DNA of 64,000 bases from Phyllobacterium myrsinacearum. GTDB taxonomy: Bacteria; Pseudomonadota; Alphaproteobacteria; Rhizobiales; Rhizobiaceae. Positions 1 to 64,000 of this stretch are shown here, piece after piece. Numbering within the stretch: position 1 is the first letter of the stretch; each line of letters starts with the position of its first letter. The stretch spans positions 248,001 to 312,000 of the forward strand of contig NZ_PVBT01000003.1 of NCBI RefSeq assembly GCF_002980555.1, given 5' to 3'. The notes under the pieces are model-generated. The model did not search any database and was not told where the DNA came from. It was given only the letters and a program-made list of their open reading frames with translations. The translations under genes were made by a program, and so were the position numbers.

Positions 1-626
1 AGGAACATCGCGCCAAATCCGGTGTCGAAGACACGATCATCAACGCACTGGGCACGATCGAAGGCCTGCCGATCGTGGCAACAGTTCAGGATTTCAGCTT
101 CATCGGCGGATCGCTGGGCATGGCGGCGGGCGAAGCCATCATCAAGGCGTTTGAAACGGCAATCGCCGAGAAGCGGCCGCTGGTGCTGTTTGCCGCATCC
201 GGCGGCGCCCGCATGCAGGAAGGCATTCTTTCGCTGATGCAGCTGCCGCGCACCACGGTTGCCGTGGAGATGCTGAAGGAAGCGGGCCTGCCCTATATCG
301 TCGTCCTCACCAACCCGACCACGGGCGGCGTCACCGCCTCCTACGCCATGCTGGGCGATATCCACATTGCCGAGCCGGGCGCGCTGATTGGCTTTGCCGG
401 GCAACGTGTCATCGAGCAGACCATCCGCGAAAAGCTGCCGGAAGGCTTCCAGACCGCCGAATACCTGAAGGCCCATGGCATGGTCGACATGGTCGTGCCG
501 CGTACCGAACTCAAAGCCACCATCGCGCGTCTGTTGAAGATGCTCATGGGCGAAAAGGCCACCGAGGTTCCCGTTGCCAAGCCCAATGGTGCGGCGCTGC
601 CGGCAACGATTGAAGCCGAAGCTTGA
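1..626 (+). CDS. accD: Acetyl-CoA carboxylase carboxyltransferase subunit beta (3' part)
   Basis: The reading frame enters from the left edge (first full codon at base 3) and stops at 626, so the N-terminal part, including the zinc-ribbon region expected for AccD, is outside the window. AccD pairs with AccA to move the carboxyl group from carboxybiotin to acetyl-CoA, giving malonyl-CoA for fatty acid synthesis in the cytoplasm. Visible crotonase-fold signatures are SGGARMQEG and [17 protein letters not shown], followed by the [12 protein letters not shown] helix typical of the family. folC follows after 24 bases in the same direction, the usual alphaproteobacterial accD-folC pair. Identification is secure; only the N-terminus is unseen. 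Confidence 0.96.
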
Positions 627-650
627 TTCAATTGATGGTTCTGGAGGCCT

Positions 651-1997
651 TTGCCCTTGGCTTTGTCTGTGTCGTCGAAGGCTGAGGCGATCATCGAGCG
701 TTTGCTCGGGCTTCACCCAAAGGGTTTCGACCTGTCGCTGGGGCGCATCACGCGTCTTCTCCATGCCTTGGGCAATCCGCACCTGAAAATGCCGCCCGTT
801 ATCCATGTGGCGGGCACCAATGGCAAGGGATCCTGCGTTGCTTTCTCGCGGGCGCTTTTGGAAGCTGCCGGTTATACGGTGCACGTGCACACCTCGCCGC
901 ATCTCGTTCACTGGTATGAGCGTTACAGGCTCGGTGCGCCGGGCGGCGGCAAGCTGGTCGACGATGAAACCTTTGCCGATGCACTCACCCGGGTCGAGGA
1001 AGCCAATGCCGGTCAGGCCATCACTGTTTTCGAGATACTGACCGCCGTCACCTTCGTGCTGTTTGCCGAACACCCGGCCGATGCCGTGATCCTGGAGGTC
1101 GGGCTTGGCGGCCGTTTCGACGCGACCAATGTCATTGCGGAGCCTGCGGTCAGCGTCATCATGCCGATCTCACTCGATCACCAGCCCTATCTCGGCGACC
1201 GTGTCGAGCTGATTGCAGCGGAGAAGGCCGGGATCATCAAGCCGGGCTGTCCGGTTGTCATCGGTGCGCAGGAAGAAGAAGCGGCACGCCTGGTGCTGAT
1301 CGAGACGGCTGAGCGGCGGGATTGCCCGTTTGCCGTCTATGGCCAGGATTTCCTTGCCTTTGAAGAGCGCGGCCGGATGATCTATCAGGACAATACGGGC
1401 CTGCTCGACCTGCCCCTGCCGGCCTTGCTCGGGCGGCACCAATTGTCCAATGCGGCTGCCGCCATTCAGGCCGTGAAGACGGCGGGCTTTACGCTGCCGG
1501 ATTATGCCATCGAAACCGCCATGACGACGGTCGAATGGCCCGCCCGCATGCAGCGTCTGATCAAGGGCAAGCTGGTCGAGCTGGCAGTGCCCGGTTCGGA
1601 AATATGGCTCGATGGCGGGCATAACCCCGGAGCGGGCCTGGTGATCGCCGAGGCGATCGCGTCGCTGGAAGACCGCAGTCCGCGCCCGCTTTTCCTCATC
1701 ACCGGAATGATCAACACGAAGGATCCGATCGGCTATTTCGAAGCCTTCACCGGCATGGCGCGGCATGTCTATACTGTGCCGATCCGCTCCAGCGATTCCG
1801 GCATTCCGCATGAACAGCTGGCGATTGCCGCCGGCGATGCCGGCCTTTCCGCCGAGCCCGTGCATTCCGTCGAGAATGCGCTGAAAATATTGCGGGACAG
1901 CTGGGACAAATCCGAACCGGCGCCCCGCATTCTCATCGGCGGCTCGCTGTATCTCGCCGGCGACGTTCTGGCCGAAAACGGCACCCCGCCGCAATAA
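651..1997 (+). CDS. folC: Bifunctional folylpolyglutamate synthase / dihydrofolate synthase
   Basis: FolC adds glutamate to dihydropteroate, making dihydrofolate, and extends the polyglutamate tail of folates, in the cytoplasm. The 448-residue protein has the Mur-ligase-type P-loop VAGTNGKGS at about residues 53-61, the ILEVGLGGRFDATN segment and a C-terminal Mur-ligase domain with LDGGHNP. The start is a TTG at 651 preceded by GGAGG at 643-647, which is why I accept a non-ATG start. It lies 24 bases after accD and is probably co-transcribed with it. A hairpin shared with convergent trxA follows directly. Confidence 0.95.
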   Translation: MPLALSVSSKAEAIIERLLGLHPKGFDLSLGRITRLLHALGNPHLKMPPVIHVAGTNGKGSCVAFSRALLEAAGYTVHVHTSPHLVHWYERYRLGAPGGGKLVDDETFADALTRVEEANAGQAITVFEILTAVTFVLFAEHPADAVILEVGLGGRFDATNVIAEPAVSVIMPISLDHQPYLGDRVELIAAEKAGIIKPGCPVVIGAQEEEAARLVLIETAERRDCPFAVYGQDFLAFEERGRMIYQDNTGLLDLPLPALLGRHQLSNAAAAIQAVKTAGFTLPDYAIETAMTTVEWPARMQRLIKGKLVELAVPGSEIWLDGGHNPGAGLVIAEAIASLEDRSPRPLFLITGMINTKDPIGYFEAFTGMARHVYTVPIRSSDSGIPHEQLAIAAGDAGLSAEPVHSVENALKILRDSWDKSEPAPRILIGGSLYLAGDVLAENGTPPQ

Positions 1998-2022
1998 AAA
2001 ACCCGGCACGAATGCCGGGTTT
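1995..2022. terminator. Bidirectional terminator between folC and trxA
   Basis: A perfect 9-bp stem (AACCCGGCA / TGCCGGGTT, four-base loop) sits between the convergent folC and trxA stops. Read on the minus strand it is followed by TTTTTTATT, so it suits trxA best; on the plus strand the tail is short. Confidence 0.85.
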
Positions 2023-2049
2023 GATGGATGGATAGATAGGACGTTCGGC

Positions 2050-2373
2050 TTATGCGGCTGAATTGCGGATCCAGTCGCTGAGCTTGCTCTTGGGAGCAGC
2101 GCCAACCAGATTGGCAGCCAGTTCGCCATCCTTGAACATCAGCAAGGTCGGAATGGAACGCACGCCGAACTGGGCTGCAAGTTCCGGATTCTCGTCGATG
2201 TTGACTTTGGCAATCGTCACCTTGCCTGCCATTTCCGAAGCGATTTCTTCAAGGGCAGGAGCGATCATCTTGCAGGGGCCGCACCACTCGGCCCAGAAAT
2301 CAACAACAACAGGCTGACCTGCCTGAAGTACATCGGACTGGAAATTGCTGGTGTCGATCTTGACGGTAGCCAT
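2050..2373 (-). CDS. trxA: Thioredoxin 1
   Basis: A classic 107-residue cytoplasmic thioredoxin that reduces protein disulfides using electrons from thioredoxin reductase. The active site WCGPC is at residues 30-34, within [14 protein letters not shown], and the cis-proline region reads [11 protein letters not shown]. The length matches the family exactly. It lies downstream of addA in the same direction with a 75-base gap, so it may have its own promoter or be read from the addBA transcript. It ends at a strong hairpin shared with folC. A second, longer thioredoxin-domain protein, CnoX, is encoded at 55629. Confidence 0.97.
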
Positions 2374-2448
2374 CGGCTTTTCCTTATCGGTTATTGAATG
2401 TTGCCCATCATGTGGTGAGTCTACCCACCCGCGTCAAGCTCGGTCATC

Positions 2449-5400
2449 TCACGATGCGGTGAGACGGGCAAGGGCGGCCTGCATCTCATTCACCGGAATA
2501 TCGATGAGATGGGGACCTTCGGTGAACAGCAAAGCAGCTTCCACGCTCTTTCCCGGATAAAGCGGCTCCAGCAGCTGCCGGTAGAGTGCCAGCTGTGCCA
2601 CATAGGCGTCGGGCACCTCTTTCAGGCTGCGTGGCGCCGGGCGGTTGGTCTTGTAATCGACGATCAGCACGCGATTTTCGCTCACCGCAAGCCGGTCAAT
2701 GACGCCGGATACGGCATGATCCTTGCCGCGCAGATGCAGCGTGCCCATGACAGCGATTTCCGCAAGGGAACCCGGCGCGAAGACCGGCGCGAAACGCTGA
2801 TCGTCCATCACGGCAAATGCCGATTGCAGGGCGCTTTCAATTTCTTCCGGCGTCCAGTCAAAGGCAGCGCGGGAGAGATACCGGCCGGCGGCAGCGCGGC
2901 GTTGATCGGCGGGCAGATTGGGCAATGTCTGCAGCAGCGCATGGATGACCGTACCGCGCCGGATCGCGAAGGAGGGATCGGTGCCCTCTGCGCCGAGAAC
3001 CGGCGAGCCGGTGAGCAGCGGCTCTTCCGTCTCGGGCTCGATCAGAAGAGACACGCCGGACGGCGCGAGCGGGCGCGGCAGCCCGGCCTCCCTTGCCATG
3101 GGCGCGCGATACCGGGACGGGAAAGGCATCACCGATGCCGCCGGCATCAGTTCCGGCTCCTGCACCGGACCGGTGCTCCGCGCAGTCTCGCGGTAACGTT
3201 TCGCCACGATGCCCTCAACCGGATGATCGAACGGTTCGCTCACATCCGTGAGCGCCGCATCGACAAGACCGTGCCACGTATCCGGTGACTGGCGGGCACC
3301 GCGGTAGCCGCACACGATCAGGCGATCCTCCGCACGGGTCATGCCGACATAGAGCAGGCGGCGATATTCCTCTTCCGACCGCACTTTCAGGCTGTCGACG
3401 ATGGAACCGGTAAAGGCGGTTGCATAGGATTTGGACGGCACGAAAAGGAAGCCCTTGCCCTGCCACCCCTCCTCTTCCTTCATGGGGAAGGACAGAAGAT
3501 TGGGCGTGCGCCCGCCCGATGAAGCGGAACTGCCGGAATCAACCAGGAATACCACCGCAGCTTCAAGCCCCTTGGCCGCATGCACGGTCATGATGCGCAC
3601 TTCATCCCGGCTCTGGTCCAGCTCGCGCTTGATCTCCGGCGTGGCCGCGTCCAGCGTTTCCAGGAACGCCTGCAGTCCGGGAAGACCGGTCTTTTCCGTG
3701 GCGATGGCATAGTTCTGGAATTCGTCGATGACGTCGCCAGCCTCATGCCCCAGCCGCGCCAGAAGCTCGCGCCGCGCACCGCCGCTGCCGAGAATATCGG
3801 CGTAGAACTCGAATACCGGCACCGTATCGGCACGGTTGCGCCACTCCTGCAGGCGCTTGGCGACGGCCGCCAGCGCCGGATCGGTCTTCGCCCGGATCGA
3901 CAGGCGCTGATGCAGGGTTTCGTTCTCCGCCCGCCCATGCGCCAGATGAAAAAGCTGGTCGTCGTCCCATTTGAAGATCGGGCTCTTGAGCAATGCCGCC
4001 AGCGACAGATCGTCGGAGGGCAAGAGCATGAAACGGCCGAGCGCCATCAAATCCTTGACGGCGATATGATCCGTCAGTTTCAGCCGGTCGGCACCGGCCA
4101 CCGGCACATGGCGCTTCTTCAACTCACGCGACAGGGCGGGCATGAACTGATCGCGCTTGCGCACCAGGACCATGATATCGCGCGCCTGCAGACGCCGGTT
4201 CTTGCCTTCGATGACCTCGCCGTTTTTCAACCAGAGATCGATGGTCCTGGCGATCTGTTCCGCAAGCCTGACCGGCGGCGCGGGAAGACTGTCGACCGGC
4301 GTGCGCCAATCCTCCTCCTGCTCCGTGGTTTCGGGCGTCAGCATATCCCAGATCTGCACTTCACCGGGATCACCGGACCGGATCGCCGTATGGACAGTCG
4401 CCCCATGGTCGGCACCAAAGCCGCGATTGGCTTCAGGCCGCTTGAACACGGCATCCACTGCGGACAAAACGTCGGGCACGGAGCGGAAGGAGAAGTTCAG
4501 ATTGACCCTGGAGAAACTCAGTTCGGCATTTTCAGCGTTCTTCTCGGTTGCCTTGCCATGGCGGGCGAAATCTTCCGGGATGGCACCCTGAAACGAATAG
4601 ATGGACTGCTTTTCGTCGCCCACGGCAAACAGGGTGCGCCGGACGGTGCGTGCGGTATTGCCGGAAAAAAACTCCTCGCTGAGCAGGCGAATGACTCGCC
4701 ACTGATTGGGGCTGGTATCCTGCGCCTCATCGACCAGAATATGATCGATGCCCTTGTCGAGCTTGTACTGCACCCACGGCCCGGCATCCTGCCGCGCCAG
4801 CAGCGCCACCGTGCGCACGATCAAATCATCGAAGTCGAGAAGGCCCCGCGCCCTTTTCATCTGCTGGTAACGTCCAATCAGATCGTCGACCAGCACCAGC
4901 GCCGACAGGGTGAGCCGGATCTGCCGCAGCTGCTTCAGGCGGTCCAGGCCGCTGAAAATCCTGTCCGCTGACCGGTCATAGCGTTCGATGAAATCGGGAA
5001 TGCGGTCAGTCACGCCTTTCGACGCGACATACCCGCCGCTCTTGGGATCGCCTGTCGCTTTGAGAAAGGCTGCCCGCAGCACCTCTTCGCGCTGATCGAT
5101 CTGATCATTCACCTTGGCAAACCGCAGCAGGAGCGCAAACTCCTGGGCCCGCGAAGCGCCCTTCGGCACCGTCATGATATCGTCCAGCACGCCCTGCGGG
5201 AATTCCGGAACCGGCCAGAGGGTGGACAGAATATCGTCTTCCGTCTCCGCGCCAGTGAAACCGAACTGGGCAAAGAACAGCGGGCGCCGCAGCGCATCAT
5301 GACCCACATCGCGAATGAACTGGGTCAGGTCATGGCGCTTGTTGACGGCTTCATCGAGCAGTTCCTGCAACCCGAACTCGCCGGCCGCGTCCAGGACGTC

Positions 5401-5952
5401 GTTGAAGGCAGCCGCAAGCTCGACATTACCGTCAAGCCGCGCCGTCTGCAGCAGCTGGCGGCGTGCTTCCCCCACCAACGCCACCTGCATCATGTCATCC
5501 ATCAATTCGAAATGACCGGCGATGTTCGCTTCCAATGGAAACTGATGCAGAATGGCCTCGCAAAAGGCGTGGATGGTCTGGATCTTCAGCCCGCCCGGTG
5601 TTTCCAATGCCCGGGCAAACAGGCGGCGCGCCTGCGCCAGCCGCGCGGGTCCGGGACGCTTGCCGTCAATTTTCTCGATCGTCTGCGCCAGCGCCTCCTC
5701 ATCCATGGTTGCCCAGTCGGAAAGCCGGGCAAAGACGCGGTTCTGCATGACGGCGGCGGCGGCCTTGGTGTAGGTCAGACACAGTATTTTTGACGGATCG
5801 GTGCCGTCGAGCAGCAGGCGGATGACCCGTTCGGTCAGAACGTGTGTCTTGCCCGACCCGGCATTGGCGGACACCCAGACGGAATCCACCGGATTGGCAG
5901 CGCTGTTCTGATCGTCAATGGTTTCCCTGGGGATGTTGAGCGGCCTTTTCAT
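2449..5952 (-). CDS. addA: Double-strand break repair helicase-nuclease AddA
   Basis: AddA is the UvrD-type helicase and nuclease half of AddAB, which resects double-strand DNA ends and starts RecA recombination; it replaces RecBCD in alphaproteobacteria. The 1167-residue protein carries Walker A in SANAGSGKTH at about residues 28-37, the helicase motif II HILVDEAQDTSPNQW, and a C-terminal PD-(D/E)XK nuclease motif VDYKTNRP. Length is normal for the family. Its ATG overlaps the addB stop as ATGA (5949-5952), so the two are translationally coupled. The gene belongs to the leftward divL-tsaE/amgK-murU-addB-addA run. Confidence 0.96.
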   Translation of the reverse strand: MKRPLNIPRETIDDQNSAANPVDSVWVSANAGSGKTHVLTERVIRLLLDGTDPSKILCLTYTKAAAAVMQNRVFARLSDWATMDEEALAQTIEKIDGKRPGPARLAQARRLFARALETPGGLKIQTIHAFCEAILHQFPLEANIAGHFELMDDMMQVALVGEARRQLLQTARLDGNVELAAAFNDVLDAAGEFGLQELLDEAVNKRHDLTQFIRDVGHDALRRPLFFAQFGFTGAETEDDILSTLWPVPEFPQGVLDDIMTVPKGASRAQEFALLLRFAKVNDQIDQREEVLRAAFLKATGDPKSGGYVASKGVTDRIPDFIERYDRSADRIFSGLDRLKQLRQIRLTLSALVLVDDLIGRYQQMKRARGLLDFDDLIVRTVALLARQDAGPWVQYKLDKGIDHILVDEAQDTSPNQWRVIRLLSEEFFSGNTARTVRRTLFAVGDEKQSIYSFQGAIPEDFARHGKATEKNAENAELSFSRVNLNFSFRSVPDVLSAVDAVFKRPEANRGFGADHGATVHTAIRSGDPGEVQIWDMLTPETTEQEEDWRTPVDSLPAPPVRLAEQIARTIDLWLKNGEVIEGKNRRLQARDIMVLVRKRDQFMPALSRELKKRHVPVAGADRLKLTDHIAVKDLMALGRFMLLPSDDLSLAALLKSPIFKWDDDQLFHLAHGRAENETLHQRLSIRAKTDPALAAVAKRLQEWRNRADTVPVFEFYADILGSGGARRELLARLGHEAGDVIDEFQNYAIATEKTGLPGLQAFLETLDAATPEIKRELDQSRDEVRIMTVHAAKGLEAAVVFLVDSGSSASSGGRTPNLLSFPMKEEEGWQGKGFLFVPSKSYATAFTGSIVDSLKVRSEEEYRRLLYVGMTRAEDRLIVCGYRGARQSPDTWHGLVDAALTDVSEPFDHPVEGIVAKRYRETARSTGPVQEPELMPAASVMPFPSRYRAPMAREAGLPRPLAPSGVSLLIEPETEEPLLTGSPVLGAEGTDPSFAIRRGTVIHALLQTLPNLPADQRRAAAGRYLSRAAFDWTPEEIESALQSAFAVMDDQRFAPVFAPGSLAEIAVMGTLHLRGKDHAVSGVIDRLAVSENRVLIVDYKTNRPAPRSLKEVPDAYVAQLALYRQLLEPLYPGKSVEAALLFTEGPHLIDIPVNEMQAALARLTAS

Positions 5953-8900
5953 TCCCCGCCCTCCCCGCCATCGTCAGCGCCGCCTGCCGACCATTCCAGC
6001 ACCCGCGCGAGATGATCGTAGTCCCCGGTCAGATCGCTTTCCTTGAATGGCAAGGCGCGCGACAGATATCCTTTTTGCGGATCATGATAGGCAACAAGCA
6101 GTTCATTCAAGCGGAGCCACGCAAGCACACCCAGCTCAGGCGCGGTCTTTTCGCTCTTGCTGGCCGCTGTTCCCACCTTGAGAATCGATTCCGGATCGAC
6201 CCTGCCGTTTGGCCGCAAGCGCACATAGAGTAGATCCGAGGCCTGACGTGCACCAACTTCGTGAAAGGCACCGCGGGCGAGAAGCGCCGCTTCCAGCGCC
6301 AGCTGCGGCGAGAGCAGCACATGCGCCTGTTTGCGCGAGGGGGTGGAGCCGGTCTTGTAGTCGATGATTTCAACGGTCCCGTCCCGCATCAGATCAACAC
6401 GGTCGGCACGGCCGGAAAGCGTGACACCTGACGCTTCCACCGGGATTTTCTTCGAGGCGATTTCCGGATGGCGCTCGGCCAGCAGCGGCGCCCGGTCGCG
6501 CTCCCATTGCAGGAACTCCGGCACGAGGTTCAGGAAACGCGGCCACCACACCGCATCGATTTCTTCCGGCAAGGCGATGTCATCGAAATAGCGCCGGCCA
6601 ATCTCCGAAAGCCGGGCCGCTGCATCGGTACGAACCGGATCGATACCCTGCTCGGTGAAATGCGCCAGAATGTCGTGAAACAGCGAGCCGCGCTCCGCCG
6701 CATCGGGATCACGGATCAGCGGTTCAATGGGACGCAGGCGCAGGATACGCCGGGCGAAGATCGCGTAGGGATCGCGCCGCAGGGTTTCAATTTCCGTGAC
6801 GGAAAAATGTTTTGGCCGCGCCTCCAGCGGTGGCTTTGGCTCTGGCCGTTTGACAAAGTCCTCGTCGGGCGCGTCATCAATGTCCCGGGCCCAATGCAGA
6901 TATTGCGCGCCGCGGGCGCGCAATTCGTCACCGGCCTTCTTGCCAAGCACCGTTTCCAGCCGCTGCAGCCAGCGCGACGCAACGGTAGGCGCATTGGCCG
7001 AGCGCTGCGCCCGGCTGAGAATGACACGTTCCATGCCGAGCGCCATCTGGAAATCATGCGCCGCAAGGCCGGTGCGCCGTTCCGGCGGTTCCAGGTTGAT
7101 GACGGCTTTCATCGGCCGGGACATGAAGGGATCGTTGCGGGTCTTGCCCGGCCAGGACCCCTCGTTCAAGCCGCCGATGATGACGGTATCGACGGTCTGC
7201 AGGCGTGCTTCCAGCGCACCCCAGATAAACAGGCGCGGATGGGCACCGGCCTTGGGTTTCACCACCTCACCTGCCATCAGCGCTTCGATCATTGCCGGCC
7301 ATTCAACCGGCATGAAATCGAGACCGGAATCGGCAGAGACGAGATTGCGCAGAAAGGCTGCGAACTGTTCGCCGGCCGCGCCAGCATAGAGCCCCGATAT
7401 ATCGCCCCTGTCATCGCGGACCAGATTTTCAAGGCTGGCAATTGTCGCCCGGACGATATCCGATATTTCCACGGATTCGCGCACCTGCGTGAAGACACTC
7501 AGCTCAAGCATGCATTGCCCAAGGGCCGCGCAGACGATCCGGGCGGCCTCAACACGCTGCGCGGAGATCTGGCGCAGCCAGGCAGGCTCGAATGGTGCCG
7601 TACTGCCTTCGGCAAGACGCCGCTCAAAGAATTCAGCCAGTCCTGCCAGGGTCGCGCGCCCGGTGCCGCCGCGCAGGGCAATCAGCTCAATGGTTTCTGC
7701 AGCCTGCCTGACGGCATTGCGGTCCATGCCGAGCCGTGTCAGCGGATGCTTGAGCAATGCCAGCAGCACGACAGGGTCACCCGGATTGAACACCGTTTCG
7801 AGGGTGAGGCGCAAAAGCGTTGCCGGTTGCGTCTCGCGCAGGGCATGACCGCCGGAATCATCGGCAGCAATGTTGAAACGCGCGAGCTCACTCGCCACAC
7901 GCCGGGCAAGGTCCCGATCAGCCGTAATGAGTGCCGCCGTCTTGTCAGGCGCTTCGATGGCATCGCGCAGGGCGATCGCCACAGCCAGCGCTTCCTCGCG
8001 CTCATTGGCTGCCTCGATCAGGGCGACGGGCGCGACCGCCGCGGAAAACGCGTTGCTATCCCGGTTGATCGCACTCCACGCCTCGCTTGTTTCGGCCGGG
8101 CGCATGGCTTCCGCCAGCAGATGCTCGCGCGCGCGCTTCTGCGGGCTCACCGTACCGAGACGAATGACGTCCTGGCGCAGGACGCCAAGCTCGGCCAGAA
8201 GCTTCCTCAGGCCGAATTGCGGATGACCAAAGATGGACGGATTGTCCTGCGTGTTGGCCAGCACCTGCCAGCTCGGCTCATCCATGTCGCGATCAAGCCC
8301 CGGCAGAACCACCGCACCTTGTGGCAGAGCGGCGATTGCACTGAGAAGATGTGCCGTGGCCGGGATCGAGCCAGTGGAACCAGCAGCGATGACCGGGCCA
8401 TCGGGCGGACTGCGCAGAAGCCGCTCCGCTTCCAGTTCAATCAGCTGATTGCGGTGGGCGGCGGGGTTGGACCGGTGCCGCTCATTGAGAATATCCGGCC
8501 AGAGACTGGTGACGATGTTGAGGAAATCCAACGTCACCTGCCACCACTCCGGCAGTTCTTCCGAAACGATGTTCGACAGCGTGCTCCAGCCGCTTGCCTC
8601 GGTCTCCACCTGATCCATGAGCCCGGCCAGATCCCGCGCCAGCCAGATGGCATCCGCCGTGGTCGCCGGAATGGCGATATCCTCATTGCCGAACAGCGCG
8701 CGGACATGTTCCGGCAGGCGCTCCCGCCACGGCCGTACCAGCCGCGCAAGCAGAAGCAGCCGTTCCGTCGAACTGACCGGCGGCAGCAGATCGAAAAACG
8801 CGTCCGACCCCATATCGAACATCGCCGCATCCTCATCGACATCCCCAAGCGGCCGGATGACGGGAAGGATTGCGGATTTCACCGGACTCTTTTCCACAAG

Positions 8901-9092
8901 CAGCGAGCGCAGGGTTCGCGCTGCGCGGCGGGTCGGCACATAAATCGTCGCCCGGGCAAGCGCCAGCGGATCGGCAGGGTTGGCCGGAAAACCCGGAATG
9001 AGGTTGCCGGACAGAACCGCGTCAACCAGAGCGGGAAGAAACGGGTCTCCGGGAGCTATCGAGAAAATGCGTGGGCTGTGGCGCTCAACCAT
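5949..9092 (-). CDS. addB: Double-strand break repair protein AddB
   Basis: AddB is the partner subunit of AddA. It supplies the second nuclease and the inactivated helicase fold that reads recombination hotspots. About 1047 residues, with a C-terminal PD-(D/E)XK nuclease motif EIIDYKTGS and the long helicase-like body. I start it at the ATG at 9092 (MVERHSPRIF), which overlaps the murU stop by 8 bases; an ATG-less upstream extension to 9116 is possible but would overlap murU further. The C-terminal tail contains no cysteines, so the Fe-S cluster known from Bacillus AddB is not apparent. It is translationally coupled to addA. Confidence 0.94.
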   Translation of the reverse strand: MVERHSPRIFSIAPGDPFLPALVDAVLSGNLIPGFPANPADPLALARATIYVPTRRAARTLRSLLVEKSPVKSAILPVIRPLGDVDEDAAMFDMGSDAFFDLLPPVSSTERLLLLARLVRPWRERLPEHVRALFGNEDIAIPATTADAIWLARDLAGLMDQVETEASGWSTLSNIVSEELPEWWQVTLDFLNIVTSLWPDILNERHRSNPAAHRNQLIELEAERLLRSPPDGPVIAAGSTGSIPATAHLLSAIAALPQGAVVLPGLDRDMDEPSWQVLANTQDNPSIFGHPQFGLRKLLAELGVLRQDVIRLGTVSPQKRAREHLLAEAMRPAETSEAWSAINRDSNAFSAAVAPVALIEAANEREEALAVAIALRDAIEAPDKTAALITADRDLARRVASELARFNIAADDSGGHALRETQPATLLRLTLETVFNPGDPVVLLALLKHPLTRLGMDRNAVRQAAETIELIALRGGTGRATLAGLAEFFERRLAEGSTAPFEPAWLRQISAQRVEAARIVCAALGQCMLELSVFTQVRESVEISDIVRATIASLENLVRDDRGDISGLYAGAAGEQFAAFLRNLVSADSGLDFMPVEWPAMIEALMAGEVVKPKAGAHPRLFIWGALEARLQTVDTVIIGGLNEGSWPGKTRNDPFMSRPMKAVINLEPPERRTGLAAHDFQMALGMERVILSRAQRSANAPTVASRWLQRLETVLGKKAGDELRARGAQYLHWARDIDDAPDEDFVKRPEPKPPLEARPKHFSVTEIETLRRDPYAIFARRILRLRPIEPLIRDPDAAERGSLFHDILAHFTEQGIDPVRTDAAARLSEIGRRYFDDIALPEEIDAVWWPRFLNLVPEFLQWERDRAPLLAERHPEIASKKIPVEASGVTLSGRADRVDLMRDGTVEIIDYKTGSTPSRKQAHVLLSPQLALEAALLARGAFHEVGARQASDLLYVRLRPNGRVDPESILKVGTAASKSEKTAPELGVLAWLRLNELLVAYHDPQKGYLSRALPFKESDLTGDYDHLARVLEWSAGGADDGGEGGE

Positions 9093-9816
9093 GGGTCTCC
9101 TGCCCAAGACGCGCAATCACGGCTTCCGCCTCTCCGATCGCCTCGGGCGTGCCGACAGTCAGCCAATGGCCCTGCATCGGCATCCCGAAGAGACGCCCGG
9201 CGCCGATGGCTTCATCGAAATAGCGATTGAGCGACGCACGCGCCACCGGCTTCCCGTCGAAGAGACGTGGATGCGTGATCGCAGCCCCGGCATAGATATA
9301 GGGCGATGCATCGCCTTCGTGGAAACGCTGCAACCTTCCCTCGGCATCCAAGGTAAAATCGCCGCGGCCTTCATAGCCGGTTGCCTGATCCATCCGCGCC
9401 ACCATCACAAGAATGTCCATCTTCGAAGCATCCCATGCTTCGGCGAGGCGGACAAGATTGGGACGGGGGCCGTCGATCCAGAATGTATCGGCGTTGAGAA
9501 TATAGAAGGCATCCCGGCCGATCAGCGGCAGCGCCTTGACGATGCCGCCAGCCGAATCGAGGAGTTCAGCCCGCTCGTCCGATATGGCGATCACCGGTGA
9601 GCGCCGCGATGCAAGATGCTGCTCCATCTGGTCGGCGAGATAATGAACATTGACCACGGCGCGGGCAACGCCTGCTGCATTGAGCGCGTCAAACGACCAA
9701 TCGATCAATGATTTGCCGGCTACCTTTACCAAGGGCTTTGGTATCGTATCCGTGATGGGACGCAAACGCTTGCCGAGGCCCGCAGCCAGAACTATCGCCG
9801 TACCGGGTATCGTCAT
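9085..9816 (-). CDS. murU: N-acetylmuramate-1-phosphate uridylyltransferase-like nucleotidyltransferase
   Basis: A 243-residue nucleotidyltransferase whose N-terminus has the sugar-1-phosphate nucleotidyltransferase signature AAGLGKRLRP (about residues 11-20) followed by IPKPLVKVAGKSLID. In the peptidoglycan recycling route described in Pseudomonas, AmgK phosphorylates MurNAc at C1 and MurU makes UDP-MurNAc, bypassing de novo synthesis. The neighbour immediately upstream is an AmgK-like kinase fused to TsaE, which supports MurU over a mannose or glucose nucleotidyltransferase. The two genes abut (9816/9817). The family call is sure; substrate is inferred from context. Confidence 0.82.
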   Translation of the reverse strand: MTIPGTAIVLAAGLGKRLRPITDTIPKPLVKVAGKSLIDWSFDALNAAGVARAVVNVHYLADQMEQHLASRRSPVIAISDERAELLDSAGGIVKALPLIGRDAFYILNADTFWIDGPRPNLVRLAEAWDASKMDILVMVARMDQATGYEGRGDFTLDAEGRLQRFHEGDASPYIYAGAAITHPRLFDGKPVARASLNRYFDEAIGAGRLFGMPMQGHWLTVGTPEAIGEAEAVIARLGQETHG

Positions 9817-11328
9817 TCACTGCAACTCCGGGGAAAGAAGGTCCATCTTTTTACACCATTCACGCACAGGCGCCAGCGACGGGTGTTCGAGTGCGTGGGC
9901 CAAATAGGCCTGGATGCGCGGAAGGTGCTTGAGATAATAGGGCTTGCCATCCCGCTCATCCAGCCGCACGAAGATGCCCAGAATCTTGGCGTTGCGCTGC
10001 GCCGCCATGATTGAAAAAGCTTCCAGAAAGGCGCTTTCATTGAAAGAACTGTCGCGGGACCGCCGTTCCTCGATATAGGCGGCAAGCAGGTATTTCTGGA
10101 GCTTGCGCTCGATCGTTACCCGCGCATCGAGCACCAGAGACGCCACGTCATAGGCGGATGGTCCAATCATCGCATCCTGAAAATCAAGGAGCCCAACACG
10201 ATCTATACCGCTTGCTTCGCTGCGCCACAAAATATTGGGGGAATGAAAATCGCGCTGAACGAGACTTTTTTCCGAGGAATTAAGTCGACTAAATACATTA
10301 TCCCAAGCATCGATATAGGCCGCCTTCTCTCCGGGTGACAGCCGGAGACCCGCCATTCGCGGAACATACCAGTCGGACAGAAGTTCCACTTCAATCATCA
10401 TGGCGTCGCGGTCGAAATCATGGATATGATGGATATAGCCCTTGGCAACCTCGACGTCACGCGCCCAGGAGCGTTCATGCATCCGCGCCAACAGCCGCAC
10501 GGAGGCTTCGTAACGCTCGATGATGGGGGCGCCATCGGCATCGAGTATGCCTTCATTTCCAAGATTCTCGAGCAACAGGAAGCCGTTGTCGAGATCATCG
10601 GACATTATCTGCGGAACGTAGAAACCATTGGACCGCAAGAGATGGTTGACCGCCACAAACGCCGTGACCGACTGGGAAAGATGGGCGATCTGCATATAGG
10701 TCTTGCCGTCACGCAGGATTGGTCCGCCGGGATTATAGGGCGAGTTCATCAGGATCAGCGGACGTTCACAGCCAGTATCGATCGTCTCGTAGCCGCGTGC
10801 GGAGGCATCGCCGAGCAGATAGCGGCGGTCCGCGTCGGCATATCCTGCCCGGCCAAGGAATGTGCGTATGGCGAGCGAACGCTGCAGCCGTGCAAGGGCG
10901 GCGTCTTCCCCGTCAATCTCGACCGTGCGGCCGCTGCCATCATGGAGCAGATTGATGCGGAGCGCCGGCTTGGCGAGGGTATCGTCGGCCCGCTCCGGCC
11001 ACTCCACCAGAACGGCGCCGTCCTCCAGTGCATCGTCCAGCCCAAGCTCGTCGACTTCTTCGCCGGATGAGAGCCGGTACAAATCCACGTGACTGATCGG
11101 CAAACGCAGTTCGGGATAAGATTGCACGATCGTGAAGGTGGGGCTTGGAACCTCATAGGCGCTGTCATTGGCAATGGTGCGGATCAGTCCGCGCGCCAGT
11201 GTCGACTTGCCAGCCCCCAGATCACCCGACAGCGTGACAAGGTCGCCCTTGACCAGCGCGAGCCCGATGTCCTGACCGAGCCGTTCCGTGTCTTCCGCCG
11301 TTGCAAGCTGGAGTGTCAGAGCCGTCAT
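9817..11328 (-). CDS. Fusion of TsaE (tRNA t6A ATPase) and AmgK-like sugar kinase
   Basis: One reading frame of 503 residues joins two functions. Residues 1 to about 150 are TsaE, the ATPase that works with TsaB/TsaD in making threonylcarbamoyl-adenosine 37 of tRNA; Walker A is GDLGAGKST at about 35-43, then the SPTFTIVQSY and HVDLYRL segments. Residues from about 165 are an aminoglycoside-phosphotransferase-fold kinase with the catalytic RDFHSPN (about 359-366) and the DFQDA metal site. Next to murU this kinase is most likely AmgK (MurNAc/GlcNAc 1-kinase). I prefer the ATG at 11328, which has AAGG upstream, over a start at 11349 that overlaps divL. Such fusions are known in alphaproteobacteria. 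Confidence 0.88.
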   Translation of the reverse strand: MTALTLQLATAEDTERLGQDIGLALVKGDLVTLSGDLGAGKSTLARGLIRTIANDSAYEVPSPTFTIVQSYPELRLPISHVDLYRLSSGEEVDELGLDDALEDGAVLVEWPERADDTLAKPALRINLLHDGSGRTVEIDGEDAALARLQRSLAIRTFLGRAGYADADRRYLLGDASARGYETIDTGCERPLILMNSPYNPGGPILRDGKTYMQIAHLSQSVTAFVAVNHLLRSNGFYVPQIMSDDLDNGFLLLENLGNEGILDADGAPIIERYEASVRLLARMHERSWARDVEVAKGYIHHIHDFDRDAMMIEVELLSDWYVPRMAGLRLSPGEKAAYIDAWDNVFSRLNSSEKSLVQRDFHSPNILWRSEASGIDRVGLLDFQDAMIGPSAYDVASLVLDARVTIERKLQKYLLAAYIEERRSRDSSFNESAFLEAFSIMAAQRNAKILGIFVRLDERDGKPYYLKHLPRIQAYLAHALEHPSLAPVREWCKKMDLLSPELQ

Positions 11329-11335
11329 GGGCGCC

Positions 11336-13867
11336 TTATTCAGCAGCAATGCTGAAGGAGCGTGCTTCCAGCGGGAACCGGCAGGTCACGAGCGTGCCCC
11401 TGCCCGCGGCACTGCTGATATCGACCTTGCCGCCATGCAGCTCCACAAAGCCCTTGACGATGGACAGGCCAAGACCGGCGCCGCGCTTGCGGCCGCCATT
11501 CGGATAGGGCTGAAACCGCTTGAAAATGCTGTCGAGCACATAATCCGGCATGCCTGGCCCATTATCCTGAACGCTGAAAACCATCTCATTGTGTTCCCGC
11601 CCGCAGGTCAGCGTGATCGTGCTGCCTTCGGGCGCATAGTTGGCGGCATTGCTGAGAAGATTGGCAAGCACCTGCTTGACCCGGCTGGCATCGGCACGGA
11701 AGGAGCCCGCGCCGGATGCGATGCGGGTATCGAGCAGGATGTTATGCTCCCTGAGGCGTTCGGCCACTTTTTCAGAGGCGGTGGCGACGGCATCGGCGAC
11801 GGAGACGTCACTGATATCCAGCTCCATGATACCGGCATCGACCGTGGCAAGATCGAGAATATCGTTGACGATGGTCAGCAGCACCGAGGACGACGTGCCG
11901 ATATGGTCGAGATAATCGCGCTGACGCTCGTTGAGCGGGCCGGTCATCGGCGTCTGCAGCAGTTCGGTAAAGCCCATGATGTTGGTCAGCGGCGAGCGCA
12001 GCTCGTAGGAGACATGCTGGACGAAATCGTTCTTCAGTTCGTCCGTGCGCTCCAGCGCCTCGTTCTTTTCCTTCAGCGCCCGTTCGACCCGCACGGAATC
12101 CGTTACATCAACGAAGGTCAGCATGGTCTGGCCGCTCGGCAGCGGGGCAGAGGCAAAATAGAGGATTTTCCCGGTTGTCAACTCGACATGCCCCGACAGG
12201 GACTCCCGCTTGTCATCAAAACCCGTGACTGTTGTGACAAAGCTTTCCCATTGCGTCGCATCGGAAACCGGTTCGCACAGGCGGCGGATCGCCGAGATAT
12301 GCATGCCTTCGGCGATCTGCTCGGCCTTCAGCGACCAAAGCGATGCAAAGGCGGGGTTGGACAGGCGAATCTTGCCGTCGGAACCGAACACCGCCACACC
12401 TTCGGCCAGATGGTCCAGTGTCTGCCCCTGTACCTTAATCAGCGTGTTGTAGCGGCTTTCCAGCTGCAGCTTTTCGGTCAGGTTCTCGAAAACCCAGGTG
12501 ACGCCGCCCTTGGGCTGCGGATTGACGATGACGCGCAAGGTCCGGCCGTCGGTCAGATGCCACAGATGCTCCTGCGATTCGACCGAATGATAGGCCGAAA
12601 GCATGGAGTCCTTCCAGCGGCGCCAATCCGGCTGTTCCGGCAATGTGCCGTCGCTGCGGAAGCGGTCGAGCAGCATCGCATTGTCAGGCCGGCTCTCCAG
12701 CAGGGAGGTTTCCAGCCCCCACAGCTTGGCAAATGCCTGATTGAAGAATTGCAGCTTCCTGTTCGCATCGAACATGGCGACCGCCGAATTCAGCTGGTCG
12801 AGCGTGTCCGAGTGATTGAGGACGGTGCGCTTGAATTCCTCGCGCACCAGTTCAATGTCGCTGACATCATTGGCCAGACCGGCAGAACCGGCGCTGCTCG
12901 CAACATCCGTGACCCGGAACACATGACGATCGCCGCCGACCACCGTCGACAGCTCGTCTTGGAAAGACCGGCTTGCCGCCTTCTCGCGTTCGATGCGCTC
13001 GCGTGCCTGCACCCCGAACAGTTCGCGTGTCTCGGCCACGGCAACATGCACGTCACTGACATCAACCGCCTTGGCATAGGCCATGTTGACCCAATTGAGC
13101 TTGCCGCTCCTGTCGCGGCTCCATGCCGGCATTTCCAACTGCTCCAGCAGGCCGCGCAAGGTGGTCAGGGCTTCGTTGAGTTGATAGTTTTCCGTCTTGA
13201 GCAGCGCCTGGGCGGCACGCGTCTCGCCGAGACTGATAAAGCGGACAATGGCATAGCTGCCGGAGGTGCGGCCCTGGATCTCCAATGGCGTTCCCTTCGA
13301 TGTCTCGACAACGATATCGAAGGGACGGGCCTTGCCGCGCAGGGCTTCGACGGAGCGATCCAAGAGGGTTGCCGAATCAATACGCAGCCAGCGGCCAAAA
13401 GCCAGGAACAGCGACCGGTCTTCGGGAACTCCGATTTCCTGCGGCAGACTGCCGACAAGATTGGGCGTCGCGGAATTGCCTTCCCACACAACCACCCGTT
13501 GATCCTTCAGATTGAGCAGCGCTTCGCCGCGCTGAACCGCGACATTGAGATCGGCGACCTTGTCGCGCAGCTGGCGATTCTCGCCAGCGATGCGGCTGCG
13601 CTCGCGGATCAGCCAGCCGGCCGACAACAGGGCCGCGCCCATCGCGCCGAGGAACATGGCAAACTGGATGACTTCGAACGTGCCGAATGCAACCCCGAAT
13701 GGCGTGTTGATCTTGCCAAGGAGATCGTCGGCATGGGCAGCAGGAGACATGGCGCCAAGGATAGAAACAGTCGAGCCGGCTCCCGCCAGCACAGTCCGCA
13801 GTTTCTTCAGCACCCGCTTTCCGCGTGTTGCCTCTTTCCCGCGAACATCCCCATCAGCAATCTTCAT
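11336..13867 (-). CDS. divL: DivL-type cell-cycle sensor kinase (tyrosine in the H-box)
   Basis: An 843-residue membrane sensor kinase with an N-terminal hydrophobic segment (about residues 62-86), PAS-like sensor regions to about residue 590, a dimerisation helix and a histidine-kinase ATPase domain. The H-box reads FVQHVSYELRSPL: the phosphorylatable histidine of the usual SHELRTPL is tyrosine 621 (codon 12005-12007, TAC). This is the hallmark of DivL, which in Caulobacter binds DivK and controls CckA and so the CtrA phosphorelay. The ATPase N-box (LLSNAANY), DNGPGMP and GAGLGLSI motifs are intact. It heads the leftward operon. Family placement is from this residue and the domain layout. 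Confidence 0.9.
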   Translation of the reverse strand: MKIADGDVRGKEATRGKRVLKKLRTVLAGAGSTVSILGAMSPAAHADDLLGKINTPFGVAFGTFEVIQFAMFLGAMGAALLSAGWLIRERSRIAGENRQLRDKVADLNVAVQRGEALLNLKDQRVVVWEGNSATPNLVGSLPQEIGVPEDRSLFLAFGRWLRIDSATLLDRSVEALRGKARPFDIVVETSKGTPLEIQGRTSGSYAIVRFISLGETRAAQALLKTENYQLNEALTTLRGLLEQLEMPAWSRDRSGKLNWVNMAYAKAVDVSDVHVAVAETRELFGVQARERIEREKAASRSFQDELSTVVGGDRHVFRVTDVASSAGSAGLANDVSDIELVREEFKRTVLNHSDTLDQLNSAVAMFDANRKLQFFNQAFAKLWGLETSLLESRPDNAMLLDRFRSDGTLPEQPDWRRWKDSMLSAYHSVESQEHLWHLTDGRTLRVIVNPQPKGGVTWVFENLTEKLQLESRYNTLIKVQGQTLDHLAEGVAVFGSDGKIRLSNPAFASLWSLKAEQIAEGMHISAIRRLCEPVSDATQWESFVTTVTGFDDKRESLSGHVELTTGKILYFASAPLPSGQTMLTFVDVTDSVRVERALKEKNEALERTDELKNDFVQHVSYELRSPLTNIMGFTELLQTPMTGPLNERQRDYLDHIGTSSSVLLTIVNDILDLATVDAGIMELDISDVSVADAVATASEKVAERLREHNILLDTRIASGAGSFRADASRVKQVLANLLSNAANYAPEGSTITLTCGREHNEMVFSVQDNGPGMPDYVLDSIFKRFQPYPNGGRKRGAGLGLSIVKGFVELHGGKVDISSAAGRGTLVTCRFPLEARSFSIAAE

Positions 13868-14008
13868 ATCAACCGTCGTCGCCCCATTCTGACAGATATC
13901 TCATGTTCCAACCCATCTGATTGATCCAACCATTTGGCCCATCTGGAAGAAAGCTATCCCGAATCACTACAATAAACCCTTGGCGAATCGACGGGAAGAA
14001 CTCCGCGC

Positions 14009-14046
14009 AAAAAAGAAAGCCGAAGAATTTGTCAATCCTTCGGCTT
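14009..14046 (-). terminator. Rho-independent terminator of ahcY
   Basis: The stem AAGCCGAAG / CTTCGGCTT (14017-14025 with 14038-14046, perfect 9 bp) lies 28 bases beyond the ahcY stop. On the minus strand it is followed by TCTTTTTTTG, a good uridine tail. Confidence 0.9.
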
Positions 14047-14074
14047 CCATATGTTGTGTGTATTGGTTAACAGA

Positions 14075-15475
14075 TTAATATCTGTAGTGGTCCGACTTGA
14101 AAGGACCATTCGGCGTGACACCGATATAGGCAGCCTGTTCGTCCGAAAGGGTCGTCAATTTCGCACCAAGCTTGTCGAGATGCAGGCGTGCGACCTTTTC
14201 ATCGAGGTGTTTCGGCAGAACGTAGACCTCATTCTTGTACTGCTCACCGCGGCTGTAGAGCTCGATCTGAGCCAGAACCTGGTTGGTGAAGGAAGCGGAC
14301 ATGACGAAGCTCGGATGTCCCGTTGCGTTGCCCAGATTGAGCAGACGGCCTTCGGAGAGAAGCAGCATGCGCTTGCCATCCGGGAACGAAATCATGTCGA
14401 CCTGCGGCTTGATGTTGTTCCACTTGAGATTGCGCAGTGCCGAGACCTGGATCTCGTTGTCGAAGTGACCGATATTGCCGACGATCACCATGTCCTTCAT
14501 CTTGCGCATGTCATCGAGCTTGATGACATCCTTGTTGCCGGTTGTGGTGATGATGATGTCAGCGGTCGGTGCGGCATCTTCAAGCGTCACCACTTCGAAA
14601 CCGTCCATGGCGGCCTGCAATGCGCAGATCGGATCAACTTCCGTGACCTTGACGCGTGCACCGGCACCGAGGAGCGATTGGGCGGAACCCTTGCCCACGT
14701 CACCATAGCCGCAAACCACGGCAACTTTGCCGGCCATCATGACGTCGGTGGCGCGGCGGATACCATCCACCAGCGATTCCTTGCAGCCGTACTTGTTGTC
14801 GAACTTCGACTTGGTGACGCTGTCGTTGACGTTGATTGCCGGGAAAGGCAGGAGGCCCTTCTTCTGCAACTGATAAAGACGGTTCACGCCGGTTGTCGTT
14901 TCTTCCGTAACACCCTTGATCGCATCGCGCTGTTTGGTGAAGAAGCCAGGCGTTTCCTTCATGCGCTTCTTGATCTGGGCAAAGAGAATTTCTTCTTCTT
15001 CGCTGCCCGGATTGGACAGAACGTCTTCACCAGCTTCAGCACGCGCACCGATCAGGATGTACATCGTGGCATCGCCGCCATCATCGAGGATCATGTTGGA
15101 CGGCTGGCCATCCGGCCACTGGAAAATCTTGTCGGTGTAGGTCCAGTATTCTTCCAGCGTTTCGCCCTTGACGGCGAAAACCGGGGTTCCGGTGGCTGCG
15201 ATCGCTGCCGCCGCGTGATCCTGCGTCGAGAAGATATTGCACGATGCCCAGCGCACGGTCGCACCCAAGGCCTGCAGCGTTTCGATCAGGACCGCGGTCT
15301 GGATCGTCATGTGAAGCGAACCGGTGATGCGTGCGCCCTTGAGCGGCTTGGACGCGCCAAACTCTTCACGGCTGGCCATCAGGCCCGGCATTTCCGTTTC
15401 GGCGATTTCAATTTCCTTGCGGCCCCATGCGGCCAGCTCAAGGTCCTTGACTATAAAATCCTGCTTATCGGCCAT
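14075..15475 (-). CDS. ahcY: Adenosylhomocysteinase
   Basis: Cytoplasmic NAD-dependent hydrolase that splits S-adenosylhomocysteine into adenosine and homocysteine, keeping methylation reactions running. The 466-residue protein shows the NAD-binding [16 protein letters not shown], the catalytic-region [12 protein letters not shown] and the C-terminal FKSDHYRY typical of bacterial and eukaryotic SAHases. Length is usual for proteobacteria. It is the last gene of the chvI-side leftward cluster but is separated from the racemase-like gene by 142 bases with its own probable operator (15576-15591), and it ends at a clear terminator. Confidence 0.97.
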
Positions 15476-15575
15476 CTGTTGTCAGCTCCGTCTTTGTTTT
15501 TCGATCCAGCCGCCATTCCGAGGCGACCGGAGGTTGCTGTTGACTATCAGATAAGGCGGGAACGCACAATGGGAT

Positions 15576-15591
15576 ATAAAGAAATCCTTAT
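15576..15591. promoter_or_regulatory. Palindromic candidate operator upstream of ahcY
   Basis: ATAAAGAAATCCTTAT is a 16-bp near-palindrome (form ATAARGAWWTCYTTAT) about 100 bases upstream of the ahcY ATG. SAH-cycle genes are often controlled by ArsR-family repressors binding AT-rich palindromes, so a SahR-like operator is a reasonable guess. The regulator is not in the window. Confidence 0.45.
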
Positions 15592-15617
15592 GCGTGCATA
15601 TCCGAGGGATGATTGTT

Positions 15618-16415
15618 TTATTGAAATGGCAGAGAGACAAGGCTGACGGGCAGGACGATCCGCAGTTTTGCCAGCATCGCCCGGAAAGCATCCAGCGTAT
15701 AGTCGGTGTTTTCGGTGGCAATGGCGACGGTGGTGCCGCTGCCTTGCGTCCCCGCACCGATGGTCTGCACGATCGCCTCGGCCGGATCCAGAAACCGGCA
15801 GGACGGACGGCTGCTCTCAAAATAAGAGCGGAGCCACGGTAAGTGCGTACTCGACAGGGTGAGCACGTCGATATCCGGGTGGCTGCGAAAAACCGCGCTG
15901 AGAAATTCATCGACCTTTTGCCGGGTCGCGGCGGGATTGAAGAGAAAGTCGCCATTCTCGACAAGGTCGACCATGGGCGAAGCATTGATCAGAGCCACGG
16001 CATCTGGATCGCTGGTGTGGCTGCCGACGAACTGCCGCAGCTGCGGGCTCCCCGTCATCGACTGCACGCCCATGATGCCGACCTTGCCGGTTTGCGTCGT
16101 TGCCAGGGCTTCCGCCAGCGGCGGCACAACCCCAAAGAGGGGCACATTCACCATGGATTTCAGGTCATCCATCACGGTGATCGACGGCACGTTCGACGCG
16201 ACGACGATGGCCGAGGGGTCATGCGCCATCAGAAACCGGATCGTCCGGTCCATGACGGCCAGCAATTCGCTGCGCGGCTTTTTTCCGTAGGGAAAGCTGG
16301 CGCGATCGGCGAAGTAGAGGATATCCTGCCTGGGAAGCCGCTGCCGGAGCAGATCGACAATGGCGTAACTGCCGATCCCCGCGTCAAAGACAGCAATCGG
16401 ACTAACGAGCGTCAC
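15618..16415 (-). CDS. Glutamate racemase-like protein lacking both catalytic cysteines
   Basis: The protein follows the MurI fold: FDAGIG at the N-terminus (usual DSGVGG), SFPYGKKP (usual FPYG.K) and SSTHLPWL near the C-terminus (usual GCTHYPLL). In active MurI the two acid-base cysteines lie in ACNT and GCTH; here these read ASNV (Ser74) and SSTH (Ser189), numbering from the GTG at 16415. It is therefore probably not a normal glutamate racemase. I choose GTG 16415, two bases after the HPr stop, over a TTG at 16445 inside the HPr gene. It is the last gene of the HPr/EIIA group. Function is unknown; a regulatory or divergent enzyme role is inference. Confidence 0.75.
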   Translation of the reverse strand: MTLVSPIAVFDAGIGSYAIVDLLRQRLPRQDILYFADRASFPYGKKPRSELLAVMDRTIRFLMAHDPSAIVVASNVPSITVMDDLKSMVNVPLFGVVPPLAEALATTQTGKVGIMGVQSMTGSPQLRQFVGSHTSDPDAVALINASPMVDLVENGDFLFNPAATRQKVDEFLSAVFRSHPDIDVLTLSSTHLPWLRSYFESSRPSCRFLDPAEAIVQTIGAGTQGSGTTVAIATENTDYTLDAFRAMLAKLRIVLPVSLVSLPFQ

Positions 16416-16416
16416 A

Positions 16417-16731
16417 TCAGGCTTCTTCGCCGAACTTGTCGGCAATGAGTGCCCCGAGAGCCATCATCACATCGCTGGCCTGGCGGCCCGATGCGCTGAC
16501 CTTGATGCAGCAGCCGGGCGAAGCGGCAAGCATCATCAATCCCATGATGGAGGTTCCACCCACGGTCATGCCGTCCTTCTCGACGCGCACATGCGCATCG
16601 TACCCATCGACGAGCTGAACGAATTTGGCCGAGGCACGCGCATGCAGCCCTCGCCGGTTGATGATCTCGAAAGATGCAACCAGCGCATTGTCCGGATCAA
16701 ACGTGCCGGTCGTTTCTCCTGTCAGGCGCAT
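16417..16731 (-). CDS. HPr-family phosphocarrier protein
   Basis: A 104-residue HPr with the phosphorylated histidine in RRGLHARASAKF (His30) and the second signature GGTSIMGLMMLAA, where the regulatory serine is expected. It carries phosphate from PTS enzyme I to EIIA; in alphaproteobacteria this chain is regulatory rather than sugar-importing. The N-terminus is about 15 residues longer than in E. coli HPr. It follows the EIIA gene by 13 bases and lies near a short HprK, the kinase that phosphorylates HPr on serine. No enzyme I or sugar permease gene is present nearby, consistent with a regulatory PTS. Confidence 0.93.
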   Translation of the reverse strand: MRLTGETTGTFDPDNALVASFEIINRRGLHARASAKFVQLVDGYDAHVRVEKDGMTVGGTSIMGLMMLAASPGCCIKVSASGRQASDVMMALGALIADKFGEEA

Positions 16732-16744
16732 GCGTGTTCAACCT

Positions 16745-17146
16745 CTATTTGGCTGTCAGCACCTGACTGGCCACATTGATGTATTTGCGTCCGGCATCCT
16801 GCCCTTCGCGCAGCGACGCCGCCATGTCATTGGTGACGCGTACACTCGACAGCTTGATCAGCATGGGCAGATTGACGCCGGCGATAACCTCGATCCGTCC
16901 GGATTCCATCACTGAAATGGCCAGATTGGAAGGAGTACCGCCAAACATATCTGTCAAAATGATGACGCCATTGCCGCTATCGGCACGCGCCACCGCATCG
17001 ACAATGTCGCGCCTGCGTTGCTCCATATCATCATCGGCACCGATTGAGACGGTTTCCAAATATTCCTGCTGACCGACCACATGCTCAACGGCATGATGAA
17101 ATTCCTCGGCCAGTCTTCCGTGCGTCACAAGCACGAGTCCGATCAT
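16745..17146 (-). CDS. PTS system mannose-family EIIA component
   Basis: A 133-residue EIIA of the mannose type. The N-terminus MIGLVLVTHGRLAEE carries the phospho-accepting histidine (His9), and TDMFGGTPSNLA is the second family motif. I place the start at ATG 17146, which has AGGAGC a suitable distance upstream, rather than the longer frame to 17176. No EIIB/IIC/IID partners are present, so it is likely a regulatory phosphate acceptor working with the adjacent HPr. Part of the conserved chvI-chvG-hprK-EIIA-HPr order of Rhizobiales, where it is thought to link carbon state to the ChvG/ChvI system. Confidence 0.93.
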   Translation of the reverse strand: MIGLVLVTHGRLAEEFHHAVEHVVGQQEYLETVSIGADDDMEQRRRDIVDAVARADSGNGVIILTDMFGGTPSNLAISVMESGRIEVIAGVNLPMLIKLSSVRVTNDMAASLREGQDAGRKYINVASQVLTAK

Positions 17147-17330
17147 TCTGAAACTGCTCCTGTTGCGCCAGCCCATTGGGTTTAGGCTTTTTTCTGCGCA
17201 TTGAATGCCCCACTTGGCAGGTGTCGCATTTTGGCAGGACGAATCGCGAAGGCAAGCGGAAAAATGACTTGTGCGTGACTGTCAGTCATTTTATCGCAGG
17301 CCGTCGAAGCAACTTGTTGAACTACAACAA

Positions 17331-17789
17331 TTATTTTTTCCATACCGGTAGAAATAGCCGGGCTTCGATGGCGCGGCAGGCACCCTCTATCTCCCATTTT
17401 GGCAGAATTAGATGCCCGATTGCGACGCCCTGCAGATGCGTTACTGCATCTTCACCAAACCGAACCGATTGGTTCGGTTCGACCAGATCAACCAGGAGAT
17501 GGAGAATGGCGCTTTTTTCGAAATCCACCCGATGCAATCCGGAACCGCGCACCTCCAGTCCGCTCTGCAAAGTGCCGGGAGCCGTGCAGAGCAGACGCGC
17601 CGACATCTCCCGAACCGCGCATTGGTCATCGCTGACCAAGGCGGCAAATACGCCTCCATAAGACGCGCGATCCATCAGCGCCCGCACGACAGAGGATTTT
17701 CCCGAACCGGAAGCGCCACGGACGAGGACACCGTACTCACCCACGAGCGCGGCACTGCCATGGATCAATTCGCCTTCTTCGTCCCGCAT
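17331..17789 (-). CDS. hprK: Short HPr kinase/phosphorylase
   Basis: A 152-residue alphaproteobacterial HprK, about half the length of the Bacillus enzyme: it keeps only the catalytic C-terminal domain. The P-loop GASGSGKSS is at about residues 25-33 and the LVSDDQ segment follows. It phosphorylates HPr on serine (or removes it), tying the PTS to metabolism. Its ATG at 17789 shares one base with the chvG stop (TGATG), so translation is coupled to the sensor kinase. A 184-base gap then separates it from EIIA. Confidence 0.92.
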   Translation of the reverse strand: MRDEEGELIHGSAALVGEYGVLVRGASGSGKSSVVRALMDRASYGGVFAALVSDDQCAVREMSARLLCTAPGTLQSGLEVRGSGLHRVDFEKSAILHLLVDLVEPNQSVRFGEDAVTHLQGVAIGHLILPKWEIEGACRAIEARLFLPVWKK

Positions 17790-19576
17790 CAGATCTCGGC
17801 CGGGAGAATCGCGGTGAAGCGGGCACCGAGATAGTTGTCGGGATCATTGGGATCGATAATGTTTTCCGCATTCAAGGTGCCGCCATGCGCCTCGATGATC
17901 TGGCGGCTGATGGAAAGGCCAAGGCCGGAGTTCTGGCCGAAAGCTTCGCCCGACGGGCGATCCGTGTAGAAGCGCTCGAAAATGCGGTCGATCTGTTCAA
18001 CGCGAATGCCCGGACCATTGTCTTCAACCAGAATGCGCACCCGGTCGCCCATGTGCTGCAGCGACACGGTGATAATGCCGCGCTCTTCCGGCACGAACGA
18101 ACGTGCGTTCTCAATCAGATTAGAAACGACCTGGCCGAGACGCAGGTCATGGCCGACCACAAAGAAGCCCTTCTTGTTGGCCGGCAGCTTGCCGACGACA
18201 AATTCGATCTGCGTATCCTTTTTGTTGCGCCGCACTTCGCGGGCAGCGGTCACCAGATTACCCAGCAGGAACTTGAGATCGACATGTTCGGAATCTTCGC
18301 GCGCCAGCTCGGCATCAAGGCGCGACGCATCGGAAATATCCGTGATCAGACGGTCCAGCCGGCGCACATCGTGCTGAATCACATCCATCAGACGCTTGCG
18401 CGAATCATCATTCTTGGCCAGCGGCAGAGTTTCCACGGCGCTTCGCAGCGACGTCAGCGGGTTTTTCAGTTCGTGGCTGACATCGGCGGCAAAGCTCTCG
18501 ATCGATTCGATGCGGGCATAGAGCGCATTGGTCATGTCGCGGATGGAGGTGGAAAGATGGCCGATTTCGTCCTGGCGTTCAGAAAAGTCAGGAATTTCCT
18601 CGCGATTCTTTACGCCGTGGCGCACACGGTCCGCGGCCGCAGCAAGACGGCGCAGCGGATTGGCGATGGTCGATGCCAGAAACAGCGACAGAATGGCCAT
18701 GACCAGCGCTGCAACCGTAAACACCCGGATAATGGCGTAACGTTCGCCCTGCACGATCTTGTCGATATCGCCGCCCTCCGTGGACAGCAGGAGCACACCA
18801 AGAACAGCGCGGAAACGCTGGATCGGAACCGCAACCGAAACAATCTGCTCGCCCTTCTCGGTCATGCGCACGAAGGTAGCTGGCTGTCCCGTCAGGGCTT
18901 TGACTATTTCAGGAAAGGAAGCGCCGTTGCCGCCGGGCTGTTCCTGATAGATCGGCAGATCGCTGCGGCGCAGCAGCCGGGTCATCCGGTTGGTCAGCCG
19001 CTCGAAAAAGCTCGGTTCATCGCCATCGATCGGCGGCAGCTCGTAGCGCAGCACCTGCCCGCGCGAGTAGAGGTGGCGCGAATCCAGCAGGAGATTCGAA
19101 TCGCGGTCATAAATGCGTGCGCGGGTGCGCGTCGGCTGGATCAGCTGCCGCAGGACCGGAGCCACGCGCTCGGGATTGATGGGGAAATCCAGATTATCCA
19201 GCACATCGGGCGATGGCGTTATGCTTTGTCCAGCCTGCAGTTCCAGCAATTTTTCAGGATCGACCGTAATGGAATTCGTATCAACCGTCGCTTCCGACGC
19301 AATGGCGGCCGCGATGATCTCGCCCTGCGTCATCAGGCTTTCCACACGCGCATCGATCAACCCGTCGCGGAACTGGTTGAGATACATGATGCCGGACAAA
19401 AGCACGGCAAGACCGGCAAGGTTGAGAAAGAGAATACGGCGGGTCAGGCTGGAAAACAGATAATTGCCGAAAAGCCGGTTGAGCGGTTGCAGCAACCGCC
19501 TCAAGGCGAGCGAACGCTTCCGGCGCATGACGGCGCTCTTGCGCGTAACATTGCTGCCTTGGAGTCCGGCTACCAT
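17789..19576 (-). CDS. chvG: Two-component sensor histidine kinase ChvG (BvrS/ExoS type)
   Basis: Membrane sensor of the ChvG/ChvI system, which in Agrobacterium, Sinorhizobium and Brucella responds to acidity and host conditions and controls envelope and virulence genes. It has an N-terminal membrane segment (LFLNLAGLAVLLSGIMYL), a periplasmic loop, a second membrane segment, a HAMP region, the H-box DVSHELKNPLTSL with a normal histidine, and ATPase motifs DNGPGIR and GLGLSISR. I use ATG 19576 because GAGG lies five bases before it; GTG 19657 and ATG 19612 are in frame but lack ribosome sites. It lies 147 bases downstream of chvI and overlaps hprK by one base. Confidence 0.95.
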   Translation of the reverse strand: MVAGLQGSNVTRKSAVMRRKRSLALRRLLQPLNRLFGNYLFSSLTRRILFLNLAGLAVLLSGIMYLNQFRDGLIDARVESLMTQGEIIAAAIASEATVDTNSITVDPEKLLELQAGQSITPSPDVLDNLDFPINPERVAPVLRQLIQPTRTRARIYDRDSNLLLDSRHLYSRGQVLRYELPPIDGDEPSFFERLTNRMTRLLRRSDLPIYQEQPGGNGASFPEIVKALTGQPATFVRMTEKGEQIVSVAVPIQRFRAVLGVLLLSTEGGDIDKIVQGERYAIIRVFTVAALVMAILSLFLASTIANPLRRLAAAADRVRHGVKNREEIPDFSERQDEIGHLSTSIRDMTNALYARIESIESFAADVSHELKNPLTSLRSAVETLPLAKNDDSRKRLMDVIQHDVRRLDRLITDISDASRLDAELAREDSEHVDLKFLLGNLVTAAREVRRNKKDTQIEFVVGKLPANKKGFFVVGHDLRLGQVVSNLIENARSFVPEERGIITVSLQHMGDRVRILVEDNGPGIRVEQIDRIFERFYTDRPSGEAFGQNSGLGLSISRQIIEAHGGTLNAENIIDPNDPDNYLGARFTAILPAEI

Positions 19577-19723
19577 TTCTGCCTCAGAGTATCGCAAATT
19601 GGGCTGTCTCATCGCACTCAAAACACGCCGAGACAATCTTATTCTACTGCGGATCACGCATGGTTGACATTCCTATGCGTGATCTCCGGCCCATTTATAC
19701 GCAAACAACGGGAACAATCAGAA

Positions 19724-20443
19724 TCAAGTTTCGCGGAAGCGATACCCGACACCATAGAGTGTTTCGATCATATCGAAGTCATCGTCGACGACCTTGAACT
19801 TCTTGCGCAGGCGCTTGATGTGGCTGTCAATGGTCCGATCATCGACATAGACCTGTTCATCATAGGCCGCATCCATCAGCGCATCGCGGCTCTTGACGAC
19901 GCCTGGACGCTGCGCCAGGGAATGCAGGATGAGGAATTCCGTGACAGTCAGGGTCACGGGCTCACCCATCCAGGTGCAGGTATGCCGTTCCTGGTCCATG
20001 ACAAGCTGACCGCGCTCCAGCGACTTGGCCTGGGGACTGCCCGGTTTTGCCGCGCCTTCGCGCGCCGCGACCCGGCGCAGCACCGCCTTGACGCGCTCAA
20101 CCAGAAGCCGCTGCGAGAACGGCTTCGTGATGAAGTCATCGGCACCCATCTTCAGGCCGAAGAGCTCATCAATCTCGTCATCCTTGGAGGTCAGGAAGAT
20201 AACGGGCAGATCGGATTTCTGGCGCAGCCGGCGCAGGAGCTCCATACCATCCATCCGCGGCATCTTGATATCGAAAATAGCCAGATTGGGCGGACGGGCC
20301 ATCAAACCATCGAGTGCAGACGCGCCATCGGTGTAGGTCTCGACGCGGTAACCTTCCGATTCAAGCGCAATCGATACGGACGTCAGAATGTTGCGGTCGT
20401 CATCAACGAGCGCAATGGTCTGCATTGCGGGTACTTCCCTCAT
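19724..20443 (-). CDS. chvI: Two-component response regulator ChvI (BvrR type)
   Basis: OmpR-family regulator paired with ChvG. The receiver domain begins [13 protein letters not shown], with the phospho-acceptor aspartate in [10 protein letters not shown] and the conserved lysine in FITKPFSQ. The C-terminal winged helix ends [22 protein letters not shown], near-invariant in rhizobial ChvI. I start at ATG 20443 (MREVPAMQT), which has AAGGAA nine bases upstream and gives a 239-residue protein; ATG 20425 is also possible. It heads the leftward chvI-chvG-hprK cluster, and its promoter must lie in the 455-base gap before the MarR-type gene. Confidence 0.96.
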
Positions 20444-20713
20444 GCCCTGCTTTTCCTTGTCTAAAAGGTTAAATCCGACCGTGCTTGTGCCGGACAAATT
20501 AGGTACAAAATGTGGCACAGATCAAAACTCATGTCACCCATTGTCATTTTCGCATGACGGCTACCGGCGATTGCTCGCGTCATCGGCGGTTATTCAAGAC
20601 GTTTCCCGCATGCTGAAAAGGATGGTTCCATCGGCGATCCCCGGCGCTGTTCCAGGCTCGTTTCTGATGCGGCTTCACCGCATAGGCGACAGGCTGCGCT
20701 CAACAATCCTTGC

Positions 20714-20745
20714 TCGAACCTATCTCAGTTTCGCCTCAGGTTCGA
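20714..20745. repeat. Inverted repeat in the chvI / marR-type intergenic region
   Basis: TCGAACCT at 20714-20721 and AGGTTCGA at 20738-20745 form perfect 8-bp arms around a 16-base spacer. The 455-base divergent gap (20444-20898) otherwise shows no gene I would support; it must hold the chvI promoter and that of the MarR-type gene. Purpose of the repeat is unknown. Confidence 0.4.
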
Positions 20746-20898
20746 ATAATTTCCCGTTCAGCTTGCCATGATATCGAGCGCGTGGTCTGCTTCGAACAAC
20801 TCAAGGATGGATAGCTCATTCTCCGATAGGCCCGCTTGCCAGATGTTACCTGGTACAGAAAGCTGGTTTTGTCTGTTTCCCTGACAAAAGGTTGTAAC

Positions 20899-21378
20899 AT
20901 GCCACATCATCTTGATAGCCATCACGCGCATTCAAACCTCCTTGAATTCGCCAAGGAAACCGACCGGGCCCAGCGGCGCTATGAAAATTTCCTGCAGCAT
21001 GAATTGACGCGGTGCGGGATATTCAATCTTGCGCCTGCGCATTTCCAGATCCTTGTGGCGATTACCGCAGCAGGATCGACTGTCAAAAATCTGGCGGCCA
21101 ATTCCGGCGTGCACGGCTCCAATCTCTCCTATTACCTCAAACATCTGGAGAAGCATGATTATATCCTGCGGGCCAATGTGCGCGACGATCAAAGATACCT
21201 GTTTATTAAACAAACCAGGAAAGCAAAGGCATTGATTGCCAATCTGTCGCGTGATGCCGCGCGCCGCGTGGAGGCTGCCTGGAATGAGTTGGAGGACAAG
21301 GACAAGAATGCGCTGCATGACGTTCTGGTCAAAATATCGCTTAGCCTAGCGGCCACGCTCCCGCCCCGCAACGCATAA
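20899..21378 (+). CDS. MarR-family transcriptional regulator
   Basis: A 159-residue winged-helix protein. The DNA-binding part is visible as AHFQILVAITAAGSTVKNLAANSGVHGSNLSYYLKHLEKHDYI followed by the wing residues RDDQRYLFIKQT (described here in part, about residues 45-115). The start at ATG 20899 has AAAGG seven bases upstream, so I drop the longer in-frame extension from 20836. It stands alone and divergent from chvI. Effector and target genes cannot be told from sequence; autoregulation is common in the family. Confidence 0.85.
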   Translation: MPHHLDSHHAHSNLLEFAKETDRAQRRYENFLQHELTRCGIFNLAPAHFQILVAITAAGSTVKNLAANSGVHGSNLSYYLKHLEKHDYILRANVRDDQRYLFIKQTRKAKALIANLSRDAARRVEAAWNELEDKDKNALHDVLVKISLSLAATLPPRNA

Positions 21379-21555
21379 TCCCTGATCGCGGCAAACGCCC
21401 GTGCCGCCGGAGTTCAGCCAGGAAAGATGCGAACGTCGGAGGCAGCGACAATGGATGCGCGCTTTCGCTTCGTCTTCCCGCCGGCGGCAGCAATTGCCAC
21501 GACAGTGCCATTCGTCGTAAACATTGCGTCCACTTGGCATCGGAGGAGGTGCAAC

Positions 21556-21948
21556 ATGGACCGGTTTACTGGCGGTTGCCTGTGCGGCAACGTTCGGCTT
21601 GTGGCGTCGGGACGGCCATACCGGGTCGGCCTTTGCCACTGTCTCGACTGCCGCAAACATCATGGCGCGCTTTTTCACACATCGGCGATATTCCCCCGGG
21701 ATGCGGTGGTGATCGAGGGCGAAACACGCGACTATGCCGGGCGGTTTTTCTGTCCCCGCTGCGGCTCATCGGTTTTTGCCTGCACCGCGGACGAAGTCGA
21801 AGTGAACCTCGGCTCCCTGGATGCGCCCGACCAATTGAGGCCCACCTACGAACTCTGGACCATCCGTCGCGAGTCCTGGTTGCCGGCGTTTACGCTCACA
21901 AAACGATACGATCGCGACCGTGACACAGCGAGCCGCTTTGAGGCTTAG
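21556..21948 (+). CDS. GFA (glutathione-dependent formaldehyde-activating) family zinc protein
   Basis: A 130-residue protein with the GFA zinc-binding pattern: GGCLCGNVRL near the N-terminus, LCHCLDCRKHHGALF, and FFCPRCGSSVF. These cysteines bind structural and catalytic zinc in Gfa of Paracoccus, though most family members are uncharacterised. The ATG at 21556 is preceded by GGAGGAGG, a strong ribosome site, so I reject the longer frame from 21427. It stands between the MarR-type gene and pckA with gaps on both sides. The formaldehyde role itself is not shown by context. Confidence 0.85.
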   Translation: MDRFTGGCLCGNVRLVASGRPYRVGLCHCLDCRKHHGALFHTSAIFPRDAVVIEGETRDYAGRFFCPRCGSSVFACTADEVEVNLGSLDAPDQLRPTYELWTIRRESWLPAFTLTKRYDRDRDTASRFEA

Positions 21949-22005
21949 ACCGCACGAACGGCGCCAAGCCGAAATCCGCTGCAGCGCGTCCTGTGGATTT
22001 CATGC

Positions 22006-22052
22006 GTTTAAAACGATTTAAAAAAATTTTAAATTCTTTAAATCGATTAAAC
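22006..22052. repeat. AT-rich inverted repeat between the GFA gene and pckA
   Basis: GTTTAAAACGATTTAAA (22006-22022) and TTTAAATCGATTAAAC (22037-22052) are near-perfect inverted copies around an AT-only spacer, 119 bases before pckA. It could be an operator for pckA or a structured region ending the GFA transcript. Confidence 0.5.
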
Positions 22053-22170
22053 ATTTGATACTGCTCATTTTTTCTGCTTTTGACCAGATGTAACCGCATT
22101 CATGCTGGAAGATGCATGAGGCGGCACACCTGAATTCGACCCCTGAACCTTCTTAAACAACGGCGGACAC

Positions 22171-23784
22171 ATGACTAGAGAGACCGGTATCCATAACGCG
22201 GCGATCGCGCTCGGCACCTCAGGCTTGAAGGAGCTTTCGGCGGTCTATTATAATTTCGGGGCCGCTGAGCTCTATGAGGAGACATTGCGGCGCGGCGAAG
22301 CACAGCTGACAGCGCAGGGTGCGCTGGTTGCAAGAACAGGCCAGCACACCGGCCGCTCGCCCAAGGACAAATTTGTCGTGCGTGATGCTTCAACGGAAAA
22401 TCATGTCTGGTGGGACAACAATGCCCCGATGACTCCGGAAGCATTCGCACTGCTTTATGCCGATTTTGCCGAGCATGCCAAAGGCAAGGACGTTTTCGTC
22501 CAGGACCTCATCGGCGGTGCAGACGCCGATTACAGCCTGAACACCCGCGTTATCACCGAATTCGCCTGGCATTCGCTGTTCATCCGCAATCTTCTGATCC
22601 GGCCGGATCGCGAGGCACTGGCAAGTTTCGTGCCCAAGATGACGATTATCGATCTGCCGTCATTCCGCGCCGACCCCAAGCGGCATGGAACACGCACGGA
22701 GACGGTCATTGCTGTTGACCTGACGCGGATGATCGTTCTCATTGGCGGTTCAGCCTATGCCGGTGAAATGAAGAAGTCGGTTTTCACGGCGCTCAACTAT
22801 CTCCTGCCTGCAAAAGGTGTCATGCCTATGCACTGCTCGGCCAATGAAGGCCCGGATGGCGATACAGCGGTCTTTTTCGGCCTTTCCGGCACCGGCAAAA
22901 CAACGCTTTCGGCTGATCCGTCGCGGACATTGATCGGCGACGATGAACACGGCTGGGGCGAGCACGGCGTTTTCAACTTCGAGGGCGGCTGCTACGCCAA
23001 GACAATCCGTCTCTCGGCTGAAGCCGAACCGGAAATCTACGCAACGACGCAGCGTTTTGGCACCGTGCTTGAAAATGTCGTACTTGATGAAAACCGGGTT
23101 CCGGATTTCAACGATGGCTCCCTGACTGAAAACACCCGCTGCGCCTATCCCCTGGATTTCATTCCGAATGCATCCAAGACCGGCAAGGCAAGCCATCCGA
23201 AGAATATCATCATGCTGACGGCGGATGCTTTCGGCGTCATGCCGCCCATTGCCAAGCTGACACCGGCGCAGGCCATGTACCACTTCCTGTCCGGCTACAC
23301 CGCAAAGGTCGCCGGTACGGAGCGCGGTGTAACGGAACCGGAAGCCACCTTCTCGACCTGCTTCGGTGCGCCCTTCATGCCCCGCCACCCCTCTGAATAC
23401 GGCAACCTGCTGCGCCAGCTTATCGCCGAACATGGCGTTGACTGCTGGCTGGTGAACACCGGATGGACCGGCGGCGCCTATGGAACAGGCAAGCGCATGC
23501 CCATCAAGGCAACCCGCGCCCTTCTGACCGCAGCGCTCGACGGTTCGCTCAAAGGCGCCGAGTTCCGCGCCGATCCGAACTTTGGTTTTGCCGTGCCGGT
23601 GGCTGTTCCCGGCGTGGACGAAGCCATCCTTGATCCGCGCTCGACCTGGGCTGACAAGCAGGCCTATGACCTGCAGGCCAAGAAACTGGTTGATATGTTC
23701 GTCGTCAATTTCGGTAAGTTCGAAAGCCACGTCGATAGCGATATCCGCGCTGCGGCGCCGCATACGCCGGTTGCTGCGGAATAA
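22171..23784 (+). CDS. pckA: Phosphoenolpyruvate carboxykinase (ATP)
   Basis: First committed enzyme of gluconeogenesis: oxaloacetate + ATP to phosphoenolpyruvate + CO2 + ADP. The 537-residue protein is the ATP type, with the kinase-1a P-loop [10 protein letters not shown] at about residues 237-246, the metal-binding GDDEHGWG, and the substrate region [14 protein letters not shown] near the N-terminus. In rhizobia pckA lies close to chvGI, as here, and is needed for growth on organic acids. It is transcribed away from chvI with a 222-base upstream gap holding an inverted repeat, and ends at a strong terminator. Confidence 0.97.
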
Positions 23785-23806
23785 TCCACTGCCCTTGGCA
23801 AATAGA

Positions 23807-23843
23807 GGCCCTGCCGATCGTCGGCGGGGCCTTTTGCTTTTTC
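23807..23843 (+). terminator. Rho-independent terminator of pckA
   Basis: GGCCCTGCCGA (23807-23817) pairs with TCGGCGGGGCC (23821-23831) apart from one internal mismatch, followed by TTTTGCTTTTT. It lies 22 bases after the pckA stop. Confidence 0.9.
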
Positions 23844-23893
23844 AGTCCGGTAAGAACCTTTCCGCCCGGAAAAGATTAGGGTACCAATCCCCC

Positions 23894-24331
23894 ATGGACG
23901 AGAACCGCAGCCAAATCAAAATCACCAACCGGATCTTCATTGATGAAGATGATCTGGAGGAGAGTTTTATCCGTTCGGCGGGTCCCGGCGGCCAGAATGT
24001 CAACAAGGTCTCAACCGCCGTGCAACTGCGTTTTTTTGCGGCACGGGCGGGATTGCCGGACGATGTATTGGCACGGCTGCTGAAACTGGCCGGGCAGAGG
24101 GGCACCAAGGACGGCGACGTGCTTATCGAGGCAAGCCGCTTTCGCACGCAGGAGCGCAACCGGGAAGACGCGCGCGAACGCATGGTTGCCTTGATCGCCA
24201 AAGCGGCCGAACCGCCGCCACCGCCACGCAAGAAAACCAGGCCGACAAAGGGATCCATCGAGCGCCGCCTGAAAGTAAAAGCCGGTCGATCCGACGTCAA
24301 AAAGATGCGTGGACGGGTCAAAGGAGATTAG
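23894..24331 (+). CDS. arfB: Alternative ribosome-rescue factor ArfB (YaeJ) / class I release-factor-like hydrolase
   Basis: A 145-residue peptidyl-tRNA hydrolase that frees stalled ribosomes without needing a stop codon. It has the peptide-release GGQ motif in SAGPGGQNVNKVSTAVQLRF and a positively charged C-terminal tail (KKTRPTKGSIERRLK, then further Lys/Arg) that enters the empty mRNA channel. It lacks the codon-recognition domain of RF1/RF2, as expected for ArfB. Start is ATG 23894 (MDENRSQIKI); a longer upstream frame is only the overlap with the end of pckA. Downstream is the LysM/BON gene. Confidence 0.93.
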   Translation: MDENRSQIKITNRIFIDEDDLEESFIRSAGPGGQNVNKVSTAVQLRFFAARAGLPDDVLARLLKLAGQRGTKDGDVLIEASRFRTQERNREDARERMVALIAKAAEPPPPPRKKTRPTKGSIERRLKVKAGRSDVKKMRGRVKGD

Positions 24332-24440
24332 TGGAGGGAACAGAACGTGAGCGGCGGTCGTTATTCTTTGCTTTTCAAGCGCGATGGGGAATGTAACAAC
24401 GCTATTCGTCGGTTTGAACAATCAACAAGGAGAGCCAGAC

Positions 24441-24899
24441 ATGGGACTATTCGATTTTGTTAAATCAGTCGGCAAGAAAGTCGGCATCGGCAATGACGAG
24501 CCGCAGGCGGGCGATCTGAAGAAAGAGCTCGATTCGCACAATCTCGGAACGGACAAAGTTGACGTCGTCGTCGAAGGTGACAAGGCTATCCTCAAGGGCA
24601 GCGTTACCAACCAGGAAATTCTGGAGAAGGCCATTATTGCCGTTGGCAATTCGCTGGGGGTTTCCAAAGTCGACACGGGTGCGTTGACTGTTGACAACAC
24701 AACCACCGGTTCTGTGGCCAAGGATCCCGTCTTCTACACCGTCAAGAGCGGCGACAATTTGTGGAAGATCGCGGAAGCGGTCTATGGCAAGGGCAAGGGC
24801 GTGAAGAACACCGCGATCTTCGAAGCCAACAAGCCCATGCTGACCAGCCCGGACAAGATTTATCCCGGCCAGGTTCTGCGTATTCCGTCCATCGACTGA
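24441..24899 (+). CDS. kbp: BON and LysM domain protein, Kbp/YgaU-like
   Basis: A 152-residue protein close to E. coli YgaU/Kbp in size and layout: an N-terminal GLFDFVKSVGKKVG stretch, a BON domain (DKVDVVVEGDKAILKGSV region, about residues 38-95), and a C-terminal LysM domain (FYTVKSGDNLWKIAEAVYG to YPGQVLRIPSID). Kbp in E. coli binds potassium and is induced by osmotic stress. The ATG at 24441 has AAGGAG upstream, so the longer frame from 24384 is not used. No signal peptide is evident, which fits a cytoplasmic protein rather than a wall-bound one. Confidence 0.88.
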   Translation: MGLFDFVKSVGKKVGIGNDEPQAGDLKKELDSHNLGTDKVDVVVEGDKAILKGSVTNQEILEKAIIAVGNSLGVSKVDTGALTVDNTTTGSVAKDPVFYTVKSGDNLWKIAEAVYGKGKGVKNTAIFEANKPMLTSPDKIYPGQVLRIPSID

Positions 24900-24915
24900 T
24901 CGCGCCAATGTCAGG

Positions 24916-24955
24916 CAAAGACCCGGCTCGTCCGTAAGTCCGGGTCTTTGCTTCC
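24916..24955 (+). terminator. Probable terminator after the LysM/BON gene
   Basis: A perfect 11-bp stem CAAAGACCCGG / CCGGGTCTTTG (24916-24926 with 24940-24950) follows the stop by 17 bases. The pyrimidine tail (CTTCCCTCCC) is weak in uridine. Confidence 0.75.
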
Positions 24956-24973
24956 CTCCCGTCAGGTTATGTC

Positions 24974-25588
24974 ATGCTCCAGCTTGCGCCCGGCATTCGC
25001 TATTTCCCGGACTATCTCAGCCTGGCCGAACAGGTGGCCCTTGTGGACGAAATCAGATCCATCGTTGCCGAGGCCCCGCTTTATATTCCCGCCATGCCCA
25101 AAACCGGCAAGGAAATGAGCGTGCGGATGACCAATTGCGGTGCGCTCGGCTGGGTGACGGACAAGGAGCGGGGCTACCGCTACCAGGCCGTTCATCCCGT
25201 TACGCAAAAGCCCTGGCCCGCCATTCCGTCGCGCCTTCTAACCCTCTGGGAAAATGTCGGAAACTATCCGCTGGCCCCGGAAGCCTGCCTCGTCAATTTT
25301 TACGCCGAAACGGCAAAGATGGGGTTGCATCAGGACCGCGACGAGCAGAATTTTTCCGCCCCCGTTGTCTCCATATCTCTCGGGGACAGCTGCCTCTTCC
25401 GCTTCGGCGGCGTGCAGCGCAGCGACAAGACCCAATCCATCCGCTTGAAAAGCGGCGATGTCATTGTCCTGGGAGACGAAGGCCGGCTGGCCTTCCACGG
25501 TGTTGACCGGATCTATCCCGGCACGTCGACGCTGCTGAAAGCTCCGGGCAGGATCAACCTGACATTGAGGCGGGTCACAGCTTCCTGA
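24974..25588 (+). CDS. alkB: AlkB-type Fe(II)/2-oxoglutarate DNA dioxygenase
   Basis: A 204-residue AlkB that removes methyl groups from 1-methyladenine and 3-methylcytosine by oxidation. The iron ligands are visible as HxD in GLHQDRDE and the distal histidine in AFHGVDRI; the 2-oxoglutarate arginines are in RINLTLRR at the C-terminus. [11 protein letters not shown] before the HxD is typical. Its end overlaps the end of convergent coaA by 14 bases (25575-25588). No ada or other adaptive-response gene is adjacent, so regulation is not visible here. Confidence 0.94.
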
Positions 25589-26531
25589 GCGCCACTTCCT
25601 CGATGAGGTGATTGCCGCCCTTGCGCAAGATCAGGTCGGCGCGCGGGCGGGTCGGCAGGATGTTTTCCTTCAGGTTCTTCAAATTGATGCTGGTCCAGAG
25701 ATTTTCGGCAATCGCCAGGGCCGAATCATCCGAAATCGTGGAATAGCGATGGAAGAAGGAGCTGGGATCCTTGAACGCGGTTTCACGCAACCGCATGAAA
25801 CGGTTGATGTACCACTTGTGGATCTGGTTTTCGTCCGCATCGATATAGATCGAGAAGTCGAAGAAGTCCGAAACGAATGGCACCATTTTGCCGTCTTCCG
25901 GCAGGTCGCGGACCTGCAGCACATTGATACCTTCGAAAATCAGGATGTCGGGTGCGTCAACGGTCTGATACTTGCCCTGCAGCACATCATAGGTCAGATG
26001 CGAATAGAGCGGCGCATTGACATTGCGCTGGCCGGCCTTGATCTGTGAGAGGAAGCGCAAAAGCATGCCGACATCATAGCTCTCGGGAAAACCCTTGCGC
26101 TCCATCAGGCCCTTTGAGCGCAAAACCTCGTTCGGGTAGAGAAACCCGTCCGTTGTCACCAGATCCACCTTGGGGCTTGAGGGCCAGCGGGCCAGAAGTT
26201 CCTTCAGAATGCGGGCCGTCGTTGATTTTCCCACGGCCACCGAGCCGGCAATGCCGATGATGAACGGCGTCTTGAAGGCGTCGCCCGTGTTGAGGAACTG
26301 CCGCCGCTGATAGAACAGCAGCTGGCTTGCCTCCACATGGGCCGACAAAAGCCGCGACAGCGAGAGGTAAATCCGGTTTACCTCATCAAGATCGATGGGG
26401 TCGCCGAGCGAGCGCAGGCGCTTGACCTCGTCATAGGTCAGCGTCATCGGCGTGTCGGCACGAAACTCCGCCCAGCGCTCCGCGCTAAAAAACCGGTAGG
26501 GTGAAAATTCGCTGGGTGCCAACTGATCCAT
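25575..26531 (-). CDS. coaA: Type I pantothenate kinase
   Basis: First and controlling step of coenzyme A synthesis: ATP-dependent phosphorylation of pantothenate. The P-loop is [15 protein letters not shown], followed by FLYPNEVL and [11 protein letters not shown], all typical of prokaryotic type I PanK, which is feedback-inhibited by CoA. From ATG 26531 ([12 protein letters not shown]) it is 318 residues, matching E. coli CoaA; a GGGG stretch precedes this start. Longer in-frame starts up to 26588 would overlap hisE. It is the last gene of the hisB-to-coaA leftward run, an arrangement usual in Rhizobiales. Confidence 0.95.
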
Positions 26532-26584
26532 GACGTCCCCATCCCTTTGCCGTTCAAACGCCTGTGATTTAAACATGGATGTGC

Positions 26585-26908
26585 TCAACCATGTCCACGG
26601 GCGGCTTTTTCTTCAAGTCCGGTCTGTGCCGTACGCCGTTCGAGTTCCGCCAGGACGTCATCAAGCCTGACGCCCGAAAGTCCAAGAACAACAAGAAGAT
26701 GATAGAGCAAATCGGCGCTTTCCGAAACAACGCCTTGCGCGTCGCCGGAGACGGCAGCGATAACGGTTTCAACCGCCTCTTCGCCAAGCTTCTGGCTCGC
26801 TTTTCCAATGCCCTTGGCGTAGAGGCTGGCGGTATAGGACTTGGTATCCGATGATGCCGCGCGTTGCGCAACGATCCGTTCCAGATCCGCAAGGGTGAAG
26901 CTTGTCAT
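26585..26908 (-). CDS. hisE: Phosphoribosyl-ATP pyrophosphatase
   Basis: Second step of histidine synthesis: PR-ATP to PR-AMP. A 107-residue stand-alone HisE (not fused to HisI), with the MazG-like metal-binding pattern [12 protein letters not shown] and [12 protein letters not shown]. The ATG at 26908 overlaps the hisF stop (TGATG), implying translational coupling. Followed by coaA after 53 bases. Confidence 0.95.
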
Positions 26909-27711
26909 CACGCAACTCCGGTGAATGGGCGAATGGGGTCGAGGCGCATCGGGATGCCGGCTGCAGCCATATGAGCTTTTGCCTCGCCAATCGTGTAGGT
27001 GCCAAAATGAAAGATGGATGCGGCGAGCACGGCGGTGGCATGGCCTTCGAGAATGCCTTCGACCATATGGTCCAGATTGCCGACACCTCCCGACGCGATC
27101 ACGGGCACACGCACCGCATCGGCGACGGCCCGGGTGACCGGAATATCATAGCCGATCTTGGAACCATCGCGATCCATGGATGTCAGAAGGATTTCGCCGG
27201 CACCGAGATCAACCACCTTGCGGGCAAACTCAATCGCGTCGATGCCGGTTGCCTGCCGGCCGCCATGGGTGAAAATCTCCCAGCGATCGGCTTCACCCGG
27301 CTTCGATACTTTCTTGGCATCGATTGCCACGACGATGCACTGGTTGCCGAACTTGTCGGCAGCCTCGGCGATGAATTCGGGGTTCTTCACCGCTGCGGTA
27401 TTGATCGAGACCTTGTCCGCCCCGGCCAGCAGCAGCTTGCGGATGTCGGCAACCGTGCGCACGCCGCCGCCAACGGTCAGAGGCATGAAGCACTGTTCGG
27501 CCGTGCGCGCGACAACGTCAAAGATGGTTTCGCGATTGTCGGACGAGGCCGTGATGTCGAGGAAACAAAGCTCATCGGCACCGGCCGCGTCATAAGCCTT
27601 GGCCGCTTCGACGGGATCGCCGGCATCGATGAGATCGACAAAGTTCACGCCCTTGACGACACGTCCGTCCTTCACGTCGAGACAGGGGATAACACGGGCT
27701 TTGAGTGTCAT
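26908..27711 (-). CDS. hisF: Imidazole glycerol phosphate synthase subunit HisF
   Basis: The cyclase (beta/alpha barrel) subunit of IGP synthase; it uses ammonia channelled from HisH to turn PRFAR into imidazole glycerol phosphate and AICAR. 267 residues, starting [24 protein letters not shown], with the two-fold TIM-barrel phosphate sites VGGGVR and ASGGVGN. Overlaps hisA at its start (27708-27711, ATGA) and hisE at its end. Its partner HisH is two genes upstream in the same operon. Confidence 0.97.
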
Positions 27712-28451
27712 GCGGCGCGCTCCCTGGCTTCCCGCAACACCGCCAGGGCCTCACGCGGATCGATGCGCCCGTCATAAAGCGCCCGGCCGGAAATGGCCCC
27801 CTCCAGCTTGCGGGCGTCCGGCATGGTCATGCGGACGATATCGGCGATGGAGGCAAGGCCGCCTGACGCAATCACTGGTATCGACACCGCTTCGGCCAGT
27901 TGTAATGTCGATTCCCAGTTTATTCCGGCCAGAACACCATCGCGGTCGATATCGGTGTAGATGATCGCCGCGACCCCTGCCCCTTCGAATTTCCGGGCGA
28001 GTTCAACAACGCCCAGGGTCGAGGCTTCGGCCCACCCTTCGACAGCCACCTTGCCGCCTTTGGCATCGATACCCACGGCGACCTTGCCGGGAAAGGTCCT
28101 GCATGCCTCGACAACAAGCGCCGGGTCGCGCACGGCGACCGTGCCGAGAATGACGCGGGAAAGACCCTTGGCCAGCCAGTTTTCGATGTGGTCCAGGGTC
28201 CGGATGCCGCCGCCAAGCTGAACGGGATTTTTCGTTGCTTTAAGAATAGATTCAACCGCTGCGCCATTGACGGACTGACCGGCGAAAGCGCCGTTCAGAT
28301 CGACCACGTGCAGCCATTCAAATCCCTGATCTTCAAAAGATTTCGCCTGCGCGGCCGGATCTTCGTTGTAAACGGTCGCCTGCTCCATATCACCAAGCTT
28401 CAACCGCACGCACTGGCCATCTTTCAGATCAATCGCGGGAAACAAAATCAT
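27708..28451 (-). CDS. hisA: Phosphoribosylformimino-5-aminoimidazole carboxamide ribotide isomerase
   Basis: Amadori-type isomerase converting ProFAR to PRFAR in histidine synthesis. A 247-residue TIM barrel starting [17 protein letters not shown], with the catalytic aspartates in PAIDLKDG and [12 protein letters not shown] 28451 overlaps the hisH stop as ATGA, so I take it over an upstream in-frame start. The gene sits in the coupled hisH-hisA-hisF-hisE chain. Confidence 0.97.
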
Positions 28452-29098
28452 GGCTGCCACCTCAGAAAATTGGCGATGAGAGCAAGCCCCAGAGCCTGGC
28501 TCTTTTCCGGATGAAACTGCGTGCCCGCCATGTTGTCATTGGCAACGGCGGCCGTTACCGGCCCGCCGTAATCGGTCACTGCCAGCACATCATTCTCGGT
28601 TTCAGCGTCGAGAAAATAGGAATGCACGAAATAGGCATGCAGCCCATCCGGGCCGGTCCTGATTCCGTCGAACAGCGGGTGCGGCCGGGTGAGGCGAAGG
28701 GTGTTCCAGCCGATCTGCGGAATTTTCAGCGTGGGATCGGACGGGACCATTTCGCGGACGTCACCCTTGATCCAGTCGAAACCGGCGGAGATGGTCTTTT
28801 CCAGCCCGCGCGACGACATGAGCTGCATGCCGACGCAGATGCCGAGAAACGGGCGCGCTTTTTCCACCGCAACCTCATGGATTGCTTCAGGCATGCCCGG
28901 CACCGCATGCAGCCCGCGGCGGCAATCCGCATAGGCGCCGACCCCCGGCAAAACAATGCGATCGGCCGTACGCACCCGTTCAGCGTCGGCGGTCAAATCG
29001 ATGGTGGCGGCAATGCCGCTTTCCCGCGCCGCCCGTTCAAACGCTTTCGTGGCGGAGCGCAGATTGCCTGACCCGTAATCTATGATGGCAACACGCAT
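28448..29098 (-). CDS. hisH: Imidazole glycerol phosphate synthase glutamine amidotransferase HisH
   Basis: Glutaminase subunit that feeds ammonia to HisF. The 216-residue class I amidotransferase has the nucleophile in [11 protein letters not shown] and the His-Glu pair near the C-terminus ([10 protein letters not shown]). ATG 29098 ([12 protein letters not shown]) is preferred to a TTG two codons earlier that overlaps the upstream DUF2628 stop. It overlaps hisA by four bases. Confidence 0.97.
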
Positions 29099-29100
29099 GA

Positions 29101-29595
29101 TCAACGCTCTCCCCGGTAGCCGACAAGACCGAGCATGCCGCCGACAGCCGGCTTTTTCGGCGCGGGGACAGCTGAAGGCATAACCAGATCAATTGCCGGC
29201 GGAACCGGATCAGGATCTGCCGCAAAGGCATCACCGTGGAAATAGATCGTCTCGGCATCGGCAGCCGAGCGCGCATCAATGATGGCAGCCTGATCAAAAC
29301 CGCGCCGTTCAAGGGCGCTAATGCGCCAATTGTTGGCTTCAAACGCCACCAGCAGGGCGAGCAGCGCTGCGACGATTTCCGCCAGACTGGCGTGCCCCGT
29401 ATAGGAGCCGACAATGGAGATGGCTGCAACAGCGGCAAAAACCAGCGCTGCTTCGAACCACAGGCGATTGAACAACAGCCAGGGAACCGGCAGGAAAAAC
29501 GCGATGAGTGCAAAGCCATCCCGAATGAAGACGGTTCTGTCATCTTGCCGCTGGTTGTCTTGCAACGGCGGTATCAAAACAATGTAACTGGCCAT
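29101..29595 (-). CDS. DUF2628 membrane protein within the his operon
   Basis: A 164-residue protein with two or three hydrophobic segments ([20 protein letters not shown], then [16 protein letters not shown] and [11 protein letters not shown], about residues 27-88) and a proline-rich soluble tail ending [11 protein letters not shown]. This matches the small DUF2628 membrane family, which has no known function. It lies between hisB and hisH with gaps of 16 and 2 bases, a position conserved in Rhizobiales, but nothing in it suggests a histidine enzyme. Confidence 0.85.
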
Positions 29596-29611
29596 ATCCC
29601 AGCCCTTCTTC

Positions 29612-30220
29612 TCAGCCGTTCAGCGAACCCTTGGTTGAAGGGATAACGCCCTTCTGGCGCGGGTCTGCCTCGATAGCCGTGCGCAGGGTGCGCGCGACCG
29701 CCTTGAAACAGGTTTCAGCGATATGGTGGTTGTTGGCACCACAGAGATTGGACACGTGCAAGGTGATGCCCGCGTTCTGCGCCAGCGCCTGGAAAAATTC
29801 GCGCACCAGCTCCGTATCGAATGCGCCGATCTTCGGAGCGGAAAACTGCACCTGCCAGATCAGGAAAGGGCGGCCGGAGACGTCCAATGCCGCGCGCGTC
29901 AATGTTTCGTCCATGGCCAGATCAAGCGAAGCATAGCGGTTGATACCGCGCCGGTCGCCAAGCGCCCTGGCAATCGCCTGGCCGATGGCAATGCCGGTAT
30001 CTTCGACCGTGTGGTGATCATCGATATGCAGATCGCCCTTGGCCTTGATGTCCATATCGATCAGCGAATGGCGGGACAGCTGTTCCAGCATATGGTCGAA
30101 AAAACCCACGCCGGTGGAAATGTCAAACGCACCCGTTCCATCCAGATCGACCGAAACGGCAATGCTGGTTTCCTTGGTGGTCCGCTCTACTTTCGCAGTC
30201 CGTGTGCTGGCACTGGTCAT
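29612..30220 (-). CDS. hisB: Imidazoleglycerol-phosphate dehydratase
   Basis: Mn-dependent dehydratase of histidine synthesis. A 202-residue stand-alone HisB without the phosphatase domain found in E. coli. Metal-binding repeats are visible as [26 protein letters not shown] and [10 protein letters not shown] use ATG 30220 ([18 protein letters not shown]) with GGGAAACAGGG upstream; the longer frame to 30310 runs into the palindromic repeats. It is the first gene of the leftward his-coaA operon, so its promoter lies among or beyond the repeats at 30258-30429. Confidence 0.96.
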
Positions 30221-30257
30221 CCCTGTTTCCCGTCGTCTGGGTTTCGCAAAAACGGCA

Positions 30258-30334
30258 CTAGTGGTCCGATTCTGACATTTGCACCCCTTTGATACAAGCC
30301 ATTCAGGCAAATGTCAGAATCAAAGGACCACTAG
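30258..30334. repeat. Palindromic intergenic repeat, copy A
   Basis: Left arm 30258-30282 (CTAGTGGTCC then GATTCTGACATTTGC) is the exact inverse of the right arm 30307-30334 except that the right arm has three extra bases. The 24-base centre is unpaired. Copy B lies 13 bases away with the same architecture. Confidence 0.85.
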
Positions 30335-30347
30335 CAAGCATATGATT

Positions 30348-30425
30348 CTAGTGGAACTTTGAATTTGACATTCGCACGTTGCGTGCGATGTCAAATGGGA
30401 TGCGAATGTCAAATCCGTTCCACTA
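30348..30425. repeat. Palindromic intergenic repeat, copy B
   Basis: Left arm 30348-30376 and right arm 30401-30425 share CTAGTGGAAC and ATTTGACATTCGCA in inverse order, with a small insertion. The outer CTAGTGG and the TTTGACATTCG core resemble copy A. The pair sits between divergent hisB and hslV. Confidence 0.85.
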
Positions 30426-30589
30426 GTGCTGGCCTTCTAGATCAGGAATGACAAATCTCCAAATGCTTTGATGGCGCAGGTTCAACTCCAGATTTGCAAT
30501 TCCAGAGCGGCATCATACATAAGTTGCACAGAAGGGGTTCGATCTGCTGCCATTTGGGGCATAGTCGGACCTGCTTGAAGGAGAATCGA

Positions 30590-31144
30590 ATGCAAGAACA
30601 CAACCCCTCCACCATGTATGGAACCACGATCGTCACGGTCCGCAAGGGCGGCAAAGTGGTCATCGCCGGTGACGGCCAGGTCAGCCTCGGCAACACGGTG
30701 ATGAAAGGCAATGCGCGCAAAGTGCGCCGCATCGGCAAAGGCAATGTCATTGCCGGATTTGCCGGCGCAACTGCCGATGCCTTCACCCTGCTTGAACGGC
30801 TTGAAAGCAAGCTGGAACAATATCCCGACCAGCTGATGCGCGCCTGTGTCGAGCTTGCCAAGGACTGGCGTACCGACCGTTATCTGCGCCGCCTCGAAGC
30901 GATGATGCTGGTGGCCGACAAATCCATCACGCTTGCGCTGACCGGCAATGGCGACGTGCTTGAACCCGAACACGGTATCATGGCCATCGGCTCCGGCGGC
31001 AATTATGCCCTGGCGGCTGCCCGTGCGCTTGTTGACACCGACAAGACCGCCGAGGAGATTGCCCGCAAGGCCATGGAAATCGCCGCCGATATCTGCATCT
31101 TCACGAATACGAGTGTAACGCTCGAGACGATCGATGCCGAGTGA
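30590..31144 (+). CDS. hslV: ATP-dependent protease peptidase subunit HslV
   Basis: Proteolytic core of the HslUV heat-shock protease. The catalytic N-terminal threonine is expected at the first T of [10 protein letters not shown], after an 11-residue propeptide ([11 protein letters not shown]). [17 protein letters not shown] and [16 protein letters not shown] are family signatures. ATG 30590 has GAAGGAG just upstream, so a longer frame from 30494 is not used. It forms hslV-GNAT-hslU with overlapping ends; expression is probably heat-shock controlled, but I cannot point to a clear sigma-32 promoter. Confidence 0.96.
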
Positions 31145-31649
31145 GCCATCCTACCGCTTCAGGCCATTGGAGCCGGACGATCTGGATCTGATTTCAGGTT
31201 GGCTGGCTGAGCCACACGTGGCGCAATGGTGGGGCGATGATCCGAAGGAAGAGTTCAACGCCATTGCGGCGCATATGGACAGCATATCCGTCGAGCCGTT
31301 CATCATCATGCTGGATGAACGGCCCATCGGCTACCTGCAGACCTATGATCCGCATTTGGAGGATGATCACCCCTATCAGGATCAGCCAACAGGCACGCTG
31401 GGCCTTGATCAGTTCATCGGCGAACCGGATCTGCTCAATACAGGACATGGGTCGCGGCTGATCGACGAGTTTGTTTCCCTGCTCTTCGAAGAAGGCGTGC
31501 CCCGCGTGATCCTCGATCCGGACCCGGCCAATGCGCGCGCGATCAAAGCCTATACCAAGGCGGGTTTTATCCCTTTCGATACCCGCACATCCATTTACGG
31601 CCCTGCCCTGATGATGGCACGGGACAATCCAGATGAAATGAGACCATGA
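31134..31649 (+). CDS. GNAT-family N-acetyltransferase (AAC(6')-like)
   Basis: A 171-residue acetyltransferase of the branch that includes aminoglycoside 6'-N-acetyltransferases and siderophore acyltransferases: [17 protein letters not shown] at the start, QYWWGDD-like QWWGDD, then the acetyl-CoA loop region [16 protein letters not shown] and [20 protein letters not shown]. It overlaps hslV by 11 bases and hslU by four, so it is a real member of this operon; this placement between hslV and hslU is seen in Rhizobiales. The substrate is unknown and antibiotic resistance should not be assumed. Confidence 0.87.
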
Positions 31650-32956
31650 TGACAACCTTTTCTCCCCGCGAAATCGTTTCTGAACTCGACCGGTTCATTA
31701 TCGGCCAGAAGGACGCAAAACGTGCCGTCGCCATCGCCCTGCGCAACCGCTGGCGCCGCCAGCAGCTCGAAGGCCAGATGCGCGAAGAAGTCATGCCCAA
31801 GAACATCCTGATGATCGGACCCACCGGCGTCGGCAAGACGGAAATCTCCCGCCGTCTGGCACGTCTGGCCGGTGCACCGTTCATCAAGGTGGAAGCCACC
31901 AAATTCACCGAGGTCGGTTATGTCGGCCGCGACGTTGAACAGATCATCCGCGATCTGGTTGAAGTCGCCATTGGTCTCGTTCGCGAAAAGAAGCGCGAAG
32001 AGGTCAAGGCCAAAGCCCACATCAATGCGGAAGAGCGTGTTCTCGATGCCCTCGTCGGCAAGACCGCCAGCCCGGCAACCCGGGATTCATTCCGCAAGAA
32101 ACTGCGCGACGGCCTGATCGACGACAAGGAAATCGAAGTCGAAGTGGCCGATACCGGTTCGGGCATGCCCAATTTCGAGCTGCCGGGCATGCCGGGCGCC
32201 AATATCGGCGTGCTCAATTTGAGCGACATGCTTGGCAAGGCCATGGGCGGCCGCACCAAGACCATCAAGACAACGGTCAAGGAATCCTATGGCGTTCTGA
32301 TCAATGACGAGTCCGACAAGCTGCTCGATCAGGACCAGATCACGCAGGAAGCGCTGCGCTCGGCCGAAAATGACGGCATCGTCTTTCTCGACGAGATCGA
32401 CAAGATCGCCGCCCGAGACGGCGGCATGGGTGCGGGCGTGTCACGCGAAGGCGTGCAGCGCGATCTGCTGCCGCTTGTCGAAGGCACCACTGTTGCAACA
32501 AAATACGGCCCGATCAAAACCGACCATATCCTGTTCATCGCATCCGGTGCCTTCCACGTGTCCAAGCCATCGGACCTTCTGCCGGAATTGCAGGGCCGCC
32601 TGCCGATCCGCGTGGAACTGAGCGCCCTGACACGCGATGACATGCGCCGGATCCTCACCGAGCCGGAAGCCAGTCTGCTCAAGCAATACATCGCTCTTCT
32701 GGCAACGGAAGAGGTGAAGCTTGACATCACCGATGATGCGATCGATGCGCTGGCCGATATCGCCGTTGATCTCAATTCAACGGTCGAGAATATCGGCGCA
32801 CGCCGCCTGCAGACGGTCATGGAGCGTGTACTCGACGATATCTCGTTCAACGCCCCTGATAAGGCTGGCGCCGAGTATACCATCGATGCCAAGTATGTGC
32901 GTGAAACGGTCGGCGATCTCGCCAAGAACAGCGACCTGTCGAGGTTCATCCTCTAG
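31646..32956 (+). CDS. hslU: ATP-dependent protease ATPase subunit HslU
   Basis: AAA+ unfoldase that feeds substrates to HslV. A 436-residue protein beginning [21 protein letters not shown], with Walker [10 protein letters not shown], Walker [12 protein letters not shown], and the C-terminal [18 protein letters not shown] and the tail ending DLSRFIL, which inserts into HslV. The ATG overlaps the GNAT stop as ATGA. A strong terminator follows 40 bases later, closing the operon. Confidence 0.97.
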
Positions 32957-32996
32957 CCGTGTGACAGATAAGCATCGCTCCGCGCTTATTTACCGA

Positions 32997-33028
32997 TGCC
33001 CCCTCGACTTCTGAGGGGGCATTTTTTA
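32997..33028 (+). terminator. Rho-independent terminator of hslU
   Basis: TGCCCCCTC (32997-33005) and GAGGGGGCA (33013-33021) form a perfect 9-bp stem with a seven-base loop, followed by TTTTTTATTTT. Confidence 0.93.
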
Positions 33029-33131
33029 TTTTCGCGCACCTCCGGCTGGAACCTGTTAAGGGAGGTTGTGCTTAAGCATCTCCCCGGGCGGGCCACCGTT
33101 CATCTGATTTGATCGAAATTCTGGGCTGACA

Positions 33132-34100
33132 ATGAAACGACATCTGATCCTCTTCGCGACCACCTGCCTTCTTTCACTGTCCACCGCCCTCCAGCCCGCC
33201 TCGGCGGTGACCGTCGTGCCGGAAGGCAACCGCAATGCGACCCAGCCCAATATTCCCGCCGCCTCGATCAAGCGGACAGGCGAGCTGAATACAACGCACG
33301 AAGCGAAGTATCAGAAAATATACAACCTGCTGAAATCGGACCCGAAGCTGCGCTCGAAGATATCGAGTGTTGCGAGGACCTATGGCATCGATCCGGTTCA
33401 TATCGTTGGCGCGCTCGTTGGCGAACATACCTATAATGTCGATGCGTATGATCGTCTGCAGACCTACTATGTAAAGGCTATTTCCTATGTAAAGCAAGGA
33501 CTTAGCTTTGACTATCAGGGCGAAAGCATCGGTGATTTCATCAAGCGCCCACAATTTTCATCCTGCGCCCAGTACAAGGACAGCCTGCGTCTGTGGACGT
33601 GCCGCGAAGGTGTCTGGGAAGCGGATTTCCGCGGCAAGACGGTGGGCGGCAAACGCTTTCCCGACAACCGGTTCGCTGCGGTATTCTTCCAGCCCTTCTA
33701 TGCCGGGCAGACCTTTGGACTTGGCCAGCTCAGTCCCCTGACCGCGCTGCAGATGACGGACATGGTCAATCGCTATTCGGGTTTGCCGAAACTGGATGCG
33801 GACCATGCCACGGAAGTCTACAAGACAATCATGGACCCCGACTTCACCCTTCCCTACATGGCAGCGACCATCAAGGAATCCATCGATGTCTACCGCCGCG
33901 TGGCGGATTTCGATATTTCAAAGAATCCGGGAATCACCGCGACGCTCTACAATACGGGCGGCGCCGATGCGCGCGCTCGGGCTCTGGCCAATACGAATGC
34001 AGGCCGTGCCGCGGCCGGACAGCCGCCGCAACTTCCCGAAGAAAACTACTATGGCTGGCTGGTCAACAACAAGCTCGAGCAGTTGAAAGCCCTGTTTTAG
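33132..34100 (+). CDS. DUF1402 periplasmic protein, lytic-transglycosylase-like
   Basis: A 322-residue secreted protein with a clear signal peptide (MKRHLILFATTCLLSLSTAL, cleavage likely after QPASA). Its body belongs to the DUF1402 family. Segments such as ALVGEHTYNV, AGQTFGLGQLSPLTALQM and ITATLYNTGGADARA resemble the catalytic-glutamate, GLGQ and YN motifs of lysozyme-like transglycosylases, which makes a peptidoglycan role plausible but unproven. Its stop codon (TAG, 34098-34100) lies inside the terminal inverted repeat of the element at 34098-34359. Confidence 0.82.
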   Translation: MKRHLILFATTCLLSLSTALQPASAVTVVPEGNRNATQPNIPAASIKRTGELNTTHEAKYQKIYNLLKSDPKLRSKISSVARTYGIDPVHIVGALVGEHTYNVDAYDRLQTYYVKAISYVKQGLSFDYQGESIGDFIKRPQFSSCAQYKDSLRLWTCREGVWEADFRGKTVGGKRFPDNRFAAVFFQPFYAGQTFGLGQLSPLTALQMTDMVNRYSGLPKLDADHATEVYKTIMDPDFTLPYMAATIKESIDVYRRVADFDISKNPGITATLYNTGGADARARALANTNAGRAAAGQPPQLPEENYYGWLVNNKLEQLKALF

Positions 34101-34359
34101 AGCCTTTCCTGCTTAAATAGAATCGTTCTGCCGGAGGGAATTTGGTTCAATGGCGAGGCCGATGCCTTTCCATCGGGCGAAGCCGAAGCCCGATGGCATT
34201 GGGCCAAATTCACCCGGCCCTTCGGGTTTCCGGCTGGCGGACACCCACTTTGTCAGGCAGCGTCGTCCGATGGATGAACATCGGCCTCGCTGCCTTCCGC
34301 GTGGATTGTCTCGCCATTCGGGAAACAGAACTGGTTCTATTTAAACAGGAAAGGCTCTA
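34098..34359. repeat. 262-bp non-coding element with 25-bp terminal inverted repeats
   Basis: Ends at 34098-34122 and 34335-34359 are inverted copies with 24 of 25 bases matching (TAGAGCCTTTCCTG...). Partial inner symmetry continues, for example GAGGCCGATG near 34156 and CATCGGCCTC near 34279. The short ORFs inside it look like nothing known. It fills the gap between the convergent DUF1402 and XRE genes, supplies the DUF1402 stop codon, and could act as a two-way terminator. It resembles the miniature palindromic elements common in rhizobial genomes. Confidence 0.85.
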
Positions 34360-34363
34360 GGGC

Positions 34364-34735
34364 TCAACGCCGCCGCTTGCCGGCGGATCGCTTTATCTCG
34401 CCGATCAGGGATTGAACAACCTCCGCTTTGAGGTCGCGAATATGCGCCGCAATCAGATTGGCCAATTCCGTCGATGCCGGTGACAGTCCGGCAGTGTCAA
34501 TCGTGATGCGCGGATGCGAGATCATAGCCAGCCGCTGCAATTCCTCGGCCTCGTCCCAGATGATGTTGAAATACTGGATGATGCGCTGCAGCTTGTCCCA
34601 TGTCGGCTGCCCGCGCCTTCCGTGTTCCAGCGCCGAGAGATAGGCGGCCGAAACCCCGATCGCCTTCGCCATCTCCTTCTGGGAGATGCCGCGCTCGTCC
34701 CTGAGCTGGCGCAGCTTTTCACCAAATGGCGTCAT
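34364..34735 (-). CDS. XRE-family helix-turn-helix regulator
   Basis: A 123-residue DNA-binding protein. The helix-turn-helix is at the N-terminus: LRQLRDERGISQKEMAKAIG followed by VSAAYLSALEHGRRGQPTWD (about residues 8-48). The remainder is helical and ends in a basic tail KRSAGKRRR. Its start overlaps the smr-domain gene stop by four bases (34732-34735), so the two are translated together with mltA and the Tim44-like gene. The position after timA-mltA-smr is typical for Rhizobiales; the targets are unknown. Confidence 0.9.
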   Translation of the reverse strand: MTPFGEKLRQLRDERGISQKEMAKAIGVSAAYLSALEHGRRGQPTWDKLQRIIQYFNIIWDEAEELQRLAMISHPRITIDTAGLSPASTELANLIAAHIRDLKAEVVQSLIGEIKRSAGKRRR

Positions 34736-35289
34736 GGCACCTCCGGCAGCCGGCGCATGCGAACATAGATGGCACCCGTGCCACCATGGTTGCGGGCAGC
34801 ATCTTCATAGCCATTGACCAGAATCCGGAACGGCGGCGTCGTGAACCAGAGCGGAACAGCCTGACGCAGAACCCCGTCGCTTCCCAGGGACGATCCCTTG
34901 CCGGTGATGACAAGCACGTGGCGCAGCTCGCGCTGATGCGCTCGGCGAAGGAAGCCGAGAAGCAGACCATAGGCCTCGCTTTGCGTCAGCCCGTGCAAAT
35001 CGATCCGGCCTTCGATGACCACCCGTCCGCGCGATATTTTCTTGTGAGTCGGACGGTCGATCGGATGCAGGCGATGGGCAGGGATCGCCGGTTTTGCCGG
35101 CGCGGGCACCGGCATTGCCTTCGACTTGATCTTTTCGGGTGCCGATGGCGGGACCGCCGGCTGATCCTGAACCGTATCGAGCAGAAATTCCATCTTGTCC
35201 TTCCCCTTCAGGGGCCGGGTGGATTTTGCGACTTTCTCCCAGAGAATCCGGTCTTCAATGTTGGTGAACTCGTCTCTGGACCGCTTCAT
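34732..35289 (-). CDS. Smr (MutS2 C-terminal) domain protein
   Basis: A 185-residue protein with a variable proline-rich N-terminal half and a C-terminal Smr domain: RIDLHGLTQSEAYGLLLGFL (the LDLHG motif, about residues 95-115) and VLVITGKGSSLGSDGVLRQ with the TGKG motif. Smr domains nick or cut nucleic acids in MutS2 and in ribosome-quality-control nucleases such as SmrB. It overlaps mltA and the XRE gene by four bases each side (ATGA-type), so it is part of a tight operon. The cellular role of this stand-alone form is not known. Confidence 0.9.
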   Translation of the reverse strand: MKRSRDEFTNIEDRILWEKVAKSTRPLKGKDKMEFLLDTVQDQPAVPPSAPEKIKSKAMPVPAPAKPAIPAHRLHPIDRPTHKKISRGRVVIEGRIDLHGLTQSEAYGLLLGFLRRAHQRELRHVLVITGKGSSLGSDGVLRQAVPLWFTTPPFRILVNGYEDAARNHGGTGAIYVRMRRLPEVP

Positions 35290-36386
35290 GCCTGGCCCGC
35301 CAACAATGAACGGGGCACAAGCGCATAAAAAACAGCGTCATGACGAATACCACCCGCAATGTCGCCCGCTGCATCGCCGGATCCGGCAAAAAGGTCGCCG
35401 CGCGCCGGTCCTACAATAGCGGACCCGGTATCCTGTGCAATCATCAGCCGCGCAAACCCGTCCCCGCCGAAAGCCTTCAAGGCGGGTGCCGAGATATAGA
35501 AGGGTGTACCGAACGTGTGCAGCAGCCGGTCGACGGCAAGGGAACGCCCGCCGGTCAGCGGCACCTTGGCAGCCGCAATCGGCCCCAGCGTGGCATCATC
35601 GACCGCCGCTTCACGAAAGAAGATATAGGATCGGTTGTTCCACAACAGGGTTTGAACCTGATCAGGATTGTCGGCAAGCCATGTACGGATGGCCTGCATC
35701 GACATTTTATCCAACGGGATTTCACCGCGATCCAGGAGAATTTTTCCGATGCCGGTAAAACGGTGACCCGTCTTTGCCGCATAGGTGATGCGGCGCAGGC
35801 GACCGTCGGTCATCTTCAGCCTGGCCGCGCCCTGGACGTGAATGAAGAAAGCATCAACCAGGTTTTCAACAAAGGCTATTTCCAGGTTTTGCCCGTCGAG
35901 TGCGCCGCTCTCAATGGCAGCGCGATCAAGATACTCGGCAAGTCCTGCCGGGGTTTGCCGGGCAAAGGCGAAATAGGGATCAAGCCCCGAGGGCCGGTTG
36001 CCATCGTTCACATCGACGAGATCATCCGGGCGGCAAAGAAAGGGAACGGTGTAGCGTTCGGTTCGAACCGGAGAGGCAATCACCTCCGGTTCATAAAACC
36101 CTGTGACAAAACCATGCCCCATGTCGGGATTTTCAATGCGGGCCGGGCAGAACCATTTTTCGAAAAACCGTCGTGCCTGGTCGTCATTTTCGACCAATGT
36201 TTCACGTGAATCAGCGAAAATGGGTGCCAAGGCTGCAAAGGAGATGCCCAGTGATCCGCTTTTATAGGGCTTTTCCAGAACCCTGACGGCAGAACGTGCA
36301 AAGGCTTGAAATGCTTCAAGCTGACTGTCGTTCTCCCAACCGGGGCAATCGGTGAATGCCACCGGTTTGAAGAGAGGGGAAAGCAT
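35286..36386 (-). CDS. mltA: Membrane-bound lytic murein transglycosylase A family protein
   Basis: A 366-residue MltA that cuts peptidoglycan glycan strands with formation of anhydro-MurNAc. The MltA domain is visible from GFVTGFYEPEVIAS, and the catalytic C-terminal 3D domain contains LMIAQDTGSAIVGPARGDLFAGSG with its aspartates. Unlike E. coli MltA, the N-terminus (MLSPLFKPVAFTDCPGWEND) shows no lipoprotein signal or clear signal peptide, so export is unclear and the true start may lie elsewhere. A one-mismatch parS sequence is embedded at 36198-36213. Lies between the Tim44-like gene and smr. Confidence 0.9.
   Translation of the reverse strand: MLSPLFKPVAFTDCPGWENDSQLEAFQAFARSAVRVLEKPYKSGSLGISFAALAPIFADSRETLVENDDQARRFFEKWFCPARIENPDMGHGFVTGFYEPEVIASPVRTERYTVPFLCRPDDLVDVNDGNRPSGLDPYFAFARQTPAGLAEYLDRAAIESGALDGQNLEIAFVENLVDAFFIHVQGAARLKMTDGRLRRITYAAKTGHRFTGIGKILLDRGEIPLDKMSMQAIRTWLADNPDQVQTLLWNNRSYIFFREAAVDDATLGPIAAAKVPLTGGRSLAVDRLLHTFGTPFYISAPALKAFGGDGFARLMIAQDTGSAIVGPARGDLFAGSGDAAGDIAGGIRHDAVFYALVPRSLLAGQA
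36198..36213. other. parS-like site (one mismatch) inside mltA
   Basis: TGTTTCACGTGAATCA differs from the parS consensus TGTTTCACGTGAAACA at one position. On the minus strand it is identical to the site at 49015-49030. It lies 6 kb left of the predicted oriC. Confidence 0.7.
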
Positions 36387-36410
36387 GGTCTGGCGCTCGC
36401 GACGGGAGAA

Positions 36411-37124
36411 TCAATCTTCGGCTTCGGTCGCCACGAGTTTCCAGTTCGGATCCTTCGAGCGGGTATCCCGCGCATAGGTCCAGACATCCTTGACTTCAGC
36501 CACCGCTTCCTTGTCGCCGTCAATCACGTTACCGTCCTTGTCAAGGGTCGCAGAAATCAGCTCACTGACAACCCGCACCGTCACGTGCGCTTCCGTGCCC
36601 TTCATTTCGGCGCCGGTGATCTCGGCCTTGTTGATGCCGACAAACGAGGACTGCACTTTTTCACCGCGCGATTCGCGGTCGGCGATCGCCGAAACGAAAC
36701 CATCGAACACTTCGCGGGACAGGAGCGACTTGAGCGTCTTGCGATCACCGTCGGCGAAGGACATGACAATCATCTCATAGGCCATCTTCGAGCCTTCGAG
36801 AAACTTCGCAGGATCGAATGCCGGATCAGCGTTCTGGATGGCACGAAGGCCTTCGTTCAGCGGCGTGCCGGGTGTTGCCAGTGCGTCCACCTTTTCAAAT
36901 TGGTTTTCCTTTGGCTCGCCGCGCCGCGGAAGCGACACGACATTGTCGCCAGGTTTGGCCTTGTCTTCGACCTCGGCCGTACGCGATGATGCGTACGGAT
37001 TGAATGGCGGACGCTCGTTGCCGGTGCGGCGACCAAGCACCTTGCGCAGCTGCAGAAAGATCACCACTGCTGCCACGAAGAAGAAAATCGTTCCGAAGTC
37101 CAGATATTCCATGTCGCCTGCCAT
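36411..37124 (-). CDS. Tim44/TimA-family inner membrane adaptor protein
   Basis: A 237-residue protein with one N-terminal membrane segment (TIFFFVAAVVIFLQLRKVLG) followed by a charged linker (NPYASSRTAEVEDKA, DNVVSLPRRGEP) and a C-terminal Tim44-like domain (FLEGSKMAYEMIVMSFADGD to VKDVWTYARDTRSKDPNW). Bacterial TimA proteins are relatives of the mitochondrial Tim44 import factor and sit in the inner membrane. I use ATG 37124, with AGGG upstream. The operon timA-mltA-smr-xre and the divergent fxsA-secB pair suggest an envelope or export link, which is inference. Confidence 0.88.
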   Translation of the reverse strand: MAGDMEYLDFGTIFFFVAAVVIFLQLRKVLGRRTGNERPPFNPYASSRTAEVEDKAKPGDNVVSLPRRGEPKENQFEKVDALATPGTPLNEGLRAIQNADPAFDPAKFLEGSKMAYEMIVMSFADGDRKTLKSLLSREVFDGFVSAIADRESRGEKVQSSFVGINKAEITGAEMKGTEAHVTVRVVSELISATLDKDGNVIDGDKEAVAEVKDVWTYARDTRSKDPNWKLVATEAED

Positions 37125-37300
37125 TCATCCCTAAATTCAGTCGGCCGTTGATTGTACGGCCATCGCGCTTTTGTCCAATTACCAAAACATATAGATTGCT
37201 GAAGGCAATCATACAAATGCTCATGTTCATCCCTATATAGGCATGAAATTGACGCCGGGTATGGATTATAACCGGATATGTCCTTCGAAAGGTAAATTAG

Positions 37301-37780
37301 TTGCGATCCTCTCTTGTGCCCCTGTTTCTGCTTGCGCTGCCGTTTCTTGAAATTGCCGGCTTCATTGTGGTCGGCAGCAAGATTGGCGTCTTGGCGACCC
37401 TTGGCCTGATCATCCTGTCGATGTTTCTCGGCATTTTCCTGCTGCGCCTGCAGGGATTTGGCATCCTGCAGAAAATCCGCTCGGAAACCGCAGCCGGCCG
37501 GACGCCGAGCCGCGAACTCGTGCACGGCGTGATGCTGTTCTTCGCCGCGTTCCTGTTGATCGTCCCCGGCTTCATCACGGATGTTATCGGCCTACTCTTG
37601 TTCATACCCGCCATTCGCGACATTGGCTGGCGTTTTGTCCGCAGCCGCGTGGTGGTGGTCAATCCTGCAGCAACGGGCCGGGGCCGGCCGGAGCGCGCCG
37701 CTGATCGCATCATTGAACTCGACCCGGAGGATTACACCAGAAAATCCGACCCCAACTCGCCGTGGAGCCCGAAAGAATAG
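37301..37780 (+). CDS. fxsA: FxsA-family membrane protein
   Basis: A 159-residue inner membrane protein with three or four hydrophobic segments: LVPLFLLALPFLEIAGFIVV, GVLATLGLIILSMFLGIFLL and LFFAAFLLIVPGFITDVIGLLLF. FxsA in E. coli is a cytoplasmic membrane protein whose overproduction relieves exclusion of phage T7 by the F plasmid; its normal role is unknown. The start is TTG 37301 with AAAGG nine bases upstream. It is divergent from the Tim44-like gene and is followed by secB, the common alphaproteobacterial order. Confidence 0.92.
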   Translation: MRSSLVPLFLLALPFLEIAGFIVVGSKIGVLATLGLIILSMFLGIFLLRLQGFGILQKIRSETAAGRTPSRELVHGVMLFFAAFLLIVPGFITDVIGLLLFIPAIRDIGWRFVRSRVVVVNPAATGRGRPERAADRIIELDPEDYTRKSDPNSPWSPKE

Positions 37781-37896
37781 TCTGCCTGCATCAGGATAAG
37801 GCCTCCCGGCTTGCCTCGCTGGGACTCTCATGCTAGCCAGCCATCATTCATTCGATAACCGCCGAAGCGGACGCAACGAGAGAAGGTTTCCAGACA

Positions 37897-38403
37897 ATGG
37901 CTCAAAAGCCTGATGAAAAAGCCGAAAACGGCAATGAAGCGACCAATGGCAATGGGAGCGTCCAGCAGCAGACACTGAACATTCTTGCTCAGTACGTGAA
38001 GGATCTGTCCTTCGAAAGCCCCGGCGCGCCTCTGTCGCTGCGTCCGCGCGACAAGGCTCCCGGCATCAGCATCAATGTGAATGTCAATGCCAATCCGATT
38101 GCCGAGAACGATTTCGACGTCGTTCTGACCCTCACGGCCCGTGCCGGCGAAGGCAAGGAAGTGCTGTTCAATGCCGAACTCGTCTATGGCGGCGTTTTCC
38201 GTCTGGAAGGTTTCCCACAGGAACATCTCCTGCCGCTGCTTTTCATCGAGTGCCCGCGCCTGCTCTTCCCGTTCGCGCGCCAGATCATTGCCGAAGCAAC
38301 CCGCAATGGCGGCTTCCCGCCGCTGATGATCGACCCGATCGATTTTGCTCAGATGTTCCAGCAGCGCATGGCCGAAGAACAAGCCAAGTCGATGGTCAGC
38401 TAA
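37897..38403 (+). CDS. secB: Protein-export chaperone SecB
   Basis: Cytoplasmic homotetrameric chaperone that keeps preproteins unfolded and hands them to SecA. The 168-residue protein contains [19 protein letters not shown] and [21 protein letters not shown], both conserved in SecB. The N-terminal Asn/Gly/Lys-rich stretch ([17 protein letters not shown]) is a family-typical alphaproteobacterial extension. It is convergent with dnaQ and the two share a hairpin. Confidence 0.97.
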
Positions 38404-38425
38404 GCCAAGGCTTCGACGAGATAGC

Positions 38426-38453
38426 AAAAACCCGGGTTCGACCCGGGTTTTTT
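38426..38453. terminator. Bidirectional terminator between secB and dnaQ
   Basis: AAAAACCCGGGT and ACCCGGGTTTTTT surround a three-base TCG loop, giving a long GC-cored stem with A and T runs on either side. It suits both converging transcripts. Confidence 0.92.
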
Positions 38454-38466
38454 ATTGCCGCGATTT

Positions 38467-39180
38467 TCATTCTGCGGCGGCTATCCGTTCATTCCAGATC
38501 GCTTTCTCACCAATCTTCTCGACCAGCTTGTCATGTGCCTGCTTTTCCGAATCAGTGAGGCGGGACGGCAGCGGCACCGCGCGGCGGGCAATGACGACGA
38601 CCGTTTCCGTATTGGCGGATTGCTTGTTGTCCGACTGTTCGGCCACCGTCAGGCCGAGCGCTGCTTGCTTTCCGCCGATCAGTTCGATGTAAACTTCCGC
38701 CAGCAACTGCGAATCGAGCAGCGCGCCGTGCATCGTGCGGTGGCTGTTGTCGATGCCGTAACGGCGGCACAGGGCATCCAGGGAGTTTGGTCCCATCGGA
38801 TGTTTGCGGCGGGCAAGCGCCAGCGTATCGATAACCCGGTCATTGCTGATGGGAGGATGCCCGAGCCTGTTCAGCTCGGCATTGATAAACCCCATATCGA
38901 ACGTGGCGTTGTGGGCGATCAGCTTTGCCCCGTCGATGAATTCGAGAAAGCGGTCGACGATGCCGGCAAAGACCGGCTCATCCTTCAGGCGATCATTGCT
39001 GATGCCGTGCACGGCAAGCGCGTCTGGATGAACCTGCTTGCCATCCGGATTGATGAAAACATGAAATGTGTTGCCGGTCGGGAAACGATTGACCAGTTCC
39101 ACACCACCGATTTCGATGATGCGATCGTCCAGCCGGTCCAGGCCTGTTGTTTCCGTATCGAATATGATCTCGCGCATGGA
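38467..39180 (-). CDS. dnaQ: DNA polymerase III epsilon subunit (3'-5' proofreading exonuclease)
   Basis: Proofreading subunit of the replicative polymerase core. Exo I is REIIFDTETTGLD at the N-terminus, Exo II is HNATFDMGFINAEL, and Exo III is HGALLDSQLLAEVY, with all catalytic acidic residues present. The C-terminal tail is the part that binds the alpha subunit. I choose ATG 39180 (MREIIFDTET), with AAAGGA upstream, over a GTG at 39204. It is downstream of coaE with a 77-base gap, in the order ppsR-maf-aroE-coaE-dnaQ conserved next to the alphaproteobacterial origin. Confidence 0.96.
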   Translation of the reverse strand, partial: SMREIIFDTETTGLDRLDDRIIEIGGVELVNRFPTGNTFHVFINPDGKQVHPDALAVHGISNDRLKDEPVFAGIVDRFLEFIDGAKLIAHNATFDMGFINAELNRLGHPPISNDRVIDTLALARRKHPMGPNSLDALCRRYGIDNSHRTMHGALLDSQLLAEVYIELIGGKQAALGLTVAEQSDNKQSANTETVVVIARRAVPLPSRLTDSEKQAHDKLVEKIGEKAIWNERIAAAE

Positions 39181-39257
39181 ATCATCCTTTGTCCCAAATT
39201 TCACGAATCGGCCAGCCGGCGCAAGGCCGCAGCGGCGGTATCCCCGCTTTCCGCCAG

Positions 39258-39842
39258 TCAGGAATCCGTGAGAATCCGGATTATCGCGTTGATCTCAGCC
39301 CGCGTCGCGTCAAAGGTCTGGTCTGTGTTGACGACAAAATCGGCACGCGCGCGTTTCTCCGCGTCGGGTGTCTGGCGCCGGAGGATCGCCTCCAGTTTTT
39401 CAGGAGTCATGTCGGCTCTGGCCAGTACCCGCTTTTTCTGAACTTCCGCCGGTGCGCTGACAACAAGAATCTTGTCCACCCGCTTGTCTCCGCCGGTCTC
39501 GAACAACAGCGGAATATCGATAACGGCAAGCTTGGCACCTTGGGATTCGGCGCCATCACGGAAGGCGTTTTCCTCGGAACGAACCAGGGGGTGGATAATC
39601 GCTTCAAGCTTTCGAAGCGCCTCGGGATTGCCAATGACAGCGGCCGAGAGCCTGGCGCGATCCACCACGCCATCATCTGTCGTTCCAGGAAAAGCTGCTT
39701 CGATCAAAGGCGCTGCCGCTCCGGAATATAGCCGGTGAACCGTTTCATCGGCGGAATAGACGGGAATACCCGCATCCATAAACATCTGCGCCGCGGTTGA
39801 TTTACCCATGCCGATCGATCCGGTGAGACCCAGCACGATCAT
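39258..39842 (-). CDS. coaE: Dephospho-CoA kinase
   Basis: Last step of coenzyme A synthesis. A 194-residue P-loop kinase starting [18 protein letters not shown], with the CoaE segment HPLVRSEE and [17 protein letters not shown]. Its ATG overlaps the aroE stop as ATGA. With coaA in the window, both ends of the CoA pathway are seen here. Confidence 0.96.
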
Positions 39843-40684
39843 TTTGCTTTCTCCGCCGCCATATCGGCCAGTACCAGATTTCGCAGCTCTGCCGTTACAT
39901 CAGGCCGTTTGCCGAACCAGTGTTCGAAGCCTGGCACGGCCTGATGCAGCAGCATGCCCAGCCCATCGGCCGTTTGAAGACCGCGGGAGCGCGCCGCGCG
40001 CAAAAGCGGGGTTTCCAACGGTACATAGACAATATCGGTCACCAGCGCATCCGAATCAGCCCCGGTCAGGTCGATCACAAGCTCATCCTTGCCTGACATG
40101 CCAAGCGATGTGGTGTTCACAATCAGCGACGCGCCCTTCAGCAGTTCCGGCAGGGCGTCCCATCCATGCGCTCCACCAGCGATGCCGAACCGGTCTGCCA
40201 GTTCCTGCGCCCGCGCAACAGTTCGATTGACGATCCTGATATCGGTGAAGCCGCGCTGTTTCAGCGCAAACACCACCGCCCGGCTTGCCCCGCCGGCACC
40301 CAGCACCAAAGCGCTCCTGCGCTCACTCCACCCGGGGCTCAGCGCATCCAGATTTGCCAAGAACCCGTAAGCATCCGTATTGCCGCCACGCAGAATGCCA
40401 TTCTCGAACCAGAGCGTGTTGACCGCACCGATTTCGTCGGCAGCCGAATCCCGCTTCCCGCACAGGGAAAAGGCCATCTCCTTGTGGGGGATGGTGACAT
40501 TGCCGCCGACAAATCCATTGTCCTGCAAAGCACGGATGAACCCTTCAAAAGCGTCCGGTGCAACTTCGACCGCCCGATAGGAGCCATCCAACCCGAATTG
40601 CCTGAGCCAGTAGCCATGAATCAGCGGCGAGCGCGAATGGCGGATCGGATAACCCGTTACGAAAGCGCTCGGATGATCAGCCAT
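39839..40684 (-). CDS. aroE: Shikimate dehydrogenase
   Basis: NADPH-dependent reduction of 3-dehydroshikimate to shikimate in aromatic amino acid synthesis. 281 residues from ATG 40684: [20 protein letters not shown] is the shikimate-binding region, [11 protein letters not shown] carries the catalytic lysine, and [15 protein letters not shown] is the nucleotide fold. GGGAGGGA precedes the start; the longer frame to 40711 overlaps maf more. Translationally coupled to maf upstream (8-base overlap) and coaE downstream. Confidence 0.96.
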
Positions 40685-41270
40685 CAATCGCTCCCTCCCG
40701 GCGCAGTTCATTCAGCAATGGCAATAAGGGAAGGCCGACAATGGTGAAATAATCTCCATCCACCTTCTCGAACAGCTGAACGCCCTCGCCCTCATATTGG
40801 TAGGCGCCGACACTTTGCAGAGCGATGGTACCAACCCGCGCCAGGTGGCGTCCGATGAAGGCCGGATCGAGATCACGCAACGTCATGCGCGCCACCGAAA
40901 CGTGCCGCCACACGGTCTGCCCGCCCTTGACCAGAACAATCGCGCTGTTCAGGTGATGGGTTTGGCCGGAAAGCCTGAGCAGTTGCCGGCGCGCAGCCTC
41001 CATATCAGCGGGCTTGTGCAAAACCTCGTCGCCAAGCGACAGGGTTTGATCCGAACCGATGACCAATGCATCCGGATAGCGCTCACTGACATCGAGTGCC
41101 TTTGCTTCCGCCAGGACAAGTGCGACATCTTCCGGCGTGGCACCGCTCTTGTAGAGAGGCGCTTCCACCGCCCGCTCATCAATATTGGCCGACTGGGCGG
41201 TAAAGGCGACGCCGGCATTTTTCAGAAGCGTGGCGCGGAATGGACTTTTGGAAGCAAGAATAATCTGCAT
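40677..41270 (-). CDS. maf: Maf/Ham1-like nucleotide pyrophosphatase
   Basis: A 197-residue Maf protein, a nucleoside triphosphate pyrophosphatase that clears modified nucleotides. It begins [20 protein letters not shown], with the DERA segment, [10 protein letters not shown] (catalytic aspartate) and [20 protein letters not shown]. The motif pattern is nearer to the YceF subgroup (7-methyl-GTP) than to YhdE (dTTP/UTP), but subgroup is a guess. ATG 41270 has GGAGAAG upstream. It follows ppsR by 16 bases. Confidence 0.93.
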
Positions 41271-41286
41271 CTGTCTTCTTCTCCGA

Positions 41287-42120
41287 TCAGCGATGCGGTT
41301 CCCGTCCCTGGGAACGCAGGGCAAGAACCGCCGCTGCAGTTTCTTCAATGGAACGGCGGGACACATCTATCATAGGCCAATTATAGCGGTGGCAAATCTG
41401 CCGCGCATAGGAAAGCTCCTCAATGATATTTGCCCGGTCGAGATAGTGATCCGTATCGAAACCCGGCGTTGCTCCGAGAATGCGATGCTGGCGCACCTGC
41501 GAGATTCGCTCCGCCGAGGCAATCAGGCCCACGATCAGCGGCCTTTCCGCATGGATGATCACATCGGCAATGGGCACACCGGGAACAATGGGCACATTGG
41601 CCGTCTTGATACCGCGATTGGCGAGGTAAATGCTTGTCGGCGTTTTCGAGGTCCGCGAAATGCCGATCAGAATGACATCCGCCTCTTCGATATCGAGCGG
41701 CAGCTGGCCGTCATCATGCTCCATGGTGAAATTCAGCGCATCGATACGGCGGAAATATTCCGCGTTGAGCACATGCTGGGCCCCAACTCGCCGTCCCGCC
41801 GGGGCACCGAGATAGGACTGGAATACACTGAGGACCGGTTCGAGAACGGATACGCAGGGAACGCCAATCGTCGCACAGCTTTCATCGATCATTGCCGCAA
41901 GCCGTTTGTCCACGATGGTATAAAGGACAATGCCGGGTTCCGCATCAATACCCTCCAGCACCTTCTTGATCTGCTTTTCCGTGCGAATGAGCGGATAGAC
42001 ATGTTCGATGGCACGCGCATGCACATATTGCGCCGCGGCGGCGCGGCCCGCTGCCAGGAGAGTCTCTCCGGTCGCATCAGAAATCATGTGAAGATGGAAG
42101 TAGTTGACCGGCTTTGTCAC
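41287..42120 (-). CDS. ppsR: Pyruvate,phosphate dikinase / PEP synthase regulatory protein (DUF299)
   Basis: A bifunctional kinase and pyrophosphorylase that switches pyruvate,phosphate dikinase or PEP synthase off and on by threonine phosphorylation. The 277-residue protein starts [14 protein letters not shown] after a short lead and has the P-loop [18 protein letters not shown] with its ending [13 protein letters not shown] choose GTG 42120 ([11 protein letters not shown]), with GGAG six bases upstream; longer starts reach toward the origin region. It is the first gene on the left side of the predicted oriC. It may tune PEP metabolism alongside pckA. Confidence 0.92.
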
Positions 42121-42180
42121 AGAAAACTCCACACCCTGTTGATGACTGGGGAGAATTCTCCCGGTTTTGAACAAGCAATG

Positions 42181-42533
42181 GCAGCCATGTGAATCATTGG
42201 CAAGTCATCCACAGCGAGCCCACTTGTGGATGACTCTCCAAGCCATTGCTGTGATCTGGGGATTGTTGCGACTCTTCGTCCATTGTTCCACGGATTTCCA
42301 CACAGAAATCCACAGATGGATATGACTTAATATACTGATAATGAATAATATTTCACTTTATTACCGTATTCTGCGAATTTTGCATTATGGTTTTCCCTGC
42401 TTTATACCGCAGCAGTTGCCTGTGGGAAAAAGTTGGCAATCTGGTAATTCCCGATACAAACAGACTCTTAGAATCAGAAAATCAGAAAATATCCAATTTT
42501 CTTTTTTGTAAGACAAAGCTGGAGAGAGACGGA
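42181..42533. other. Predicted chromosomal replication origin (oriC)
   Basis: This gene-free stretch lies between divergent ppsR and hemE, where alphaproteobacterial origins sit (Caulobacter, rhizobia). DnaA-box-like 9-mers: TCATCCACA at 42205-42213 and inverted at 42225-42233 (one mismatch to TTATCCACA; with flanks a perfect 11-bp inverted pair), ATTTCCACA at 42294-42302, AAATCCACA at 42306-42314, TTTCCCACA inverted at 42421-42429. An AT-rich stretch follows at about 42319-42365. GANTC sites (CcrM methylation) occur at 42191, 42232, 42270, 42463 and 42471. A CtrA-like TTAA-N7-ATAA starts at 42327. Gene polarity flips away from this point and parAB/parS are nearby. Confidence 0.82.
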
Positions 42534-43565
42534 ATGGTCCGCAAAGTGATGAAAGTCCTTAGAGGCGAGACAGTTTTTCCGCCTCCCATCTGGATGATGC
42601 GCCAGGCTGGGCGCTACCTCCCGGAATACCGGGAAGTCAGGAAGAATGCCGGAAGTTTTCTGGATCTGTGTTATTCGCCCGATCTGGCCGTCGAAGTGAC
42701 GCTGCAGCCAATCCGCCGCTTCGGTTTTGATGCGGCAATCCTGTTTTCGGACATTCTCGTCGTGCCGCATGCGCTTGGCCGTGATTTGCGCTTTGAAGAG
42801 GGCAGAGGCCCTTTGATGACGCCGATTGACGCGGAAGGCATTTTCTGGCTGGAGCCCAATGGGGCTGTGGAACGCCTGGAGCCTGTCTATGAGACGGTTC
42901 GGCTGCTGCGGCATCAACTGCCACAGGAAACCACCCTGCTTGGCTTCTGTGGCGCTCCATGGACCGTGGCGACCTATATGATCGCTGGTCATGGAACGCC
43001 GGACCAGGCCCCGGCCCGCCTCTTCGCCTATCGCTATCCGGACGCCTTCCAGAAACTGCTGGACGAACTTGCCGATGTTTCGGCGGAATATCTGATCCGG
43101 CAGATCGATGCTGGTGCTGATGCGGTGCAGATTTTTGATTCCTGGTCGGGTGTTCTGGACGAAGCTTGCTTCGAGCGGTTCTGTATCGCGCCCGTGGCCA
43201 GGATCGTCAAAAAGGTGCGCGCATCGCATCCGGATGTCCCGATCATCGGTTTCCCCAAAGGGGCCGGAGCGCTTTATGTAAATTATCGCGAGCGTACCGG
43301 GGTGACAGCCTTGGGCCTCGACTGGACAGTGCCGCTGTCGCTGGCGTCTTCACTTCAAGGCGGAGGGGCAATCCAAGGCAATCTGGATCCCTTACGGGTT
43401 GTTGCCGGCGGCCGGGCGCTGGATGAAGGCGTGGATGCCATTCTCGATGGTCTGGGTCATGGCCCGCTGATCTTCAATCTCGGCCATGGCATTACCCCCG
43501 ATGCTCCGGTCTCCCATGTGGAGCAGATGGTTGCACGGGTCCGGCAGGCCACGGCCGGAAACTGA
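42534..43565 (+). CDS. hemE: Uroporphyrinogen decarboxylase
   Basis: Heme synthesis enzyme converting uroporphyrinogen III to coproporphyrinogen III in the cytoplasm. 343 residues with the N-terminal signature [16 protein letters not shown] and [16 protein letters not shown] 42534 ([12 protein letters not shown]) has GGAGAG upstream; the in-frame extension from 42387 runs through the origin region and is not coding. It is followed after 24 bases by hemJ, which carries the last porphyrin oxidation, so the pair forms a heme operon at the origin. Confidence 0.97.
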
Positions 43566-43589
43566 CGCATTGAAAACTGGGGATTGATG

Positions 43590-44129
43590 ATGAGCAACAA
43601 CCAGATGCCGGTTCAAAATTCAAACAAGACAGTATCGATGGCAAGGGCTGCCGGTATTGTTTTTGCGGTGGTTGTTGTGACCCTGGTCTATCTCTATCCC
43701 GACAACGCCTATCTCTGGGTGAAGGCCTTGCATGTGGTTGCCGTCATCTCCTGGATGGCGGGCATGCTCTATCTGCCGCGGCTGTTCATCTATCATTGTG
43801 CCGCCGAGAAAGGGTCCGTCCAATCGGAGACCTTCAAGGTCATGGAGCGCCGGCTGCTCAAGGCCATCATCAATCCGGCAATGATGGTGACATGGGCTGC
43901 CGGACTTTGGCTCGCGTGGCGAACAGCGGCCTATATGGACGGCTGGTTTCACGTGAAATTCCTGGCTGTCCTGATCCTTTCCGGCATTCACGGCTACTTT
44001 TCCAAGGCAGTGCGCATGTTTGCCGAGGACAGAAATGAAAAACCTGCCCGCTTCTGGCGGATGATGAATGAAGTGCCGACGGTTCTAATGATCATTATTG
44101 TGATCATGGTCATCATAAAGCCATTTTGA
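43590..44129 (+). CDS. hemJ: Protoporphyrinogen IX oxidase HemJ
   Basis: A 179-residue membrane enzyme that oxidises protoporphyrinogen IX to protoporphyrin IX, the form used by bacteria without HemG or HemY. Four hydrophobic segments are seen, with the conserved histidine of WVKALHVVAVISWMAGMLYLPRLF and the WFHVKFLAVLILSGIHGYF segment. I start at ATG 43590, seven bases after GGGG; an ATG three bases earlier is equally possible. The sequence GGTTTCACGTGAAATT inside it (43945) is a degenerate parS. Confidence 0.94.
   Translation: MSNNQMPVQNSNKTVSMARAAGIVFAVVVVTLVYLYPDNAYLWVKALHVVAVISWMAGMLYLPRLFIYHCAAEKGSVQSETFKVMERRLLKAIINPAMMVTWAAGLWLAWRTAAYMDGWFHVKFLAVLILSGIHGYFSKAVRMFAEDRNEKPARFWRMMNEVPTVLMIIIVIMVIIKPF
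43945..43960. other. Degenerate parS-like site in hemJ
   Basis: GGTTTCACGTGAAATT keeps the full 12-bp core TTTCACGTGAAA but differs from the parS consensus at three outer positions. It lies 1.4 kb right of the predicted oriC. Part of a set of such sites; by itself it would be weak. Confidence 0.4.
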
Positions 44130-44155
44130 CTCATCATTTTATTTTCTGCCTGATA

Positions 44156-44281
44156 TCAATACCACTCATGAAACCCCTTGCCCTTGCAGTCGTGATTGGC
44201 TAGATAGGGGCTCTTCTCTGGAAATACCGCCATAGCGATCTTCAGCCATTCATACATGGCACTGCATTCCGGCATCGTCAT
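44156..44281 (-). CDS. Small ORF of 41 residues between hemJ and rho
   Basis: Begins [20 protein letters not shown] and ends [19 protein letters not shown] lies immediately before the ATG at 44281, a strong ribosome site, and nothing else fills this 197-base gap. It is on the strand opposite to hemJ and rho and shares sequence with the rho upstream region. Three aromatic and two cysteine residues give it an unusual composition. I do not recognise a family; it may be a real small protein or chance. Confidence 0.4.
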
Positions 44282-44326
44282 TTCCCTTCCCCATTTCAAA
44301 CCTATAAAATTAAGAGTTCCGCACAC

Positions 44327-45592
44327 ATGCAGGAAATGAAACTACAAGAACTCAAGAACAAGACGCCGGTTGATCTTCTGGCGTTTGCTGAAACACTGGA
44401 AGTCGAAAACGCCAGTGTCATGCGCAAACAGGAACTAATGTTTGCGATCTTGAAGAAACTGGCCTCCCAGGATGTCGAAATTATCGGCGAAGGCGTGGTC
44501 GAGATATTGCAGGATGGCTTCGGCTTCATGCGTTCTGCCAATGCAAACTATCTCCCAGGCCCGGACGACATCTATATCTCTCCGTCGCAAATCCGGCGGT
44601 TTTCGCTGAAAACCGGTGATACCGTCGAAGGTCCGATCCGTGGGCCCAAGGAAGGTGAGCGCTATTTCGCCCTTCTCAAGGTCAACACCATCAACTTCGA
44701 AGACCCGGAAAAAATCCGTCACAAGATCCACTTCGACAATCTGACACCGCTCTATCCAAACGAGCGTTTCAAGATGGAGCTGGAAAATCCGACCACCAAG
44801 GATTTGTCGGCCCGCGTCATCGATCTGGTAGCACCCCTCGGTAAAGGCCAGCGCGGTCTCATCGTCGCTCCGCCCCGTACCGGTAAAACTGTTCTTCTCC
44901 AGAATATCGCCCACTCCATCACCGCCAATCATCCCGAATGCTATCTGATCGTTCTTCTGATCGACGAACGTCCGGAAGAAGTCACGGATATGCAGCGTTC
45001 CGTGAAGGGTGAAGTGGTTTCCTCCACATTCGACGAGCCGGCTTCCCGCCACGTTCAGGTGGCTGAAATGGTCATCGAGAAGGCAAAGCGCCTGGTCGAG
45101 CATGGCCGCGATGTGGTTATCTTGCTCGATTCTATCACCCGCCTTGGCCGCGCCTACAACACCGTGGTTCCATCATCCGGCAAGGTTCTGACCGGTGGTG
45201 TCGACGCCAACGCGCTTCAGCGCCCCAAGCGTTTCTTCGGTGCGGCCCGCAACATCGAGGAAGGCGGATCGCTGACGATCATTGCGACGGCTCTTATCGA
45301 TACGGGCAGCCGCATGGACGAAGTGATCTTTGAAGAATTCAAGGGTACGGGCAATTCGGAAATCGTGCTCGACCGCAAGGTTGCCGACAAGCGCATCTTC
45401 CCGTCCATGGATATTCTGAAATCCGGCACACGCAAGGAAGACCTGCTCGTACCGCGTCAGGATTTGCAGAAGATTTTCGTCCTGCGCCGTATCCTGGCTC
45501 CGATGGGCACGACGGATGCGATCGAGTTCCTTATCGACAAGCTGAAGCAGACCAAGACCAATGGCGAATTCTTCGATTCGATGAATACGTAA
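44327..45592 (+). CDS. rho: Transcription termination factor Rho
   Basis: Hexameric RNA helicase that ends transcription. The 421-residue protein has the N-terminal RNA-binding domain with [23 protein letters not shown], Walker A in [15 protein letters not shown], the [13 protein letters not shown] Walker B region and the R-loop/[20 protein letters not shown] part. [12 protein letters not shown] at the start is typical. Its own transcript ends at a hairpin inside the neighbouring gene (45662-45694). Confidence 0.98.
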
Positions 45593-45597
45593 CAGTC

Positions 45598-47607
45598 CTA
45601 GGATTGCGGTTTGAGCAGCGCTGCCAGCGCCTCGGCCGTTTCCACAGGCGCCAGACACACGAACCCGCGGCAGAGATAGGCCGCGGGTTTTTTTATGGCG
45701 ATTTCTCCACCACCGGGCACCAGCTCGATTGTGGTGTTTTCCCTAAACTCCATCCAGATATCGGTACGGCGCGGGTCCGGATGCTGTTTCGCAAGACACA
45801 GGAGCGGATGGCTTTTGTCTGGGGTGACCAGGACAAGCTTCATCGGTTCCAGCAGCAGGCTTGCGCTGTTGAGAACACCGGCCTGGCCATAGCGCTGTTC
45901 AAGCACACGACCGAGCGCGTTTTCAGCGAGTTCCTCGGCCCGCTGCTGCAATGCGTAGTCCGATGTTGCTGTCGCCAGGCGCGAGATGGCTTCGATAATT
46001 TGCCCGGTGGCACTCGGTATAGCCTCGTCCTGATCGCCGCGCACGCGGATGATCACATCAGTGCTGTCGATGGCACTGAGAGCATGATTGCCATCTTCCG
46101 TAAGATGCCAGCGGTCGAGAGCCTGAAGCCAAAGAGCCGCATCGCCGAGAAACGCTTTGTCCTGCGTCGCTTCATAAAGGGAGATCGCCGCATTGATCAT
46201 CGATGCATAATCCGATGACAAGCCGGGAAAGAGACGGGATTGTTCCAGAACGGAATGGGGCAGACGCCCTTCGACCATCGATTCGGATATGGAACGATAT
46301 GAACCCAGAGCCAGATCCAGCCAGTCGCTGCGTTCAAACAAGCGGGCCGCTTCGGCGAGCGCTCGGATCATCAGTCCGTTCCAGTCCGTGAGCGATTTGT
46401 CATCGCGATGCGGATGAATGCGGCTTTCGCGGCGGTCGAAAAGTATCTGCCGGGCTTTTGCCAGATGCGCTTCAGTGGCCGCATCCGATGAGCCGGACGA
46501 GGTCAGGCGATTGAGGATGGTTTTGCCTTCCCAGTTTCCCTCCGCCGCGACATCGTAAACCGCGCGAAAGATTTCAAAGTCAGGCGTTGCTGGAATTTCA
46601 TCTGCGGACCAAACGTAGAACCTGCCCTCTTCACCCTCGCTGTCCGCATCCAAGCTTGATGCAAAGCGCTGGCCGTTCGCCAGCATCTCGCGCTTCAGCC
46701 AACCAACGGTCTCTTCGATTCGCATGCGGAACAATTCATCTTTGGTTTCTGCATAGGCATACGTCGCGTGACGGATGAACTGGGCATTGTCGTAAAGCAT
46801 CTTTTCAAAGTGCGGGACAAGCCAGCGATCATCGACGGAATACCGGGATAGCCCGCCGCCGAGATGATCGTAGATGCCGCCCTGCAGCATCGTTCGCAGG
46901 CTCTTGAGAAAGGCATCGCGGTGCTGGATAGCGCCGTTGCGCAGCCAGGAAAGCCAGAGTGCATCCATGAAAGGCGCATTCGGGAATTTGGGAGCGCCGG
47001 TCAGACCGCCTTTTTGCAGGTCGATCATGCCGGATATGTTGGCGGAAAACTGATCAAAGATGTGTTTGTCCAGCGCTGCCGGGCCCGCCTGGGCATCAAG
47101 ACGGGCGCTGACGTGGCTGGTCAGGGCGTCGACGTTCTGAATGACGCGCGCATGGTCTTCACGCCACGCCCTGGCGATTGACCGCAACACGTCAATAAAA
47201 CCCGGCCGGCCATAGCGCGCGTTCTTGGGAAAGTAAGTCCCGCCCCAGAACGGTTTTGCATCCGGCGTGAGAAACATGGTCAGCGGCCAGCCGCCCTGCT
47301 CCCCCATCGCCCCCAGCGCTGCCATGTAGATCTGGTCAATGTCAGGCCGTTCTTCCCTGTCGACCTTGATATTGACGTAGTGGGCATTCATCAGGTCGGC
47401 AACGTCGGTATCTTCGAAGCATTCGTGCGCCATGACGTGGCACCAGTGACAGGCGGCGTAGCCAACAGAAAGCAGAATGGGTTTGCCCGTATCGCGCGCC
47501 TCCGCCAGCGCAAGTTTTCCCCATGGCCGCCAGTGCACCGGATTGCCGGCGTGCTGCCTGAGATAGGGACTGGACTCGTTTCCAAGGAGATTGGCTTGTT
47601 GATACAT
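45598..47607 (-). CDS. YyaL/DUF255 thioredoxin-domain protein
   Basis: A 669-residue cytoplasmic protein of the DUF255 (YyaL, SPATA20) family: a thioredoxin-like N-terminal domain with SSPYLRQHAGNPVHWRPW, CHWCHVMAHECFED (a CHWCH redox-like motif) and NIKVDREERPDID, then a long (alpha/alpha)6 glycosidase-like body (HLGGGLSRYSVD, HPHRDDKSLTDWNGLMIRALAEA). The function is unknown. I use ATG 47607 (MYQQANLLGNE). The gene ends five bases from rho, tail to tail, and its last codons also encode the rho terminator hairpin on the other strand. Upstream it is divergent from mnmE. Confidence 0.88.
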   Translation of the reverse strand: MYQQANLLGNESSPYLRQHAGNPVHWRPWGKLALAEARDTGKPILLSVGYAACHWCHVMAHECFEDTDVADLMNAHYVNIKVDREERPDIDQIYMAALGAMGEQGGWPLTMFLTPDAKPFWGGTYFPKNARYGRPGFIDVLRSIARAWREDHARVIQNVDALTSHVSARLDAQAGPAALDKHIFDQFSANISGMIDLQKGGLTGAPKFPNAPFMDALWLSWLRNGAIQHRDAFLKSLRTMLQGGIYDHLGGGLSRYSVDDRWLVPHFEKMLYDNAQFIRHATYAYAETKDELFRMRIEETVGWLKREMLANGQRFASSLDADSEGEEGRFYVWSADEIPATPDFEIFRAVYDVAAEGNWEGKTILNRLTSSGSSDAATEAHLAKARQILFDRRESRIHPHRDDKSLTDWNGLMIRALAEAARLFERSDWLDLALGSYRSISESMVEGRLPHSVLEQSRLFPGLSSDYASMINAAISLYEATQDKAFLGDAALWLQALDRWHLTEDGNHALSAIDSTDVIIRVRGDQDEAIPSATGQIIEAISRLATATSDYALQQRAEELAENALGRVLEQRYGQAGVLNSASLLLEPMKLVLVTPDKSHPLLCLAKQHPDPRRTDIWMEFRENTTIELVPGGGEIAIKKPAAYLCRGFVCLAPVETAEALAALLKPQS
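45662..45694 (+). terminator. rho terminator located inside the convergent gene
   Basis: AACCCGCGG (45662-45670) pairs perfectly with CCGCGGGTT (45681-45689) around a ten-base loop, followed by a run of seven T. It lies 70 bases after the rho stop, within codons for KKPAAYLCRGF of the DUF255 gene. Confidence 0.9.
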
Positions 47608-47682
47608 TGGATTGTTCTGCTCTTCCCGAATGCCGGTATGAGGGTTATCAAGGTCATCCAGTGTAGCCGCGGATAATTGCAA

Positions 47683-49017
47683 ATGAAACAAAACCAGAAT
47701 TTCAGCGAGACTATTTTTGCCCTGTCCAGCGGGCGGCTTCCGTCCGGAGTTGGCGTCATCCGCATATCCGGGCCCCAGACTCGATTCGCTATCGAAACAA
47801 TTTGCGGTAACCTCCCGGTTCCTCGTCAGGCTGAACTACGGACATTCCGCGATGCGCTCGGCAATCCGGTAGATCGCGGGCTCCTGCTGTTTTTTCCCAA
47901 TCCATATAGCTTTACCGGCGAAGATTGCGGTGAGTTTCACCTGCATGGCGGCCGCGCGGTAGTCGATGCTATGATCTCGCTTCTCTATACCTTCGACAAC
48001 TGCCGCCTGGCTGAACCCGGCGAATTCACGCGGCGCGCCTTTGCCAATGGAAAGTTCGATCTCACGGTGGCGGAAGGCCTTGCCGATCTGATAGCGGCGG
48101 AAACCGATGGTCAGCGCCGTCTCGCTTTGCAGATCGCTTCCGGTTCGCAAGTGCAGCTCTATTCGTCCTGGCGTAGCGAGATGATCCGTGCGCGGGCGCT
48201 GATAGAAGCGGAGCTGGATTTTGCCGATGAATCGGATGTGCCAGGTTCCGTATCGGATCAGGTCTGGATAGCAATGCGCGATCTCGCGGAGAGGATCGAG
48301 CAGCACGTTGCCGATGGTAAACGCGGAGCGATTGTACGCGACGGCTTTCGTGTTGTGATTGTCGGCGCACCGAACGCTGGTAAATCAAGCCTGCTGAATG
48401 CCTTGGCAGGAACCGACGTGGCGATCGTTTCCGATGAGCCGGGAACAACACGCGACCTGATCGAGATCAAACTCGATCTGGGAGGATTGGCGGTTCTTCT
48501 TACGGATACGGCGGGTCTCCGGGAAACCGAAGGCCGGGTGGAGCAGATCGGTATTGAGCGCGCACTCGATCGCGCCCATGCTGCAGATCTGGTACTACTG
48601 CTGACGGATATGGCGAACCCGCTTCCGGCGCCGTTCATTGAACTTGGCGCCATCGATACCCTGCATATTGGGACGAAGCTGGATGCTGCCGGGATGACCA
48701 CGTCCCGGAGCTATGATCTGACCGTTTCAATCCGTTCGGGCCAAGGCATGGATGATCTGATGGGGGCCCTACGATCCAGGGCCAAACGCGCAGCCGGGAA
48801 TCTTGCGGACCCCCTCCCTACCCGCCGGCGCCATATGGAGTTGCTTGGCGAAACAAGCCGGGAAATCAATCACGCCGTGAATGATCAGACCGCGCCGCTG
48901 GAGGTTCGGGCGGAATATCTGCGCCGGGCTTCCCACGCCTTGGGCCGAATTACCGGAGACGTGGATGTCGAGGATATTCTTGATGTGGTATTCTCACAGT
49001 TCTGTATAGGCAAATGA
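47683..49017 (+). CDS. mnmE: tRNA uridine-5-carboxymethylaminomethyl(34) synthesis GTPase MnmE
   Basis: GTPase that works with MnmG on wobble uridine U34 of certain tRNAs. 444 residues: N-terminal folate-binding domain (ETIFALSSGRLPSGVGVIRISGP), an inserted G domain with GAPNAGKSSLLNALAG and DEPGTTRDLIE, and the C-terminal catalytic CIGK. The ATG at 47683 is used over an earlier TTG. Its stop codon lies inside a parS-like site (49015-49030). mnmG follows after 142 bases. Confidence 0.97.
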   Translation: MKQNQNFSETIFALSSGRLPSGVGVIRISGPQTRFAIETICGNLPVPRQAELRTFRDALGNPVDRGLLLFFPNPYSFTGEDCGEFHLHGGRAVVDAMISLLYTFDNCRLAEPGEFTRRAFANGKFDLTVAEGLADLIAAETDGQRRLALQIASGSQVQLYSSWRSEMIRARALIEAELDFADESDVPGSVSDQVWIAMRDLAERIEQHVADGKRGAIVRDGFRVVIVGAPNAGKSSLLNALAGTDVAIVSDEPGTTRDLIEIKLDLGGLAVLLTDTAGLRETEGRVEQIGIERALDRAHAADLVLLLTDMANPLPAPFIELGAIDTLHIGTKLDAAGMTTSRSYDLTVSIRSGQGMDDLMGALRSRAKRAAGNLADPLPTRRRHMELLGETSREINHAVNDQTAPLEVRAEYLRRASHALGRITGDVDVEDILDVVFSQFCIGK

Positions 49018-49030
49018 TTCACGTGAAACA
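49015..49030. other. parS-like site (one mismatch) at the mnmE stop
   Basis: TGATTCACGTGAAACA differs from TGTTTCACGTGAAACA at one position and overlaps the mnmE TGA stop. It is 34 bases from a perfect site. Confidence 0.75.
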
Positions 49031-49063
49031 TTGAAACTATAACGATGACGGACGCGCGTGAAT

Positions 49064-49079
49064 TGTTTCACGTGAAACA
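49064..49079. other. parS site (perfect consensus) between mnmE and mnmG
   Basis: TGTTTCACGTGAAACA, a perfect 16-bp match to the universal ParB-binding consensus, lies in the 142-base mnmE-mnmG gap together with the 49015 site. ParB binds such sites and spreads, and ParA then moves the origin region. Confidence 0.95.
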
Positions 49080-49159
49080 TTGTTGTTTGACTCACACTTG
49101 ACTCACAGCGCCGATTTGCCCATCAAGACAAAGAATTCGAATCTCTGAAAGTTTGGCTC

Positions 49160-51028
49160 GTGGAAGACAATTTTGACGTCATCATTATCGGTGGTGGGCA
49201 CGCCGGCTGTGAAGCCGCTGCGGCCTCTGCACGTTATGGCGCGCGCACAGCGCTGGTGACGCACAAGGCGGATACGATTGGCGTCATGTCCTGCAATCCC
49301 GCCATAGGCGGACTGGGCAAGGGTCACCTTGTCCGGGAAATCGATGCGCTCGATGGCCTGATGGGTCGTGTTGCTGATGCCGCCGGTATTCAGTTCCGGC
49401 TTCTGAACCGGCGCAAGGGTCCTGCTGTTCGTGGCCCGCGTACGCAGGCAGACCGGAAGCTCTACAGGCTGGCAATGCAAGCAGCGATTGCGGAACAACG
49501 GAATCTGACGGTTGTTGAAGGCGGCGCCAATGATCTGGTTATTCGCGATGGAAAGATCGCGGGCGTCCAACTGATGGATGGCCGCGTTTTCTCCTGTGGC
49601 GCCGTTGTCCTGACGACGGGAACATTTCTTCGCGGCTTGATTCATATCGGTGAAAAGAAAATACCAGCCGGGCGTATGGGCGAGGCCCCTGCCCTCGGTC
49701 TGTCGGATACACTGACGCGGCATGCATTCGCCTTGGGCCGGTTGAAAACCGGTACACCGCCACGGCTGGACGGCCGCACGATTGATTGGAAGGCGCTCGA
49801 TATTCAATCCGCGGACGAGGAACCATTGCCGTTCTCACTGATGACGGATGTCATTACCAACCCGCAGATTGACTGCGGGATTACGCGCACAACTCCGGAA
49901 TCGCATGCCATTATCCGGGCCAACCTGCACCGCTCCGCCATGTATTCCGGCTCCATTGAAGGCATCGGCCCGCGTTACTGCCCGTCTGTGGAAGACAAGA
50001 TCGTCAAGTTTGGCGACAGGGATGGCCACCAGATATTCCTGGAACCTGAGGGTTTGGATGATCATACGGTCTATCCCAATGGGATATCCACATCCCTGCC
50101 CGAGGAGGTGCAGCTGGATATTCTCAAGACCATTCCCGGCCTCGAGCGCGCGACCATGCTGCAGCCGGGATATGCCATCGAGTATGACTTTATCGACCCG
50201 CGCGAACTGGATCGAAGCCTGCAGACGCGGCGCATCAGCGGCCTGTTTCTCGCCGGGCAGATCAATGGAACGACGGGATATGAGGAGGCGGCGGCGCAAG
50301 GTCTACTAGCGGGGCTGAATGCGGCGCGGCTCTCTGGCGGCGGTGAACCGGTGATCATTCATCGAACCGAAGCCTATATCGGGGTGATGACTGATGATCT
50401 GACTTCGCGGGGGGTGAGCGAACCCTATCGTATGTTCACGTCGCGGGCGGAGTTCCGGCTTTCCCTGCGGGCAGATAATGCCGATGAACGACTGACGCCC
50501 ATGGCAGACCGATTGGGAATACTGGGTTCGGATCGCCGCAATCGCTTCGCGGTGCGGACGGATCAGTTGGATGCGGCGCGTCATCTGGCAAAGCGCTTGA
50601 CCATCACACCCAATGCCGCAGTGGCCATGAATCTGCATCTCAATCAGGACGGTGTTCGCCGTTCAGCCTACGAACTGCTTGCCTTTCCTGAGATCGACCT
50701 GGCGCGTTTGCGATCGATCTGGCCGGAACTGGCTGGTATTAACGGCCGCGTGGCGGAAGCTTTGGAGATCGAAGCGCAATATGCGGTCTATCTCGAGCGG
50801 CAGAAGGCTGATGTTGCCGCGATGGAACGCGAAGAAGCGTTGCTCATTCCACAGGGTATTGATTTTTCCAGCGTTTCCGGCCTGTCCAATGAGTTGAAGC
50901 AGAAGCTCAAACAGCGCCAGCCGCGATCCATAGCAGAGGTCCAGCGCATCGATGGCATGACGCCGGCTGCGCTTGCCCTCATTATCACCCAGATCCGTCG
51001 GAACACTGTCGCGAGAGACGTGGCGTGA
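49160..51028 (+). CDS. mnmG: tRNA uridine-5-carboxymethylaminomethyl(34) synthesis enzyme MnmG
   Basis: FAD- and NADH-dependent partner of MnmE. The 622-residue protein begins with the dinucleotide fold [18 protein letters not shown], followed by the GidA signatures [22 protein letters not shown] and [15 protein letters not shown]. It starts at GTG 49160. Two parS sites precede it. Its end overlaps rsmG (51025-51028). Order mnmE-mnmG-rsmG-parA-parB is the conserved origin-proximal order. Confidence 0.97.
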
Positions 51029-51669
51029 GCGATTGGCGGGAGAAAAAACTGCGCGGGGTTATCCCCAATGTTTCACGTGAAACAGTCAAGGACCTTGTTG
51101 ACTTCGAAGATCTGTTTCGAAAGTGGTCAAAGGCGATCAATCTCGCCTCCCCTGCCACGCTGGATGAGTTGTGGGAACGGCACATTATCGACAGCGTCCA
51201 GCTCCGCCCGCTTATGCCGGAGGCCAAGCGCTGGCTTGATCTCGGTTCCGGCGGTGGTTTCCCGGGGGTCGTTCTGGCTATTCTCCTGAAGGAAACGGCG
51301 GATGCAGCGATTGATCTCGTCGAGAGTAATGGCAAGAAGGCTGCCTTTTTGCGGACGGCCTTGGGGCAGTTTCACACCCCTGGCGTGGTGCATCCAGTGC
51401 GAATTGATGCGATTTGGTCGAAAATTGCCACACCAGACGTGATTACCGCCCGTGCACTCGCTCCGTTGAAGGAGCTTTTTGCGCTGACCGAACCCTGGTT
51501 GACGAGCGGCGCAACGGCACTTTTCCAAAAAGGCCGGGATTATCGCCGCGAGATTGAGGAAAGCCGTGACGGCTGGTCATTTGATCTGGTACAACATGCC
51601 AGTGTGGTCGATGTTGAGTCGGTGGTGTTGCAGATCAGCAATGTGCGGCGCAACCCAGCGGCGAAATAG
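51025..51669 (+). CDS. rsmG: 16S rRNA (guanine(527)-N7)-methyltransferase RsmG
   Basis: Methylates G527 in the 530 loop of 16S rRNA; loss gives low-level streptomycin resistance in other species. 214 residues with the AdoMet motif [17 protein letters not shown] and the surrounding [17 protein letters not shown]. The GTG start overlaps the mnmG stop. A perfect parS site lies inside its codons at 51069-51084 (coding NVSRET). Confidence 0.96.
51069..51084. other. parS site (perfect consensus) inside rsmG
   Basis: TGTTTCACGTGAAACA, all 16 bases matching, within rsmG codons for Val-Ser-Arg-Glu-Thr. It lies 650 bases before parA and about 8.6 kb from the predicted oriC. Confidence 0.95.
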
Positions 51670-51720
51670 GCCATTTTCGATTTTATCGCCGATAGTGATG
51701 GTTTGCTCGGGAAAACAGTG

Positions 51721-52515
51721 ATGAACAGTCAGACTCGTATCATTACCATAGCCAATCAGAAAGGTGGTGTGGGGAAGACCACAACTGCCATCAATCTGGC
51801 CACGGCGCTTGCAGCCATTGGCGAGAATGTGCTGATTGTCGATCTCGATCCCCAAGGCAATGCCAGCACCGGATTGGGTATCGATCGCAAGAATCGCGAA
51901 TTATCGTCCTATGATGTTCTGATGCAAACCGCTTCTGTAGATGAGGCTGCCATTGCGACGGCGGTTCCCAATCTGTCACTGATTCCGTCGACACTCGATC
52001 TTCTGGGGGTTGAGATGGAAATTGCCGGGTCCGCTGACCGGGCGACGCGGTTGCGCAAGGCCTTTCGCGGTGACAATGCGGCATCGCCCTTTACCTATAT
52101 TCTGATTGATTGCCCGCCTTCGCTCAATCTCTTGACCATGAATGCCATGGCTGCAGCCGATTCCGTGCTCGTGCCGTTGCAGTGCGAGTTTTTCGCATTG
52201 GAAGGGTTGAGTCAGTTGCTTGAAACCGTCAATCAGGTGCGGACAGCGCTCAATCCGGCCTTGAACATTCAGGGTATTGTGCTGACCATGTTCGATGGCC
52301 GAAACAATCTCGCAACCCAGGTTGTTGACGATGTTCGCTCATTCATGGGCGATAAGGTTTACCGTACCGTGATCCCGCGCAATGTGCGCGTGTCGGAAGC
52401 GCCTTCCTATGGCACGCCGGCCATTCTGTATGACCTCAAATGTGCGGGTAGTCAGGCCTATCTGCAGCTTGCATCGGAAGTTATTCAAAGGGAGCGGCAT
52501 TTGCGTGCCGCTTGA
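51721..52515 (+). CDS. parA: Chromosome partitioning ATPase ParA
   Basis: Walker-type ATPase that forms DNA-bound gradients pulling ParB-parS complexes to the new pole. The deviant Walker A is KGGVGKTTTAINLA near the N-terminus, with LIVDLDPQGNASTGLG and ILIDCPPSLNLLTMNAM following. ATG 51721 (MNSQTRIITIANQ) is preferred over a start at 51703. 264 residues, typical for chromosomal ParA. parB follows after 32 bases. Confidence 0.97.
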   Translation: MNSQTRIITIANQKGGVGKTTTAINLATALAAIGENVLIVDLDPQGNASTGLGIDRKNRELSSYDVLMQTASVDEAAIATAVPNLSLIPSTLDLLGVEMEIAGSADRATRLRKAFRGDNAASPFTYILIDCPPSLNLLTMNAMAAADSVLVPLQCEFFALEGLSQLLETVNQVRTALNPALNIQGIVLTMFDGRNNLATQVVDDVRSFMGDKVYRTVIPRNVRVSEAPSYGTPAILYDLKCAGSQAYLQLASEVIQRERHLRAA

Positions 52516-52547
52516 TCGATTCGAATACGAAACATTTATGAGAGCCT

Positions 52548-53438
52548 ATGACAATGAATGAAGATCCGTCAAAAAAGCGCCTCGGTCGAGGTCTTGCTGC
52601 GCTCATTGGAGAGATGGACCGTCTGCCGGAAGAAAATGTTCCTCCGCGCATCGCCACTTTGGATCGTCAGGTTCCCATAGAATTTGTAACGCGCAATCCG
52701 CGCAATCCGCGGCGCCTGTTCACGGAAGCCGATCTGGAGGACTTGACCCAGTCGATCCGTGAACATGGTATTGTTCAGCCTGTCGTGGTTCGCCCGGCCA
52801 AGGATTCTTCAGATCGTTACGAGCTGATCGCTGGCGAACGGCGCTGGCGTGCGGCGCAGCGCGCTGGTCTGACCACCGTCCCCGTGATCATTCGCGAAGT
52901 CGATGACCGGGTCGCGCTTGAGCTGGCGATCATCGAGAACGTTCAGCGCGCCGATCTCAATCCGATTGAAGAAGGCATGGGTTATCAGCAGCTGATAGAC
53001 GATCATGATTATACGCAGGCGGATCTGGCGCAGGTTATCGGCAAGAGCCGAAGCCATGTGGCCAATACGCTGCGGTTGCTGAAACTGCCGGAAACGGTTC
53101 GCGACCACATCACGAATGGCGCCCTGTCGGCGGGACATGCACGCACGCTCATCACCGCGGAGCATCCTGATGTCCTGGCCGAGCGGATCATTCGCGACGG
53201 CCTGTCTGTTCGTCAAGCCGAAGCGCTGGCGCAGGGTGGCGGCAAACCGGCCGCTCCGAAAGTCAAGGCGGACAATGATGAAAACAAGGACGCGGATACC
53301 CGGGCACTGGAAAAACTGCTGTCGGATGTGACCGGCATGCGCGTAACGGTCAATCATCAGGCCAAGGGAGGCGACGTGCGTATTCATTACGCAACGCTGG
53401 AACAGCTGGATGAGATCTGCCGCCGTCTGCAAAGCTGA
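52548..53438 (+). CDS. parB: Chromosome partitioning protein ParB
   Basis: CTP-dependent parS-binding clamp. The N-terminal KKRLGRGLAALIGE is the ParA-interacting region, the CTPase/ParB box appears as LIAGERRWRAAQRAGL and NVQRADLNPIEEGMGYQQL, the helix-turn-helix is TQADLAQVIGKSRSHVANTLRLLKLP, and the C-terminal dimerisation region closes the 296-residue protein. Its targets, the parS sites, are spread on both sides of the predicted oriC. Convergent with holA. Confidence 0.97.
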   Translation: MTMNEDPSKKRLGRGLAALIGEMDRLPEENVPPRIATLDRQVPIEFVTRNPRNPRRLFTEADLEDLTQSIREHGIVQPVVVRPAKDSSDRYELIAGERRWRAAQRAGLTTVPVIIREVDDRVALELAIIENVQRADLNPIEEGMGYQQLIDDHDYTQADLAQVIGKSRSHVANTLRLLKLPETVRDHITNGALSAGHARTLITAEHPDVLAERIIRDGLSVRQAEALAQGGGKPAAPKVKADNDENKDADTRALEKLLSDVTGMRVTVNHQAKGGDVRIHYATLEQLDEICRRLQS

Positions 53439-53517
53439 GTTGGAAGCAGTAAACCCTTTGAATTCAAACTGTTAGCGCATTCTCACGTCTCGTAACGGCG
53501 GCCGTTGCGGGCGTTAC

Positions 53518-54567
53518 CTAACGGCCGCTCCGCCCTGCCCGGGCGGCTTCTGCAGCCAGAGCAATCAGTGACTGACGAATGATTGGAATGGATAGTGTCG
53601 CGTTGCGGCGGCTTTCCAGCACGGTTTTCTGCAACCGCTCCATGGCGCGGGCGCAGCTTTGCGTTGTCCAGCGCTGCAATGCCGTTTCCACCAGCCGCCG
53701 GCGCGCGAAAAACACCGGCGGACGCGCGGATGCCACGGCCGAGCCAGCATTCTTGCCCTCGCTCTCCATGCCGTAACGCAGGTTTTGCAATGTGTGGAAC
53801 TGGCGTATGGCTGAACTCAGGATCAGAAAACTTGACGACCCGGAGCCGATAACCCGATCGAACGCATGGGTAAAATCGGTCAGATTGCCCGTCATCATGG
53901 CGTCGACAATCGTCTCGTAAGAGGTCGCGCTGACATCGCCGATGATATCGCGGACATCCTCGATGGTTACCCGTTCGCGGCCGTGGGCGTAGAGGCAGAT
54001 TTTCTCGAGCTCGGAACGCGTGGCGAGCCGGTCGCCGCCAAGGCTTTCTTTCAGCAGATTGCGGGCGTCCAGCGCGATCTGCAGCCCGTTGCGGGCAAGC
54101 ATGTCATCGATGGTTGCATCGATGCCCTTGGCATCGTCGCTGTAGCAAGGCAAGGCCATGGCGCTTGCGCTCTGCTCGACAATGCCGCGCAGGCCCGCGC
54201 CTTTCTTCAGGTCGCCCGCCTCGATCAGGATGAAGGTGTCGACGGGGGGCGATTTGGTCAGATGCGTTACGGCATCGGCCAAGCCCTTTTGGCCGGCTGC
54301 GTTACGCACCCAGATCAGCCGTTCCCCGCCAAACATGGAAATGGTGTTGGCCTCGTCGGACAGCCGTCCAGGCTCTGCCTGAACCTCATCGGCATCGAGG
54401 CGTATGACGGCAAAGGGATCGTCCTGGGCGAGCCCGGTCAGTTTGATAAAGGTGGCGGCCCGTTCGCTTACCAGGCCTTTGTCGGGGCCGTACAGCAGTA
54501 CAATCGGATAAGCCCTGTCGAGCCTTTTCAGGAAGGAATCAACCTCGTGTGCTTTCTTCTGTGCCAT
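53518..54567 (-). CDS. holA: DNA polymerase III delta subunit
   Basis: Clamp-loader subunit that opens the beta clamp. A 349-residue protein from ATG 54567 (MAQKKAHEVDSFLKRL), with LLYGPDKGLVSERA resembling the AAA+ fold and the C-terminal HolA collar domain (FLILSSAIRQFHTLQNLRYG). No good ribosome site is seen. The frame could run further to 54786, but that reads through the tRNA gene and is not coding. In related genomes holA usually follows an lptE-like lipoprotein gene and leuS; here neither is present in the window. Confidence 0.9.
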   Translation of the reverse strand: MAQKKAHEVDSFLKRLDRAYPIVLLYGPDKGLVSERAATFIKLTGLAQDDPFAVIRLDADEVQAEPGRLSDEANTISMFGGERLIWVRNAAGQKGLADAVTHLTKSPPVDTFILIEAGDLKKGAGLRGIVEQSASAMALPCYSDDAKGIDATIDDMLARNGLQIALDARNLLKESLGGDRLATRSELEKICLYAHGRERVTIEDVRDIIGDVSATSYETIVDAMMTGNLTDFTHAFDRVIGSGSSSFLILSSAIRQFHTLQNLRYGMESEGKNAGSAVASARPPVFFARRRLVETALQRWTTQSCARAMERLQKTVLESRRNATLSIPIIRQSLIALAAEAARAGRSGR

Positions 54568-54698
54568 AAGGAAAGGGTTTAGCGCATTGAACGCGGATTG
54601 CAATTGCGGGCTGCAGACGGGCTGCCGCAAACAGGTGTTGCTAGCGTTCTGAAGAGGGTAAAAGTTCTGGAGATCGCAAAGTACCGGATCCGGATAGC

Positions 54699-54726
54699 AA
54701 AAAGGCCCGGTTTTTACCGGGCCTTT
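54699..54726 (-). terminator. Terminator of the tRNA-Gly transcript
   Basis: GGCCCGG / CCGGGCC (7-bp core, extended by A/T pairs) with a six-base loop, followed on the minus strand by TTTTTGC. It lies just downstream of the tRNA 3' end. Confidence 0.85.
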
Positions 54727-54741
54727 TGAACTTCGAACAAC

Positions 54742-54816
54742 TGGAGCGGGAGAAGGGATTCGAACCCTCGACCCCAACCTTGGCAAGGTTGTGCTCTACC
54801 CCTGAGCTACTCCCGC
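54742..54816 (-). tRNA. tRNA-Gly (anticodon GCC)
   Basis: A 75-nt cloverleaf on the minus strand. The acceptor stem GCGGGAG pairs with CTCCCGC, the D arm contains AGCTCAGGGGTAGAGC, the anticodon loop TTGCCAA (stem CAACC/GGTTG) gives anticodon GCC, and the T arm is GGGTTCGAATCCC. The CCA end is encoded. It decodes GGC and GGU. Confidence 0.97.
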
Positions 54817-55051
54817 ATGCGCCAGTTTGTCTTCCGAAGCGGGGCCTATATGACCCAAGCACAGACCAATTGCAACAGTGAATTTTCGACTTTGTGACGA
54901 TAATCGAAAAAAAATTCAATGGTTACATCGGCCTGGCTCTGAAATGTCCGATTAAACCGCAGCGCTGTTGGGTTTTCACTTGAGAGCGCGGGGTGAAGCG
55001 ATTACGACAGCAAAAGAAAATTTTCCGATTGCCGGCGCCGTGAGAACCAGA

Positions 55052-55561
55052 ATGCCCAAGACATATGCAAATCTGATGCAGAAATTCGATGATCTCGGGA
55101 TCAAAGTATCGACGATTCGGCATGCTCCAGTGTTCACGGTTGCCGAAGCTCAGGATTTGCGCGGGCAGGTGCCGGGCGCTCACACCAAGAACCTGTTCCT
55201 GAAGGACAAGAAGGACAATTTCTTTCTTGTCACTGTGGATGAGGAGGCACAGGTCGATCTCAAGACAATCCATACCAGAATTGGTGCATCAAGCCGTGTT
55301 TCATTCGGCAAGCCGGAAAAACTGATGGAATATCTTGGACTTGTTCCCGGTTCCGTCAGCGTGCTTGGCGTTATCAATGATGAGGAGCATCAGGTGAAGG
55401 TGGTTCTTGATGAGGCGCTGATGCACAATGAGATCATCAATGCGCATCCACTGAGCAATGATGCCACGACATCCATCGGGCGCCATGACCTCCTGCGGTT
55501 TCTAGCATCGACCGGTCACGAGCCCCTGATCTTGAAAATTGACGAATCCAACCCAACCTGA
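55052..55561 (+). CDS. Ala-tRNA(Pro) deacylase, ProXp-ala / YbaK family
   Basis: A 169-residue stand-alone trans-editing protein that hydrolyses misacylated tRNA-Pro. The YbaK/INS domain pattern is visible: IRHAPVFTVAEAQDLRGQVPGAHTKNLFLKDKKD, with the key lysine in the TKNLFLKD region, and PGSVSVLGVIND later. The size and the GAHTKNLFL segment fit ProXp-ala rather than the larger YbaK. ATG 55052 (MPKTYANLMQKF) is chosen over an upstream in-frame start. It stands between tRNA-Gly and cnoX. Confidence 0.88.
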   Translation: MPKTYANLMQKFDDLGIKVSTIRHAPVFTVAEAQDLRGQVPGAHTKNLFLKDKKDNFFLVTVDEEAQVDLKTIHTRIGASSRVSFGKPEKLMEYLGLVPGSVSVLGVINDEEHQVKVVLDEALMHNEIINAHPLSNDATTSIGRHDLLRFLASTGHEPLILKIDESNPT

Positions 55562-55628
55562 AGGCAGGCTGTCAGCTGGTCCAATCAGACCTGGCAAATG
55601 TGTAACCAGCGGATACGGGAGAATTTTG

Positions 55629-56597
55629 ATGAGCAACACCGACAACCCGTTCAGCGGCGGCTACGGCAGTGCAGCTGCGACAACAACGGTATCCTATGGC
55701 GGCGCGGCTCCCGCGGCGTCCCGAGCCTTGATCAAGGACACCACCACGTCGGGTTTTTCGGCGGATGTGATCGCCGAATCGAAGAACCAGCCGGTTCTGG
55801 TCGATTTCTGGGCTCCGTGGTGCGGGCCCTGCAAGCAATTGACGCCCATTATCGAAAAGGTGGTCAATGCCGCCGGCGGCCGGGTAAAGCTGGTCAAGAT
55901 GAACATTGACGAACACCCCGCCATTGCGGGGCAGCTGGGCATTCAATCAATTCCGGCTGTGATTGCGTTTTCCGACGGCAAGCCGGTCGATGGTTTCATG
56001 GGCGCATTGCCGGAATCAAAGGTCAAGGAGTTCATCGATCGCATAGCATCGCCGGATGGCGGCAGGGACGCAGCCATTCAATCGGCGCTGGATGCGGCCA
56101 CCGAGGCCGTTGCAGCGGGCGACATGGAACAGGCCGCCCAGATCTATTCGGCCGTTCTGGCGGAAGTGCCTGATCAAGTGGCGGCGCTTGCCGGTCTTGC
56201 CAATTGCCTGATTGACCTGGGTGATCTTGAACAGGCCAAGGCTGTTCTGGAACAGGTTCCAGCGAACAAGAAGGACGATGCAAGCGTGCGCGCAGCGGAA
56301 GCAAAGGTCGCCCTGGCGGATCAAGCGGCCAAGCTGGGCGATCCCGTTGCGCTGGAGGCAAAGCTTGCGGCGAACCCCGGGGATCATCAGGCGCGGTTCG
56401 ATCTTGCCATGTATCTGAACGCCGCCGGACAGCGGGACGAGGCGGCTGATCATCTTCTCGCCATCATGAAGGCCGATCGTGCGTGGAATGATGACGGAGC
56501 CCGCAAGCAGCTTTTGCAGTTTTTCGATGCATGGGGTCCGGCAGATCAGGCTTCTCTGACCGCGCGCCGGAAACTGTCTTCCCTGCTGTTTTCCTGA
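55629..56597 (+). CDS. cnoX: Chaperedoxin CnoX (thioredoxin plus TPR-like protein)
   Basis: A 322-residue protein with a thioredoxin domain (VLVDFWAPWCGPCKQLTP) and a C-terminal tetratricopeptide-like region (AAIQSALDAATEAVAAGDMEQAAQIY and repeats to about residue 320). It keeps an active WCGPC centre, as in Caulobacter CnoX, whereas E. coli CnoX has lost it. CnoX holds unfolding proteins under bleach stress and passes them to GroEL. ATG 55629 has GGGAG upstream. Alone in its region, followed by the LON-domain gene. Confidence 0.88.
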   Translation: MSNTDNPFSGGYGSAAATTTVSYGGAAPAASRALIKDTTTSGFSADVIAESKNQPVLVDFWAPWCGPCKQLTPIIEKVVNAAGGRVKLVKMNIDEHPAIAGQLGIQSIPAVIAFSDGKPVDGFMGALPESKVKEFIDRIASPDGGRDAAIQSALDAATEAVAAGDMEQAAQIYSAVLAEVPDQVAALAGLANCLIDLGDLEQAKAVLEQVPANKKDDASVRAAEAKVALADQAAKLGDPVALEAKLAANPGDHQARFDLAMYLNAAGQRDEAADHLLAIMKADRAWNDDGARKQLLQFFDAWGPADQASLTARRKLSSLLFS

Positions 56598-56658
56598 GTG
56601 AAATAGGGCACAATAGCGACCGGTCCCCGCCGCCGCGGATCAATCACTGGAGCTGGTA

Positions 56659-57321
56659 ATGCAAGCAGGCAATGTTCGCTATCGGACGCTGGACAATATT
56701 CCTGAAAGCGTGCCGATTTTTCCCCTTTCGGGAGCCCTGTTGCTTCCGGGTGGCCAGTTGCCGCTGAATATCTTTGAACTGCGTTATCTGGCCATGGTGG
56801 ACGCGGCTCTGAGTGGAAAGCGTATCATCGGCATGATCCAGCCGCGCTTTGACGAAGGCGATGTGGATGCCGATGAACTGTGTGAAGTCGGCTGTCTCGG
56901 CCGCATCACCTCGTTCGCCGAGACTGGCGACGGGCGCCTTGTCATCACATTGCAGGGCATTTGCCGCTTTCGGATTGTCAAAGAGCTCTCCACCCGCACA
57001 CCGTTCCGCCAGTGCAAGATTGCGCCGCTTCTGGCGGATCTCGATGAGGCGGATGATTCGGATGTCGACCGGCTGGCGCTGCTGCGTGTTTTCCGGGCCT
57101 ACCTTGATGCCAATAATCTGGAAGCGGATTGGGACGGTATCTCCCGGGCGGGCAATGAAACGCTGGTGAACGCCCTTGCCATGATGTCGCCGTTCGGCGC
57201 TGCGGAAAAGCAGGCTTTGCTGGAAGCCGCCGATTTGAAGACGCGGGCCGAGACATTGATCGCAATCACCGAAATCATGCTGGCCAAAGACCAGGATGGT
57301 TTCGAGTCGAACCTGCAGTAG
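56659..57321 (+). CDS. LON N-terminal (substrate-binding) domain protein
   Basis: A 220-residue protein made of just the Lon substrate-recognition domain without the ATPase or protease: [27 protein letters not shown] is the family entry, with IGMIQPRF and [24 protein letters not shown] following. Function is unknown; it may recognise damaged or unfolded proteins. It lies 61 bases after cnoX and 19 bases before the Trm112-like gene, probably in one operon. Confidence 0.9.
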
Positions 57322-57340
57322 CCGTGAGGGAGAGCAACCC

Positions 57341-57535
57341 ATGATCGAACCGAAACGCGAACCGTCAATCGATCGCAAGTTGCTCGAGCTTCTGGTTTGC
57401 CCCTTGACCAAGGGACCGCTTATCTATGATCAGGAGAAGTCCGAGCTGATCTCGAAGTCGGCGCATCTCGCCTATCCCATTCGGGACGGGATACCGATCA
57501 TGCTGCCATCGGAAGCGCGAGCCATCGAAGACTAG
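57341..57535 (+). CDS. Trm112/YcaR family zinc-ribbon-like protein
   Basis: A 64-residue Trm112-type protein: [24 protein letters not shown] followed by [21 protein letters not shown]. Bacterial relatives (YcaR) lack some of the zinc ligands of the eukaryotic methyltransferase activator; here only one cysteine (in LVCPLT) is left, so zinc binding is doubtful. GAGGGAGAG lies before ATG 57341. A TetR operator begins 42 bases further on. Confidence 0.88.
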
Positions 57536-57576
57536 TTTATTTTTGCTGCAATCATTGTCGAACCTGCCAGAATGCG

Positions 57577-57596
57577 AGTCAGTTGAACAACTGACT
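57577..57596. promoter_or_regulatory. Palindromic operator just upstream of the TetR gene
   Basis: AGTCAGTTG-AA-CAACTGACT: two perfect 9-bp arms around AA, ending 14 bases before the TetR start. The size and symmetry are typical of a TetR operator, so self-repression is likely. Confidence 0.75.
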
Positions 57597-57610
57597 TCGA
57601 AAGCGTTGCG

Positions 57611-58183
57611 ATGACCAGGCGGAATGACAAACGCGATATCCTTGTTGCCACGGCTGCCGGCCTGTTCTGGCGGCGCGGCTTTACCGTGACGAGCCTTGCA
57701 CACATCGCGGCGGAATCGGGAATTCCGCTCGGAAACATCTATTATTATTTCAAGACAAAGGCCGAGCTGGCGCGCGGCGTTGCCGATATTTTCGTTGCTG
57801 AAACCGAGGATATGCTGACATCCATTGTCGAAGCGGATCAGGACCCGCGCAAGCGTCTGCTGCTGCTCATTGAAAAACTGTCGCATTCCCTCAAAAGCCG
57901 CGTTGAGAACGGCTGCCCCATTGCCCTGGGTATACGGGATTTTCGCCATGAATCGCCCGAAGCCGCCGAACGGGCGGCCGAAGTTTTCAGTCTCCTGATC
58001 GGGTTTATTGGAAGGGAACTTGGACGCACCGGCATACGCCCCTCCGCAGCGCTTGGAACCGCCCGCAATGCGCTGGCCGAATGGCAGGGCGGCATCATGC
58101 TCGCCCATGGGCTCAAGGACGCCACGGTGCTTGCTGAGAGCTTCCGGCGCATGGAGCGGCTTCTGGTGCCAATACGGGGCTAG
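57611..58183 (+). CDS. TetR/AcrR-family transcriptional repressor
   Basis: A 190-residue regulator whose N-terminus has the TetR helix-turn-helix (ILVATAAGLFWRRGFTVTSLAHIAAESGIPLGNIYYYFKTKAELA, about residues 10-53). The C-terminal ligand domain is of the kind that senses small reactive or lipophilic compounds, but the ligand cannot be told. A perfect palindrome lies just upstream. It is followed after 68 bases by a small zinc peptidase gene and lies downstream of the Trm112-like gene; no obvious enzyme target is adjacent. Confidence 0.9.
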   Translation: MTRRNDKRDILVATAAGLFWRRGFTVTSLAHIAAESGIPLGNIYYYFKTKAELARGVADIFVAETEDMLTSIVEADQDPRKRLLLLIEKLSHSLKSRVENGCPIALGIRDFRHESPEAAERAAEVFSLLIGFIGRELGRTGIRPSAALGTARNALAEWQGGIMLAHGLKDATVLAESFRRMERLLVPIRG

Positions 58184-58251
58184 TCCTCATGCCACTCGCA
58201 TCCTTGTTGCAAAGGCACTATATGAGGCCGGAATGTGCTCCAGGAGTTTTA

Positions 58252-58674
58252 ATGGCCAGAAGTAATCAAACCGCCGATTGGGGCAATCGCTTGTCGCCAG
58301 CCCTGAGCGAGATCGAATCGCTCGCGATAGAAGCCTATGCGCATCTGCCTGACGATTTTCGCAGTCTGTGCGGCGATATCACCATTCAGGTGTCAGAATT
58401 CCCCGATGATCAGATTGTCGAGGATATGGGGCTGGAATCGCCGTTCGATTTGCTCGGATTGTTTGAAGGCCGGGGCATCGGGGAACGGTTCTCGCTTCAA
58501 ACCGGCGAAAGACCCAACACCATCACGATTTACCGACGCGCCGTGCTGGATTACTGGGCGGAGTATGAGGAGGCTTTAGGGGATATCGTCACTCATGTTC
58601 TCATCCATGAAATCGGTCATCATTTCGGCCTGTCGGACGAAGATATGGAACGTATCGAGGCCAGTGTCGAATGA
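58252..58674 (+). CDS. Metallopeptidase family protein (DUF1025, HExxH)
   Basis: A 140-residue zincin-like protein ending with the metal-binding HVLIHEIGHHFGLSDEDM motif (HEIGHH with a downstream aspartate), the mark of the MPN-named DUF1025 metallopeptidases, whose substrates are unknown. ATG 58252 (MARSNQTADW) has AGGAG upstream; the frame from 58189 is not used. The 157 bases after it hold a possible gene remnant. Confidence 0.88.
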   Translation: MARSNQTADWGNRLSPALSEIESLAIEAYAHLPDDFRSLCGDITIQVSEFPDDQIVEDMGLESPFDLLGLFEGRGIGERFSLQTGERPNTITIYRRAVLDYWAEYEEALGDIVTHVLIHEIGHHFGLSDEDMERIEASVE

Positions 58675-58831
58675 TCGCCCGATGGTATGGACCGGGACCC
58701 TGCCATGGGGCGGTTTGACCGGCCTATCCTTTTGAGGACGGGCCGGTCCTGCGCGAAGACGCCGTGGCAAATAGGCCAGAACGGCAATATCAGGTGCTCA
58801 AACGGCGTCTTGCCGAGACCGCAGGTGCGGC

Positions 58832-59038
58832 TCAGTAATCGCCGAGTTTGATGCCAGGCTCATAATCGACGCCATCGACATCCTTCACAACAGCCTGACC
58901 GCACTGCATTACCCCGGTGACCGTATTGAATGCGTAGGTGGGCGAACCATAGATGTGCCAGCCCTTGTTGATGGCCGCCGTCACCTTGTGGCAGAAGCTG
59001 GCATCATCGGGTCCGGTCAAAAAACGATAAAGTTTCAT
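58832..59038 (-). CDS. DUF1737 small protein
   Basis: A 68-residue protein: [42 protein letters not shown], matching DUF1737, a family of small proteins of unknown function. It overlaps the end of the citE-like gene by four bases (59035-59038, ATGA), so it is translated with it and downstream of it. Confidence 0.87.
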   Translation of the reverse strand: MKLYRFLTGPDDASFCHKVTAAINKGWHIYGSPTYAFNTVTGVMQCGQAVVKDVDGVDYEPGIKLGDY

Positions 59039-59937
59039 GCTTTGTCTCCTGTCATTTGTGCTTTGGCCATCATCTTCTCCGCGTTGGCAAGATGCAGGCG
59101 TTCTATCATTCTTCCGTTCAGGGCAATGGCGCCCTTGTCAGCATTTTCAGGAAGGGAAAATGCCTCGATGATCGATCGTGCGGCGGCAAGAGCCGCCTCA
59201 TCCGGTGAAAAGGCGCGATTTGCCGCATCGATCTGCGCGGGATGAATAAGCGTTTTGCCGTCGAAACCCATTCTTGCGCCCTGACCGCATTCAACCGCGA
59301 AACCCGCCGCATCGGCAAAGTCATTATAGACGCCATCGATCACATCCAGCTTTCCGGCTTTGGCACAAAGGACGATCTGCATCAGCCATGGGACGAGATA
59401 GGCGCGATTGCCATCCATGCCGGTACCGGTTTCCTTGGCGATATCGTTCGTTCCGACGACAAAGCAATCCAGACGCCCGGTGGATCGTAAACCCAACTCG
59501 GCGATCTCGTCCGCATTGAGGATACCGCGCGGCGTCTCGATCATCGCCCACAGCCGGATGTTCTCGGACGCATCGGTCTCCTCAAGTATTTCAGTCACGC
59601 CGGTTACGTCCTGCGGTATTTCCACCTTGGGTAGAAGGATGGCGTCAGGCTTGCAGGCGCGTGCCGCGAGAAGATCCTCGGCACCCCATTCACTGGCAAG
59701 CGCATTGATGCGGATGATCCGTTCGGTCTTGCTTGCCGGATTGGCCGGATTGGCCGGATTGGCAAGAAAATAATCACGCAGCGCTTCGCGGGCATCTTCC
59801 TTGGCTTCAGGAGCAACGGCATCCTCAAGATCAAAAATAACCGCATCCGCGGCAAGGCCTGCAATCTTGGCAAGAGCCTTGGCGTTCGAGGCGGGAACAT
59901 AGAGAACCGAGCGGCGAGGGCGAGATGTTTTGCGCAT
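59035..59937 (-). CDS. HpcH/HpaI-type CoA ester lyase (CitE-like)
   Basis: About 300 residues of the CitE/HpcH aldolase superfamily, which cleaves or forms C-C bonds of acyl-CoA thioesters such as malyl- or citramalyl-CoA. It begins [19 protein letters not shown], then [19 protein letters not shown] (acidic metal ligand) and [11 protein letters not shown] and [13 protein letters not shown] start at ATG 59937; ATG 59952 is also possible. An in-frame tandem repeat encodes NPANPANPA (59735-59761). It is divergent from leuD and followed by a coupled DUF1737 gene. Confidence 0.87.
59735..59761. repeat. Three-copy 9-bp tandem repeat inside the CitE-like gene
   Basis: GCCGGATTG is repeated exactly three times in frame, giving Asn-Pro-Ala repeats in the protein. 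Such units can change copy number by slippage without breaking the frame. Confidence 0.9.
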
Positions 59938-60088
59938 GGCACTTTTTTGCATTGAACGAAGGGGCAAGACAAGCGCAATCATGCGGTGTGGCCTGCCCCA
60001 ATCTGCCACAGGGGGAAAGTCTTTGATTCGCTGCCAAGCTGGTGTAAAGCGAAGACACCCGTATTACCGAACACTACAGGCAGAGATC

Positions 60089-60694
60089 ATGGACAAGTTT
60101 ACCAAGCTCACCGGCGTTGCCGCACCGTTGCCGATCATCAATATCGACACGGATATGATCATTCCGAAGGATTATCTGAAGACGATCAAGCGCACCGGTC
60201 TTGGCACAGGGCTCTTTGCGGAAATGCGTTACAATGAGGACGGTTCGGAAAATCCGGACTTCGTCCTCAACAAGCCAGCCTATCGCAAGGCTCAGATTCT
60301 GGTGGCCGGCGATAATTTCGGCTGTGGCTCCAGCCGCGAGCATGCGCCATGGGCATTGCTCGATTTCGGCATCCGCTGTGTCATCTCGACCAGCTTCGCC
60401 GATATTTTCTACAACAACTGCTTCAAGAACGGCATCCTGCCGATCCGCGTCAGCCATGAAGACCTGGACAAGTTGATGGACGATGCGCAGCGCGGCGCCA
60501 ATGCAACGCTGACGATCGATCTGGAAGAGAAGACGATCAAGGGGCCGGATGGCGGGCAGATCAGTTTCGATCTAGACGAGTTCCGCCGCTACTGCATGCT
60601 GAATGGTCTTGATGACATTGGCCTGACCATGGAAAAGGCGGCGAAGATCGACAGCTTTGAGGCAGCCAACGCCCAAAGGCATCCCTGGGCCTGA
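60089..60694 (+). CDS. leuD: 3-isopropylmalate dehydratase small subunit
   Basis: Leucine synthesis: with LeuC it isomerises 2-isopropylmalate to 3-isopropylmalate. A 201-residue aconitase swivel domain starting [30 protein letters not shown], with the [13 protein letters not shown] motif. ATG 60089 is chosen over a long upstream frame that covers the divergent citE start. leuC is not in the window. Followed by a perfect terminator. Confidence 0.97.
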
Positions 60695-60721
60695 GTTCAG
60701 GCCGCGGCAATTGTTGCAACG

Positions 60722-60750
60722 AAAAAGGGCGCAGAAACTGCGCCCTTTTC
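60722..60750. terminator. Bidirectional terminator between leuD and asd
   Basis: AAAAGGGCGCAG (60723-60734) and CTGCGCCCTTTT (60738-60749) form a perfect 12-bp stem with an AAA loop, giving T tails on both strands for convergent leuD and asd. Confidence 0.93.
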
Positions 60751-60772
60751 TATTTTGGCTATATGCCAGGTT

Positions 60773-61807
60773 TCAGGCAGCAAGCTGCTTCGGCTGAATG
60801 AGCCCGCGTGCGACCAGAAGCTCGGCGATCTGAATGGTGTTGAGGGCTGCACCCTTGCGCAGATTGTCCGAAACAATCCAGAGTGACAGGCCATTCTCGA
60901 CAGTAATGTCTTCACGGATGCGCGAAATATAGGTGGCGTCTTCGCCCGCTGCTTCATAGGGGGTGATGTAGCCGCCATCCTCGTGCCGGTCGATAACCAG
61001 GCAGCCCGGAGCATCCGAGAGGATCTCACGGGCCTCTTCCGCACTCATCGGGCTTTCGAACTCGATGTTCACGGCTTCCGAATGGCCGATGAAGACGGGC
61101 ACGCGGACGCATGTTGCCGTGAGCTTGATCTTGGGATCGAGCATCTTCTTGGTCTCGGCGACCATCTTCCACTCTTCCTTGGTGTAGCCGTCTTCCATGA
61201 AGACGTCGATGTGTGGGATGACGTTGAAAGCGATGCGCTTGGTGAACTTCTTGGCTTCCACCGGATCGGCAACGAACACGGCCCGTGACTGCTGGAACAG
61301 CTCATCCATGCCGTCCTTGCCGGCGCCGGAAACGGACTGGTAGGTGGCGATCACAAGACGCTTGATCCTTGCCTTGTCATGCAGCGGCTTCAACGCCACC
61401 ACAAGCTGGGCGGTCGAGCAATTCGGGTTGGCAATGATGTTCTTCTTGGAGAAACCGACAATCGCGTCCGGATTTACTTCCGGCACGATCAGCGGCACGT
61501 TCGAGTCGTAGCGCCAGGCGGAGGAATTGTCGATAACGACACAACCCTGTGCGCCGATCTTCGGCGACCATTCCTTGGATATGTTGCCGCCTGCCGACAT
61601 CAGGCAGATATCGGTATCGGAAAAATCAAAGGAATCGAGCGCCTTGACCTTTAGCGTACGGTCGCCGAAGGAAACTTCCGTACCCTGGGACCGGCGCGAG
61701 GCGAGCGCCACGACTTCACTGACCGGAAAGCCGCGCTCTTCCAGTATTGTCAACATCTCGCGGCCCACATTGCCTGTGGCGCCTACAACCGCAACCTTGA
61801 AACTCAT
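60773..61807 (-). CDS. asd: Aspartate-semialdehyde dehydrogenase
   Basis: Reduces aspartyl phosphate to aspartate semialdehyde, the branch point to lysine/diaminopimelate, threonine and methionine. 344 residues: FKVAVVGATGNVGREMLTIL is the NADP fold, NPNCSTAQLVVAL carries the catalytic cysteine, and RNSSA-like SSAWRYD and SVSGAGKDGMDEL follow. ATG 61807 has AGGAGATAATACAG before it. Upstream on the same strand are a leader ORF and terminator hairpin (61841-62032) that probably control it. Confidence 0.97.
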   Translation of the reverse strand: MSFKVAVVGATGNVGREMLTILEERGFPVSEVVALASRRSQGTEVSFGDRTLKVKALDSFDFSDTDICLMSAGGNISKEWSPKIGAQGCVVIDNSSAWRYDSNVPLIVPEVNPDAIVGFSKKNIIANPNCSTAQLVVALKPLHDKARIKRLVIATYQSVSGAGKDGMDELFQQSRAVFVADPVEAKKFTKRIAFNVIPHIDVFMEDGYTKEEWKMVAETKKMLDPKIKLTATCVRVPVFIGHSEAVNIEFESPMSAEEAREILSDAPGCLVIDRHEDGGYITPYEAAGEDATYISRIREDITVENGLSLWIVSDNLRKGAALNTIQIAELLVARGLIQPKQLAA

Positions 61808-61840
61808 CTGTATTATCTCCTGTCCCTCACCGCTCTTTGC

Positions 61841-61865
61841 AAAAACCCGCTGGCCATTGCGGGTC
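61841..61865 (-). terminator. Attenuator-type terminator hairpin in the asd leader
   Basis: On the minus strand GACCCGC, an eight-base loop AATGGCCA and GCGGGTTTTT: stem of six to seven pairs with a five-T tail, 34 bases before the asd ATG. The loop holds GGCCA, which can pair with TTGGCC at 61901-61906 instead, so it can be switched. A GC-rich hairpin (CCCGGG pairs at 61872-61888) lies just before it. Confidence 0.65.
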
Positions 61866-61912
61866 TTTTCCCCCGGGCCGGACCCGGGAGGGGGCGAGCA
61901 GGCCAAGGGAAA

Positions 61913-62032
61913 TCAGACCGTTTTGGTGGTCGTTTTGGCCGGCATTTTTGTGGAAAGAACAGACGCGCCTGCGCATCCGGCACGCATGCCGGAACCGCTC
62001 GTCAAAAAGTGTGCAGTTGATTCGCTGCTCAC
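61913..62032 (-). CDS. Probable asd leader peptide, rich in Lys/Thr/Met codons at its end
   Basis: A 39-residue ORF that starts at GTG 62032, seven bases after a strong AAGGAG (62040-62045), and stops at 61913. The last eleven residues are KMPAKTTTKTV: three Lys, four Thr and one Met, all end products of the aspartate pathway that asd serves. It is followed by a terminator hairpin and then asd, with a promoter-like sequence just upstream. The segment GGCCAA inside the control codons (61935-61940) can pair with TTGGCC (61901-61906) downstream, the first of the switching pairs expected of an attenuator. Confidence 0.65.
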   Translation of the reverse strand: MSSESTAHFLTSGSGMRAGCAGASVLSTKMPAKTTTKTV

Positions 62033-62056
62033 GGGGCGTCTCCTTAACCTAACATG

Positions 62057-62084
62057 CTTGTATCCGCTTTCCAAAAAGAGTCAA
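62057..62084 (-). promoter_or_regulatory. Candidate sigma-70 promoter for the asd leader
   Basis: On the minus strand TTGACT (62084-62079), a 16-base spacer and TACAAG (62062-62057). Transcription would begin close to 62050, about five to ten bases before the leader Shine-Dalgarno. The rest of the gap to the MFS gene (62085-62368) shows only a GTCCTGCAGGAC palindrome near 62255 and the MFS ribosome site. Confidence 0.5.
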
Positions 62085-62368
62085 TTGTCCATTCAAAAGA
62101 GAAGAATATGTCGCGTTACGCACAATTTTGGACTTGTGCTGTAAAAAGCGGTCTTTGCTTTCGCGAATATTTGTTCAACACTTGTGCGGTGCATGGGGTG
62201 CATGACCTTTGGGGGGAGAGTTCCGGAGGACATTCACCGGCGTAGGATGAGTGGACGTCCTGCAGGACGCGGCCATTGATTTATACGCAGTGACAAATCC
62301 GAGGGACGTGGCCAGCTGTTGGGCTGACCGGGTTCCGGCGTAAATGCTGTTTTCTGGGAGGAATACAA

Positions 62369-64000
62369 ATGGCGACCACTTCTGTGGCTGGTGCTGCCAG
62401 CCGGGGTATGACGCGAGAAGAGAAGAAAGTTATCTTCGCTTCCTCGCTCGGAACTGTTTTCGAATGGTACGATTTCTACTTGTATGGCTCATTGGCTGCC
62501 TTTATCGGCGCCGCGTTTTTCAGTGAGTATCCTGAGGCAACGCGCAACATATTTGCGCTTCTGGCGTTTGCCGCGGGCTTTCTCGTGCGCCCCTTCGGTG
62601 CCCTGGTCTTCGGACGGATCGGCGATCTCGTCGGCCGCAAATACACGTTCCTCGTCACCATTCTGATCATGGGCCTGTCGACTTTCCTGGTGGGTATTCT
62701 TCCCGGATCGGGCAGTTGGGGCATCGCTGCACCCATCATCCTGATTGCGCTGCGCATGCTGCAGGGCCTGGCTCTCGGCGGCGAATATGGCGGTGCTGCC
62801 ACCTATGTGGCTGAACATGCGCCGAACAATCGCCGCGGTTATTACACCTCCTGGATTCAGACCACCGCAACACTCGGTCTGTTCCTGTCCCTGGTGGTTA
62901 TCCTCATCGTCCAGAACTGGCTTGGCAAGGACGCCTTCGCGGCCTGGGGCTGGCGCGTGCCTTTCATTCTCTCATTCGTTCTTCTGGGTGTATCGGTGTG
63001 GATTCGGCTCTCCTTGAGTGAATCGCCGGCGTTCAAGAAGATGAAAGAAGAGGGCAAGGGCTCCAAGGCACCGCTGTCGGAAGCTTTCGGTCAATGGAAG
63101 AACGCCCGGATTGCACTGCTCGCCTTGTTCGGCCTTACCGCCGGTCAGGCCGTCGTCTGGTATTCCGGCCAGTTCTATGCCTTGTTCTTCCTGCAGAACG
63201 TGTTGAAAGTGGACGGCCAGTCAGTCAATATCATGATCGCAATCGCGCTCCTGCTTGGCACCGGCTTTTTTGTCTTCTTTGGCTGGCTGTCCGACAAGAT
63301 CGGCCGCAAGCCGATCATCATGGCGGGCCTTGCCTTGGCAATCCTCACCTATTTCCCGTTGTTCAAAGCACTTACGCATGCCGCAAATCCGGCGCTGGCC
63401 CAGGCGGAAGCGACAGTCCGTGCCACGGTGACCGCCGCTCCGGGCGACTGCACCTTCCAGTTCAACCCGGTCGGTACAGCCAAGTTCAACAATTCATGTG
63501 ACATTGCGACATCGTTCCTGTCCCGCAGCTCGGTGCCTTACGAGGTGGTTGCCGGTCCTGCCGGACAGCCAGCCACGGTCAAGATCGGCGATACGGTCAT
63601 TCCGTCCTATGATGCGGTGGCCGCTGGTGCCGATGCTGCCGCCAAAGGCGCGGTACTCACCCATGATCTGAACCTGGCGCTGCAGAAGGCCGGTTTCCCG
63701 CTCGTGCGGGCACCTGCCAAGGTTGCCGATGCCAAACTTGACGGGTTCATCAAGGCCAATCCGGAATTGAACCTCGATGCCGCCGCCGTTCGCGCCGGCG
63801 AAAAGACGGTTACGCCGGTGGCTGACCTGGTCAAGGCGAAGCTCATTACGCCGGAACAGGCTGCCGGTGCCACGGATATGGCCGTTTACACCGTTCCCAA
63901 TGGCGGCCTCTTCACCATGGTGGCCGATCCGAAAGCCGTGAATTGGCCGGTGACCATCGGTATCCTGTTCATCCTCGTGCTTTACGTGACGATGGTTTAT
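62369..64000 (+). CDS. MHS-family MFS transporter with a large periplasmic insert (3' end missing)
   Basis: A metabolite/H+ symporter of the MHS group (relatives carry citrate, shikimate, proline or alpha-ketoglutarate). GTVFEWYDFYLYGSLAA near the start and GRIGDLVGRKYTFL are the family signatures; GGAGG lies before ATG 62369. 544 codons are in the window and the frame is open at base 64000. After about nine membrane segments comes an insert of about 185 residues (about 337-523) without membrane character and with two cysteines (GDCTFQF, NNSCDIA), followed by the next membrane helix. The substrate is unknown. Confidence 0.88.
   Translation, partial: MATTSVAGAASRGMTREEKKVIFASSLGTVFEWYDFYLYGSLAAFIGAAFFSEYPEATRNIFALLAFAAGFLVRPFGALVFGRIGDLVGRKYTFLVTILIMGLSTFLVGILPGSGSWGIAAPIILIALRMLQGLALGGEYGGAATYVAEHAPNNRRGYYTSWIQTTATLGLFLSLVVILIVQNWLGKDAFAAWGWRVPFILSFVLLGVSVWIRLSLSESPAFKKMKEEGKGSKAPLSEAFGQWKNARIALLALFGLTAGQAVVWYSGQFYALFFLQNVLKVDGQSVNIMIAIALLLGTGFFVFFGWLSDKIGRKPIIMAGLALAILTYFPLFKALTHAANPALAQAEATVRATVTAAPGDCTFQFNPVGTAKFNNSCDIATSFLSRSSVPYEVVAGPAGQPATVKIGDTVIPSYDAVAAGADAAAKGAVLTHDLNLALQKAGFPLVRAPAKVADAKLDGFIKANPELNLDAAAVRAGEKTVTPVADLVKAKLITPEQAAGATDMAVYTVPNGGLFTMVADPKAVNWPVTIGILFILVLYVTMVY

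Follow-up and report, generated by a model that had tools for sequence, protein, structure and literature searches.

The window analysed here is a whole stretch of 64,000 nucleotides from Phyllobacterium myrsinacearum. On its minus strand, asd (60776–61807, ATG at 61807) encodes an aspartate-semialdehyde dehydrogenase of 344 amino acids. The product scored 475 bits against TIGR01296 (cut-off 324) and 529 bits against NF011456 (cut-off 223), and contained the Pfam domains PF01118 and PF02774. The nearest named asd locus was that of P. calauticae, whose protein is 99% identical. The reaction is a branch point for lysine, threonine and methionine and, via diaminopimelate, for the cell wall. Directly after asd, a strong symmetrical hairpin with U and A tracts (60722–60749) is probably a two-way terminator; it resembles the Rfam families STnc40 and STnc320, below their gathering scores. 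On the plus strand, a divergent gene for an MFS metabolite/H+ symporter (62369–64000) runs off the window. Its score against TIGR00883 was 305 bits, below the cut-off of 443; the best match covers residues 28–346 and is followed by a long non-matching stretch and then another hydrophobic segment.

The elements upstream of asd, the gene that they would control, are all read on the minus strand. A putative promoter, TTGACT-N16-TACAAG (TTGACT at 62084–62079, TACAAG at 62062–62057), is followed by a Shine-Dalgarno-like AAGGAG (62040–62045) and by a leader ORF of 39 codons plus TGA (61913–62032; GTG at 62032–62030, TGA at 61915–61913). Its last 11 codons, the candidate control codons KMPAKTTTKTV (61916–61948), hold three Lys, four Thr and one Met. 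Behind the leader, the hairpin CCCGC(AATGGCCA)GCGGG is followed by T5 (61845–61841), with 33 bases left to the asd ATG; the complete element, ACCCGC(AATGGCCA)GCGGGT plus the U tract (61841–61864), was assigned by sequence as a putative terminator and is called hairpin B below. The initial annotation had listed the promoter-like pair, AAGGAG, the ORF with its KMPAKTTTKTV end, the hairpin with T5, and the three short motifs GGCCAA, TTGGCC (61906–61901) and TGGCCA (61856–61851), and direct reading of the letters confirmed that all of them are present. A generic promoter and hairpin scan flagged neither the leader promoter, because its rule demands a T at the last position of the −10 element, nor hairpin B. 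Covariance models of Rfam 15 gave no match in the asd leader at E values up to 5 (window positions 58000–64000) and none at the gathering score in the asd leaders of eight loci, and profile searches matched no known protein family to the leader. In Mesorhizobium soli (L076), a region past the asd gene (2496–2547 of that locus) matched the Rfam ffh sRNA family above its gathering score.

Leader conservation and amino-acid specificity

A DNA query matched all 20 congeners searched over the entire leader, and each of the 20 kept a GTG or ATG start behind a GGAG motif as well as the Lys/Thr-rich end. Among 21 Phyllobacterium loci, a GGAGA motif preceded the GTG or ATG in every case, and an in-frame leader of either 39 or 43 codons was always present, the difference being four whole codons. 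KTTTKTV was intact in 19 of the 21; the other two read KMTTKTV (L018) and KTTIKTV (L021). These loci are close kin and in effect few independent cases; the sets of loci used throughout overlap in species, so that their counts cannot be read as independent events. The KTTTKT codon pattern occurred only once in the 5.4 Mb genome, at the asd leader. No Lys/Thr leader preceded hom, lysC or three dapA-like genes of this genome, where at most three of the last 12 codons were Lys/Thr. All 21 Phyllobacterium loci carry the promoter-like motif TTGAC[TC]C ahead of the leader (0.5 expected), as do 58 of the 74 named leader-bearing loci (1.6 expected) and 12 of 48 others (1.2 expected).

The 74 loci just mentioned are those, out of 80 named asd loci, in which at least six of the last 12 ORF codons encode Lys or Thr; at each of them, the score was higher than in all 100 base shuffles. 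The six named loci lacking a leader were three metagenome bins (L125, L128 and L140) and three Bartonella loci (L136, L137 and L139). For the order-wide sample of Hyphomicrobiales, 89 genomes were taken out of 195–199 matches (the 29 best and 60 hand-picked over families). Two of them, L153 and L183, were dropped for want of a recognisable asd start, by which family f30 was lost and 38 of 39 families remained readable. A Lys/Thr-rich leader was present in 56 of the 87 genomes with a readable asd start, and at least one such locus was found in 22 of 38 families with a sliding 12-codon window or in 20 of 38 with the strict last 12 codons. On the reverse strand, the sliding Lys/Thr score reached 6 in 2 of 87.

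Ranking all 190 amino-acid pairs placed Lys plus Thr first: at least six of the last 12 codons belonged to this pair in 122 of 167 loci, against 0.6 loci expected from Markov sequences and 0 on the reverse strand, and at least eight in 102 of 167. The eleven pairs ranked next all include Thr; Ala plus Thr, for example, reached six in 118 loci but eight in only 29. On average, the last 12 codons of the 122 leaders held 5.7 Thr and 2.7 Lys, values that are only descriptive since the ORFs were chosen for Lys/Thr. The initial annotation had also counted Met among the sensed amino acids. This part of the proposal did not hold: in the 122 leaders, chosen for Lys/Thr as stated, Met made up 1.8% of the last 12 codons vs 4.6% of the remainder. 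Between families, the leader peptides could not be aligned by eye while the Lys/Thr content was kept (e.g. TTTTTTTRKTTA, SKTTTTKTKPTAKGGTAG and MTATSKTKTTKTT), as is expected of control codons. The asd-leader observation is real and far beyond chance, and the putative control codons correspond to end products of the controlled pathway in the case of Lys and Thr, with Met not enriched.

Two observations concern the edges of this distribution. In alphaproteobacteria outside the order, at least seven Lys/Thr were seen upstream of asd in 6 of 64 loci (L208, L226, L239, L256, L257 and L261); this set consisted of 69 loci minus L242, L264 and L265, with L269 lacking an ORF and with L202 and L203, which lie inside the order, not counted, and the 40 further class-level genomes were taken from the upper part of the match list. 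In Bartonella, a leader ending in KKTTKKII was present in two of five named loci (L097 and L108, vs L136, L137 and L139), and L168, a 1.5 Mb genome from that family, also had no leader.

RNA segments and predicted folds that depend on ribosome position

The RNA around the leader stop contains three recurring segments. In the window, segment 1 is GGCCAA (61935–61940), which can pair with segment 2 if the leader is untranslated. Segment 2, GGTCTGATTTCCCTTGGCC (61901–61919), spans and follows the leader stop and is the predicted 5' arm of an antiterminator. Its predicted 3' arm is segment 3, GGCCCGGGGGAAAAGACC (61862–61879), which overlaps both the terminator 5' arm and a GC-rich hairpin, hairpin A (CTCCCGGGTCCGGCCCGGGGG, 61870–61890), predicted to form once segment 2 is masked. 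For folding, 150 loci (149 for the long-range helix discussed below) with at least six Lys/Thr in the last 12 codons were used out of 199 (L001–L030 and L032–L200). Among these 150, 109 loci, mostly of Rhizobiaceae type and 31 of them non-redundant, had a GG[CT]C motif after the stop with the usual spacing, and the recurring segments were seen in them. In 24 of the 31 non-redundant loci (about 13% expected), GGCC as segment 1 preceded the last control codons, at a position relative to them that shifts among loci. Segment 2 directly follows the leader stop, for example as CGUCUCUGGCC in Rhizobium and Sinorhizobium and as UUUCCCUUGGCC in Phyllobacterium, and the 3' arm of hairpin A, with sequences such as GGCCGGGGAC or GGCCCGGGGGAA, serves as segment 3.

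Pairing of segments 1 and 2 was stronger than with shuffled partners (p=1.6e-6) and weakly better than with partners swapped between loci (p=0.04). Pairing of segments 2 and 3 also exceeded shuffled partners (p=4e-5), although own partners were not stronger than swapped ones (p=0.13). The alternative pairings suggested in the initial annotation include one between TTGGCC and the loop of the terminator, as a possible antiterminator. Tested over 28 loci, pairing between segment 2 and the hairpin B region did not exceed that of shuffles (p=0.24) or of swapped partners (p=0.78), and this pairing was abandoned; the better-supported partner is the 3' arm of hairpin A together with, in Phyllobacterium, the terminator 5' arm. 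There the 2:3 helix is longer: it also includes GGUCU from the end of the leader, paired with AGACC in the 5' flank and arm of hairpin B. The arms of the 2:3 helix differ between clades by a bulge. Hairpin A was misplaced at some loci in the pairing tests; it was re-placed for the folding of nascent RNA, in which L021 was still misplaced.

A consensus fold of 33 divergent leaders recovered only two hairpins, a small one inside the control codons and hairpin A. After L132 was dropped, hairpin A comprised seven pairs with 96% of cells paired in 32 sequences, and its two-sided changes fell mainly at one pair (GC in 15, CG in 14). The control-codon hairpin (GACC/GGUC or GACG/CGUC) changed on both sides at one pair in 15 of the 32. 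Taken together, the two hairpins had two-sided changes in 4 of 11 pairs, with 31 such cells against 15.8 after shuffling, and none of 500 shuffles was as high. As many as 29 of the 31 cells fall in two pairs, and the split largely equals that between two main clades, which leaves few independent events. Within the control-codon hairpin (61930–61916 in the window; alignment columns 24–39), both sides change by synonymous codons, ACC..ACG vs ACG..ACC, so that the peptide is kept as well as the RNA fold.

The two-sided change in the control-codon hairpin would also be expected if the conserved stretch were an RNA structure alone, with the Lys/Thr open frame a by-product. We regard this as very improbable, because the Lys/Thr content persists despite unalignable peptides and differing distances to asd, because the Phyllobacterium leaders differ in length by whole codons, and because the available part of PMC10117765 reports a Sinorhizobium counterpart as translated.

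The attenuator reading further predicts folds that change with the position of the ribosome. Nascent RNA was folded up to the end of hairpin A, with the free RNA taken to begin at the leading edge of the ribosome. With a stalled ribosome, the 2:3 form had a probability above 0.5 in 21 of the 31 non-redundant loci (83 of 109 in all), compared with 3 of 31 (9 of 109) for untranslated RNA. With the ribosome at the stop codon, hairpin A formed in 26 of 31. All three ribosome states folded as expected of an attenuator in 18 of 31. The stalled state disrupted hairpin A in 25 of 31, against 10.8 after the stretch from the stop to hairpin A was shuffled, and untranslated RNA formed hairpin A in 23, against 13.4 after shuffling of the codon stretch. 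Among 24 hand-picked loci, the exceptions were L027, L076 and L079, which had no 2:3 form, and L022, L023 and L068, in which it reached only 0.19–0.22.

For the window, in RNA up to the loop of hairpin B, the antiterminator probability was 0.97 in the stalled state, 0.37 in untranslated RNA and 0 at the stop codon. Shuffled leader ends matched the stalled value in 7 of 300 cases and reached 0.5 in 67 of 300. Across Phyllobacterium, the antiterminator formed in 19 of 21 loci when stalled, in 14 of 21 when untranslated and in 0 of 21 at the stop codon. Scanning the leading edge along the window leader gave the antiterminator at −4 from the stop or earlier, and hairpin A at −2 or later. A ribosome usually covers about 12 bases past the first base of the A-site codon. 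With this footprint, a switch between −4 and −2 would work only if the ribosome stalls no later than the first Lys and Thr of KTTTKTV. Once the RNA was extended to the U tract, the terminator was the more stable form even with a stalled ribosome in 14 of 21 Phyllobacterium loci; its probability in this state was 0.21 in the window vs 0.98–1.0 in the five nearest relatives. At the stop codon, the terminator formed in 18 of 21. Since equilibrium often favours the terminator even when the ribosome is stalled, the choice between the folds must be kinetic. By computation, the predicted folds are mutually exclusive and depend on ribosome position. The central proposal, that asd has a leader-peptide attenuator whose control codons are those for Lys and Thr, is supported.

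Putative terminators and the possible output of the switch in different clades

A hairpin followed by at least four U in six bases was found in 17 of 21 Phyllobacterium loci, where 1.1 were expected, and in 17 of the 74 named loci, where 4.2 were expected. By genus, the latter 17 comprised Phyllobacterium (4 of 4), Brucella/Ochrobactrum (4 of 10), Bartonella (2 of 2), Mesorhizobium (2 of 3), and one each of Corticibacterium, Falsochrobactrum, Shinella, an uncultured Rhizobium bin and another bin; the detailed terminator table covered 45 loci picked by hand. Judged by this lenient U tract, an intrinsic terminator is apparent in the window and in 17 of 21 Phyllobacterium loci, for which a chance origin is unlikely; at least five U in a row followed the hairpin in 6 of the 21. 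Ahead of asd, the U-tract terminator was missing from all 27 named Rhizobium loci and all 5 Sinorhizobium loci. It was present in only 2 of 19 families outside that of the window and absent from the other 17, and 55 of the 83 loci with the stalled-state switch were without it. As no terminator was found in Rhizobium, Sinorhizobium and most other families, we do not assign these relatives to the transcriptional type. The expectation of the initial annotation that relatives would conserve the leader start, the Lys/Thr/Met codons and the hairpin was therefore borne out for the start (21 of 21) and for Lys and Thr, failed for Met, and applied to the hairpin in Phyllobacterium (17 of 21) and not in Rhizobium (0 of 27).

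The many switch loci lacking a U-tract terminator (55 of 83) would be accounted for if the same Lys/Thr sensor governed translation of asd instead of its transcription. Hairpin A would then let the preceding CU-rich stretch pair with the asd ribosome-binding site, and the hairpin of the stalled state would hide this stretch and free the site. A long-range helix with its 3' arm in or near the ribosome-binding site does recur with changing sequence, as GCTCTCT:AGAGAGC (L086, L098 and L101), CCCTCTCC:GGAGAGGG (L032) and CTCTCTCGCC:GGCGGGAGAG (f39), and is stronger than in shuffles (p=0.001), but not stronger with its own partners than with swapped ones (p=0.39). It was seen in 110 of 149 loci, 75.6 being expected from shuffles, whereas Phyllobacterium had it in 6 of 21, below the 9.2 expected. 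When the stalled hairpin was held, the site was freer than in untranslated RNA (0.56 vs 0.47, p=0.006, 21 loci), but hardly so relative to the ribosome at the stop (0.56 vs 0.52, p=0.15). At equilibrium, the site was less accessible in the stalled state than in the stop state in 46 of 74 named loci and more accessible in 2; it was less accessible in 18 of 21 Phyllobacterium loci, and in other families it was more accessible in 20 and less so in 17 of 48. Masking of the ribosome-binding site is thus unsupported by equilibrium folding and weak with the stalled hairpin held. We keep translational control as a rival to transcriptional attenuation and consider it unlikely.

The leader might instead act through Rho, with a C-rich stretch between the leader stop and asd serving as a Rho loading site that is exposed or hidden by the position of the ribosome. 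Pyrimidine-rich stretches do follow the leader stop at many loci, many loci again have no U-tract terminator, and a Rho-dependent attenuator controlled by a uORF was proposed for another gene of Sinorhizobium meliloti in the portion of PMC12218461 covered here. Against this, the Phyllobacterium terminator occurs far above chance, and we rate Rho somewhat below translational control in likelihood.

A further possibility, which we put forward tentatively and at less than even odds, is that an order-wide, ancient Lys/Thr attenuator of asd kept its sensor, namely the peptide and the 1:2/2:3 switch, while its output was exchanged among clades. In Phyllobacterium and some of its relatives the switch would end transcription; Rhizobium, Sinorhizobium and many further families would have another output, by way of translation or Rho.

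Proposed mechanism and relation to known leaders

The comparisons above established that a short ORF with a Lys/Thr-rich end is conserved and that RNA segments recur, and, as in known attenuators, this apparently translatable ORF lies between a putative promoter and the gene and is kept in relatives. Here, we propose that asd is controlled by a ribosome-mediated attenuator sensing charged tRNA-Lys and tRNA-Thr, a reading to which we give a probability of about 70%. When Lys or Thr is short, the ribosome would stall at the start of the Lys/Thr cluster and cover segment 1. Segment 2 (61919–61901) would thereby be freed to pair with segment 3 (61879–61862), taking up GACC of the terminator 5' arm before the 3' arm exists, so that the polymerase would read into asd. 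When both amino acids are ample, the ribosome would reach the TGA and mask segment 2, and hairpin A and the terminator would form, with transcription stopping near 61841. If the leader were not translated, 1:2 pairing would favour termination in the window, though not in all congeners. The asd leader most likely turns the gene on in this soil bacterium when Lys or Thr is scarce; we infer the actual termination, the starvation response and the translation of the leader in Phyllobacterium cells.

SEP5 of S. meliloti was described in a study that we take to be Hadjeras et al. 2023. In the sections of that paper available (PMC10117765), SEP5 has six Thr and three Lys codons near its 3' end, lies in the 5'-UTR of a gene that the authors name 'aspartate dehydrogenase', is suggested to be a leader peptide, and was seen to be translated by Ribo-seq and Western blot. 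The Sinorhizobium asd leaders in our set (L101, L102, L115, L116 and L138) end in KTTAKTTTKTV, that is, with six Thr and three Lys, and we take them to be SEP5, matched by this description. By the same description, the asd leader resembles SEP5 in having a Lys/Thr-rich C-terminal end in the asd 5'-UTR. The two accounts differ in that the same sections of PMC10117765 give no RNA switch for SEP5 and call it conserved only in Sinorhizobium, whereas the asd leader was traced across Hyphomicrobiales.

Other systems share individual traits with the asd leader. The thr operon attenuator of Escherichia coli likewise combines end-product control codons, alternative folds and a terminator before a pathway gene; it reads Thr and Ile codons and controls thrABC, while the asd leader reads Lys and Thr ahead of a branch-point gene. 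The trp attenuator of S. meliloti (rnTrpL/peTrpL), from the same bacterial order, also has a translated leader peptide, but it controls trpE, a Trp gene, and its sORF is leaderless, according to the part of PMC10117765 that treats it. The SAM-II riboswitch of alphaproteobacteria is another case of RNA control in the aspartate-derived pathway, with metA and metZ as the genes concerned in S. meliloti (PMC9373788). It binds SAM directly and covers the Met branch, in contrast to the Lys/Thr codons of the asd leader; this cover may explain why the asd leader needs no Met codons.

In the open literature on asd and leader peptides or attenuation, the SEP5 paper (PMC10117765) was the sole source found with such a leader; a 2004 survey (PubMed 15135544) may list asd. 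The word asd is absent from the main text, as far as it was accessible, of a 2005 paper on RNA motifs in alphaproteobacteria (PMC1273637) and of a 2010 paper on premature terminators (PMC2965389). Papers on the sRNAs AbcR1/2 (among them PMC8844928) were set aside as irrelevant, since 'aSD' means anti-Shine-Dalgarno there. The suggestion in the initial annotation that the case may be new is hence only partly upheld. New relative to the published accounts found are how widely the leader occurs, that Met is excluded, the RNA switch and an output that depends on the clade, while the Sinorhizobium part was anticipated by SEP5, for which the sections of PMC10117765 cited above had already suggested a leader-peptide role and demonstrated translation.

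If the proposed reading is true, a Lys plus Thr leader would explain how much of an order, plant symbionts included, tunes the asd step. The asd leader would then be a tractable case of a leader reading two amino acids, and the clade-dependent terminator makes the exchange of attenuator outputs directly testable.
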